This document shows, in pieces, positions 1 through 64,000 of a stretch of DNA of 64,000 nt (positions within the stretch are counted from its first letter, which is position 1; each line of letters starts with the position of its first letter). The notes under the pieces were generated by a model. That model ran no database searches. It worked only from the letters and a program-made list of their open reading frames with translations, and was not told where the DNA came from. Location: positions 1 to 64,000 of the forward strand of contig NW_002476301.1 in NCBI RefSeq assembly GCF_000189635.1. The letters are read 5' to 3'. Made by a program: the position numbers and the translations under genes. The DNA is from Tetrahymena thermophila SB210. Taxonomy: Eukaryota; Ciliophora; Oligohymenophorea; Hymenostomatida; Tetrahymenidae.

Positions 1-278
1 CAACCCCAACCCCAACCCCAACCCCAACCCCAACCCCAACCCCAACCCCAACCCCAACCCCAACCCCAACCCCAACCCCAACCCCAACCCCAACCCCAAC
101 CCCAACCCCAACCCCAACCCCAACCCCAACCCCAACCCCAACCCCAACCCCAACCCCAACCCCCAACCCCAACCCCAACCCCAACCCCAACCCCAACCCC
201 AACCCCAACCCCAACCCCAACCCCAACCCCAACCCCAACCCCAACCCCAACCCCAACCCCAACCCCAACCCCAACCCC
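1..278. repeat. Macronuclear telomere, CCCCAA repeats
   Basis: About 46 tandem copies of CCCCAA run from the window edge to 278, then stop abruptly at AT-rich DNA beginning TTATTT. C4A2 on the 5' end of the plus strand is the orientation of the left telomere of a Tetrahymena-type chromosome; the G-rich strand would end 3' on the minus strand. One unit near 160-164 has five Cs instead of four. That could be a telomerase slip or a sequencing error. The repeat is otherwise perfect. Confidence 0.99.
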
Positions 279-789
279 TTATTTATTTAATTTAATTCCA
301 AGTTATTTTCTTTAAGAATATGAATAATTTTATTATAAACAATATTATTGAAATAAGACAAAAATCATAAAAATTAATTAACATTCTTTATCAAATAAAA
401 ATATAACAAAAAACAACTCTAATAATAGTTATTATTCTAATTAAGCTTAAAGCTATATAATATGTATTTAATTATTAATTATGATAATTTGTATGATATA
501 AAGTCCGAATCTCCGGTAAAATTTAAGACTTAATATAATAATTAAGTTAACTCTGACTATTTTATTTTAAAATAGGTAATATAGGCCTTAAATTTTATAT
601 ATTTAAAATTCTCTGCATTGTGTGGTTAGAATTTAATATTTTTAATATTAAATCCACTATAATAACTATAAATCTTAGTTTAAATTTATGGTTTATATAT
701 CTATTGATTAAAATAATTAAAAGACTATTAAAAAAATAACCTAAAAATAATAAAAAAGCAAAACAAAAAAAAGTTAATTGGATAAAGCT
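279..789. other. Subtelomeric gap and upstream region
   Basis: AT-rich DNA between the telomere and the first start codon. I see no gene and no repeat family. A short GC-richer patch with TCCGAATCTCCGG lies near 505-518. It must hold the promoter of the gene at 790, which leaves only 511 bases between telomere and coding sequence. Confidence 0.6.
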
Positions 790-2503
790 ATGAATAATAT
801 GATTAACGGTGATGCTGATGATGCATAAGACTTTAGTAATGAAAAAGAATAATAAGGAAATTCAAATATGATGAGCGGAAAGGAAGGTTACATACCATCT
901 CAGAATGAAGATTAAGAAGGTTAAGAAGAAGGAGTAATTAAATCACCTGAACCTAAACAAAATGGAAAAGCTAACTAGAAACAAACAGACAAACCATTAC
1001 AAGATTCAAAAACTGGAGGAGCAACAAATAATAAAAATAATTAAAACTCTCCTTTAAACGCTTCCAAGTAAGGAACACAGGCAGCTAGTGGTAAAGCAGG
1101 AGCTAAAAGTAATAATAATGATAATAAAAATAAAAATACTAATAACAGCAAAAATGCGAGTTAAAATGAAGAACCAAATTATGCTGAGATTAGCGCTTAA
1201 TAGTAATTAGAAGATGGTGTTGGTGATTATGATTATGAAGAAGAAAATGCAGCAGATGATAAATAAAAAGACAAATAATAAGTAGAATAAATGAGAAAAG
1301 AAGTAATTACTTTAAGGGCTGTCATTAAAGACAAGGACAACTAAATTAACAAACTTCAATCAGAAATAAGCCGCTTAAAAAAAGCTCAGAGCAACTCAAT
1401 TGTCTAACCACCTTCTGATAATAGTAGAGATAGAAGCAATTATTATTCAGAGAATTCCAGATCTCCTGTAATTTTTTGTTTTATTTTTTTTTTGATTTAA
1501 TTTGATGGTTCTACTTTTAATTTACTTAAAATTAAAATGAGTTACCGATTTTAAATTAATTTATTAAAAGAAAAACAACAACCCATATGAATAAAATTGG
1601 AATAATTCTGATTCTATTGATCATTTTTCTATGGCTCAAAAATAAAACAAAAAATCCAGTCTTGATAATGTGGTAAGTCCAAGCTCTCTGTGGATCAATC
1701 AAAGTGAAAGGTTTGAGCCCCCTTAAAAAAAATATGACCTCTCACAGAGTTAGCATTCCTACTAGCCTAGTAATAATTATAGCAACTTGTTTTCAACTCC
1801 TTAATTGCAAAGCAATAAAAACTATAACTAACCTGTAGATTGGTCACTAAACTAAGACTATAACGAAGTAGCTTCTGCAAATAGAGGGTACAGCAACAGT
1901 TTAAGTGGAAATAGCGGTAATATGTACACCTCACCATCATCAAACCTTTTTAGTAATCCTAAAAGCCAATATTAACCTTAGTTGATGAATCTGAATTCTA
2001 GGAATTAACCTAACTCAGCAAACAATGGATACTCTATGAAGTACTATAACAATCATGGAGATTCGAGTCCAATAATAAAATAAAACCAAAATAATAACTC
2101 CCCACTTCATTCACACAACTAATATGATTAGTTGCTTAATCATAAGCAAACCTTAGTAAACTAAAAATTGAATAATTAGAAAGGATATCTCCAGAACTTT
2201 GGTTCCAATGCCAACTCCTAACCTAATTATTCAAGCAATAACCAAAGCTATTCACCAAATTATGGAAATTCTAATAGTTACTCATCAAACTACAATAATC
2301 CTAATCAAGGTTCACTTGGTAATTATCTATCTAACCATAACAATCATAACTTATAGTAAAGTTATGGGTAAAATAATAACTACTCTCAAAGTCATAGTAT
2401 GAGCCCATATGGATCTAATAGCAACAATTTAGCAAAACAAATGATCCCAAGCAATGGTTACAGCAATAAGATGATGGGTTATAACAACAGAAGAAACCAA
2501 TGA
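790..2503 (+). CDS. Asn/Gln-rich protein with short coiled coil (two exons)
   Basis: Not recognised. In the ciliate code it reads from ATG 790 to TGA 2501-2503, exons 790-1467 and 1571-2503, 536 aa. The intron (1468-1570) begins GTAATT and ends AAAAG and keeps the frame. Residues 1-150 are rich in Asn, Gln, Lys and Ser with runs of Asn. Residues about 160-200 form a heptad-like helix (MRKEVITLRAVIKDKD, then NKLQSEISRLKK). The rest is Asn/Ser/Tyr/Gln low complexity, prion-like in composition. It is the gene nearest the telomere. No catalytic motif or membrane segment is visible. The many in-frame TAA/TAG codons make it invisible to standard translation. Confidence 0.85.
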
Positions 2504-2915
2504 AAAGAATTATAAAATTTAGATTGATCTATGAAAAATTATAACAACCAACAAATCAATAAATAAATCAATCAATCAACCACAAATACTAACTAAAAAT
2601 ATATATTATAAAATAAATATTAATTGTTTCATGATGACAATTTTATTTGTTATATTTTTGTATTATGCTTTATTAATTTACCAACTATTTCAATAAAATT
2701 TCAAATTAATTTATTTTATTCTTTTCATTTTAAAAAATTTTAGTAAAAAACAATTTCCATAAAATAATTTAATAATTCATCCAAAAAAAATTAACTATTT
2801 AAATTTTACAAAATTTTTGAAACTATTTAAATTAATTTGAATTGATGAATAATGATATCTTAAAATCTAAAAGCTAATATTAAAAAGTAAGCAACATAAT
2901 ATACAAAGACATCAA
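2504..2915. other. Convergent 3' intergenic region
   Basis: Lies between the 3' ends of two converging genes. AT-rich, with short CAAC/AATCAATC-like runs near 2550-2585 that probably belong to a 3' UTR. I see no gene in it. Confidence 0.6.
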
Positions 2916-3618
2916 TCATTATGTATAGTCGTTACTTTGCATTAACAATTTATTAAGTTTTGAATTTTCTTTAGTCAATATATCTATTTGCTTTTCTAGT
3001 TCTGCAATTTTTGCTTGTGCAGAAAGAGCTTAATTTGAACGATCTTTCCAGTAATGGATATCTTCATTTTTAGCATATATTTCGTTATGCAAATTACGGA
3101 TATCTTGTTCATTTTTTTCAATATCATCTACAAGCTTAGATTATTTCTTCAAAATTTAATCGATTTCTTCTTCAAGTTGGTTCATTTAATTTGATTTCTT
3201 TACTGTTATATTAAAGTTATTTTTAGTTTAAAATGGTATTTTAATCTAATATAAATATCTTTTTTCATAAATTAATAAAAATTTTACAAAAATCATCGCG
3301 CAAACTGTTATAATTTTCTTGCCATTAAACAGATTCTTGTTGTTTAAAATTAACAACAGATTCTTGCTTTTAATTTTCTTCAAGTAAGAGGGAAATTCTT
3401 TCTTCTAATTTTTGGATTCTTGCTGCTTAGACTCTAATTTAATGAAGCTTTTCATTTTCCCTAAGACCTGATTAATTATCAATGTAAGGATGCTATTGAG
3501 GCATAGCAGATTATTGTAAGCTTTCAATAGGTTAATTTCCAAGAATCACTGGTGATTAAGGAATAATTCTTACTGTGCTTGCCAAAGGAGCGAAAGTTTG
3601 AGTTGTTGAATGGTACAT
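2916..3618 (-). CDS. Small coiled-coil protein (two exons)
   Basis: Not recognised by family. ATG at 3618, exons 3618-3288 and 3202-2916, 205 aa, TGA at 2918-2916. The 85-base intron (3203-3287) starts GTAAAA and ends AACAG; the split codon becomes TTA. The first 50 residues are irregular (MYHSTTQTFAPLAS, several Pro and Gln). From about residue 52 to the end the protein is almost continuous heptads with Leu/Ile/Glu/Lys (AARIQKLEERISLLLEEN; QAKIAELEKQIDILTKEN). That suggests a structural or scaffold protein, perhaps cytoskeletal, but the sequence gives no specific role. It converges on the gene at 790. Confidence 0.85.
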
Positions 3619-4476
3619 CTTTTTATTGCTTAATTTTTTTTGAAATTGAATAGTTTATAATCAAATTAAAGTATATTTTGATAAATAATTATTAATTCAC
3701 TCGATCTAACATTCGTTTTTTTTATCAAAATATCAGCTCTTTTTAATTTACTTTAAATAATCGATTTTCATATAGTTATGCTTGTATTAATTTGCAGAAA
3801 TAGTAATTGATCTGTTCTAAATAAATTTTATTTTTTCATTTTGTGAATCTTTCATAAAAACTTTTTTATCTATCCTTATCATAAAATTTATCATATCTGA
3901 AAAATTTACTGTCCCTTTTAAATTAAATGTTAAACAAAAATAAAATGAATTAAAATAGATGCCTACATTTCTAAAATATTCTTGAAAATTTAAGCTTTCA
4001 AAAATAAATAATAAATGAATTTCTAAAAAATAATTTTAATTATTTATTTAAATTTAAAAAAAATAATTTAAATTTCACAATAAATATTACATGATCTTCT
4101 AAAAAAATCTAATAAAAACATATTTACTTTGATTTAATTGAAAAAAATAATTAAAAAATATAATTAATAATATTATATCAAGATACATTTTAAAAGAACT
4201 TGATTTAGTTTTAAAAATAATTATCAAAATGTTTTTAACTTGAGCATTTAATAAAAAAATAAAAGCTTTTAATTTAATAGGATATATTAAGTTTTCAAAA
4301 TATTTTATTTAAAAATAAAAATAAAATATTCCTATTCTTAGCTTAGATTATGTAATTATAGCATCTATTTAGTTTGATGGGTAAAAAGCAAGCAAACTTT
4401 TCTATTATTAATTAAATAAAAGTTGAAAGAAGTATTTTCTATATAATACCTGATAAAATTAGAAACAATCATTAAT
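3619..4476. other. Divergent promoter region
   Basis: 858 bases between the divergent starts of the coiled-coil gene and the LANCL gene. Very AT-rich with many T and A tracts. I see no gene or defined regulatory element. Confidence 0.55.
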
Positions 4477-5973
4477 ATGGATAGATAATAGGAAGTAAGA
4501 CACATTGAAAATCCTTATCCTCCTTTTTAGGGCAGCAACTTTAATTTAGATAAGGAAAGAAAGAATATTTTGTTATTGCTACTTGAAAGTAAATTTATAA
4601 TTAATATTTAAAATCTTCTTTTAAAATATATTTAATTTAAAATATTTAGATATCGATAAGTTTTACAAAAATGTAAAAGTTGGAGAAAAGAGAGCAATCG
4701 CTTCAGAATAAAAATAGTCTGATGTATAATATAATATGTTTGATGGAGCTGGAAGCTATTTAATAGCCTATGTAAAGCTGTTCTTATTTTTCCAAAGAAT
4801 AAATTAAGCAGATTCAAACTTTCTTGAATAAAATACTCCTAATTAGCTAAAATAATATTTAAAGAAAGAAAAATATGAATAGGATATCGTCTAATAAATC
4901 CAAGTTTTAGAAAATTTGATTTAGTAAAGTAAATTCAGAGATATAACATTCTTCTTTTCTCCTGTTGGAGTTTATCTTGTCTCTATGATATACTATAACG
5001 AAGTCAAAGACTAAAAAAAATTTGATAATAACTTATAAAAGATTTTAGAATTTACTCCTGAAATAATTAAAAATTAAAATTCTCCTAAGTTATATCATGA
5101 AATATTGTATGGTACATCAGGCTATTTATATAATCTTCTCTTTATATAAAAGAATTTTTCTGCCATGATCAATGCAAATACAAGTAAAATGCTTGTTGAA
5201 TGTATAGAAAAAATTTTTACAATAATCATAAAAGCAGGGTATACAATGAAAGAAGTAATAATTTATAAATATTTTTTATTTATAAATAAAATATTTTTTT
5301 TATTTTTTAGGACGATATAGGCTTCAGATTAACATATAATTTTCACTAAAGAGAATATCTAGGAGGAGCTCACGGATTATTTGGAATTTGTTAGATTCTT
5401 ATGGCTACAATAAAATAAAACCCTTAACTTAAATAAATTCAAAACGTAAATGTTGAGAGCCTTATTTAGAAATCAATATTATTTTGTGCCTCTTTGTAAA
5501 TGTAATCTGGAAATTTTCCATCTGGAACTCATCGTAAAGAGACAGATTTCTTAGTTTAATTTTGTCATGGTTCTCCTGGAGCAGTTGTTCCTCTAATATT
5601 AGGATCTTAATTATTTGGAGCATAAAATTTGTTGGAATCAGCTAAAAGGGCAGGTGAAGATATATGGAAATTTGGTATTCTAAAGAAGGGTTACGGTATT
5701 TGTCATGGAATTTCAGGAAATGCCTATGCTTTTTTACCTCTTTATAATATTACTAAAGACTTAAAATGGCTTTATTACTGCTTTACTTTTCTTTAAATAT
5801 AAAAAAATAAATAAATAATGGATATAATCAATAAATTTGACTTACCAGATAGATATATGGTTGGTGTTTCTGACTATCCTTTTAGTTATATGATGGGTCT
5901 AGCTGGAGATATTTCTTTATTTACAGATTGTCTTTATCCTGAATAATCTTTATTCCTAGGTTTTGAATTATGA
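4477..5973 (+). CDS. LanC-like protein (LANCL family)
   Basis: Eukaryotic LanC-like proteins are zinc-binding alpha/alpha-barrel enzymes that add glutathione to dehydrated residues. Three exons, 4477-4588, 4650-5254 and 5311-5973, give 459 aa with TGA at 5971; both introns (61 and 56 bases) are GT-AG and in frame. Family landmarks are clear: LYGTSGYLYNLLF near residue 190, GAHGLFGICQIL near 252, FCHGSPG near 318 and ICHGISGNAYAF near 369. These supply the zinc ligands known in LANCL1, one Cys from the first CHG and Cys-His from the second. Length is slightly above the roughly 400-450 aa usual for LANCL. It is probably cytosolic; no signal peptide or membrane span is visible. Confidence 0.95.
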
Positions 5974-7181
5974 AATAAGAACATAAAAGGCTAAAAAAAA
6001 TATTTTTAGTAATTTATGGTAATAAAAAATTTCAAAAACTATTTTAATCTAATAAAATTATAATTAAAATTAATTTTTTAGAAAAGATAACAACCATAAA
6101 TTATTTTTAAAAGAACTTAGTAAAAATATTTTTATTAGTAACAATATTTATGAAAAATAAATTTTATTGTGTATACTTAAATCCTGTGCATTTTTTACAA
6201 GCCCAGCTATTTAATGCTCAACGAATAGTCAATAAAAATATATAAATATTTAATTAATTAAAAAATATTCTGGAATATATAATAGATAGGCACAATTATA
6301 GCCCACCCTACAATAATAAACCCAACCCTAACCATATTTTAAGCATTATGAAGTTAATAAGGATTTAAAAGATGTGGCATTAGGCTTTAAGACGACCTTC
6401 ACTCAATCTTTTAAATAAAATTTTCTAAAAAATATAAAAAAGTATCCAATTCTAAAAACAAATATTTTAATTTATTTAAGGAATTAAAACCTTAAGATTA
6501 TTAGATCTTTAATATGGATAAAAATGTAGTTATATTATTAAATTTTCCCAAATAGAATTTTTGTAAAATAAGGAGTAAACCTCTACTTTTTTTTAATTTG
6601 ATTTTATTTTAAATAAAGTCTCAGCTAGACTAGGACCTGTCCTATTTCTCCTTCTTTCTAAAAACATAGATATCTAGCTGAATATTATCTGATTTAGAAT
6701 TTGATGATACAATTTTATAAATCTACTTTACAACAAATGATAAAATTGGATATACTATTTAATTTCAAATCCAGTACATTAAAATATATTTTAGAGGAAA
6801 AACAAAATTTTAATATCAAGAAATGCTATTATTAATATAAAAAATAAAAATAATAATTTTTTATATACTAATGAGCTTTATCATGAAAAAAAATCTCAAA
6901 TTAAATATATAAATAAAAGAAAAAATGATTAATATTTCAACTTTCTGTATTAAAAAAAAAGGATTTAAGATAATTAAAAATTAATAAAAAGATTTAATAT
7001 GACTTTTTAACTTATTTATCTTTATGTTAGAGTAAAATATATTATAACCATTTTTTTTCTTAATGTTACTTATATATTTTAAAATATTAAAATTTGAAAT
7101 AACCTAAAAAAATAAAATAAATATGTAATAATTTAATACTAAAATATTTAATTTTTATTTATAAGAATTGTTATTAACTTT
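5974..7181. other. Gene-free stretch with a slightly GC-richer island
   Basis: Between the 3' ends of the LANCL gene and the minus-strand gene at 7182-9634. Most is AT-rich. Between about 6160 and 6690 the composition is less extreme, with patches such as CCCACCCTAC and AACCCAACCCTAACC near 6300-6335. An open frame from ATG 6349 runs to TGA near 6692 on the plus strand (about 110 codons), but its product has no recognisable features. I cannot tell UTR, relic or short gene apart here. Confidence 0.4.
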
Positions 7182-9634
7182 TCAAAATATTTTTCTCATA
7201 AAGCCATAATTTTTTGTCGGTTACGGAGAAGGCTCAGTCTTCGTAATTTCTTGGGATGATTAGTTGCTTGTACTTCCATTATAACTAGCGTCTCTTGATA
7301 AATATGAATAATATAATTTTTTTTTGTTAAGTTATTTATAGTTTAAATATGTCGAGTATTTTAGTATTTAATTGCTTTTAGTATTAGTTTATGAATCACA
7401 TAAATTATTAGAATTTTATTATTTTACTGAAAAATTAAGAGGAGGTAAATACTTTTCAACTGGTTTTTATGGATTTAATATAGGTGATTTTTATGAAAAA
7501 AATTATGAAAAAGTATTAACTTGCACATATGTTGCCTTAGCTGGGCTAATTAAAACGTTTCTTACTTTTTCTTTATTTTAAGATAGAGAAAATGACTAGT
7601 TTATGTGCCTAGATGCAAATTATTTTAAACTTTCTTATTTATTTTTAGTTTAAACTATTTGATTTAGTTTATTAAAGTTATAAGAATTGTTTTTTTTTTA
7701 CAATAAATATGTTCCATTATTTTATTTCTAAAGAATACATTTTCTATCCTCGTTAGAATTTGGGTCTGTCATTAAATTCTAATTAGAGAATTACTCTGAA
7801 GTACACTTTGTTAGTTTTTTTTCTTAAAAAAGTTGATTCGAATGATTATTTAACCTATCTAAAGAAGTATTATTCCCTTATTTATTTGATGAACTTCTAG
7901 CCTATTAATGATATTAAAAAGACTCCTTCTAACTACTTTATCTTTCAGCTTAGTTTGATAAACTTTAGAAGGGATTAGAATTATTCATTTAATTTCCGCT
8001 ATACAAGTTTAACAAATTGTCAACTAAACTTGTTTTTCCTTTTGCTTTTTTAGTTTCTTTATATTGATTAATAGCATATACTTTAGACAAGTCTGATTAG
8101 GTTCTCAAGAATTTTTGATCTTCATTTTAGCTGCTTTACTAACTAGAATTATGTTTTTCTAGCTTAAGTTCTTGTAAATTAAAAGATTATATCGGACTAT
8201 TTTTTGAGAAAAACACATTAATATAAAAATGAATAAATAAATGAGTATTAAAAGTATTTTCATTAGCTTATGAAAAAAAGAGTAAATTAAATTAAATTAC
8301 TAATTATTTGAATATGGTATTGTTTATCTTTTTGGTCTTAATTCTATGCTATTTCCACTACCTATTCTTTTGAGTTCTTTTTTATTTTATAGATTTTAAA
8401 ATAAAGTAAACTCAGGTGCAATCAAAACACTCTTCCTCTATCTAAATGAATTGCTTGGCTAACTAAATCTCTCTTATTATTATATATTTTTCTTTTGTAA
8501 ATTAATTTAAATTTATTTTAACTCCTCAGCTTTTTTTTATGTTTGGATTTCATGGTGGTTTATTATATTTTTGAGATTGTGATATTTTCTGATATATTAA
8601 TTTATACGATCGTCGTGTTATTCAGCACTTTTCCTTCTCATATTTACTCTGAAAGATCTTTCTGAAATTAGTTCATCTCTATTTGTCATTCCTAAATTTT
8701 ATTGTAATTCTGGATTTTAGTAGTTGATACTGTTTATTACTATGTTTGGAATAATATTATTATTATTATTATTAGTATTATTTAGATTTATCTAGTTTTA
8801 TGTTGTGCTTCTAGATCTTTAAGTATTATTTTCTTATTAGGGAGACTAAATACTTTAATTTTTATCTTAAATGTTAATCTTTGAACGTGAAATATCATTT
8901 ATTAATGTGTTTGATTCAATATTTTTTAAACTGGGTTTAGTTTTTACTTACAATAAGTTCTGTGTATTTATTGATAAGTTATATTCTTTTGACTTAAAAC
9001 TCTTTTCAAAGGCATAAATAGGTGTACTTAAAGGCCTTTCAAATTCTTTCTTCTTCAAAAAAATATTTTCTTTTTAATTATAGAAAATTAATAAGAAATT
9101 AATTTATTTATTTATTTATTATATAAGTAGTTGGTTGAATAAATTCTTATTGAATTCATAAAAATGACTTAGAAAAAAAGAAATAATTTTATATTTATTT
9201 TTTGAAAATCAATCAGCTTAATCAAATATTATTATTTATGAGCTTTACCTTTACTTAGAGAATTAAATACTTTTTTTTTAGTATACCCTTTTGTGCTTGA
9301 ATCCTTTTTTTTTTACATTAATTTATAAGTTATAAGAAAGTTTTAAAGTTAATAATTACCATAATTAGGCTATCTTGCATCTTTTAGCAGTAATTATCTA
9401 TTGTAAATTATTATTTTAAGGAAAATAGATTATTTTTAGTGAAAATAATTATTGATTTTTTTAATTACTTGAGTTATTCTCTTTCTAAGCTTTTCTTAGC
9501 GAAATTACACTCATGTTTGCGAATTCCTTTTTTTATTTTGTAACACAATTATTAATCAAATTAACAAAGGATTTTTATACATGTTCTTTTATAATAAATT
9601 CTGAGTCTTTTTGAATATTAAAGGTATCTGCCAT
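7182..9634 (-). CDS. Ser/Asn/Gln-rich hypothetical protein (six exons)
   Basis: Not recognised. ATG at 9634, TGA at 7184-7182; exons 9634-9469, 9397-9360, 9303-9249, 9045-8301, 8196-7702 and 7629-7182 give 648 aa. All junctions are GT-AG and phases match (lengths sum to 1947). The N-terminus (MADTFNIQKDSEFIIKEHV) looks helical. The middle is Ser/Asn/Gln/Lys-rich with an Asn run encoded by AAT repeats near 8757-8775. A basic, charged helix lies near residue 280 (KYHNLKNIINHHEIQTQKK). The tail is again Ser/Thr/Pro-rich. Plus-strand frames here look like membrane proteins but are shadows of this Asn/Ser-rich reading. Exon boundaries in the last third are less certain. Confidence 0.75.
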
Positions 9635-11955
9635 TGTTTTTATCTATTTGGTTGATAGTTTATATTAAATTGCTATATTTATTTATAACTTTTTTATACT
9701 TCTTCAAAATTCTACTTGTGTAAAAAGTATCTAGCTTTATTTCCTTAATTTATTAAATAATTAACCTTGCGTTTTACATAAAAAATTATAAACAAAAACT
9801 AATCTTGCAATATTAGCTATTATCTTATTTTACTTGTCAATATAACTAATTATAATAATACTTTAACCTGAAATTATTCACATTTGCAGCTAAAAATTAA
9901 TTAAGGTTAGACTCTAAAGAAATTGACCATAATATAAATGACAGTTTTTTATTTTAACCAGTTTAGTAGAATAAATAAAAAGATACACTATGAATAAAAA
10001 ACAAATTTTAAATATGATTAACTTCAATTTTAAGTTGAAATAATATTTTAATTCTATAAAAATATTTTTTATTAAAAGTCATTAATAATTGAGAAGCTGA
10101 AGTATAAAATTATTAAAACAATTATTTATATACTAAAAATATATCGATTAACTTTATTAAATATGAAAAATAAAAATAATACATATGAAAACTCTTAAAA
10201 TTTAATTGAAATAGTTTTTTTTTATTAAATATTTTATTATTTGAAAAAAAAATAAAAAATAATGTATTCGTTTAATTTTTTTCTAAAAAAAAGTAAATCA
10301 TATTTAATTGAGGTAAAAAATAGAGCATATAAAATATAAACTAGTGTAATAAGTATACTTTAAAACTATAAAGAAAAATAACTAATATCAAAATATTTTT
10401 TTACCTTAAAATTAATCTAAATGTTTCACTGAATGTATAATAGAACCAATAAAAAATAGATATGAATAGATTTAATTAATATAAAATTATTCTGATAATT
10501 TAATTTCTAACTAAAAGGATACTTTAAACTTAATTAAATAGAATAGAGAGCCACTCCTTTATCACTCATTTACAGTAAAGAGATCATATATATTAATACA
10601 TACATTTAATTAATTCAATTTTCATATGAAAATTGTACATAATTTTTTATAGATTTTAAATAATAGATGATATAAATTGTTAGTTTATATATAAGCTATA
10701 AAATATTTTCTTCAAAAAATAATTTTTGGTTTGTATAAATTTATTTCCAAAACCTTTAAAAAATTATATCATCTTTTTTCATGAAAAATTAATTCAAAAA
10801 AATAAAAATCTTATAATTTCTTTTTTAAATGAAAAATTAAATTTATTTTCTAATTTTTTAGAAATTAAATTTTAAATAAAATTATAAAATGTAAAATATA
10901 TGCTAAAGGTTTCTGTAAGAATGCTACTTTGTTTGAATTTAAATTTTATATCATGAGGTTTAAACGAAGTGTTTATATTTGCTATAAATGACCAAATTTT
11001 ATTTAAAATAAGCACAATATTTTATTTAAAATAAACATAAAATTAGTTATCAAGCTGATAAGCGATCATATTAAAAGATATTAATGTAATTTTAACTTAA
11101 TACTTTATTATAACTCCTAATATAATTTTAATTTTAAGCATGCTTTTTATCGATCTAAATACTAATTTTTATTCTACTAAAAATGATCAATTAAAAATTT
11201 TTTCAATAGTTGAGCCACTTTTAAAAGAAACCATTTGTTGAATCATTTTTTAATTAAAATTCTATTAATAAAAATATGATTGAAGTAGCAATATTTAAAT
11301 TTAGGTTTTTTTTAAAATCAATCACTCAAAAATGAGAAAAAATTTATTATTAAGAATCCAAAAAATGTATTATTTATAATAAAAAATAATATTGCTTGTA
11401 GCCATAATATCTATAGAATAAATTTAGTTTTATTAAAAAGTGAGGGGCTTTTATTTTAAATAAAAGGAGTTAATTTCACAAACTAATATTTAAATGACTT
11501 TGATGAAGATTAGAATTTACTAAATTATTTAAGAGTGAGTGAGTTATAAACAATTATCCACTAATTTTTAAATGAATCAATATGTGAAAATGATTATTAT
11601 AGATATTAATTTTGAAAAGTGATTTAACAAATTTGCATAATATTTATCTTAAAAAATCAATAGCAGTAGCTAAATAATAATCATTCACCTATTAAAAATA
11701 TCAAAAAAAAAAATTGAGTATACTCAAGTTCAATTAGCCAATCTTTTTGTTAATGATATTTATTCCTAGTGATTGATTGTTTTAATTATAATGAATATTT
11801 ATTTACTTTCATTGAACGCAAATCCCATACTTTTTAATTAATTAATTGAATAAATAGTTTATTAATAAACTAAATAGAAATATTAGCTAACCAATAAATA
11901 ACTTGTTAAAAAAAGACTAAGCTTTAAATAAGAAGTTAATAATTTTTTTATAAAA
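9635..11955. other. AT-rich intergenic region
   Basis: About 2.3 kb between the divergent starts at 9634 and 11956. Very AT-rich with homopolymer tracts. I looked at both strands and saw nothing coding or structured. Confidence 0.55.
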
Positions 11956-14339
11956 ATGGGAAATTGCTAAAATATTTGTCAACTAGGTTTAACAACAGAA
12001 TCTCCTGAACAGGGACAAGATTTAGAAAAGTATTTTTTAGGATAAAGATAATAAAGTAGAATTTAGAATGCAAAGGATGGAATAAATTTAGAGCAAATTA
12101 AGCAAAAAAACTAATAGGAATATAATCAATCTTTATCAATCGGTACAAATGCTTCGAAAGCTTATAATAGTTAAAGAGATGATATAATTACAACAAATAA
12201 AGAATCAAATGATGCTATCAATAATTTGAATAATAAACTAAATCCTGCATAGAAGTTTGTAAAAATAAAAACTACGATTTGGAATAAAGATTCCCATTCT
12301 CTTTTTGATTATGAAAACAACGATAATAAGCAATCTATTTTTAAAATTAAATCCTCAGGTACACTAACTCTAAGCAAAGACTAAATTGTTTATAGAAAAA
12401 AAAATAAAAAATATATTGGATAGATTAATGGAGAAAATATTTAAGCCAATTAAAATGCAAATAACGGTAAAAATAATTCAGAGGTAGACTTGTTTAAAGT
12501 TCATTATGAATGTGGCAGATTCTTCCTTTAGTAGACTTTCGATTCAGAGATGAGGCCTTCCTAGTAAAGCAGTTGGATAGTAATAAAATCTGTACAAAAT
12601 TAAAGAAAAAAAGGGTTTAGACTAATCGAAAACGATTTTATTAAACTTGGCAGATTAAAATTCAAGGTGAGAGAAATCTGCGAATCAGGAAAAAAAGTTC
12701 AAACCGTAAAAAATTTAAATATAACATAAAAATTGATATTTAAAAGCAAAATTATAAATGGAAATCTGATCATTTTTTAAAAAAAAAAGCAAATATGTAT
12801 CAAAAAATAGAGAGAAAGTGTTTTTAAATCATTTATCAACCATCTTTCATTAAAAATTAATCTTAAACATAAAAATAACTTATTTTAACTCTAATAAAAA
12901 AACACTAGTTAATCAATTTTTAATAACATTTTTCATTATTAAAAACAAGTTTTTAAATTAATTACTAAAATTACAATTTTTACTCCTTAGTTTTTACTTA
13001 AATGATTTTCATCTTGTGTCATAAATTATTTAAATTCTTTTTTCACATTTTGTGGAATATAGTGAAGGACTTATAATTCATAATTAATTTATTATCACAA
13101 AATTAATGATGATGATAGTGATATTTCTGCTGTTAAAATTTAAAAATAAAATAATTTAGTAATTGTTGTTCACCAAATTAGTTTTTTAGAAATCAAAATC
13201 ATTGATTTTATTTATTAAATACATTATTTTAATTCTTTTAATAATATAATTTATAGCAAATAAAAAAAATCATTGAAGAGTAAACAGAATTTGTAAGCGA
13301 ATAGGAGGGTATTACTGAAATGCTGACAATAAGAAGCGCAAAAAATTTAGAAGAATTTCAACTTAAACCTAACTCTAACATACTTAATTCCCTTAACAAC
13401 CCAACTAACAAGAATACCACTACTAATCCATAACAATAAGCTTTTGTTTAATAACTTAGTAATTTTAAGCAAAAATATGAAGAGCAAGGAACTAACTGCT
13501 CGTAATTATAGTGTTTTACAAAAGAGGGTACTTATCCAAACATCCCTAGCAAAGGTGATTTAGGAAAGGATATAACTAACAATACAAATATGAGTAATAA
13601 TAATAATATTGAGGGAGGATTTGTTCCTATGTGCAAAATATGCTTGAGTGAATAAGCAGATTCTGATAATCCTTTTGTAAATCCATGTAAATGTACAGGA
13701 AGCATGAAATTTGTTCATATTAAATGCATTCAGTATTGGGTAAGAAGCAAAATATAGAGTTCTTACTAAAATTAAAATTGTATAGTCCTTTTAAGTAAAT
13801 TTTTTGAATGCGAGCTTTGCAAAACAAAGTACCATTTTAAATTCAACTCAGAGGGGTAAATTTATGATATTGTAGATTATTCTAAACCAGAAGATGGTTC
13901 TCCGTATTTGATTTTAGAAGCATATACAGGAAGTAAGTTATAATCCTTTGGAGTTTATATTCTCAAATTAAGTGGTAAAAACCATTTTACAATTGGAAGA
14001 GCTCACGATGCTGATATAAGGGTTTCAGATATTTCTGTTTCTCGCTAGCATGCTTAGTTAACTTATGACTCAGAAACTCATTAGCTCTATATCAAAGACA
14101 GAGAATCTAAATTTGGAAGTTTAGTCATGATGAGAGATGACTTAGAGATCACATAAGACTTAGACCGTATTTAAATTTAAAATGGAAGAACTCTTCTGGA
14201 AATAATATACGATAGAAATCAAAGAGGTATATTCAGTTCTTGTCTAGGAGGATCCAACGAAAATGAAGGAATAGAGGTTATAAGTGAAGAGGAAGACGAT
14301 GAAGATAGAAGCTTTGATACACAATACTAGGATATCTGA
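11956..14339 (+). CDS. RING-CH (RINGv) and FHA domain protein, possible E3 ubiquitin ligase
   Basis: Exons 11956-12705 and 13257-14339 give 610 aa; the intron (551 bases) starts GTAAAA and ends TATAG. The N-terminus is MGNCQNIC: Gly2 with Cys4 fits N-myristoylation plus palmitoylation, so the protein may be membrane anchored. Residues about 215-245 contain FIKLGRLKFKVREI, a segment I associate with ciliate RING-CH/FHA proteins. A C4HC3 RINGv finger lies near 374-450: CKIC, CKCTG, HIKC, then CELC. An FHA domain follows near 478-560 (FTIGRAHDADIRVSD, ISVSRQHA), with the Gly-Arg and Ser-Arg-x-His phosphothreonine-binding signatures. The tail is acidic. RINGv fingers of the MARCH type recruit E2 enzymes; here FHA would bring phosphoprotein targets, which is inference. 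Confidence 0.9.
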
Positions 14340-15394
14340 GACTTATTAATTCTATTGAAACATTTCTCTAATTGTACTTAATAAATAAATAAATAACTAA
14401 CTAAATAAATAAAAAAATCATACTTCTTCTCCTTCTAAAAAAGATCAACAAAGAAAATTTTATAAACAAATTTTACTAGTTTTATTTTCATATATTAAAA
14501 AATATTATTTTATCCAAATCGTAAGAGCAAAATTAAAAATAAATAAGTTAATAAATAACTATAATTTCTGGCTTCAAATACAATCATATTAAAGTTTAAA
14601 ATTAATGAATGAATCAATGAATTAGTGATTGAATTGAGTGAGTGAGTTAATGAATAATTTTAATTTTAAATACTTGGTAAATCTTAATCACTAAATGAGT
14701 AATCTATCTATGTAAATTAAAATTATCTCTAAATATAAATATAATGTCTTCTAATATTGAAATCAATATTTAACTGAGCTATAATAACTGTAAATTCATA
14801 AAAATTAAATAATAAAATGTTGAAAGCTGTAAATTAATTAATTACTTTTAAAATAAAATATTTTTATGTGGAATAAGTAAAGAATTAATTACTTAATTAA
14901 TACAAATTGTTCTTTTCAATAAAAAGATTTATAAAATTAAATACCTAAAAATAATTATTATAAATAAATAAATCAGTATTAGAAAAAGCTAGTGATAGAT
15001 TATGTTTTAACTTAAATTGAATTATACATTTTAATAGATACAACAAAAATAACTTTTTCTTTTTGAAATATTTAAATGTATTCTATTTTTATAAAATATA
15101 AAAATTAATTTAAAAAACATATTTATATTTATAAATAAATTGATTTTAATGACTGACTTAAATTTTCCTTCGATTAATACCAAAGTAATAAATAATTTGT
15201 GTTGATTGATTGATAATAATTGAAATAGAATTATAAATATAATTTATTTTAATGAAATTTCATTTATTAAGCATAGATTTTATTATGAACTAAGATATTT
15301 ATTCAAAATAAACCATTTCTTAGGAAAAAATTAATAAAATTAAAGATTAATAATAATTTAGATAGATAGATACATTAACTTATTAGCAAATAAA
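14340..15394. other. AT-rich intergenic region
   Basis: About 1 kb between tandem plus-strand genes. AATA/AACT tetranucleotide runs occur near 14375-14415, probably in the 3' UTR. I see no gene. Confidence 0.55.
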
Positions 15395-15667
15395 ATGAGC
15401 TCTGATCCCTTCAAAAAAGTTGAAAGAGATTATCATAACGAAAGATCTGTCCACAAGCATTTCGCTTCTTACCCCTTAAAATTCTGGTGGGGTTTGAACA
15501 AGTTCGAAACTATTCAAGGTATTCACTCTATACTTGGTAACGCTGCTGATTTAGTTGTTTCCACTTTATCTTTTATTCCTGGAGTTCAAGGAAGAAATAA
15601 TGCTTCATACATTGAAAATTCTATCAGAGTTACTCGTTTCAGAGGCTTTGATGACAAAACCTAATGA
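15395..15667 (+). CDS. 90-aa conserved-looking small protein
   Basis: Single exon, ATG 15395 (context AAAATGAGC, typical of ciliate starts) to TGA 15665. Because TAA is Gln, the protein has one residue more than a standard reading: it ends DDKTQ. It is basic and aromatic-rich in the first half (YHNERSVHKHF, LKFWWGL) with a moderately hydrophobic stretch near residues 47-63. Codon choice differs from its neighbours: many C-ending codons (TTC, AAC, TCC) and CAA for Gln. That is the pattern of highly expressed Tetrahymena genes. I do not recognise the family; a small subunit of an abundant complex, for instance mitochondrial, is a guess. Confidence 0.8.
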
Positions 15668-16709
15668 AAGGATTCTAAAAGCGTTACTTCGATCTCTGTA
15701 TTGATATAGTTAAATAAATAGTAGCATGTGTTGTGAATAGTTTTTGATTTATTATGCCAAAAATAATTAAGAAAATAATTTATAATGCAATAATGTTATT
15801 ATCAAGATTAGTTAGTTTATCAATTGAGATCATGTATGTTGGTATTTCTTGCACTATAGTTACTTTTTTTTAAAATATTGACCTTCTTAAATTACTTATT
15901 CAACTAATGTATTTAACATTGAAAGAAAAATCATCCTATCTTTTGCCATTCTTAAGAATAAATCAACAAATAATGAAAACAATACTTTTATACTTCTTTC
16001 TTTGATTAGCTAATATGCTAAAAAGAGAGAAATTTTAGTTAATCATTCATTCACAATATCAAAATCAATCTAACCTGTGATGAATTCCTATTAACCTGAA
16101 GTAAAAATAGCTTTATGACTGCATTTTTTAAACTTTGTTGTAGCCTTTATTTTTACTGAAAAATATCTAAAATAAAATTTTTCTGATTATGTATGTATTT
16201 GACCCACATTTCTTAGAAAAATTGAATAAACTATTTAGAAAAAGAAAATTTTAAATCTTCTAAAATAAAATAAGAATGAATGAATGATTGATTGATTTTT
16301 TAATTAAAATTTTCTCTTTAAAAACTATTTTTTTATTAGAATTTATAAAAATAATTTTAACTAATTATTTTGAAAAACTGAAAAAATAAAAAGAAGAAAT
16401 AATTGACAAATAAGCATTAAAAATAAGCTCTTCAAATTTATTAAGAATTATTAAAACACATGCTTTAATTAATACATTTTCTTTGAAGAATTAATATGAA
16501 AGATTAAAATACAAGTATTAATTTTTCTTCTAAACTAAATTTAAATGTTAGCACTTAGGTATTTTTAAAACAATAAAAAACTAACTAACTTACTAAATAA
16601 ATAACTAGCTAACTAGCTTTAATTTTATGCTTAATCATTTAAATAACTTCTCAACTAATTTATAATTCATTAGCGTTTTATGTTAAAAAGTTTCAAACTA
16701 TTATTTTAA
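15668..16709. other. Convergent 3' intergenic region
   Basis: Between the 90-aa gene and the Tctex1 gene. AT-rich with scattered GC-richer patches (for example 15830-15990). No reading frame I would defend. Confidence 0.5.
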
Positions 16710-17039
16710 TCACAAAGCACACCCAAATATATTCATGATACAAACTATTGAGTTAGTTTCATATTTTACTACCAAACTGCCATCTATTTCATTATCCCAA
16801 TAGCAAGAACCAGAAATATGTAAACCTGCATCACTTTTTTGCATGATCATGCAGTTTACAATAAATTTAAAGTTTTTATTTAAAGTAGTGAGAAATTTTA
16901 AAACATCATCGCATAATTAGTTAGTCCACCTTTGAGCATCATTAGAATTATATGACTTTTTATCTATTTTTTCTTTAATAATTTATAAAGCTTTATCGTT
17001 AATTTAATTTTTGAGATTGTTGAAAATAACTTCTTCCAT
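16710..17039 (-). CDS. Tctex1-type dynein light chain
   Basis: Single exon, 109 aa, ATG 17039 to TGA 16712-16710, the usual length for DYNLT proteins. It shows the full Tctex1 signature: WTNQLCDDVLKFL near residue 38, FKFIVNCMIMQK near 58, AGLHISGSCYWD near 72, DGSLVVKYE near 87 and a C-terminal CIMNIFGCAL. These match the family's beta-sheet core (VTCVIMQKNGAGLH, then SSCFWD, then VFGL in animal DYNLT). The family dimerises on dynein intermediate chains, both cytoplasmic and axonemal; a ciliate has several paralogues and I cannot assign this one. The start is the only upstream in-frame ATG near the conserved block. Confidence 0.95.
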
Positions 17040-20000
17040 CTTATTTCTTATCTGATAATTATAAAATTATAAAAATAATCTAAGTAATTGTTTTTGATTA
17101 ACTAATATCTTAAAAAATTTCAACTCACACTTTCTAAAATAAATAAATAACTAAATAAATAAATATTTAATATTTTTTTTCAAAAATAAACAAACTAATT
17201 TTTAAAAATTTTTGAGCTGCTAATTTTTATTACAATAAAACCAATTTAATTGTTTTTCATTTTCAAACATTTTTAATGCTTATGATAGATAAACTAATAA
17301 TAATTATTGATACATAAACAATCGATTCATTTTATATTTTAGAGATTTCTGAAAATTTACATAGCATTTTAATATTAGATATATTTAATAACTAAATATT
17401 ATATGAATTTAAAAATAAAAAAGATTAAGGTTTTTTCAATATTTCTAGAATAAATATAAACAGATAAAAATAATAAATGTAACTAGTAAAATTGTATAAT
17501 ATTACAAAAGTTATATTTAATATTATAATAATTTTAATATTTAATAATAGTTCATCTCTCATAAGTTTTAAAACATTTGAGTATTTTTAGTAAAATATCC
17601 AAAAATATACATATGGAGGTAAAACATAAGAACATACACATATTATTAAATTTAAAAATTTCTAAAATTTTTTATTTAAAAAAATAAATACATTTTTTTT
17701 TCAACGTTGTTTGTCTTAGTCTTTTAAATATTGGAATTATAAGAAATAGCTTTAATTAAGAATAATTTATTGTATTTAACAATTAATTACTACTTTCCCT
17801 TGAATTTTATTTTAAATTAAAAATATAATTTTTTAAATAAATTTTTAATTGTTTGTTTGTTTTTCTTAACTTTAGACACACTCACTCACTCGACTAATTA
17901 TCTTAACAGAAGTTAATTGATGGTTAAATAAAAGAGTATTTTTGCTAAAAATTTCTTTATATTATAATTATATTATAAATATACATATTTTTTGAACAGG
18001 TGTAATAATGTAGTAATATAAATAACTTTTTGATCACAAAATGTTTATAAAATTAAAATATTAACTTGTTATTGATTTTATTTAAAATAAGTGATCATTG
18101 ACAAATATTTTTAATATTTTTGTATATTTCTTTCTTTTATTTAAATTTATTTAATATTCCCTCCATGTTTTCTTTGTATTATTATTAATAAATCTCATAC
18201 AATAATTTATATCTAAAATTCATCTATTCCAAATAATCTTTTCAAGGATAATTCTATTTAGCTTATAATAATTTTTTGATGATAAAATAGGATGGTTTGT
18301 ATAAAAATATAATGAATTTGTTATAATTTAAGTGGTCAAATGTTAGATATGGAATATCAATTAATCTATTGCAATAGTTAGCTAGACATAATTTAATAAA
18401 ATTATTTTTGTTGAAAAGACATTTTAAAGATATTTAATCATATTTTATAATGTAAACTAATTTAGTTTTCTTTATCTCTATTATTTTATTTTAAAATATA
18501 AGTTAATATTTAGAAATATCTTTATGAAGTATTTTTTTCTTTTCAAATTGAATTTTTTATGCTTGAACTTTTCTAATATAGAAGGTTATAATAGTTTTAT
18601 AAATATGGCAAACTTTATATTGTAAAAAAATAAGCATTTTTTTTATGATCCAAAATTCGAAAAAGCAAATTTAAAAGATTGAGAATGTCAAAGAAAATAC
18701 AAATTTTTAAAACTAAACTAACTTTTGGAAATAGGCTATTGCAATCATACGCTGATTAAATTATTTTTTTATTTATAATTAAGATGTCTTACACTATTTC
18801 AAAAATAAGCTAGTAATTGAATTAACTTTTTTTTTTATACAAAATAAAAAGTGTTTAAAATATTGTATTTAATTAACATTTCATGAAGTTATGCAGTTAT
18901 TTATGAATGAGTTTATAATATAAAAAAATTAAACGAAAAATATAATTTATGTTGTTGGCAGTAAATTAATAATAAATATCAATATATTTATTTTAAATCA
19001 AGCGTTATTTCACAGAAAAGATTATAAATAAAATGAATTTCATATGATATATTTTAAATTAAATTTAAATATAATATTTTTTATTAAGTATTATTAGATA
19101 ATAATCTTGCTTAATGAATATTTGATAATTTTATTTTTCTAAATAATATTGATCTAAATTAAATTTTTAATTTGTTTACTTAAACTAGCTTACAAAATAT
19201 ACTAAAATGTATTGATAGATTATGATTTCAATTCAATCAAGATAAGGTTTTTAAATAGCTTATATGACAAATAAAATAATTAATAAAAAGATGCATTTTT
19301 GCTATTATTATCATAAGGTCCAATATATTTTTGATTCATGGAGCTATTTTATTTAAATCAGAAAGAAAAAATTTGTTAGTTATAAGCTTTGTTAGAAATT
19401 ATAAAAATCATGAAAATTCGTTAACTCTTCCACTATTTTATTGAATTAACTTCTTTATATAAATTTTATATTTATTTTTCAAATAATTGTCAAAATATAC
19501 TGGGTAGTCTTTGATGTTTTTTAGTTTAAGGCAAAATATAAAAAAAGAAATTTTAATTGCCAGATCAATAATCCCCCTTTTTTTTTAGTTTTAAAAGTTA
19601 CTTGCTTTTACAAAGAAATGAAAGGCAAGATTTTTTATCTTCCAATAATTAATCTGCAATTCCCCAATCATTTTATTCAATTTTATTAAAAATATACCAA
19701 TTTATTTTACAAAAAAGAATTAATTAATTGGTTTACTAATTTAAATTTTTAATTAGTCTCATGGAATCTGAAAGTGTAAAAATATTTAAAAATATATATT
19801 CTTGAACTTAAATAACTGTAAATATGTATGTAGATATCAATAATTATGACAATAATAGTTACTCAGATAATATATCTTTGATATTAATGTAAATTAGTTA
19901 AAATAGCCACATTTTTATTATGATTTAACCACATAATAAATTTTTAGATATTGTTTAAAATAATACTATAAATATTTATCATGGCTACTTCTAACATTAA

Positions 20001-20791
20001 ATATCAAATAAGCAATATAATAATTTTATTTTTAATATTTTGACTATATTTGAACAGTATAAATTGATTTTAGAATAATTTCCTAAATTACTTATAAAAA
20101 TTAATCCAAAATGATTGAGAGAGAAAATTATACATACAGATTCTAAAAAAACTAATTAAAAACTTTTTTAAATTGAATCAGATAACTAGCAAACTATTTT
20201 TTTACAATTCATTTAGATTGTAAATTTTCTTTTGTGATTTTTATGTTTAATTAAGATAATCTCAATAAACTAAATTTTAGATTAAAGGAAGATTGAATCA
20301 TAACTATTGTTTTTTCTAAATTAAAAATAATTCATTTTACAACCTAAACTAATAAATGAAAATGTTTTAATTAAAATGCCAATTGCATTGTTTTCAAAGT
20401 AGATGTTCTTATTTTTTTATATAAAAAATTAAAATCATTTATAATAACAATAATTGTAAAGTTTTAATCACTGATACTCATTGTTAATCATTAAATGTAA
20501 ATAAAAATATAAATTTATGATATACGTCAAATCAGTGAGATAGATAATAAACCTTACTTTGATAAAGCAAACATATATTTTAAATTAAGTTTAAAAGTTA
20601 GACCTTTACGATAATAAATTGATAAGAAATAATAATTAATAACTACAAATAATTGTTTTTCAAATACCAATATCACACACCCATATATAAAACATTTATC
20701 CAAATAGATTAAATCTAATAATTATCTCTCATTAGCATCAAAACATATATACGATAGACAATCACCTGATAATATTAAGTTTTATTTAACT
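17040..20791. other. Long AT-rich gene-free stretch
   Basis: About 3.7 kb, the longest gap in the window, upstream of two divergent genes. Extremely AT-rich with many A/T tracts and CACTCACTCACTC near 17880-17891. I see no coding or RNA-like segment on either strand. Genes with extreme composition could be missed. Confidence 0.5.
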
Positions 20792-21379
20792 ATGGAATTA
20801 TCATCAACTACTTATTCTATTCAAGATTTTCTAAATTCAAACCTTCTGGATGTATTCCTTGAGGTATCTAAAGAATCCACTATTGAATAATAATAGCACC
20901 AACAATAATAATAAGGATTAAGATAAGCTTATTTTAATAGTAAAACTAAAGCAGAAAATTTTGAATAGATTGTTTAAAATTTTTAGTCAGCAAAACATAA
21001 TAACGTGGTAAAGAATATACTAAAGTCATTTCAAAAATTCGTCTAAAATTTAGATTTATAAGAATAATAACTTATATTTTAATTTACTAAAAAAACATAT
21101 AATTATATAGAAATCAAAAAAATAATAAAAAGAAGTATTGCTAAATTTGGAAAAAGATGGAATATGAAGCTAAAATTTATCATAGAAAAATCTTGTTATA
21201 AACCACTGTTTGAGTATTATCTTAAATATAGGGCGATTCTGTGGCTAAATTAAAGTAAAGTGCAAAATAAAGAAGAACATTTGGCTGTTTTAAATTTTCT
21301 AAAAGAAGCCATAAATAATCCTCTTTATATTGACTTAATTAAATTTTATAAAAAACATAAAAAAATTAATTTTTAGTGA
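20792..21379 (+). CDS. 195-aa hypothetical protein, helical
   Basis: Single exon, ATG 20792 to TGA 21377-21379. Residues 1-30 are mixed (MELSSTTYSIQDFLNSNLLD), followed by a Gln-rich run near 31-43 and then a Lys/Phe/Ile-rich, probably all-helical region (NVVKNILKSFQKFVQNL near 72; KIIKRSIAKFGKRW near 115; CYKPLFEYYLKYRAILWL near 138). It ends basic (YKKHKKINFQ). No known motif. The alternation of basic and aromatic residues resembles small ciliate-specific families, but I cannot name one. It stands alone between long gaps. Confidence 0.7.
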
Positions 21380-21803
21380 ATCTCCTTATATTTTTTTATA
21401 TTTTATTTATGAATAAATTATATTTTACATAAAAACTCATTTTAATAAGCTAACAAGTATGTATAAAATTTTCTGGATGTTTGTTTGGCGTATGATAAAA
21501 AAAGAATATTTTAACATTTTTCTTTTTAATAAATTATTCAAAAAAAATAATTTTAAAAAATAAAAATAAGATATTTTAAAATTTTTTATTTTGTTTCAAA
21601 GAATTTTATTTATTTAATAGAAAATAAATATTTACCTTCAGTACTGTAATTTAATGTGGGTATCTTTAAAATTTTTTTCACAAATTAAATTTTAAATTTT
21701 TCAAAATTTATAGAAAATTTAGCAAATTTTACGTTTTTAAAATCATTTACAATTTAATCAATCAGTTTAAATAAACATAACATAAGAAAATAATATTAAT
21801 TAA
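21380..21803. other. Convergent 3' intergenic region
   Basis: 424 bases between two converging genes; AT-rich, nothing recognisable. Confidence 0.55.
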
Positions 21804-24800
21804 TCACAGTTTTACATTTAAAATATTTTATATAATATAAAGAGTCTAAGTATCATTAGTTATCCTATTAAATGGTATCAGTAACAGAGCCTTTCTGACA
21901 GTTTTTAAAGTTTTAATTACATCATTGTAATAATTAAATGTCAATCCAATAATAATAATAGAATAAACTGTTAATATAGCACAAATGTAAAAAATTAGAA
22001 TTGTTAATTAGCTTTCTGAAATACTGAGAACTGTTGAATTTAATTATGTTAAAAGCTATGTCAAAATTGTGATTTCTAATGAGTCTTCAACATTTTATTA
22101 AATATTTGATTGTTGGTTTATATATTAGGTAGCCTCTTATAAGGTATTCAAATTTTAGTAATCATTCATATAAAACCTGTAATATGAATTTTAAAGTGAA
22201 TTGATTAATCCATTTTATGTACTGGAGCTTTCACACATTTACTATTCAATTTAAGACAGAGATAAGTATTTATTATTACAATAACCGACTTAATTTATAT
22301 ATTAAATTTCACTAGATGCATCATCAAAAATCTAATTATAATTTGTGTTTTTAAAAATAGAAAATAAACCATCAACTTATGAGACTAATTAGCTCCTAAA
22401 TTCCTAAAAATCTGCCATTTGACTAGGTTATATGATAAATTAATTTATAGGAAAAGGAAGAGAATGAGAGGCTGGGTTTAAGCTTTATAATTTGTAAGTT
22501 TTATCAAAAATAATTATTTCATCAACCAAAAATAAAGTAGAAAGTTGTTATGCTAAACCGTAGTAGTTGCTCAAGTATGAAGTCGGTTATGTTGTTTTCT
22601 ATGAAAAATTCTCTACGATTAGATAAATCTATTGATATATATTTAATATTAAATAATAAAAAAATAAAATAAATATACTCCTATGATGCTAGCTAATACA
22701 AGCAAAGATGATATAAGAATAAAATTAATGTTAGTATTTAAGTAATTATTAGATATTCTGTCATTTAAGTAAGTTGATGAAAATTTATTTGATGATTCTT
22801 TACTAGTGTTATTCTTTTTTACCCTCTGAGCTGGTATTTATAAAAGATTATGTTGATTCAGAAATAAAAACTTTTCTGAAATCTTAAAATTATCAACTTC
22901 CTTGACTAGATTTCTAAAATTGAATTTTAAGAAACTAAGATTTTCAGAAGTTATTAAATTTTGGGTTGTATGGATTAAATTAATTTAATTTTATGTTTCT
23001 TCATCGGTGACTCTACAAATAACGTTTAAAATTAGTTTTATTTTTATCCTCAAAGTGTACTACAAATAAATCATGATTATAAATTAAATGATAAGTAATA
23101 TGTTTCCTATAATAAGGAAAGTTATCAGATTTCTCATTAAATTGTCTTTTTATTGAAAGAATTCTTGTTACAAAATATCATTTATCTAATAACCATTTTT
23201 AACATATTCAATTAAATTATCCACTAGCTAAAAATAATCAGTTTTAAGTTTATTTTCTGATTCTAATAATGTATAAATAGCTTCAGATGCTAAATTAGCA
23301 AATAATTATAAAGTCATAGTTTAAGGTGGTTATTTTCTAAAGACTGCTTCAATAGGTTAGGTGTAAAAATACGTTTAAAAGTCATAAGCTATTTATTCAG
23401 AGTATAATTTCATTAATAAATCCTTTACAATAAGATAAATAAATATTAATTATTTTAAGTTTTTTAATTAAAGTTGCTTTTAAAAATAAAAATACTAAAA
23501 AAATAATTATTTAATAAAGATTTTACATTTTAATCATGATAATCTTATATGCATCGTTATTAAAAATAATCAGCTATATTTTAAGTACTAAATTAGTTGT
23601 TTTAGAAAGCATTTATAAAATTCAAATTAAGCTAATTTTAGAATGTAAAACTCTCAAGACATCTTGAGTAAGAAACTTGTAATTAAGCTGAGAGACTTTC
23701 AAATTAGAGTAAATACTTAAAATCATTATAGAATCTAATTACTAAAACATAAGAAAATATAACTACAACAAAGTATATCAGCCAGTTAAATAAATACATC
23801 AAATAGCTTTTGCCTATATATGCAAAAATCTCTTCACTTTTTGCAGCCTTTAATTTAATATATATTAAAAATAAAAATTTTATATAAATAAATCATACCA
23901 GCTAAAGTTTTTTTTCATTGGGGTGTGTTGAGTCTGAAACTATTTGATGCTAGTTAGCTAATAGGTTATTTGCTATAGTTTTTTCTTCCCATTCGTCTTT
24001 GTTGGTATTATCATTATTGCTAGTATTGTAATTAATTTATGGTTCTGTCTTTTTTTAATGCTTACTTTTTAATGATTTTTAACTTTTGAAAGACTTTTTG
24101 CTTTTAAAAGACTATTTGCTTTTAAAAGACTATTAGCTTTAAAAGAAATCATCTCTTCCACTAGTATTTACAGATTTACAAGCTAATATAGTCAATTACC
24201 TGTTAATTGATTAATTAGAACTAGAACTGCTTTCATCAATTTCTAAATCTGTTTATTTCTTATCAGAATACTCTTAAGATTAACCTTTCAGATTTTTGCT
24301 TTTATTTCCTTAACTTTAGCTAGAAGAAGATGTTTAATCACTTTCAAGGCTAACTTCGTGAATAATTTAGAAATCATTACTAAGCAGTTTATCAAACTGA
24401 TTTTCATCTTTAGCTGTTAAAAGCTCTTGGTTAATTTCTTAAATTTCACATTAATTGTTACTTGTTAAATCTTACTACTAATCAGTATCTTATTATCTCT
24501 CATTTGAAAATATAGATGACTTTCTACTTCGAATCTATGGATTTAATAGTAGATTACTGTTTTCTTAATCTAAAAACGAATTTCTCTTTTCTTTTATTTT
24601 ATTTAAAACTTCTTTGTCTATGTTTTCAGCCTAGGTAAATTTTAATAAGTTTTTAAATAATAATTAATAATTTTACCTTAAACTTTTCTTCAATACTTAT
24701 ATGCTCGGCTATTTTTGGATTAGTTTTAATTTTATGCTCCAGCATTTAGATTTAAGCATCAGCAAAATTATCATTTTATGTATGTAAATTTGTTATTAAT

Positions 24801-27800
24801 TCCTTCTAGTTAGAAAATAAAGAAGATCTTCTAGGTCTAGGTAAGGAAATATCTTTTTAATTGTTATCAATCACACTTAATGATTACTGACTCTTTTATT
24901 TTGTAATTTTGAAAATTTCAAAATCAACTGATTCATTCTTTTAAGTTAAAAAATCTATGTGAATTTAAAAAAATTTGAAACAATTTACCTTAAATTTATT
25001 TTCATCTTCTTTTAATTTAGCAGGTAATAAGTTTTTTTATATTTAAATGGTGTCTTATTACATATCTTTTTTTTATGTTTTAAAATAACTCATATCTTAA
25101 GATTTAGATTTTGTTCTTAATTCTTCTTTTTATGAAGTCTTTGGAGTTTATTAAATGCTAAATGATTTTGTTTTACTTTAAACATCGCCTTATATCAATT
25201 ATATATATTTTTTTAAAATTTGGTTATTTTTAGATTCAGAATTATCTATCTTTTCTTATTCTTTACTTTTATTACTCTAAAATCTTTCTTACAAATTTAT
25301 AAAATTCATTGGTTACAATGAATCAGATCTATCTCTGTTATTCTTTTATTTATCATTATTCATCAATTTTTGATTTCCATTTTTCTATGATTTATTAAAT
25401 TAATTTAAGTTATATAATTTTTGATTATTTTAATTTACTTAAGTGTTTAAATGAGGAGCTCTATTGTTATAACCCTAATTCCTTGTTAACAAATTTATTT
25501 AAGTGCATGTATAATTTTAATCTGTTTAATTTTCTTCAATATCACAAGACTCAGATCTTATTAAATTTATTTTATTTTCAAAAATGTTTTTAAGATTTTA
25601 TTTCATTTTAAATGTCATATCTTTTTCTATTGAGTCTTATTTATTCTTAAAGAAAAAAGAATTTAGCTTTTATTTCAAAAAAATAAACTAAATTTACAAA
25701 AACTTCTAAATTCTGTAATTTCAAATCAATACAATTATTCCTAAATTTGTCAGCCTTTTAATATTAATAAGGTGTTGATAAAAAAACCACAGATTTACTT
25801 ATAAAAAAATTAGAAAAAATAAATTTAATTTAAAAAAAAAATGATGAAATTAACATTACAATAATGAATAATCAAAAAGTTAATTCTATCATTTTTATAA
25901 ATGAAAAATTTTTGAAAAACATTTAATTAAGCTTACAATAGTTAAAAAATTTATGTCATTTACTGCAGTTTTCAAAGGAACTAATTACATTTGAGAATCT
26001 AAATCGCTTTCTGTATGTTAACTTTCTTAACTTGTGACTAATTAAAAACTGCTGATAGAAATATAAAAGAATGGTAACAATTCTTCACTGAATTTATACA
26101 ACTCAGTATTTATTTTCATAGTAATTTTAAGATACTCTTTTTCAATTTCTTCTTTTTAAAATTGCTTCTGCAGCATAAAATAAAATATTTTCTTTAATTT
26201 TGTTTGTTTTTTGCCTTCATTCTAATCAAAATTTTCTAATTAGTGTAAATCAGATGAAAGCTTTTTATGCTATTTTAAAAATTTTTCCAATTCTTTTAAT
26301 AAAAAAAAAATTATTAAATTAAGAATAAAAATAATTATTTCTAATAAAAATAAATTAATAAATGAATGCCTTTTGGAAGTTCCATTCTCAAAATAATGGT
26401 TTCAGATTTGTAGAATTTAGTCTATTCTTGCTTCATTTATTTGAGTATATCTTTGGCTAAAGCTTCGAATTATGGAATTATAGAACTAATACTTATTCCG
26501 TTTAATCTCTAAACATCAAATTCTTATTAGCAAATTAAAGCCATCAGATTGTAAAAATTTTAGGAAACTCCTTAAATTTAACCTTTATGATCAGACATAA
26601 TTGTCATATATTTTTCTTCCAGCTTCAGAAAAAGACAATTAAAAGAAAGCTTTTCCTCATTCAAAAAGAAATAGTTTATATAGGTTTTAACAGGGAATAG
26701 AAAGTGCTATTTATTTTTAGCAAAAAAGTATCTATAATTCCTAATAACTGTAGATGTATTTTTCTCAAACAAATTATTTATAAACTTATTATGACCTTGA
26801 GCAATTATTGAAGGCATAATTTAGTCAAGCTTTTTAACTTATTAAAATTCCCAGAAGTTATAACCAAAAATCTAAGGAGTTCCAGTAGAAAAAGAGTAAA
26901 TCTCAAATTCCTCCTTGAAGTAAGAAACATTTAAACTTGATGTTTTCCCATTTAATATAGAAAGTATGTTAATTTCATCTTATTTATTTTTTAAAATTAA
27001 ATAAATTTTTGAAAAAATTATTTAATTATTTACCAATTTATTCTTTTCTATTTTCTTTCAAGATCATTTCATAAAATTTCTACTCAAATTCAAAATAAGA
27101 AATAGGGTCATTAAGAATTACTGAATTCACCAAAGATAGAAATTTAAGAGCATAAATATTATTTTAATTTCTATGAAGGTCTTATTTTAATTTATTTTCA
27201 TTGACCTAAAAGAGTGAGACAAGTGCTTTTAAATCCTTTTTAAATATCAAATTATGAAATTCTACAACATATATGTATTTTTGTTACTTCCAATAGTTGC
27301 TCTAGATTTTTATATCCAAGTTGCATATTTTCCAGTAAATTTAATTTCATTTTTAGAAGATTTGAAATTTATTGAATTTAATTTTCTAATAAACTATCAC
27401 TGATACTTATTTTTTCAAAGTAAGTTGATTAATTAGCTTCTTAACGATCCTTTTAAAAGTATGAGTAAGCTTAGGATTTATCTTATTCTCTAAACTATGT
27501 AATTACTAAGGTATTATTTTAAGTTAGATTAAAAAATGTATTTTCATTAAAAATAAATTACTAATTAGTGAGAATGTCTAAGATATAAACTCGAAGAAAA
27601 AAGTTTTTTTTTAAAGAAAGTCTTGTAATTGCTTATTGACATATAGAGCTTTAATATGAGTTTTCTTTATTGTCAATAAGAAGCTCCAATACTATTGAAT
27701 TAAAGTTTCAATTAAAGCTTACTCTTACTATCAATTTAAATTATTATTAGTTTAGGTAAAAAAATAAAGATTAATTACTTTATGGTTTGATTGAAATAAA

Positions 27801-29449
27801 ACATTATTTTCCAACATTTATAGAATCCAAAATTCAATAAGATCTTAAATCCACTAATTTGCAATTTAGGAATTTATTCTTTCAAATAAATTATAAAAAT
27901 CAACCTATATATTTATTGATAAATATTTAAATTATAAATAAATAGATAGATCTATGTTCTTGTGTTAAATTTAAAAATATTTAATTTACTTTAGAGCTTT
28001 CTCTATTTTTATTTGCATAATTTTTTCTTATTTATATGAAAATAGTAGATTTTCTTCTATTGTTTTGCACTTTTTTAGCTTAGTTATCTTCATTTTTTTC
28101 TTCACAGTCTTCATCTTGAATAGCTTAATTTAATTTATAAGATTATCCATTTTGACAAGGACATAGAGATTACTTACACTAATTCTAATGCTGATTAAGT
28201 ATACCTAACCATTTTATAGATTTTTAATTAATTTTAGAATAGTTTAAAAACTTTACCAATTAGCAGTACATAAGATTTTTTAGATGTTATGGAATTATTG
28301 AATAAATTTAATATTTCAAGAAAGTAATCAAGAGATTTCAAAGGTTCTCTTAATATTTATTCTTATAATTTTATTTATTAGCTCCTCTATTTCTTTTAGT
28401 AAATAATCTCTAATAGACCATATAGTACAGAAGAACCACAAAAGAGTAATATTAAGTGGTTTTGAGGATTCATAAATTTATAATAATGTAAAGCTATTAG
28501 AAGTACTCCTAAAAAAAAGCACAAACAAGATATTCCTAGGTGTCTAAGAGCTTTTTTCCCAACAGGAAAATTATATAAAAACTAAAAAAAATACTATATG
28601 CTATATAAACAAGAAAGAATTAAAGGTATTGAGTTTGGTAAATAGTAACTAGAAATCACTATAAGAAATATAAGATAAGAGTTCCAAATATTTTTTCTGC
28701 TATACTTAGGTTTTAAGTCGTTACTTTATTGAAGCTCAATGCTTACGTATAGAAATAAATCCATGTTAGAAATAATCAAAGTTATTATTAATAAGCAAGT
28801 TATATATGTATTAATAAGAAAGGGACTTAAAAATAAAGTAAACTAGCCTAAATCGTCACATCTTAGTAATTTATTATTCGGAAAGCACATAATAATCCCT
28901 AAAAGTGTATCAATTTTTATTGGATAAATAATCCATCTGTGAATCTCAATGTAAATAGTTAAAAAAGCTATCTATCTGTTTATTAACAAAATAACAAAAA
29001 ATAGATTATAGCTCGAAATAAGTTAATTAATTATGTAAAATAATTTCAAAATACCCTGATTTTGATCTATAATAGTTCTTTTCTATATTAGAAGGATCAC
29101 AATTTGATATTTACCAAAGTAGAATTATGTAAATTATATCTAAAATAGCAAAAAATAAAGAAAATATTATCGAGCAGTTATTCAATTCTATATTTGATAT
29201 CAGCGGAACTATTCTTACATATTTAGAAAATTTAATAAAATTGTTCAAAAATGTTTCATTAGCGCTATCCTTTATAAATGTTGCAAGTATCCCATAAATT
29301 ATAAAAAAGTGCATCCATAATATAAGCTTATAGTAAAAAGTATCTCTGGAAAATTCTTTATCCTTTTAATGCATGTAATAGAAGGTATAGGAAAGTTTTT
29401 TCATTATAATTGCTTTGAAATTTTGTGATTAAAATATTTCTGCTTTCAT
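21804..29449 (-). CDS. TmcB-like multi-pass membrane protein with PAS-like domain (15 exons, apparent frameshift in exon 1)
   Basis: Exons: 29449-28257, 28204-27990, 27904-27779, 27727-27562, 27505-27288, 27205-27034, 26978-26370, 26292-25964, 25754-25698, 25645-24989, 24937-24677, 24630-23899, 23847-23527, 23422-22679 and 22628-21804, about 2,207 aa. Architecture fits ciliate relatives of Dictyostelium tiny macrocysts protein B. An N-terminal multi-helix region (residues 1-400) is followed by QCKQSLCPCQ near 410, helical repeats with FW/FF pairs (residues 470-700) and a PAS-like block near 700-900 (IFGYNFWEF, MPSIIAQGHNKF, then FAKNKQHFLFPV). A long Ser/Gln-rich linker follows, then four C-terminal membrane helices and KTVRKALLLIPFNRI near the end. 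Exon 1 needs one base removed between about 29115 and 29055. One junction uses GC-AG. An alternative is two genes, divided by the TGA at 25891-25889, but exon phases and family order favour one. Confidence 0.75.
24075..24146 (-). repeat. 18-bp tandem repeat encoding QSFKSK-like units
   Basis: Inside exon 12 of the TmcB-like gene, four diverged copies of an 18-base unit (minus strand TCTTTTAAAAGCAAATAG) encode QSFKSK, QSFKSK, KSFKSQ and KSLKSK. The unit is a multiple of three, so expansion keeps the frame. It lies in the basic Ser/Lys-rich linker ahead of the C-terminal membrane helices. Confidence 0.85.
26293..26369 (-). other. Putative GC-AG intron
   Basis: The frame before 26370 (GAACTTCCAAAAG) and after 26292 (AATTGGAAAAA) joins correctly only if a 77-base intron starting GGCATT's GC (26369) and ending AAAAG (26293) is removed, restoring codon GAA. 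No GT donor exists nearby, and read-through puts the downstream coding in the wrong frame. Confidence 0.55.
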
Positions 29450-30750
29450 TTTGATTGTTTATTTATTCATTGAAAAGTTTGAATAAGCTTTCGATTTCTA
29501 TGTATGACTAAATGCACTAATTATAAAATTTGATATTCTACTTATTTATTATAGTTATTTAAAAGATTGTTCTTAACAGAACAATAAATACAAAATTAAC
29601 AATTATTTAAATGGTACTTATCTAAATAGTATAAATTTTACTATTAATCTAAATTATAATTAATTTGATTGATATTTCATATTTTAAAAAATATTTCATC
29701 ATTTTAAATATTACTGCAATACCTCCTGCCTATTTAAATACTATAAAATATTCTTGATTACTCATTCCTGAGATCATTTTGGTTAATATTATTGAATTTT
29801 AAATAGAAGTACTTGTTTATTAATGAAGAGTAAAAGTATTTAAAATATTAACACCTATAATCAATTTAAATTATTTTATTTTAAAATTACTTCATATAAA
29901 TTAATTAATAAATATTTCCCATCTTCAAACTTTGCTAGAATAAATAATTAGTTTTATAAGTTAAGTTATTTTAAATTAAATAAGAATTATGAGATTTAAA
30001 TTTGATTTTTTGATATAAAATTTCTAATTTTTAATTGCTTAATTAACAAAACTATTTGAAACTCATTAAAAATTTAAATTTATAATATTTTAAATTAAAT
30101 TAAAATTTATTTTAGTTTATTGAATGTTTTATCTTTAACTATTAAGAGCTATTTTATCTCTTACTACCCATGATTTTTTTGCATTTATGATTATTATTGA
30201 TAATTTTAAATCTAAATATTTCATTAATGATATTTAATTTCGATGAATCTCAAGTATGTATGTATTTAGATCTATTTTATTTTTTACAAAAGCTAAAAGA
30301 TTTGAAAGAGCACCTATTAAAAATATTATAATTCTGATGATCTTATGTATCAATGTTATCCAAAAAATATAACAAATATTTAGAAATTATGAGAGAAGCT
30401 ACACTAAAAAGAGTTAGAAAAATTTAAAAGAAATTGAAGAGTAATTTGAAATAAATTATATAAAAAATGGATGAAAGGTAATTTATGAAAATTTGAAAAA
30501 CAAGATATAAAAATAAAATTTGCAATAAATTAGATATTTTTATTTGAATTTTAATAACTTTTCAACCTAAAATATCAAAGTTTCTTATTTTTATTAATCA
30601 AATGTTTGAACTTATTAAAAATGTAATACTATTTATTAGTAGAATGAAGTATAAGATAAATAATACAATCAATTAAGTATTGTATAATAAGATTTATAAT
30701 TATTATATTTGGGTCAGTGGAAGATATACAGAAAAGAATTAAAAACTAAA
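29450..30750. other. Intergenic region between tandem minus-strand genes
   Basis: 1.3 kb upstream of the TmcB-like gene and downstream of the OSCA-like gene. AT-rich. A 35-codon plus-strand frame near 30389-30496 rich in Lys/Arg is the only candidate and is too short to support. Confidence 0.5.
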
Positions 30751-33612
30751 TCAAACTTAAATTTCTCCGTTGCTTAGAACATTCTGAGTATTAGATTTAG
30801 TTTAGTTATTTTAGATATTATCAGCGTTCTAATTATTGTTTTTGCTACTGTCTTTTTGCATGCTTTAAAGTTCTTACACAAGTTTATCATCTTAGTGCAT
30901 TGGACTTGCTCTATGGTGATGAGCAAATTATACCATATTTTATGCGGCTTTATATGCATCTACAACTGTAATAATACCATTTCTTAGATTCTAAAAGTGT
31001 ATTAAACTTTCTTTTCTTGTAACAGGATTTTCTCTATCATAATCGGTATCAAAATCTAAATGAACTTCTTTGTATGTCTTCTCTTCATCTGAGTCTCCAA
31101 GAGGGAATAAAAACTCGTTTATTTTATCCATAGGAATAATGACTACAACTATGCAGACAGCAATAAATAAAAAGAAATTTCCAACATCAATGTAATAGCT
31201 CATAAACCATTTGAAAAAAACTTATCCAAATGTATGGAAAATGATAGAAAGTTCAACGAGTTCAATCATTTACATTGAAAGTCTTGAAGATATAGATTCT
31301 TTTACAGTTCTTCTAAAAATAAGGTTGTATTTATCAGTGATATAGTAAGCAATCAAACCACCTAGAGAAATAACAGTTCCTATGGGTATGATTGGTGAAT
31401 AAAAGAAAGTGAACCACATAGTTTTCATAATATCGGCATATCTTTTACCTTGAGTGTAGCTAGGATGTTCCATTAATGAGTTAGCTTCTTATTAAGTTAA
31501 AGAACAGACTTTCTTCTTTATTTATCTATTTCTTTTAAAATCTTACCAAATTTTCCAAGGATCAATAATCCATGCTAATGCTGGAACAACGGCGTTTATG
31601 ATAAAAATCAAGAATTCATTGTATATCATACCTCCAGCTAGTGCGTAAATATTTTAGAAGAAAATAATTTCAACAAAGAATGTGATGAGAGCGGTATTGA
31701 AGAAAAGACCAATAGTTAACTTGTATGCAAAGGATACGTTTAGACTTGTCTTAGTAGCCCATTTTTCGTGATCACAAATCTTATGGATTATAAAAGGCAA
31801 GAAAAATTTATTCCAAATGACTATAATACTGGAAATAACAAATGATAAAACTGTGACAGAAGTTTTTTGAGATTAGAGATCATCGTAATGATGCTACTCT
31901 TCTTCAGTCATTTCTCTTCCTTCGCTTTCGATTGCAATATCATGCTCTTATTTCAAAATATGATCTATGGTATTACTTTAGAGATAAGATATAAGAGCTA
32001 TAACAACAAAAGATGCAAGTGTTAAAATCAACCATTTAAAAAATGCAATTGTTCTAACTTTAATTTTTTCTACTGTTTTTACATGGGCAAACTCCCAATC
32101 GACGTCATTTGGCTCAGGAGCTTCTGATATATATAAATATCTTCCATCTAAATAAAGCTAGTCTTTTTTTGAATGTTATGATTTACCATCTTTAAAGTAG
32201 TCTTTAAATCTTTTCCATCCATCTTATGGGTTTGATTTAATTGCTTTTTACTTTTCTTCTTCTCTTGAAAAACTTATAAATGCTGTTCCTACAAATCTTT
32301 TATTGTCAGCCTACATTTATATTTGCATTTAATGAACTTCTTCTTCCAACTTTTCTATTTGATGATCAATTTCTTAAATTTCTTTATTATTAGGATCAAA
32401 ACTTTAAATCTTATCAATTATTTTCTGTTTCTACTGTACCTTTTTTTTAATTTATGTTTCTATATGCTCGAGGTCTGTGATATCATAAACCAAATTTATT
32501 TTTTCTACTGTACCATATTACTCAAATATTTCCTTCAAGGTTTCTTTTATATTAGTTATATTCTAACTTATATTTTGAACCATAATTGTGTAATCAGAAG
32601 GTGTGCTGCAGGCAATATCAACATCTTATTCTATTTTTCTCTGGCTTCTTCTGAATAAAATATTCAGTAATAACTACACTATGACTGCTGCAATAGAAAA
32701 GTGAAAGTCGTAATTTGTTTCTCTGTACATTTTATCTAAAACATTAGCCATCGAAATCTTATTTAAATTTGTATCAGGACAAGGGATTAAAAAGTAGGCT
32801 TAATGATGATCATGGTTTTCTTCAATAGCAGCGAAGACTTCAACAGGGTCAGAATGGCAAAATTCACCTTGAATATTGTAGACTAGGTTTGGGATTCCTT
32901 AAATGCAAAATAGGAAAAAAAGCATAAGGCAGCAATATTTGATATAGTTAAAATACAGTGGGAAACCTGATCCCATAAAACCTAACTCCATAGTATCTAC
33001 ATTAAGACCTATTTCTTTCCTTTTTAACTCATAACCACAGCAGTCACAAACCTCTTACATTTTTTTCTCAGCTTATTAGCCATCTGGTGAGAGTACTTCT
33101 TCAGAATCTAATTCAGGTTTTGTTTCTCTAGATTAAGCATGCAACTTAGCTTTTTCCCAATCACAAGGAATTTTAAAAGGATCAAATCCTTCATGCTTAT
33201 GTCCACCAGCATGAAAATGAATGTTGCTCTTTTTTTTAGTTGATGCCCTATGTATATTGACATGAGGATTTTAAAGATGGTTGTTCCCATTCTTTAACTC
33301 CATACGACTATTTCTTTCATTTGTATTTGAGTCATTATCAATAATAACTTCAAAAACTTCCTTCGCCTAGTCTCTTTAAGAATTCATTGACCGATTTTCG
33401 TTGCTAACAATATCTTTTTTGTAAACTAAACTATATATTCCAGCGTTGTTTGCCTTAGGCTCATCTTGATTTTGAGATTACTTTATTTGAACTGAATTAC
33501 CAGAATCAAACATTATAAGATTTTCATCTTACTCTATATTTTTATGGTTAATATGAAATTAAACAAGAGCATTATTTTCAGAAATATGCTATGAAGCATT
33601 ATTGCTTCTCAT
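30751..33612 (-). CDS. OSCA/TMEM63 (CSC1-like) mechanosensitive channel homologue
   Basis: A single uninterrupted frame of 953 aa, ATG 33612 to TGA 30753-30751. The first 200 residues are a cytosolic Asn/His-rich tail with cysteine pair CDCCGYELKRKE near 190. Then comes ELGFMGSGFPLYF and a first hydrophobic helix (YIKYCCLMLFFLFCIQGI, near 210). The family's cytosolic RRM-like module is clear: SDYTIMVQNI near 325, RFVGTAFISF near 425 and APEPNDVDWEFAHV near 490. Multiple membrane helices follow (for example FKWLILTLASFVVIALI, VISSIIVIWNKFFL, MWFTFFYSPIIPIG, NFFLFIAVCIVVVII), with EHPSYTQGKRYADIM before helix MWFTFF. Family members are osmo- or stretch-gated cation channels. Unlike its neighbours it has no intron; a GTAAG at 31553 is coding, since read-through gives the conserved QQEANSLMEHP. 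Confidence 0.88.
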
Positions 33613-36286
33613 TTTTACGCTTTACCTCTTTTATTGTTAATATTAATTTAATTAATAAATATAAAAAAAATTATGTCTGAGTGATCTATTTGCTTTGAAT
33701 ATTAAATTAAAAAGTATGCAAATTAATAAATTTATATATATAATTAATAAACTTTTTTGTTTAAAAAGGACTACAAGCAAGCAAATCCTTTAAATTTTCA
33801 GAATAAATTAATTGGTCTATAAAATTTATAAATAAGTGTTGATTTATTTTTTTTTGCAATAGTGATGTGAAGTTAACTATGCAAATGATTGATTTACTCT
33901 AATGAATAATATTAGATTGTTAATAAAAAATTATGATTATTAATTTTTTTCAATCTATTTGAATGGAAAAAAATTTATTATAATAAAGCAAAGGATTCTG
34001 TTCAATTTATTCATTGCATTTTAAACCAAAGAGGTTTTTTTTTTTAAGCTTGAATTAATTAGTTCAGTTTTTATTGTTAATAAGATTATTATTGAAGCCA
34101 CATAAGGTAATCAATCATAATATTAAACAAAACTATTGGATATTTAATTTTGATAAAGTATTTTGATGAGATGACTCAGAAAATAACAAAGATAGAAAAT
34201 AACCTTCTTTAATGACATTTATATTTAAAAATATTCATCATTAAGCTTGTTACTTAGATGCAAAAATTAATAAATTAAAAATCTTAAAAAAGTGAATGTA
34301 CACTATTTGTGTTAGAATAGAATAAATACGTTTTAAAGTTATGTATTTTTGTTCTTAAAAATTGCTTTGAATGAGCTTTTAAATAAAAAAAATATTAATA
34401 TTTAATATCTTTAACTTTAAAATTATACAGCTGCAAATATATTAATATAACTATTCTAATGGCAGACTTAGTTTTGACATAACTTATAATAGCTTTTCAA
34501 TATAGAACATAGTATCCTGATTGAATTACTTTAGAGATAGAATAGCTTATTTTTTATTTGCTAATTTTCTAATAGAATTTAATAAATAATGTATGATGTC
34601 TATGAATTTTGAATATATTCTTTCCTTCCTTAAAATAATATGTAACAAATAAATATTTAGTTTGTTCTTCTTAAGGCAGAGTTATTTTTTCATAACAAAT
34701 TTTTAATATTTACTATCACTTTTGCAAGCTTAATTAAATATTTTCAAAACTAATAAAGCGATCAAGTATATATAAAAATTTGCACGATATCTTAAAAATT
34801 CATCTAAATACAAAATTTTTTTATTTTTGATAAAAAAAACTAAATTTTAAATAAATATTATCTCTTTTAATTTAGAAGTGTAAAGATTAATGAATATGAT
34901 AATTTATACTAGATTGTATAAAAAGACTTTTTCTAAAAATCTCAAACTAATTATTTGTTCCAAGTGATATTATTATTTTCTTACTATAATCTCAATTTAC
35001 TAGGTAAAAAATATAAATACGTATTTAATAAATTCGCTATAGCGGAAAGAAATTTTCTTAAAATTTTCAAAGGTTTTTTTTCAATTAGGAAAAATACAAT
35101 TTAAATAGTTTACTACTAATAAAAGAAATCAGTTTACAAATTATTTCATTTTTAATAAATATTTCTATAGCTATAAACACCTCTAATTTCTTCAAAATCA
35201 CAACTTAATTTCTAAGATTATAAATTTTATTTTTTCAACTTTATGTTTGTTCTCAAGCAAATATTTTAGATATCCATTTTTTTATAAAGTAGATAATTGT
35301 ACTGTCTCAATCTTTTCATAGTAATTAATGCGAAATTGTGTATTTTATATAATTTAGTACAGTGTAAATTAGTAATATAAATCAGCATAGATTTATTTAG
35401 ATTTAATTTTAAGTTCTAACTTTTTAGAAATTTTTTCAATAGTATTACTAGAAAAAAAGAAAATATTAAAAATATGTAATCTATATAATCAAATTATATT
35501 TGTAGAACACAGAAAAAAATTATAAGCTAGAAAATAAATTTATCGTTGGTTTGAAGAAATTCAGCTTATTTATTTCTTAATTTAGCTTACATTTTGTATT
35601 AAATATATTTAATATTGAAAAAAAAAAATTTAATTCCAATTTGCAAATAAATTGACATAAATTTATCAATTGCAATTTTATACTTCTTTTTTTAATAATA
35701 TTAGAAGCTAAAAAGTATTTATCTAATATTTATATTTTATGAGTAAAATTTTATTTGATGATTAGCAAACAAAAAAAAATAACTTATTTAATTATTATTA
35801 TTATCGAAATCTAAAAAAGGAAATATTTAGCAGAAAGAAATTATTAATAAATAAATATTTTCAAATACTTTGGCTTATAAAAATTATTATGTATAAATAA
35901 ATTGATTTAATCAAAAATTAATTTCTCATAAATTAATATAAAAACCTAACTTTGAATTTTTACATCAAATTACAAGTAGGAGATTATAATTTTTAAAAAT
36001 TTAACTTGTATTAATTATTTTCCTCAAAAATTTTATTAAAAAGTATATATTGATTGTAGTTAGATTAAATTTTTTTCCTTTTTTACCAGTTGAATTATTT
36101 TACTGTGTTAGAAATAATTTTAATTAAATAAATTATTTTTTTTAAATTTGTGATATTTTACATAAAAATATATTTTTGTAAAACAAAAATTTTAGTATTT
36201 AATCTCTCTTTTTTGTTTTAATCTTTCCAATTAATTTGATTCTACTTGTAGCAAAATCTTAATTTTATTAAAGACTGGACTAAAAA
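33613..36286. other. Long AT-rich intergenic region
   Basis: 2.7 kb upstream of the OSCA-like gene, running to the RNA gene promoter. Very AT-rich with homopolymers (for example the T run at 34037-34048). No coding or structured segment seen on either strand. Confidence 0.5.
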
Positions 36287-36294
36287 ACCCATAA
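36287..36294 (+). promoter_or_regulatory. Tetrahymena-type proximal sequence element (T-PSE)
   Basis: ACCCATAA matches the consensus AYCCATAA that, as I recall it, lies about 55 bases upstream of Tetrahymena snRNA and telomerase RNA genes. Its spacing puts the RNA start near 36345, exactly where the AT-rich flank gives way to a structured, GC-richer island. Confidence 0.7.
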
Positions 36295-36312
36295 ATAAAT
36301 TTAATTAAAAAC

Positions 36313-36326
36313 TTTATAGCTTATAA
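36313..36326 (+). promoter_or_regulatory. TATA-like element of the RNA gene
   Basis: TTTATAGCTTATAA about 25-30 bases before the inferred start. A PSE combined with a TATA element is the layout of external Pol III promoters. In a genome this AT-rich a TATA match alone means little; position is the argument. Confidence 0.5.
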
Positions 36327-36344
36327 TTTCTCAAAGGCTGATAT

Positions 36345-36603
36345 GATTAAGGATAACAGCCTATTATAGTAATTTGCTTCGGCAAACGAACGATAGTGCA
36401 AGCATCATAAGTATGCATAGCACTCTATATAGTGCATAACATGTAAAGATGCGATCCAATAACAAAGTAACTTAGGTTGAGGTTGAGCTTGCTCCCTCGC
36501 CCAAGAGTTAGCCAATCTATATTCCTGCGCCCTGAACATAACGGACCTAATGGACCTGTTGGTCTTGGGCTAAACCATAGGAAGGACATCAAAATTTCTT
36601 TTT
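36345..36603 (+). ncRNA. Putative Pol III structured RNA, about 259 nt, family unassigned
   Basis: About 260 bases of near-balanced composition stand out in DNA that is otherwise over 80% AT. No convincing protein frame crosses it. It contains several strong local pairings: TTTGC-TTCG-GCAAA, a UUCG-type tetraloop hairpin (36373-36386); GCACT-CTATAT-AGTGC (36420-36435); and a long-range 8-bp match GCCCAAGA (36499-36506) with TCTTGGGC (36563-36570). A T-PSE and TATA element sit upstream at the right distances and a T10 run follows. It is not telomerase RNA (no CAACCCCAA template) and lacks obvious U1-U6 or U3 box motifs. RNase P RNA, RNase MRP RNA and SRP RNA are the candidates I could not confirm or exclude. 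Ends are estimated from promoter spacing and the T run. Confidence 0.72.
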
Positions 36604-36608
36604 TTTTT
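36599..36608 (+). terminator. T-run Pol III terminator
   Basis: Ten consecutive Ts, preceded by TTTC, directly after the GC-richer island. Runs of four or more Ts on the non-template strand end Pol III transcription. Confidence 0.65.
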
Positions 36609-36941
36609 CTCTCAATTCTAAATAACTGAAAATAATATTACAAGTTAATAAAAAATAAATTTTAATTTGAGTCTATTATAAATAATTTTTAATTTAAAAA
36701 TTTACATGCACACGCATCAGTTTAATAAAGATAATTAGAAATATAAAATTTTGTTAATTAATTGATAATTTATTTATTAGATTATTATTATTTTTAATTA
36801 GTTATTAATATAGTATTAAAGCAAAATCATTTTCAATTTTAGATTCATATTAATTGATTTATAAATAATGTTATTTAGTTTAGGAAAATAAAAAGCAGAT
36901 CATTCTTTATTTTTTAATTTATAAATACATTTTTTGTTAGA
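36609..36941. other. Intergenic region after the RNA gene
   Basis: 333 bases of AT-rich DNA separating the RNA gene from the 3' end of the FYVE gene. Nothing recognisable. Confidence 0.55.
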
Positions 36942-38625
36942 TCAATTATAGTCATATCTATTTAAGCACATGTTCATTTTTTTCTCTTTTTTTGGAGCTA
37001 CATTATGGGTTTTAGGTTCAAAATCATCATACTATTCAGAATTTAATGTGTAACAACGTTTATTTTTAATATTTTATATTTATTCAAATTCTTATTATTC
37101 ATAAGTAGGACCTTTCAAGTCTGTGTTGAAGGTAGTGTTATCCCTTGTATCATATACTGACTAACTTCTATTGGAAGTATTATTTGTGAAGATATTAAAA
37201 TGATCATGGTTGTAGATTAAACTCGGATTTAAAGTTGATGAGCTTCTATCATCACGTTCGATTAATTTCTAATTTAAATTATGCTTTTATTAAAGTTCAT
37301 CTTATTTTTCATAGAGTCTATTTAACTTTTTTTGCTTTGTGTCAAGAGCTTGCAATTTCATTAAATTATCTTCTCTTTATCTTTTTAGCCTTTGTTCTAG
37401 CTAGTAAAGAAGCTTTTTCTTCTCCTCTAATTGTGATATCTTTGAATCAAGAATCCCTTTCATATTTTTTATGTCTTACTATTTTTATATTCTATCATAT
37501 AAAATGTCTCTCAGCTATTTTCCATGCTCAATTATTTAATCTTCTCGTTCTTTTTATGTTTGCTCAACCTTTTAAATAATAATAGAAAATAATTTAAATA
37601 TTTTTAAAAATAAACAACTAATTATTTTTTTATATTCACATCATGTAGATTTTTTGCTATATTTAGAAATGTGAATTTGTTGGTATTTGCTATTTTAAGT
37701 TTGAAAATTCTATAAAAATTACCTGCTATTGCATTTTCCATTATTTAGTTGACAAATACTCGCAATGATTAATCATATTCTCGTATTGAGAAATTAAAAT
37801 TTTATTTTATTCTTCAGCAAGCTTTTCATACTTTGAATAGAACTCAACATCTTTCCTAAATGTATTTAAATACGGATTATCATGGCCAGAGTTAGTTTTG
37901 ATTGCAATAGTAATAAAACATATATCACATGATCGATGGGAATTAATTCTTTTGGCTGAACAATGCTAGCAGCAAGACATGCTACAAAATCTACAATGAT
38001 GTACTCTTAACGAAAATAACCCAAATTTAGATTTGCAGACACAACATTCTGGGCCTTTCTAAAAATCATTTACATCAAACACTTTAATTTTATAATACTC
38101 AAGATTTACTGACAGCTTATCAGCTTTTTAATTGGAAGCAGAGTTTGCTATTAATGAGTTTGAATTATTGATCATACTTGATCCTAGTGATGAGTTAGAT
38201 ACTAATTCATTTGAGTCATCTTCTTAATTAATTACCTTAAATCCAACGTCACTCTTAGCCATCAGGTTGATATTAGTTAATCTCTATCTTCGCTATAGAG
38301 CATTAGGATCAACTAAAATTTCAGAAAAACCATCTTATAACTCATCAAGATCATCAGAATACTTGACTAATGGGTCTGAAAGTTTTCTATTTTACTAAAA
38401 ATGATTTTCAGTTATGAAATGCATATTATTATTTCTTTAATTTTTATTTTTTTTATCACCACTGCTTTCTGCTTGAGTTTATTACTAAAAATGGTCTTTC
38501 TTAACAAGACTTGAACTTAGATCAGTGACTTACTAAGTGGTATTGTCATCATCAAATACCAACTTAACTTCACAATCATCATTGTCCATATCAATGACCA
38601 TTTTGTTAGTTCTATTTTTTGACAT
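36942..38625 (-). CDS. FYVE-type zinc finger and coiled-coil protein
   Basis: Exons 38625-37723 and 37568-36942, 509 aa; the 154-base intron is GT-AG in phase 0. Residues 1-185 are acidic and Ser/Asn-rich. A FYVE-like finger lies near 190-245: ECCVC, then the diagnostic basic-His-His-Cys block RVHHCRFC, then CCQHCSAKR and CDIC. That provides eight Cys ligands. FYVE fingers bind phosphatidylinositol 3-phosphate on endosomes through the R-x-HHCR block. From residue 270 on, and throughout exon 2, long helices rich in Glu/Lys/Gln/Leu (QLEEKKKLLYQLEQRLKRQ) predict a coiled coil that could dimerise the finger. The last 100 residues are irregular. A role in endosomal or phagosomal traffic is inferred from the finger alone. 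A WxxD motif is not evident, so binding could be weakened. Confidence 0.85.
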
Positions 38626-39225
38626 TTCTTTAATGTCGCTTAATTTTTTAATAATTCTAATTTAAAAATAATCTTTTGAATATTAAAGGTGAGTTAAAAT
38701 CTATTCTTATTTATTGATTTTAATTATTAGATTTATTGATCAATTAATCACTATGATATTAGAAAAAGATTACTTTGTTTTGATTATAAACTGATTCAAT
38801 GTGATAAAAATAACATTTGTTAATAATAAAAGAAATGACTTAGATTTTATTTAAATATTCTGATGATAAATACAAGAATTTCAAGAGTAAATAAATAAAT
38901 AAGTATATTTAGTAATAATTTTTCATTATTCAATAAATAAACAGACATATTTATTTAGTAATAATATTTTAATAAAATAACTCTATGATAGATAGATATA
39001 AGGAGATTTACATGAGAAATTTATTTATTTTTAAAAATTTAATGTTTTTTATAAATGAAAATACGCTTCTAGCTGTACTAATAAACCATAACTTTAAATA
39101 ATAGTAACAAGTAAAAGCACAAATAATTTTTAGTAATTAACCAATACAAAAGTAGAAGAAAATTTTACAATTTAAATTTATTAAATAATAGAAGTGTAAA
39201 ACCGATTTAGTAAGTAGAAGAAGAA
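38626..39225. other. Divergent promoter region
   Basis: 600 bases between divergent starts at 38625 and 39226; AT-rich, with no defined element seen. Confidence 0.55.
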
Positions 39226-42200
39226 ATGAGACAAAATCTAATGATAAAAAAATTAGATACTCTATCCTTTTAGGGTGATACTTATGATAATATGACTCCA
39301 TACAGTAAATTATATTTGAAGAACGTAAATCTCATTCTCTTAAACTCTTTTCTTCCATTAGCATTAGTAATAAAACGATAAATAAAATAATAGGAAGATG
39401 AATTATTAATTAAAGCGTAGGAGATAGAATATAACGAAGAAGGAGCATTATTTGATTCTCAGCATCAAATGGGTATATTATTCCATTTTAAATTCATATA
39501 ATATAATGTAATTTAAATATTTTACAAAGTCAAAGAGCTCAATTTCGTGCCTTACTTTAAAATAGATTCTACCTTACGTTTTAACACTCAAAATATAGAA
39601 GAATAAACAAGAGAAAAGAAAATTACTTGGTAGGATTTATCTAAAAACATATTAGATACACAAGGATTGAGTATACTAAGTCCTGTAAATGATGAGAGAA
39701 AATTAAGCACTAGTTTTATGAATAAATCAGCTTTAAAAAAATTAAATCTAAGTTAAAGCTTAAGTGGAAGTGTTATTTCAAAGCAACGTAATTGATTAAC
39801 TATTTTTTAACTTTTGATAAATAAAATAAAACAAAATAAAATTTTTATTTATAAATTTAGAGTATATCAATAAATATTTTAAGGATTCATTTAGAGTAGC
39901 ATAGGCTGCTGCTATTGCTGCTGCTGGAAAACATAATAGTAAAAGTAAGACATCAAGTGCCAGAGATGTACTTAATTCATGTGCTGAAGAAAATACAGAT
40001 AATCTTTCAACTGAAAAGAATACCAAAGCACCAAGTTTTAGTATGAAATAATTTACACAATCATGTAATGAAAATATTTAAACATAATTTTATATATTAG
40101 GGAGAAAGAGTTTATCTAACAATTTTGTTTACTTTTCAAACGATATGGAGTAAAATCTTAGATAAAAAAACTAATTTTGGATATTTTCAGATGTTGAAGA
40201 AAATTTATAGAATGAGATCAATTCAAATAATTTTCCATAAAGTACAGATTCACAAAAAAGAAATAATAAAACAACAACAAAAACCTATGCATAAAGAAGA
40301 ATGAACTAAAATAGAGGCAATACATACATTAACTCTGGATTTACGCCAAAGAATTAGGCGAAAAAAGAAACAAAGATAATTGATAATATTAAAATGAGAC
40401 CTAAAAGCTGTTGTTGCAACAGATGCGGACCTGAATTGAATAAAAACAAAAAATTAATTTCACTTCCATTTAAAACAGCTATTTAGAATGCTGTTGAAAA
40501 CAGTAAATTAGGAATTAATACTGGTCTCAAATGTATTGCTTTTATTGGAAAGGTTAGAAGATCTAAATATATAGATAGCTTAATGTTTAATTAACTAAAT
40601 AGCTTATAAAATAATTTAGAAAACCCATAGATTTTGCAACCTGAAAATACCGAAGTTGCAAACTAACAAACCAATAAGTAAAAAAAAAATTCATATAGCT
40701 TACATAATCCTCTTTATCTTTCTTTACAAAATTATAATAATAATAATAACAACAATGGCAGCAATAGAAAACCATCACACCTTTCGTTAAACGAAAATGG
40801 ATAAGCTAATTAAAAGAGGCTATCTTATGTAAGTAAAGATCAAGAAGATTTATCTAATAGTGAAAAAAAAGAAAGATCATCAATATTAAAAGTCTCAAAT
40901 TTAGAAATTATTAATGTTGACTAAAATAATTAGAAAAAAGATCAAAAGTTAATTGAAGATTAACAATTTTAGGACTAATCTTAGATTGTAAAATAATTTA
41001 CTTTTTAGACTTAATCGAGCTAATCTGATTTTGAAAGTTAACAAAACTCGCAAGAAGATTATAGTGAACTTTCCTAACAAAAAATTAATTTTAGGCAATC
41101 TTAACTATTTTCTACATAGAAAAGCTTAAATAAAATAGTTAATAAAAAGCAAAAAGTTCAATAAATAATAAGTATGCATAAGTAAGCGAGTAGAGTAGGA
41201 TAGATTACTAAATTAGCATTAAAAAATGAAAACTCAGAAGGTAAAGATGGAGATTACTAAAGCTGTAAGAAAGCTGAATAAAATCAAAATGAATAAATAT
41301 AAACCGACAGAGTCGCTTATCATATATCTAGTACAAGCAAATAAGAAAGGTAAAAATAATTTTTAAACTTAATAAAATGCATTTTTGAAATATGAAAAAT
41401 TATATAAATAGAAATAATTACAAAACTCATACTAATTCGATATTTGAAGATAGGATCTCATAAAGGATTATTTCTAACACTAAGCTCCAACCGATATCAA
41501 AAATTAATATAGAGAACTAATATAAAATGTAAGATAGAAGTGCATCATTCAAATAAGGCAGTTTTAACAATAACTAAAATGCTGGAAAAGCATTAACTTA
41601 AAATGAATGTTATTATTCCCAATAATTATAAATTTCAAACAAATAACTTCACTAAATGGTATATTTACCTTTAAGAAGTTTTAAATAAAATGAAAGTTTA
41701 ACTGATCGTACTTCTTAATAAAAGTTAAAAAATTCAATAAGAGTTCAAACATTGATTTAAAATGAAAAGGAAATGGGCAATTTAACTGAAGATATAAAAT
41801 CATTTGAATCAATACATACCTAATTCTTAAATACTACTTCCGATTCCTTCAAAGAACCTAAACTCATATAATTTAAAAGAAGGATTCTAGATAAAGAGGA
41901 GTAAAAACTTGTATCAATGAGTTAGAGAAGTGATTATAAAATATATCTATAACAATAAGATAGTGAAAGACAGCATACATTTGCTCCTAAACTGACTACA
42001 TCTAAAGACTTTCTTTCAAGATTTGTTTAATAAAAAAAAAATTAAAACTCTTTGTACTTTAGTAAATAATACTAAAATAAGAAGTTTAATAAACTGAATA
42101 AAGCATAGATAATTGATTTAAATGATGAAAAATCATAATTGAAAATTTATTAAAATATTGATCATAAAATAATAAATGTAAATAGAAGTGATGACAGATA

Positions 42201-42330
42201 AAAGTATTTCTTACAAAAAAGAGAAAATGAATAACAGTAATAAAACTACATTAATAACGATTTCCTACAAAAGAAATAAAACTTGGACTCAACTCCTTCA
42301 TCTTATTCTCAAAATCTTAAATCTTCTTGA
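39226..42330 (+). CDS. 975-aa hypothetical protein, Gln/Asn/Ser-rich
   Basis: Not recognised. Exons 39226-39787, 39861-41349 and 41454-42330; introns of 73 and 104 bases are GT-AG and phases match. The second acceptor is ATAG at 41450-41453, since the earlier AAG would shift the frame. The first 190 residues are the least biased, mixing Leu, Lys and hydrophobics (KLYLKNVNLILLNSFLPLAL near 27, then VIKRQIKQ). A small Ala-rich helix follows exon 2 start (QAAAIAAAGK). Near residue 380 is a compact cysteine cluster, SCCCNRCGPEL, followed by the most conserved-looking stretch (SLPFKTAIQNAVENSK, then TGLKCIAFIGKVRRS). The C-terminal half is Gln/Ser/Lys low complexity. The Cys cluster could bind a metal; that is inference. 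Confidence 0.82.
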
Positions 42331-44125
42331 AGAGAGAATCAATACATAATTATTTAAAATATTTATTTACTTGCTTATTTATTAATTTGATATTATTTAT
42401 TTATGGCTAATTTAATTGTCAACAATAAATGTTTCTTTGACTTTGATTTAATTAAATTAAATTAAATTTATGGACCAATTCTGTAATTTTTAGAAAGAAA
42501 TAATAAAATATCAACTAAAACTAAGTTTAATTTTAATAAAATAGCTTTATTTTCTATTTTATGAATATTTATTTAAAAAAAAACCAAATATTTTTATAAA
42601 AATTTAAAGTAATAAGACTATTGTTTTTTATTTTATAACCTTTTTTTTTAAGGTATACAATCAATCAAGAGGTTTAAAAATTATGTTTGAAATAGACAAG
42701 AGGAATATCTTTATTTTCTTATTTGTTTTTTTTCTTTAAATGAGAATCTCTTATCAAATTGATATATTAAAATAGACAAATAAAGAATCTCCTCCATTAG
42801 ATAAATTGTTATTTTTTAATTTTCAATATAAGAATAGATTATAAGATGAAAAAGAGCAAGCAGTCTTGTTTTAATCAATCAAAATAAATTAATAATTAAT
42901 AAATTATCTGAATTGATTTGAGCTTAACCTTAACCAAAATGAGCTTGCGAGTTAAATGTGTAATTCTATCATATTTGTTAATGTTATCTACTAATTTATC
43001 TAAATTCTAAGGATGAAAGTTTTAATGATAAACTAAAATAGTAGATCTGTAACGAAATAGAAATAATATTTAGTTTTTTTAATTGAATTTAATATTTAGC
43101 AAAATTGAAATGAGATCTATATTATTTTTTTATTAATTTATTGTTTTTATTACCATGAAAAAGTTAAAATTTTAGCTGTATTCAAACAAAATACATTCTA
43201 TCATATAAATATGCTTTTCTTTTTAGATAGCATTTGTAAGATATGCTGTTTGAAATCAATAATTATTTATAGGGCTTAAAAAGTTAAAAGAAAGAAGGTT
43301 TTTATGCATAAGTATAAACAAACTCTTATCTATTAATTTCACTCATTCATTCATTATTGAAAGATTAAAGACTATTTTAATGCATTTAATCTGAATAAGA
43401 AATTAGAAAATAAATAAAAATAAGGATATAAAATTTATAAAACAAATTTTATAATTAATATAATATTTTTTGTTTGTATTTCTTTTTCAAAAAGAGAAAA
43501 AGTTAAAATTTAGATAGATTGATAGCTCCATAGTGATTTTGATCAAACATTATTAGGGTTCAAATTTCTCTATTGATTATCTCTAGCTTCAAATTTCTAT
43601 TATTATGTATGCTATTTCTAAAATTTTAAACTAATCGCTTTATTTAATTATTTATGAAGATCATGGTTTAAATTAATTAAGCAGACATATTTACAAATAC
43701 TTTTGTTTTTAAACAATCGAAAAGAAAATTTTAACTATGAAATACATTATTTTACTAAATACAGTTAGTCTTTTAGATGGCCTTTAGTATATAAATTATA
43801 TCAATGAATATCCAGCCTATAACTAAGTGGTTATTTCAAAAATTAAAATTAGAGAGGAATAAATTAGTAGGCATAATTAAATATTTTTGTAAAAATTTAG
43901 CAACCATATTAAATAGCTTGGTTTAAAATCATAGCTGTAAGTAAATCTATTTCACTTAGGCTTAAAGATCTCCTCAATACTTTTATGAATATTTTATTTA
44001 ACTAACTTTTATTTTACTATTACTTTTTGTATGTAAATATTCATGCAAATATGTTTATATTTTTTATAAAAAAGAATACAGGTTAGCAATTAATTATTAG
44101 TATCTGAATAGTAAGCTAAGCAAAG
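42331..44125. other. Intergenic region between tandem plus-strand genes
   Basis: 1.8 kb, AT-rich. It contains one small open frame listed separately. Otherwise I see nothing; the last 30-60 bases before 44126 are slightly less AT-rich and may be 5' UTR. Confidence 0.5.
42683..42916 (+). CDS. Possible 77-aa secreted peptide gene
   Basis: An open frame ATG 42683 to TGA 42914 in the ciliate code. Residues about 8-25 form a hydrophobic stretch (NIFIFLFVFFLQMRIS) after a charged start, resembling a signal peptide. The rest is polar (KQTNKESPPLDKLLFF, QDEKEQAVLFQ). It uses several TAA/TAG codons. There is no homology I recognise and the flanks are AT-rich, so chance is a real alternative. Confidence 0.25.
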
Positions 44126-47100
44126 ATGTTTCCTTAATTTTAAGAGCACTAATAGAACAGAATTTCTTTAAAGTTAGTTTTTGGAGGTGATTGTTTTAGA
44201 CTTTCAAAATTCCCTCAAAATTTTTAAGAATTAGAAGATATAGCTAGAAATAAATTTGATAACAAATTGCCAGAAAATTTCTGTTTCAAGTATTAAGATA
44301 GCGAAAATGACTCTATTAATGTTGAGAGTTCATCAGATTATGAGGCTTTTTTGGAATATTGCAACTAAGAAAAGCTCAAGGCAATAAAATTAAGAATAGA
44401 TTCAAAATCATTTAAGCAATACTTTAACTGGTAAGAGTAGCAATAGTAAGCTATGGGAAATCAGCCAAACTTTGCTAATCAGGGATAATCATCTTAAACT
44501 TACTAAGCAAACAACGTAATAGGAATGCTTCTAAATCCTTTTACTCCTTATTATCAGAATATGCAAAACAAAAATTAAAAAACTCAATTTTAGATTTCAA
44601 GCTAAGATTAGAACTCATTTTATGGAAATTTTCAAAACATGAACTCTCCAAATTCAAATGATTTAAATTATAACATAATTTAGATGCTTATGTGCATGCT
44701 GAACACATAAGGAAATCAAGCTTAAAAAAGTTCGAGTACAACAAATTCTTGCTTAAATAACCATGGATTTAATAATGGTAATAATAATGTAAATGTAAAT
44801 TTTAATAATAACACCAACGCTGTTAATAATTCACTCTCATCAGCACCTTAAATTCCTTCTCTTTCAAGAGGTGCTTCTGAAGCTAATGCGAACGACATAA
44901 AAAGGTAATCTGCCAATCAAAGCTATACTGCTAATGTGGAATCAAATATAAGCTTTGCTAATGAAAGGAGAAATGTAGGCTAGTCACTATCATAATAATA
45001 GAATAATTAATAAAACATTATGGTTAGTTTTGCTAATGTCAAATCTTCAGTTACAAAAAATGCTATTGCAACTTCCAATCAAATGAATCAATACAATTTA
45101 TTAATGTAGTAGCCATTTAATTCCTCTAATATAAACGACCTCAATATAACATCTAAATTTGGTAATCAAGATCTAACTAAGTTTGAAAACGAAAAATTGT
45201 CTAACACACGTAATTTAATTAGCGGATCAGATATACCAAATCCTATGATTGATGAATCAGACAATGATATTAAATCAAAAGATATTAAAAAAATTAGCTC
45301 TATGAGCTGCGGTTTAGATGATATGCAGCCTACATTATCTAATCACCTATCTTTTACTCCAGGTTCTTAAAATATTTTTAACAATTCTCAAAATATAAAT
45401 CTTGCTGCTAAAAACTCATAATATCTCAAACAAGCAGAATTAAACTCCTCTACAATTTCAAATAATGTTGACACAAGAAGCTAAACAACTGGAGGAGGAA
45501 ATATGGGATCTAATTATTCAGCAAATAATGTAAACTAAATTTAAGCTCCTTAAGGAATAAGAATAAACGAAGCTCTACTTTCTAGCTAATATACAAATTA
45601 AGCAATTGTTTCTCGTGAACAATTCGATTAGATTGGTAAAGAGAGTATATAGAATTAATAGTTTGATAAAACAATTGAAAGTGATTTTATTGCTAATAAT
45701 TATATTAAAAGAGAGTTTTCACCATCTCCACCACTATCCCAAAATAACACTTTGGCTAACTCTACAAACAATCTGATGTAAAGCAAGATTCGTCCATCTC
45801 AAATTACTCCACCATTACGTTCAGGCTAGAGCATACAAGTTCCTTGCGAAAAATGTATGATTTGGGACGAGGAATAAAAAAATAATCCTTCCAGATACAG
45901 TGATAAAACTGATAAAACACCAACTAGTAGTATTGGAAAAGATATAATCCCATTTACTCCTTGTCCAGAATGTGATAAATGTGGTGGATCAGGATTTTTG
46001 AAAATAGAAGATCCGAATACCTTTAATGTAATTCAAACAATAGTTAGACATAAATTAAAAGAAGCAGAAATAGTTCTAAAAAGTTTAACAGTCAGATAAC
46101 AAAAAGTTGAAAAAATCATCCCAAAAGAAAGTATGGACTGGTTATAAAAGATTCTTTAAATATAATGTGGTGAGTGTGCTAGCAATAGACCATCACAAAA
46201 GCCAGAAGATTAGCCTTTATTTTCTCCTTTTACGCCAAGCTAATCAAATAAGGATAAAGATCTTTCCCTTTAGGTGAATAACAATACTAATTTAATATAA
46301 AAGAACATGCACTTAATCCGCTGCTCTGAATGCCAAACTGATGTGTCGCAATTAAAATTTATATACTTTTGCATTGATTGTAAATCAAAAAATAATAGAA
46401 ACTCAGAGGTTTTCAGTAAAAGATGGCAGGATGATATTGACTTTGATAATATTATTTGTGAAAATTGTGAGGACAATCATGATTCGAACCATCGTGTAGT
46501 TTAATTTTGCAAAGATGATATAATGATCATGCACAGCAACTTGAATTAGTAAACATAACAAAATCAGTAGTCATTAACAAGTACACCTATTTAACGAACA
46601 AGCTAACTCGACAGGAGCATAAAAGCCGGAAACTCAACTTAACAAAATGCTCTTTAAAATTTGAATTATTTGAATAATAATATGACAAATCCTTTATTTT
46701 AGAATAGCCTAATTAGAAAACCAGAGAGAAACAACTTTACTTAAAGTACAAATCTTTTTACTTTCCCTTAATAAAATAACGTACAACAAATTTAAAAAGC
46801 ACTTTAAGGCTAATTAGAAACTTCAACATATATTGGATTTTAGCCTTAAAGCATACAACTATAATAGTAATAGTCTATAATATAAACCTAACTTTCTGCA
46901 TAAGCTAGATAGGAGTTTAGTTAAAGAAACTCAGTAGATACAGAATTGCTGCAACAACAATAATAGAATCTCCATAAAATGAGATCAAAATCGGATAATA
47001 AATCAGTTACAACTATCGTAAAAAATACTAGTCACGAGGATCAATTTGATTATTTTAATGATAATTTAGCTAAAGACGACGCAAATATTAATGTAGTTTT

Positions 47101-48414
47101 ACCAAGATGCTCAACAAATTAAAAAATTATTAAAAAGCCAATATCAGGTAACACTAGCCTTAATGTGCTCTCATTAAACAACTAGGAAATAAGTTGTGTA
47201 ACAGCTAATTTCAACTAAGATGATGAACCTCCAACTTTTTGTGATTCTTCCATTTTTAAAGTACCAAAAAATATAGCTGATAGTAATGGTGCTCCATCTA
47301 GTGCAAATATAATTAGTTCCCCAGTTGTTTCTTAGCATCCTCTTGTTTCTAATACAACTCAGTAGTAGACAGACTAAATTAATTTCGAAATAATACCACC
47401 AACTTAAAAAAACGAAATACAACTAATAAGCGAGTCTTCATCATCTAAAAAATAAAAAGTAAACATTTTTGAAAATATACAAAATTAAGAATCACCAGAA
47501 TAGTCATAAAATTTGTTAAATTCTAAATTGAATAATACAAACGATTTTACTTTGGAAGAGCCTAAATCAAATGTAAATCAAACTTAAAGTGCTTCCAGTA
47601 GTAGTAGTAACATTTCAAATTCAATATGTGTAAAATCATAATACACATCAGGTAAATCTTTGACCCAATCAGTTTATGGATTGTCGTCAAGTAGACCTAG
47701 TATAACTCCTTCAGGTTAAAAATAAGGAGAAGATTAGAGACAGTATCGAGCTAAGCTTGTTAATAGCTATTGCTCCAGTGATATACTGATAGATGATAGT
47801 GTAATTGTTTTCTAAGAAATTTTAAATAATGGTACTGAGAATTGGCCTGAAAACGTATACCTTAAATGCATATCTGGTATAACTGATAATTGTCAATACC
47901 CTGTAGTTTAAGTGAATAAAGGAGAAGTTATGTCAATAGCTTTCCCCATAAAAATAAATCAAAATCAAGCAGCTGATGGCGAATAGATAAAAACAGCATG
48001 GAGACTTTATCACTAATAACAAAATGAAGAAAGGAAATTTTTTGGTCCTAAAATCACTATTGACTTTTAGTACAAAAAGCCTAAAAAGATAGAATTAGAA
48101 TGTAAAAAAAACAAATAAATCTTATTATTTATTTATTTATTACTTTTATTTAATAAATTTAAATTTTAAAAAATTAATTAGAATCATTAGAGTTTTTAAT
48201 TGAAAGCACAGTAGAGACAATCAAAAATATATTTAACAAGGACAGTAAATCTGACATTAATGAGTTTGTAAAATAGAATTAGTAAATAGCTTAAAGTTTT
48301 TTATAAGACAATAAAGAAGATAGAATGATTTCGAAATTAATAATAAAGTATATTGAATTATATGTAACATTTAAAAATAATAAGAGTGCTTAAGAAAAGC
48401 TTCAAGATTTTTGA
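44126..48414 (+). CDS. NBR1-like selective autophagy receptor homologue (PB1, ZZ, FW domains)
   Basis: Exons 44126-48101 and 48182-48414, 1,402 aa. The 80-base intron is GT-AG in phase 1. Domain order matches NBR1. An N-terminal PB1 domain (residues 13-95) has LKLVFGGDCFRLSKF, then ARNKF, then FKYQDSENDSINVESSSD, the acidic OPCA-like loop. A very long Asn/Ser/Gln-rich linker (100-565) follows. Cysteine pairs near 570-690 include PCEKC and CPECDKCGGSGF. A ZZ finger spans about 727-795 (RCSEC, FCIDC, ICENC, then DNHDSNH). A four-tryptophan (FW) beta-sandwich at about 1208-1320 has NNGTENWP, KGEVMSI, TAWRLY and FFGPKITIDFQ. The C-terminal exon is helical (LEFLIESTVETIKNIF), where NBR1 carries UBA, but I cannot claim UBA. 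In other eukaryotes NBR1 links ubiquitinated cargo to Atg8; that role here is inferred. Confidence 0.88.
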
Positions 48415-48822
48415 TCAATTTATATGAAAAGCACAATAATTAGTTAGCAAGTTAGTCAGTCAGTCAATTTCTTATTTAAAAAGATTTATTTTTATTTAAA
48501 TTAACTCTTTGAAAAAGAGCTGTATGATTTTTCTTAAGAAATTAATAGAACTCGAAAAGGTAAAAAAGCAAAAATAGTATTTAGAATTTTCTTGGCAATT
48601 ATTGATGCAATTAATTAACATATATTTATTACTCAATAAGCAAATAATCACAGAAAATTCGTTACTTATTACTTACTACTTAATATCAAGTTATATATTT
48701 TTACAAGAAAATTTTATTTATCTTTGTATAGTAAATATTTATTGCTCATTTCTCTACTATTAACTATTCTATTTTTTGCTTATTAACAAATAAATCTCTC
48801 ATACATACATAGACTAACTCAC
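48415..48822. other. Convergent 3' intergenic region
   Basis: 408 bases between converging genes. It includes GTTAGTCAGTCAGTC-like tetranucleotide repeats near 48450-48466 and ACTCACTCACTG at the border with the next gene. No gene. Confidence 0.55.
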
Positions 48823-51800
48823 TCACTGATTTGTTTCTTTATATGGATTTGTGTAAATATTTGATTTATTTGTAGGAGCACGAGCGATTATTGATTATTT
48901 TTTATGCAACAATTTTTCTCTAATATCTGTAATCTTTTTGTCTGGTTTTGATAAAGGAATCTTTATCGAATCTCTTTATTAAATATTTAAAAATATTAAT
49001 AATATTATTTGTAAGAAAAATAAGAATTCATTACCTATTTGGGAATGTCATTTTTTTAATTTTTTAACTAATTATTTCTTAGATCAATGTTTTTACCTAA
49101 TAAATAATTTTTATATGTAAACTTATATCCAATTTATATAACAAATATACTCTTGGGAGACGAGAAACATGGTATTTTTTTGAAATGATAGGGTCTATAT
49201 CTATTGATAATACTGGCTCACCAATAAAAGAAAACCTTTTTAAAAAATAATTGATGAGATGTTAACTTCAAAGTAAATATACAAATAATTACCAGCTTTT
49301 ACCGTACTCCCTGGGAACATAGCAAAGTCTTATGATGGAGTAAAATTCGTTTAACTTAATTTTAACAGTTAAAGGTAGCTTGTAAGAATCAGGCTTTTTA
49401 AAAATTTAAAGTTTTTATGTTATAAAAAATTAGATGATTGATTGATTACTTTTGGCCAATCTAAATGATAGGCTGTATCGATTTCAATGTACACAGTACC
49501 TTTATAGGAAAGTTCTAAATCAACTAAAAATTCATAATCTTCGCTTTTTTGTGGTGTAATTGACTTTATATCTGGTCCCTCTCCTTTAATCTAATTTTTA
49601 ACATAATATCATAATTTAAAAGATTATTATAAAAATAATCTATTACAATAAGCTTTGTAACAACCATCTCTTCTAGGGAGTCTTCTAATTTTTTATTGAG
49701 AGAAATATAAAGTTCTGTTTTAATTTTCTCCTTGAAAAAGTCTGCATCTTTCCATTACTGATAAAAAACTTTCAAGAGCTTAGTAACTATCTTAGCAGCT
49801 GATTTATTATGCTAATCTTATATACTTGCTGGGTTTAAATGATTTGATCCAGCTTCATTAACTTCATCCTCTTATTAATACTAATGTAGAAATTCACTTT
49901 ATCCCATAAATGCAATACTAGATCTATTAAAAAAGTTAGAAAAAAATGAGATTTACATATAAAATCATAAAGATATTATTACTACCTCTTCATTAAATTA
50001 TTATTATTTCTCAATGTAGAAGTTGAAGCTCTTGATTAAACAGAATCTTTATCTGAGAAATTAGCCTCCATGTTGTCATCATCTTATGACAAAATTATAT
50101 CAGAGTTATTTTCAATCAATTCAAACCTTTCTGAAAACTACACTGAAAATTAAACTAAAGCATTGATAATCTATTTTTTTAGATCTTCAACACCTTTTTC
50201 ATGCTGCTTTATGATTTTTTCAATTTCTTACTTACTACTGTAAGTTTTCTCGTAAATCTCATCAAATTTATGCTTCAAAAAGTCATACTTTTACTAAAAG
50301 TTTACTATAGAATCTCTATTTTATTGCCAATTTGCGCAAGTTTTATCTAAATTAATTTACAAATCCTATACAGTGGATATATGTTTCTTGTAATTCTTTT
50401 TTTCAATAGCCAAATCTTATAAAACTCGTTGTGTGTTAGCTTAAAACGGTTTTAAATTCTTCTCAAAATGAGTAAGCATTATCTTAAAATATCTCTTCGT
50501 ATTATCACTAATATCTATTTGCAAAAAACTGCCCATTTATTCGTATATCATGGCTTCTCCCATAAATTTAAAAGTATTTGTTTTACTGATCTTATTTTCA
50601 AACTCCTATATATATTTAGATAGAGAAGAGCAAACATCCTCTACCAAAAATGTAATTTCTTCTTGATACTTTTCAATCTCATCATACTCTTTATCATATT
50701 TATCTTAATTTTTTAAAAACTCTGTTAGCTACTAGCGGTGATCTACACATATCAATAAAGGATTTATATTAGAATTATTCAGGACACTTCTATTAGTTAA
50801 TCCTATATTTGTATTTAGTAATCCACTTTCATTTTATTAAGAAATGTTGTTTGTTCCCTTTGCATTAGTTTAATTTACTATCTTATTTTTCTTATGCGAA
50901 AAAGACCCATCGACCGAAGAGTAAATGGATTGATCATTTTCAAAGCTCTAGGCATCAAAATCTATTACAGGTACTGTAGTAGATTACTTTAAATTTGTGA
51001 TAAGAAGGCTTTTTAAATTCTTTTACACATCCTTTGTAATATCAAAGAACCCACTAATAATACTTTTCATACTGGTTTTGAAAAGAGTTTAAAATCTCCT
51101 ATTATAAATAAATTACAAAATTTTTTTTAAAATTATTTTTAATTTAGAATGAATTAATTGTTTTACTTTTCCCATTCTTTTTTATGAGAATTAATTTTAG
51201 AATTAACTTTATTTGCATCTTATCTTGCCTTGTGCAAAGCTTCGTAGCTTGCATATACTTTAATTTTGCTATTATTTTTATCATATAGTAATAATTCTAT
51301 TTCACCTTTTAGTTCTACTCTTTTACGTGCTAATTCTTTGTTTTGGCTTGATTGCTAGTTCTAAATATTTATTTATTAATTAAAAAAAGTAAACTCTTGC
51401 ATTGAAAGTAATGAATTAATTTTTTTACTTCGTATGTTTCAGCCATATTTTTGATTTTCTTGCTGATCTCATTATAAACTAGTTCTTATTATTTAGCCTC
51501 TTCTAATTTCTTTTGTATATGAGCTTAAGCTTCTTTTTTCATAAGTTTCAGTTTTTTATACTATTCTTCATACTCCTCAATTAGCACCTAGAGAAAGAAA
51601 AAAATGGTTATTCTACTTTCTTCTACAAAAATTTTGTTTATAATAAAAGTGTAATATATTTAAATAAATGGTTTTGGTTACTTTAGTTAAATCAAATATG
51701 CCAAATTGTATATATTAGACTAGCTGATCATGTACTTTGCTCATTTCTAAAAAGATATTTTTTAAGTAAATCCAATTAGGCAGTATAATTAACTGAGAAT

Positions 51801-52584
51801 CTGATTAGCGAGAAATAGACTCACTCATAGCTAAAATTGTATTAAATTCCTCTCTATATATAGAATCAACATCACAAAGTCTGTACGAATGATGGTACCT
51901 CTCATCACGTCTAACAACTACATCAAACATGCAAGTTTTTAAAAATCTTGGCTTACCAATAGTCCTTAAATCCTTAGCAAAATTTTTTTCTAAGCTAATG
52001 AAAACTTCTAAGAACTTACCAAACGTATTTACTTTATTTAAAAACTCTTTTTTTTTTACTTTTTCAAAAGCTAATGTTTCAATTTCTTCCAAAGTATGCT
52101 TTTTTTTCTCTTAAATGTTATCTTTCTTTTCTGATCCATCATTCTGCATTTCTCCAGTTTCTTTCTTTTGAATGCTTGTTTCAGTTAAAACGTTTTATCG
52201 TTGAATAGCTAAGCTACTTTAACCATATCCACCCTATTAAGGGCTTTAACTATTTTCCTCTGTAATGATGGTGTTCGCTTTTCTTATACCATTTTGCTGT
52301 TGGAAGCTGGTATATGTTTCATCTTTTTTATAAACCTTTTGCATTAGCTTTTTTTCATGCGAGTACTAATTTATTTTATAATTAACATTAATGTAGTTAA
52401 TTGCTTTAACATCTTTAATTATTTTTTCATCAAGCGATTAGCATACATACTATCAGTATGTGCTTTAATCAATTTAAAATGCCAAATTTAATTTAATTAC
52501 CTAATTGATAAAAAACTCCTTTTTTTTATTCTTTTCCTTAATATCTTCTAACTGTTCTTCTCCAAATAGCTTATCTATATCCAT
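48823..52584 (-). CDS. F-BAR-like coiled-coil protein with C-terminal SMP lipid-transfer domain
   Basis: Ten exons: 52584-52501, 52449-51682, 51587-51429, 51360-51167, 51098-49986, 49923-49647, 49590-49450, 49393-49293, 49235-49035 and 48973-48823; 1,062 aa. All introns are GT-AG, 51-94 bases, with matching phases. Residues 150-400 start with an FCH-like segment (NTFGKFLEVFISLEKNFAKD) and continue as long helices (EEYEEQYKKLKLMKKEAQ), as in F-BAR membrane-bending modules. More helices run to about 770. From about 810 an SMP domain reads KLEDSLEEMVV, IKGEGPDIKSI, then YEFLVDLELSYKGTVYIEI, then GEPVLSIDIDP, and ends KKMTFPNRDSIKIPLSKP. SMP domains carry lipids at membrane contact sites. No transmembrane helix or C2 domain is visible, so membrane targeting may rest on the F-BAR-like part. 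Start choice is uncertain. Confidence 0.78.
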
Positions 52585-53174
52585 TGAAACTATAGATAAT
52601 ATTTAAAAATAAAATAATGAGTTTAATTACCTTCAAATCTACTTCATATTATATTAAATATCATTAAAATGCGACTTTATACTTATATTAAGGCTAATCT
52701 TTGACTAACTCTAGCTCTTCTAAACTCTCCATTTGATATACCAAAAGACTAACCCAATTTCAATTATTATGCATAATACGAACCCAACTATAACTCCTTA
52801 AGTAAAACTTAAATCTAAAGACTATATGTATTTGTAAATCCAATATAATACTATGAAGGATAAAGCTCCAACACCTATTTTTATCTACTAATCTTGCATA
52901 AAGACTTGCTTAAGGGAGATTCTTATAATCTATATTTATTAAAGCTTTCTATCCTATTTAAAACAATAATATTATATTTAATACAATTAATTAATTCTTA
53001 TTTTAAAGCAATTTAATATTATAATATATAGTTAAATTAAATGATATTTATTTGAAAACTAATAAATATCTTCATTTAAATAGCAAATTATTATTTAAAA
53101 CTTAATTCTAGCAATCTTTCAATCTACCATTCTCTCTGTTAGTTGCTGACTTAGTTAATTATTTACTTGGTTTG

Positions 53175-53212
53175 TCAGTGAGCGAGTCAGTCAATCAGTG
53201 AGCGAGTCAGTC
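53175..53212. repeat. Two 18-bp direct repeats, period 20
   Basis: TCAGTGAGCGAGTCAGTC occurs exactly at 53175-53192 and 53195-53212, joined by AA, and is followed by looser GTCT/ATCT and CAGCCAGTCAAT units to about 53230. Related GTCA/ACTC tetranucleotide runs occur near other 3' ends in the window. Confidence 0.85.
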
Positions 53213-54235
53213 TATCTATCAGCCAGTCAATATTATTTATAATATTTAAATTTATTAAGAAAATTGTTTATGTTTTTTTATAAATATGTAGATTTTTACA
53301 AATTACAATATAGTAAAAAAAATATTTATTATTTAATTAAAAATGTATCAGCTTGAAAAAAATAATTAAAATAAAATTTTAAATTAATAAATTTTATTAT
53401 TATAACAATCAATTAAATATAAATAAAAAGAATATATAAGTAGATTATTTTATCTATCTTTATAAAAATCTTTAATAAAATTACTTGATAAAAAATACTA
53501 TCTAAAATGATATCAATAACATCTGCTTTAATAGATAAATATATAGAAATAACACATTAAAATCATAGCATTTTAAAAATATTCAGCAAATATTTTTATC
53601 TGTCAGTAAATTCAATCATAAATTACCAGTATAAGAAAATTATAAATGTTTACAGGGACTAAAATAGTGGATATATGTCTATAAAAAATTCGAATTATTA
53701 GCAGAAAGAACTAAATACCATAATTATACATGCTGTTAGATAAAGTTTCTGATTGCCTCCAAAATTTTGCTTTGATAAAGTTTAATTAAATTATAATTTA
53801 TTTAGTAGAAATAAATTACATTAATTAAGAAACCAAAAGCTAAATTAAATGTATTGACTAGAAATTCTGAACCCCAAACATATTTATCAATCTAAATAGA
53901 AGAATATGTAAAGTACCCATCTTTTGACACTAAAAAAAATTGATCGTTTAAGACCATATTATCATATACATTTTATAAGCAGACTAAACTAACTATTATA
54001 TATGCATTTATAAAATTGATTTTAATAATCAAAATAAATTAATTTACTTAAGTAAGCTAAAGTCCAAACCCAAACAAGCTTACTAAAAAATAAATAACTA
54101 ATCTAATTTTAAAGAGCACAATAAATTGATTTTAGATTTAGTGAACTAAACTAAATGATCAGATATTATTTAGTTATTTTTAATATTATAGAGTAAACTT
54201 TAATCTAAACAGAAAATGGACCTCCTTTTAAAGTG

Positions 54236-54454
54236 TCATTTATAATTAGAATCTATCATATTTAAAATTATATTTTTTTTTTCTAATGTCTTAAATTTAG
54301 TTACTGAGTTCAGCTGAATGTTTAATAAAGAGAGAATTGCTAATATTCCAAAACATTTATTATTAGGCAGTTTCTTTATTGAACTAAACATTAAAATGCA
54401 ATCTACTAATATATTAGTACCACGAGCTATCGTAGAAAATACAGGTGCAGACAT
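54236..54454 (-). pseudogene. 72-codon open frame, possible gene remnant
   Basis: ATG 54454 to TGA 54238-54236. The start, MSAPVFSTIARGTNILVD, resembles the first strand of longin domains (SNAREs of the VAMP7/Sec22 type begin with a similar S-x-I-A-R-G-T motif). The rest does not continue as longin and no SNARE helix follows downstream. It contains no TAA or TAG codon, unusual here. It could be the first exon of a gene I failed to extend, a remnant, or chance. Confidence 0.3.
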
Positions 54455-54965
54455 CTAAATATATGTTTTAAATATTTTTTTTTTCTTTATTTAAGTTCTA
54501 GTTGATATAGATTTATGCTGTATTTATTTAATAATTAATAAATTGATAAAATATAAATCTTCTAATTAATCAAATCAATACAGTATTTTTTTTGTAGATT
54601 CAACTAGGCCTAAAAAATATATTTTGTTGTAAAAATAATTCAAAATTATTTATGAGTAAATAGAATTTCAAATTCATTTTATACTGTTTTTACCTTTTAA
54701 CTTACTTTAAAGTTATTAAAATATTATTTGATTTCTTTTAATTATTAATAAAGATTTAATTTCCTAAGTTAGTTAATTAATCCACAATTAAAAAAATATA
54801 TTTATTAAAGTATTATCAAATTTTTTAGGTTATTCTTACATTTTTACAAATAAAAAACGAAGTTTGTTACGTGTATATTTATTTACTTATTTATCAAATG
54901 GTTTTCTATACAAATATAAAACAAAAATAAATTGGAGGTTATTTTTCACTTTATTTGTCTGTCTA

Positions 54966-57900
54966 TCATTTTTTTATTATACTCTAAGAATTTGTTCTTA
55001 TCTTAAAATTAGTTTATGTTTTTGAGATAGCAAGAAATTAATTTGCTATTGAGCTATTATTTTTTATATGGTTTGATACTTCTTGATTATAAGGATTAAA
55101 GCTATTAGACTTAGAATGTCTAACATATTCATTAGTTTTTTTATTTTATTATTAAAGAGGAGAAAGAAAATTTTAAGAAGCATTTTAAAATTAATTTGAT
55201 CTGTCAGTTTAATAAAGTGCTTTGCTATTATTAGATATAAGAGAATTGTTAGTGTTTAAATTTATTAGTGGAGAATGGACAGATATAGCTCTTAAAGAAG
55301 GACTTAACATAGACTTAGGTTCTAATTTTTACTGTATATCAAAAGTATTTTATTGGTTTTTTATCTTTTGCTTAATTTTATCTTCTTTATTTGCAAATAT
55401 AGAAGATCCTTTTGGAGAAGTAGTCTTAGAAATAACTGAACCAAGCTCCTAAGATTTAAAACTTTTAGGAAAAAATATTTTCTTAGTATAGAATATGTAT
55501 GTACTTATGAAAATTTACGTATCTTTCATATGGAATTATTTTTTTATTGTGTGCCATATGTCTAAGCTTTCAACCTATGTCCTTATGTTCTTAAGTTCTT
55601 ATTATCTTTCCTAGGTATTAAGAGTAGAATATAAAAAAAATCGTAGATAAATCTTAATATTTTACATTAAAATTTTCTTCCAGCATAATGCAAAACTATT
55701 TAATAGAGTAGTATATACCATCTATTTACAATTTTTTATTAAAGACTCCGTTACAGCAGATGCTTTCTAAAACAATATTCATATAATTAAGCACATTAAA
55801 TTGAAATATAATATTATAATAAATTTATGATGTTCCAAATTTAAAAAGCTCATTTATTATTTTTATAAACAGAGTCTAATATAAATTATTAGTAGGATAC
55901 TCAAAAAACATAAGAACAAGAGCATGTAAGCAAGGTATAGGAATTTATTTTATAAGTTTCTTCTTATTTTCTGGATCGGTTTAGACTTGCAGACAAAGCA
56001 AAAATAATTTTACAATTTGATAAGTAGTAGAAGACATCTTTTTTTCGATCTAAAAAAATATTTTTTTCAATATAATTAAATAGTATAAATTAATAAATAA
56101 TTTAGTATAAATTTAAGTCAATTTAATTAAAATCAAAAAATTCAAAAGTTCAAAAATGGTTAAAAATTTATGAAATAAAAGTAATTTTTATAGGTCTTAA
56201 TTAATGAGAATTTAGAGTATATTTTAATGATTTACCTGTATTGATTGGATTCTGATTGGTTATTGATTTTTTTCTTTAGAAATAGTGAAATTTAAGATTA
56301 TTTATTTTAACAGTAAATTCCAGTTCTCATTAATAATTTCGATTAAAAATGGTATAAAATCCTTTAATTAAGTTGAATGATCCCTATAAAAAATTTAAAT
56401 CTTAAATTGATGATTTGCATACAATAAGTTACATCAGCGATTATATAATGCGATTAGCTAGTTACCCAGCTAATATCGAGCTGTTAGCATCTGCTACAGA
56501 ATAAAGCTTTAATTTCAAAAGGAAATGCTTTAATATCAAATCAAAGTTATATAATTTATCTCCTAACAAACTTTTCAAATGTCGTATAGGAGTATCGAAA
56601 GTAAATAGCCTAAATGATTTATATAATTATGGGTGATCCATCTAATTAAATATTTCTTCGAAAATTGCTTATATTCCAGTAATACAGTTATATGAAAATT
56701 CTTCATTTTAGATTAAATTTTCAATATTAAAGGTCTTGCTCTTAGAAAGAATATCCAACGGAGTTTATTCGAGCTTTTATTAATAAAGCCATTTAAATAA
56801 ATCTTTTATTACTCTATTAAATTTTAGAATATTTATTTATTTTTACGTTTTAGATATTCTATGGGTACAAAAAATTGAGTTTATCTTCAACTTACACGAC
56901 ATCTTTATTGTATGCTTATAATAATTAATATCAAAAAATATAAAATTTAGATATTATAAACAAAATCTACATACATAATTCAGAAATGTTAAACAGTCTT
57001 GCTAAAGTTTTCTGATTCAAATCATTTTTTTTTTAAATTCCAAACTATTTAAAAATAAATAAATAAATATAAATGAATTGTAGATTAATGAGTAAGTTAA
57101 TAAATAAAAAATAAAATTAATTCATTAATAAATAAATAAATTTTACGTTTGTTGGAGTTTTTGTTGAATCTTTTACTGCATCTTTAAAAAAATTTTAGCC
57201 TGTGCTTGCTAAAGAAGAAGTTGGTGAAAACACTATAAAATTAGGTAGCTTTAGAGGTGGCTAAATAATTCCATTTTTCTTTTTATTATCTTAATTAGAA
57301 TTTGTGGATTAACTTTATTATAAAGCAGCATTAAAGGCTGTAAGTCTTCTTTGCTCAGGTCTAACTAATGAAGACGATTTTGAATATTAAGGGGTGAATA
57401 CTCCCTGCTAAGAATTTAATTCCGAATTTAGTTTTTTAGATAATGTTTAAGGCAAAGATCTTTACAAATCTAACTTTTGTTAATTTATATCACTAAAAAC
57501 ATCAAAAGCAGAATTTTTTCCTTTTGCAAATGCTTATTAGCTTGCTTTGTTTGTATCTTCAGACTATTTATTTAATTTTTAAAATAATTATTTTATTTAA
57601 CCTATCAAATTATGCTTGCTTACTTAATTTTTCATTTGCTATAAAACAATTTTGTTTAACGGAGTTTACTCATGGAATGTATCATCCTCTATTTTAGACT
57701 CATCTTCTTTGATCATTTCTATAAGTGTGTTACTTTCCAATGACATAGATGAATGCTAGTTTATTTATGTCATAGACACTTTTGATGTAGGCTTATGCTA
57801 ATCACTAGGGAGATCTGAAGTTAAACTATTAATAGCTCCCAAGTTTTAAAGCATTTTTATTTTAGTAATAACTGTTTATTTACTCTTAAAATTTGTAAGA

Positions 57901-60592
57901 GACTTTCTTACAACTAAAAAATCTTTCAATCCATCTATGTCGCACTTAATATTTTTGCATAAATTTCAATTTTGAATTATAGAAGTTAATTAATTACTTA
58001 TAGTTCAAACGTGTGCTCTTATAAATTCGTATAATTCGTAAACATGTAGTCTCTAGAAAGCATATCATTTGATTGAAATTATTTCTTAATAGGTGCTTTT
58101 TATGCCAACTTTCTTAAACCAGGTAATTTATATGATTAAAAGGCCTAAAAAATTAATTTTTATCACCATATATTAATTTATACATAAATGAATTTAGTAA
58201 ATAAATTTTACCTTTTATTAAAAATATTCTCCCATCTTATTAAAAAGCATGATTTAGCACAGTTCAAAGTAGAATTATGTCTCTGTTAAGTAAAACCAAA
58301 GCTATTTATTTATTTAATTTTTAAAATCAGTTTAATAAAAAAATGAATAAAAATAACTTTTTCGTTCATTTCTTTGGAGATGAAAGGATATTATCCTTAT
58401 TAGAGTATAAGATTGAGTAAGAAGTTAACAACATGGCTTTGCTCCATCATTTATAGTACTTTAAATAAAATATTATATTCTATCAAATAGTAAAATACAA
58501 GTTCTGGCTCTTTTCCAATTAAGTATTCTATATTTATTGCAATATGGTTCATATTCATGCATGGAGTGTCGCGTTTAAAACATTCATATAAATTGTTGAC
58601 TTAGAAGAAATATTAATAAATATAACATTAATAATAAATCAAAAATTACAAAAAATGTCAATGTATAAGTTATTGATCCTAATTAAGGGTCTGTAGTTTT
58701 TTGGATCAGTAAGCATAATAGCTGTCCTATATGAACGCAAATAATAAATTGCTTATTTTCTTAATTAAGGATTATTCAATTCTTCATGATTTAAATCATC
58801 ATTTGAATAATTATTAGAAAACACATCTTATATTCTTTTCAAAGAAGGTTAGCTATATTCATCATTATTACCTTCAGATTGCATTTCTTCTGTAACCTTG
58901 GTCCCTTCTTTTGTTCTCTTCTTTTTTTGAAGCTCATTTAAATCGTTTTGTGAAGCTTTTCTGTAAAAGTCAGCCCTAAAAGTTGTTGGCTTGGGATAAA
59001 AATGGTTTTTTTAAATGATATTCTAATATCTCTAAGTCCACTATTTATTTTTTATCATTTATTTAACAACAACTTCTTATCTAGTTTAATAAAAAATAAA
59101 TTATTTACTATCCTAGAGCAAGTGTACAAAGTAGGGTTGATGATAAAAGAAAGTAAAATTTCTAAGTTAGAATCTATCTTAAAAAAATCGATGCTTAATC
59201 TTGATTCAGTTTCTCTTTTAATTTTTGATAACTAAGCTACATCATCACTAGACAACCAATCTTCCAATAGATCTACTGCATCTTTTTCATCTTATTTTTT
59301 GTCTGATTCTCCTGTTTAAGAATTTAATGATAAATTTTTGTCGTTCTCATGCCCTTCTTACTCATCCTATTTAACGATTTAACTTTAAACTTTGGAATTA
59401 ATCAGAATACTTTTACCTCTTTTTCTAGGTCATCATTAAAATAATCATCATTTTGTTAAAGAACTTTAAATTTCTTGCTCTTCAATAATAAAACTATTAT
59501 TTACAATCAATAAAAAACTAGATTAGCCTAAGTAATAATTAAAAATAAATAAACAAATCACTCTCTTCTACTTCTTGCATGATTGTATGATTCTTTTTTA
59601 AGCAAATCCATTAATTTTTAAAATAATACAAATCTTTGCAAGCTTCTGATATCAAGTCATCATAATCAGTATTGTCCAAAAATTATTTATAAAACTCACA
59701 AACTAAGTTTGCATATTTTTCTTAATCATCGTTTCTTTACTGGTTAATTAGTTAGTTATTTATTATAAAAGAAAAGTTAAAATCAATCAGAGAAAGATGA
59801 GTAATAAAATACTAATTTACCATAATAACTTAAATTATTTTTTTCACATAAATTAAAACATATTTTTTTATGATTTTAATGTGATTTTGTATATATTTAG
59901 GTAAATTAAACTTAGAGAACATATTTAATCTTTGTCTTTTCTTTTGTGCATCTTAAGAAGATAAAAAATCATCTTGTATTATTCCACTTTCTATATTTTA
60001 TTATGATCTTAAAAAAACCAAATGTTAATAATTTTTTAGTGTAAGTCGAGGTTAATCAAATTTTACTCTTGATTTTAATAGTTATGATAAGAAGTTATAG
60101 CTGTTTTATCATTATTTTAATTTATTGCTTCTCTTATTTCACTTATGTAACGCGTAGATGCAAACAATTGATCAATAAATTTAGGTTGGTTTCCAAACTT
60201 TTCAATGAAAGTGTCTATGATTAGTTTTATCTTTAATAAATTTTCTATTATGCTCCATTATAATTAAAAATATATTTAAATCTATTACTACTGGCTCAAA
60301 TAGCGGAATGTTTAAAAACAAGTATTTTAAAATGTCTCTTTGCAAAAGGAGAAGATGGTTTTATTTAGGGAAAGGAAGAATATCTGTTATTTTTTTTAAT
60401 CCTTTTGAGACAAGCTGCATTCGCTTAGCCTCATCTTCTTGCAAAATCTAACAATAAATTTGAGAATATTATGTAGAAATCAAAATTTATAAAAAAACAA
60501 TTAAATTTAAATAATCTTTCATTCAAAAAAAAGATTAATGATTTCAAAAGTATTACCGCTTCTTCAAATGCCTCCAACAATGGATAATCCAT
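54966..60592 (-). CDS. SAPS-domain protein, PP6 phosphatase regulatory subunit homologue (18 exons)
   Basis: Exons: 60592-60557, 60447-60289, 60230-60067, 59986-59821, 59739-59562, 59493-59417, 59366-59109, 59040-58650, 58599-58358, 58301-58212, 58144-57998, 57944-57147, 57044-56971, 56884-56847, 56802-56433, 56383-56236, 56049-55666 and 55610-54966; 1,454 aa, TGA at 54968. Helical-repeat segments fall in SAPS order: LLEDWLSSDDVAQL near 305; PELVFYYLIEYN then VVNFLLNLI near 520; FSYNCITGIQAIFEEI near 985; STQLKDFIPFLIEII near 1065; and the hallmark FFEYPTNNLYQ near 1160 (animal SAPS: FFKYTWNNFLH). Long Gln/Ser-rich inserts interrupt the domain, notably about residues 635-890. SAPS proteins bind the PP2A/PP4/PP6-class catalytic subunit and select substrates. 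Exons 13-14 are the least certain. The tail is Ser/Asn-rich. Confidence 0.7.
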
Positions 60593-63263
60593 TTATTTAT
60601 TCTTTAATAAATTTAAAAACTTTTAGAATGTATAATTGATTCCAAACTGTACAATTATTTATGAAACCTTTCAAACTTCTATCTAATTTTTCAAAAAAAA
60701 AAAAGCAAATTAAGAAATTAAATCTAATTGTTAAAAAATTGTTCTAATTGAATGAATGCAATTTTTAATTAAATTTTTATATAAAAAATTAAGTTTGTTT
60801 ATATAATTATGAATTATTCTACTTTCTTTTAGTTGGATAGAAAAAAAGTAAAAAATTTAGCATTATTTCTTTAGTAAAATCAATAATACTAAATTTAAAA
60901 TACTTTTTGAATTTTAATATCTAAATCAAAAAATAACGGAATGAACTTTCATTATGCCTTTTAGTTACATTAATCCTATTAAGTGATTTAAATTCAAGGC
61001 TTTATTTAAAAAACTAATAAATAAATTTTCAATATACCTTTACTTTCTTATTTAAATTATGTAATAAATTTGTTTGAGATAAAATCTTTTGTTAATTTTC
61101 TAACTTTAAAATTTTAAATAAATTTGATTGTTTATTAAATCTTGGCTAAAATATTTCAAAAGACTTTAAACGATCTAAAAACTGAAGGAAATAAAAAATC
61201 TTATAAGAAATATATTACAGAGTTTACCATAAATTAAAAAATTTTTAAATTACTAAAATGAACAAATAAAATAATTGAGCAACATAGTATTTTTATTTTA
61301 TCATAAATTCATTATTATGGATATTTTATTTTAAGTAGAATTTTTTATTTAATTTAATAAATATTTACTCTATATACTTACAAAAATTTGAATTATAAAT
61401 ATATTATTTAAATTTTTTTAATAAAAAAATATTTCTAAAACTAGACTTAATAAATTCAATTCAATTTAGAGACATTTTAATTTTTTTTAATTAAAAAAAT
61501 TAATTTTTTAAATTTTGTTTGAATCAGATTTTCAGTTAAATAAAATTATAAAATTTGAATTAATTAATTTTATGCTCAATATTTTAAATATAAAAAATGT
61601 AATAATAAAATTACATAATATTTCAATTTTCGTTAATATTGTTATTTTTATTAAAAAATTTAGCAAGCAAATTGTTTCTTTCAAAAAAAAAAACTATTTT
61701 TAACTTCTTGAGAAAAATTTTAGATGTAAAATTAAACAAATTTATAAACAAAAAAGACTAAATTTAAATATTAATAATCAAATGATTTCTATGCCAATAA
61801 TTAACAGATGATTACTTTATCTAAATCTTTAATACAGCTAAGATAAATTTAAATATGAGTTTAAAATTATAAATTTCATTTTGCTCTTTTAAGACAAGTT
61901 AAGCAAATTTAAAAATTAAATTAATACACTTACTTATTTACTTCATCTAAAAATAAAATTATTTAGTTAAAAGTGATTATAAAATATAATAATATTTTGA
62001 ATATTAGAATAATTATTTTAACTAATTTTAAGAATAATTTAAAAATTAAAAACATATTTTATAAATTCTTTATGATTATATTCAATATTGTTTACTTATG
62101 AATTAAATAGAATTTATAAGATGACAATTATTTTTAAGTTAAGCCGAAAATATTCATTTGATTTCATAAATTGCTATTTGAATTATAAAACGACTAGAGC
62201 TTTTTTGATAACCTCAAATTTACGAAAAAAGAATACATCAGCTATTCAATATTTTAATAGTGTGTAAGAAATTCAAAAGCTAATAAAAGAATTTAGTTTT
62301 AGTATGTAATTTGCTTTATTTCTTGATAATCTGAATAATAATTTAATAAAGAGAAAAATATATTCTGATTTTTCATGTGGTATCTCCAATAAAACTAATC
62401 AATTATTTAAATCGACGATGCACTAGCAATATTTTTTTTGCTTATTTAATTTTACATAATATGCTTATGCACATTGCTTTTTGAAAAGAAAAATTATTTT
62501 TAATTAATATTAGCTCTAAATACTTTAGAAATATTAATTAGTTCTAGTCTGTAAATAAATTACATTTTTTATGATTACAAAATTATTAAATTTCAAGATA
62601 AACATATCAATAATTAAAGATATTTATTGTAAATATCTCAAAATTATATTTAGGTTTGCATGCTTATTCATAATGTAGATTAATTCATAAGTAGATAATA
62701 AATAAAATAATAGTGGGTCTCTCTATACTCAGTTTTTAGACACAAATATAGCAGCTTAAAGCATATTTATTCAAATTTTTTATTTTTCTATTTATGTTTT
62801 TTATTCTATACTATATCCAAATTTATTTAGTTAAATTAAACATCTAGACTTAATAAAATTTATTTTTCAAAAATATAAAATGATTTAATACTAAACTTCA
62901 ATTAACTTGATCTCCAAATATAAATTATTATTTCAATAGAATATTTTTAGTATAACATGTATGTTTTAATTAATTCTAATGTATATCTTTTAATAATCTT
63001 TGTAATGAGAAAGCAAATTTATATTATCTAATTAATTAATTTAGATATATTTTTATATTTAACTATTGATAAGATAATTTTGATTTTAAAAGATAAAAAT
63101 GATAGCAGATTAGGCTCAGATTATAAGCTTTTTGATGCTTATTTAATAAGAATATGTATTTCAAAGTTAATAAATTAAATGAAATTCTCCTGTTTTATGA
63201 AGGAAAAAAAAAATACCTGTCAGTATATAAAGTTAAATAATATATATAATAAAAGAAATTTGT
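60593..63263. other. AT-rich gene-poor region
   Basis: 2.7 kb upstream of the SAPS gene. Extremely AT-rich to about 62100, where I see nothing; from 62110 to 63010 there is one long open frame listed separately. Tetranucleotide TTAA/TTTA tracts are common. Confidence 0.45.
62121..63008 (+). CDS. Long open frame, hypothetical, weak
   Basis: ATG 62121 to TGA 63006, 295 codons in the ciliate code. The first 120 residues look protein-like (MTIIFKLSRKYSFDFINCYL; QEIQKLIKEFSFSMQFALFL, then DNLNNN) and the DNA there is less AT-rich (about 62100-62480). The second half is Ile/Phe/Leu-rich, as chance translation of AT-rich DNA tends to be. With TGA as the only stop, open frames of this length arise by chance in such sequence. 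No motif recognised. An exon ending near 62480 is possible. Confidence 0.28.
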
Positions 63264-63581
63264 ATGATGGTTTATACTTCTTTACCTGCTAAGAATGAAT
63301 AAATTAAAAAAAGAAAAAAGAAAAGAAATAAATAAATGATGCATATTACTTAGCTATTATTGATGAAAGAAAGTAATAAAAATTGCAAAATATAAATAAG
63401 CAATTAAATGCCCACCTTAAAGTTGCATATGTTAATAAGAAGCTGCAAAAAAAAAAATAATAATAATAAAATAAGAAAAGCTATGAGCAATAAATGAATA
63501 ACAAAAAGAGTGAAATTTCATGTTAATTTTAAAAAGAATTTGAAAATGCTTACCAAAATTGGTTATAAAGAATGTAATAAG
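63264..63581 (+). CDS. Lys/Gln-rich coiled-coil gene, apparent frame change
   Basis: ATG 63264 opens MMVYTSLPAKNEQIKKRKKK. The next coding-like stretch, DAYYLAIIDERKQQKLQNIN and on to QKEFENAYQNWLQRM, is in another frame, open from 63299, and ends at a GTAAG donor at 63582. To join them a base must be gained or lost in the A-rich run near 63303-63340, or a non-canonical exon join exists. The protein would be a basic coiled coil with a Gln run. Continuation beyond the donor was not found. It may be a broken gene or sequencing error. Confidence 0.35.
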
Positions 63582-63872
63582 GTAAGCTTGCTTGATTGAA
63601 AGTAGGCAAAGAAAAAATAAGTAAAAAAATAAAGAAAAAAAGCGATTTCAATGTATATATATTCTACATTATTGATATCATAAGGTTTCTTAATATTTTT
63701 ATAATTTTTTGATATATAAAACTCATAATAATTAGTTAAAGATATAAATTAATCAAATTCAACTATATTGATTTAATTATTAAAATCTTTATAATTAATA
63801 CATACATACATATATCGATCGATCTATTTATCGATTAATCAACCAATCAATCAGTCAATTATACTGACTTTT
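63582..63872. other. AT-rich DNA with tetranucleotide repeats
   Basis: Mostly featureless. At about 63798-63866 there is a run of related 4-base units (ATAC x3, then GATC/GATT, then ATCA x3 and GTCA), of the kind found near other 3' ends in this window. No gene seen. Confidence 0.5.
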
Positions 63873-64000
63873 TCAGTTTGAAGTATCATTACTCATTAGT
63901 ATTGCAACATTGCTTTTAATGAAGATGAATGAGTAGAATAGTTTTTGCGAAGCCATCCTTGGGTTATAGTTTATTGGATAGAATTTTGTTTTTGTGAGAC
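63873..64000 (-). CDS. C-terminal end of a gene running off the window
   Basis: On the minus strand, from the window edge (first full codon at 63998) to TGA 63875-63873, 41 codons are open with balanced composition: FYPINYNPRMASQKL, then YSFIFIKSNVAIL. The GC content rises sharply relative to the DNA before it, as at other coding borders here. A second minus frame (ending at TGA 63888-63886) is also open, so the frame is not certain. Partial at the 5' end; family unknown. Confidence 0.35.
   Translation of the reverse strand, partial: LTKTKFYPINYNPRMASQKLFYSFIFIKSNVAILMSNDTSN

Follow-up and report, generated by a model that had tools for sequence, protein, structure and literature searches.

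The window analysed here comprises 64,000 nucleotides of Tetrahymena thermophila SB210 (contig NW_002476301.1, positions 1 to 64,000, forward strand). It opens with CCCCAA telomere repeats (positions 1-278), which mark it as a macronuclear chromosome end from a Tetrahymena-like ciliate; the whole contig measures 520,943 bases. An earlier note, made from the letters of the sequence, had described a GC-richer island of roughly 260 bases in AT-rich DNA (36287-36608) and had read it as an unassigned Pol III RNA gene with PSE and TATA elements upstream, hairpins and a T10 stop. Composition confirmed the island. The segment 36349-36591 has a GC content of 42.4%, compared with flanks of 1 kb at 15.7% and 21.5%, and the richest 243-nt window outside the island between 35000 and 37600 reached 29%. 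That the island is a structured RNA gene standing by itself, preceded by a promoter of the snRNA type and followed by a T run, was likewise supported by the features collected in Table 1. A minus-strand open reading frame of 260 amino acids (ciliate code; 35861-36643) spans the island. It was set aside as likely chance, because TGA is the sole stop codon and long chance reading frames are therefore frequent here; 33 reading frames of at least 100 amino acids overlap 33000-40000.

According to the earlier note, the island fitted none of the RNAs whose motifs could be checked by eye, and RNase P, MRP, SRP, U3, vault and telomerase RNA were named as candidates. In Rfam, none of these six reached its gathering score anywhere in the window, and none was matched between 36200 and 36700 when hits up to E = 10 were admitted. 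Telomerase RNA, U3 and SRP RNA were matched at other loci of the genome. The 3' half of the island, in turn, is covered by the family RF02314 (TtnuHACA7), which is the only Rfam match of the window at gathering scores and was found once across the 101-Mb assembly. Beyond it, the search of 36200-36700 up to E = 10 returned only one chance-level match. As Rfam also includes models of the vertebrate and the yeast U17/snR30 RNAs, this result counts against the assignment made below.

U17/snR30 RNAs carry two conserved and critical motifs, m1 (AUAUUCCUA) and m2 (AAACCAU) (PMC7601244, cited throughout from its accessible text). In the island, where the earlier note had overlooked both, m1 (ATATTCCTG, for the expected AUAUUCCUN) lies on the 5' side of the pocket of the 3' hairpin and m2 on its 3' side. 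For the U17 RNA of T. thermophila, Table 1 of the accessible text lists a length of about 240 nt, m1 AUAUUCCUG and m2 AAACCAU (PMC7601244); the m1 of the window agrees with this entry to the last letter, including the final G. To estimate how often such motifs occur together, the whole assembly was searched. The pattern ATATTCCTN-N25..55-AAACCAT gave 28 matches and the reversed control 18, so that the pair alone is close to background. Addition of the ACA box (ATATTCCTN-N25..55-AAACCAT-N5..9-ACA) left 2 matches in 101 Mb and none in the reversed control. The second of these has an AT-rich interior, whereas the match in the window encloses a GC-rich GCCC/GGGC stem. Given the separate Rfam match, a coincidental occurrence of the m1-m2-ACA pattern is very unlikely.

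Based on the m1/m2/H/ACA anatomy together with the RF02314 match, we assign the island to the U17/snR30 H/ACA snoRNA gene of Tetrahymena, present as a single copy found in the assembly, with a probability of roughly 95%. The Tetrahymena U17/snR30 is an RNA already known; its earlier identification is mentioned, with reference to Atzorn et al. 2004, in the accessible part of PMC6315972. Thus, the two possibilities left by the earlier note part ways. The reading as a core RNA already known, in a form that has diverged in ciliates, proved to be right, and the assessment as an unassigned or new RNA did not hold. A novel structured Pol III RNA, unrelated to U17 and carrying m1 and m2 by chance, would account for the lack of any Rfam model over the 5' half. 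We give it almost no credence and rejected it, as exact m1 and m2 motifs, the correct ACA spacing, the RF02314 match and a motif pattern occurring only twice in 101 Mb all speak against it.

Table 1. Features of the U17/snR30 locus on the plus strand of the window.
Feature	Position	Strand	Basis and remarks
PSE/USE-like element AACCCATAAA	36286..36295	+	resembles the element upstream of the U6, telomerase RNA and SRP RNA genes of the same genome
TATA-like stretch TTTATAGCTTATAA	36313..36326	+	halves 25 and 33 nt past the PSE
U17/snR30 H/ACA snoRNA, about 242 nt, inferred	36350..36591	+	start from U6 spacing; end = ACA + 3 nt
5' domain	36351..36458	+	MFE and centroid fold; two sub-hairpins closed by GGAU/AUCC, adjoining the H box
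Candidate H box ATAACA (ANANNA)	36459..36464	+	direct reading
Rfam RF02314 (TtnuHACA7) match	36463..36591	+	cmscan, 154.8 bits, gathering 100, all 130 model nt
Internal hairpin, between H box and 3' hairpin	36470..36513	+	fold; hairpin also in the RF02314 consensus structure
3' H/ACA hairpin	36512..36585	+	hand-drawn; constrained fold of 36513-36588
Basal stem of 3' hairpin	36512-36520/36577-36585	+	hand-drawn; two A-A mismatches
m1 motif ATATTCCTG	36519..36527	+	same as T. thermophila U17 m1 (PMC7601244 Table 1, accessible text)
Distal stem-loop of 3' hairpin, above the pocket	36529-36570	+	constrained fold
m2 motif AAACCAT	36572..36578	+	same as T. thermophila U17 m2 (PMC7601244 Table 1, accessible text)
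ACA box	36586..36588	+	15 nt past the distal stem
T10, likely Pol III terminator	36599..36608	+	8 nt past the inferred RNA end

The predicted arrangement of these elements corresponds to that of U17, an H/ACA RNA with an additional internal hairpin. H/ACA RNAs place the ACA box 14-16 nt from the top of the pocket (PMC7601244), and the spacing of 15 nt falls inside this range. The candidate H box agrees with the ANANNA consensus, which is weak evidence alone, as ATAACA also occurs at 36353 and 36436. Predicted folds of this one Tetrahymena genome are consistent with the layout of internal hairpin and 5' domain, at energies near those of shuffled sequences: 17 of 200 shuffles were at least as stable as the fold of 36350-36465, and 134 of 500 equalled the internal hairpin. 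For the 3' hairpin, the unconstrained fold favours a different basal pairing. Contrary to the U17 fold, most of m2 is paired to bases within 36471-36478 in the consensus structure of RF02314. As both of these structures pair m2 differently, the base-pairing details modelled at the base of the 3' hairpin are unproven.

Strong hairpins had been a main point of the earlier description. Hairpins are indeed present, and three single ones, chosen post hoc, beat most shuffles (1 to 21 of 500 were as good). The overall folding energy is ordinary, with a z score of -0.88 for the whole island (38 of 200 shuffles at least as stable) and 263 of 500 shuffles folding at least as well as the Rfam-covered part. 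Thermodynamic stability was therefore dropped as evidence, the energies being close to those of shuffles. The UUCG hairpin TTTGCTTCGGCAAA was found at 36373-36386. A second perfect hairpin, GCACT/AGTGC, lies at 36420-36435; that this is the one previously meant is a guess. The 8-bp long-range pairing GCCCAAGA/TCTTGGGC (36499-36506 with 36563-36570) exists in the letters. Its formation is not required. It takes up the GGGC at 36567-36570, on which the distal stem in the 3' hairpin of U17 depends, and the two are thus in competition.

The start of the RNA was deduced from other genes of the same genome. When the spacing of the U6 genes is applied from position 36288, the first C of the upstream element, transcription would start at 36350 (range 36346-36352). 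The distance to the third nucleotide behind ACA (36591) is then about 242 nt (240-246), compared with a gel estimate of about 240 nt for T. thermophila U17 (PMC7601244). The spacing of 73 nt seen at SRP RNA genes would place the start at 36361; it was excluded from the estimate because the SRP match probably starts inside its RNA. Since a start near 36350 falls within the AGGCTG/CAGCCT hairpin (36335-36362), this hairpin was not counted as part of the RNA. The mature 3' end is probably generated by trimming to the third nucleotide behind ACA.

The extent of the RNA also bears on whether its 5' half belongs to it. In principle, only the 3' half could be an RNA, namely an ordinary two-hairpin pseudouridylation guide, with the 5' half being spacer or a second gene; the Rfam model of 130 nt beginning at 36463 and its name TtnuHACA7 would agree with this. 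Several observations make such an arrangement highly improbable. Position 36463 falls within the H box candidate, and the only ACCCATAAA of the window, at 36287, is too distant to serve a start there. The 5' half is GC-enriched as well (40-nt windows between 36340 and 36440 give 0.28-0.43). Moreover, m1 together with m2 marks U17 and not modification guides, and a U17 RNA of about 240 nt, as published, requires the 5' half (PMC7601244). Two separate genes within the island were likewise disfavoured, given the lack of a second ACCCATAAA and the agreement in length. With a single U17/snR30 RNA, TtnuHACA7 is the 3' part of U17. The Rfam family, which begins inside the H box, should probably be lengthened and given a different structure.

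Upstream of the RNA, the previously noted snRNA-type PSE and TATA element were both recovered (36286-36295; TTTATAG at 36313 and TTATAA at 36321). The sequence ACCCATAAA occurs once in the window, with 0.67 occurrences expected; as 49 of 100 shuffles contained it at least once, the single occurrence is not above chance by itself. In a looser scan over 15 letters with up to three mismatches, 50 matches were obtained and 19.6 expected. Many of them were ATAAATAAAT-like runs, and the exact form was found only at the island. The T10 run had also been located correctly. On the plus strand of the window, such a run begins within 40 nt downstream for 0.6% of positions. TTTT is missing between 36350 and 36598, and the Pol II-type 3' box AATYAAAC was not found in 36581-36660.

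To relate this promoter to those of other RNA genes, loci of the same genome were compared: telomerase RNA (1 of 1), U6 (4 of 4), U2 (8 of 9), U3 (4 of 4) and SRP RNA (3 of 3), as well as the H/ACA matches of TtnuHACA6 (1 of 1) and TtnuHACA8 (2 of 2). Upstream of all four U6 genes, the telomerase RNA gene and two of the three SRP RNA genes we found ACCCATAA; the third SRP RNA gene has ACCCATCA, and ACCCAT is common to all eight. The eight typical U2 (4) and U3 (4) genes carry AACCATAA instead. This element is also present at approximately -91 of TtnuHACA6 and -43 of one TtnuHACA8 copy, and it is lacking at the other copy. Four U2-variant loci share ACCCATAAAA. These variants form a cluster (C329, 205-208 kb) and score about 102-104 bits versus 146-150 for typical U2; they combine an element resembling that of U6 with, in three of the four genes, a 3' box like those of Pol II genes, a mixed promoter.

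The loci also differ in spacing and in their 3' regions. TATA-like stretches are positioned 32-33 nt past the PSE in all U6 genes and in one of three SRP RNA genes, versus 24-26 nt in all typical U2 and U3 genes (4 of 4 each); the U2 variants and the telomerase RNA gene yielded none by the same scan. Measured from its first C, the element precedes the Rfam start by 62 nt in three U6 genes, 64 nt in the fourth and 58 nt in the telomerase RNA gene. For SRP RNA, the distance from the element to the start of the Rfam match is 73 nt in two genes and 84 nt in the third. Downstream, the AATYAAAC box accompanies 11 of 12 U2/U3 loci, none of the eight U6, telomerase RNA and SRP RNA genes, and none of the three H/ACA loci. 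U6 and telomerase RNA genes have a T run directly behind the RNA, and T10 is placed in the same way here. By itself, such a run has no diagnostic value, since seven of eight U2 loci have one of 6-9 residues about 27-37 nt downstream.

Taken together, the promoter and T10 of the island resemble those of U6 and telomerase RNA genes more closely than those of U2 and U3. Therefore, judged from sequence comparison, the Tetrahymena U17/snR30 is probably a Pol III transcript from a promoter of the U6/telomerase RNA type. The U6-like PSE, the TATA distances, the T run and the absence of a 3' box are all found, each being a feature not exclusive to Pol III genes. This reading is weakened by the TATA-like stretches of U2 and U3 genes and by the missing 3' box of the other H/ACA loci.

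A less probable, though serious, alternative is that U17 is transcribed by Pol II from an upstream element shared by snRNA and snoRNA genes, as is yeast snR30, with T10 being incidental. Box C/D snoRNAs of Tetrahymena do have a USE like that of snRNA and snoRNA genes (PMC6315972, accessible part), and in yeast, snR30 is made by Pol II and bears a trimethylguanosine cap (PMC7601244). In the same direction point the ACCCATAAAA element common to the four U2-variant loci, the position of TTTATAG 25 nt past the PSE, which equals the U2/U3 spacing, and the ten runs of at least ten T residues on the plus strand of the window. On the other hand, AATYAAAC is lacking behind the island, T10 is placed as in U6 and telomerase RNA genes, ACCCAT is the form found at Pol III genes, and TTATAA lies at a U6-like distance; these observations favour Pol III. 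The choice between ACCCAT and AACCATAA and the spacing of PSE and TATA may help to select the polymerase. In land plants, it is the PSE-TATA spacing that decides (PMC9841428, accessible part). Among the titles listed by a literature search, mostly outside subscription journals, none concerned U17 as a product of Pol III, a weak indication that no such paper exists; the name TtnuHACA gave no paper. The word U17 is absent from the accessible part of PMC9705548.

The expected function follows from the U17 literature. U17/snR30 binds H/ACA proteins, and its m1 and m2 pair with the rRNA elements rm1 and rm2, which lie within expansion segment 6 of the 18S molecule; it is required for the A0, A1 and A2 cleavages and does not guide pseudouridylation (PMC7601244). 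In the proposed model, the Tetrahymena gene would be transcribed by Pol III from its U6-type PSE and TATA promoter, transcription would stop at T10 and the transcript would be trimmed to the third nucleotide behind ACA. The resulting RNA of about 242 nt would bind two sets of H/ACA proteins, at the H and ACA boxes, and aid the folding and assembly needed for cleavage of small-subunit rRNA without pseudouridylating it. The rDNA itself seems to be absent from the assembly, as a search for 5.8S gave no match in it at E 0.001.

Human U17 and yeast snR30 possess m1, m2, H and ACA boxes as well as a 5' domain and an internal hairpin such as are predicted here, and the human RNA, with two 5' stems, a small internal hairpin and a conserved 3' hairpin, has the layout predicted for the island (PMC7601244). 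Gene organization differs. Vertebrate U17, including the human RNA, is intronic and yeast snR30 has a Pol II gene of its own (PMC7601244), whereas the gene described here combines a promoter resembling that of U6 with a T run. The T. thermophila accession AJ544686, to which the gel estimate of the length belongs, has the same m1 and m2 and is partial (PMC7601244 Table 1). RF02314 does not bear the name U17 and leaves out the 5' domain and the greater part of the H box. Compared with this partial accession and a family restricted to the 3' half, the locus provides a full-length gene model that includes the promoter and the T run, and it links TtnuHACA7 to U17.

In summary, the island is settled as a known ribosome-biogenesis RNA that is found across eukaryotes and serves the small ribosomal subunit. 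Its promoter suggests Pol III-type transcription of U17 in a ciliate. If this holds true, processing of small-subunit rRNA in Tetrahymena would be tied to the output of Pol III, unlike in yeast and vertebrates.
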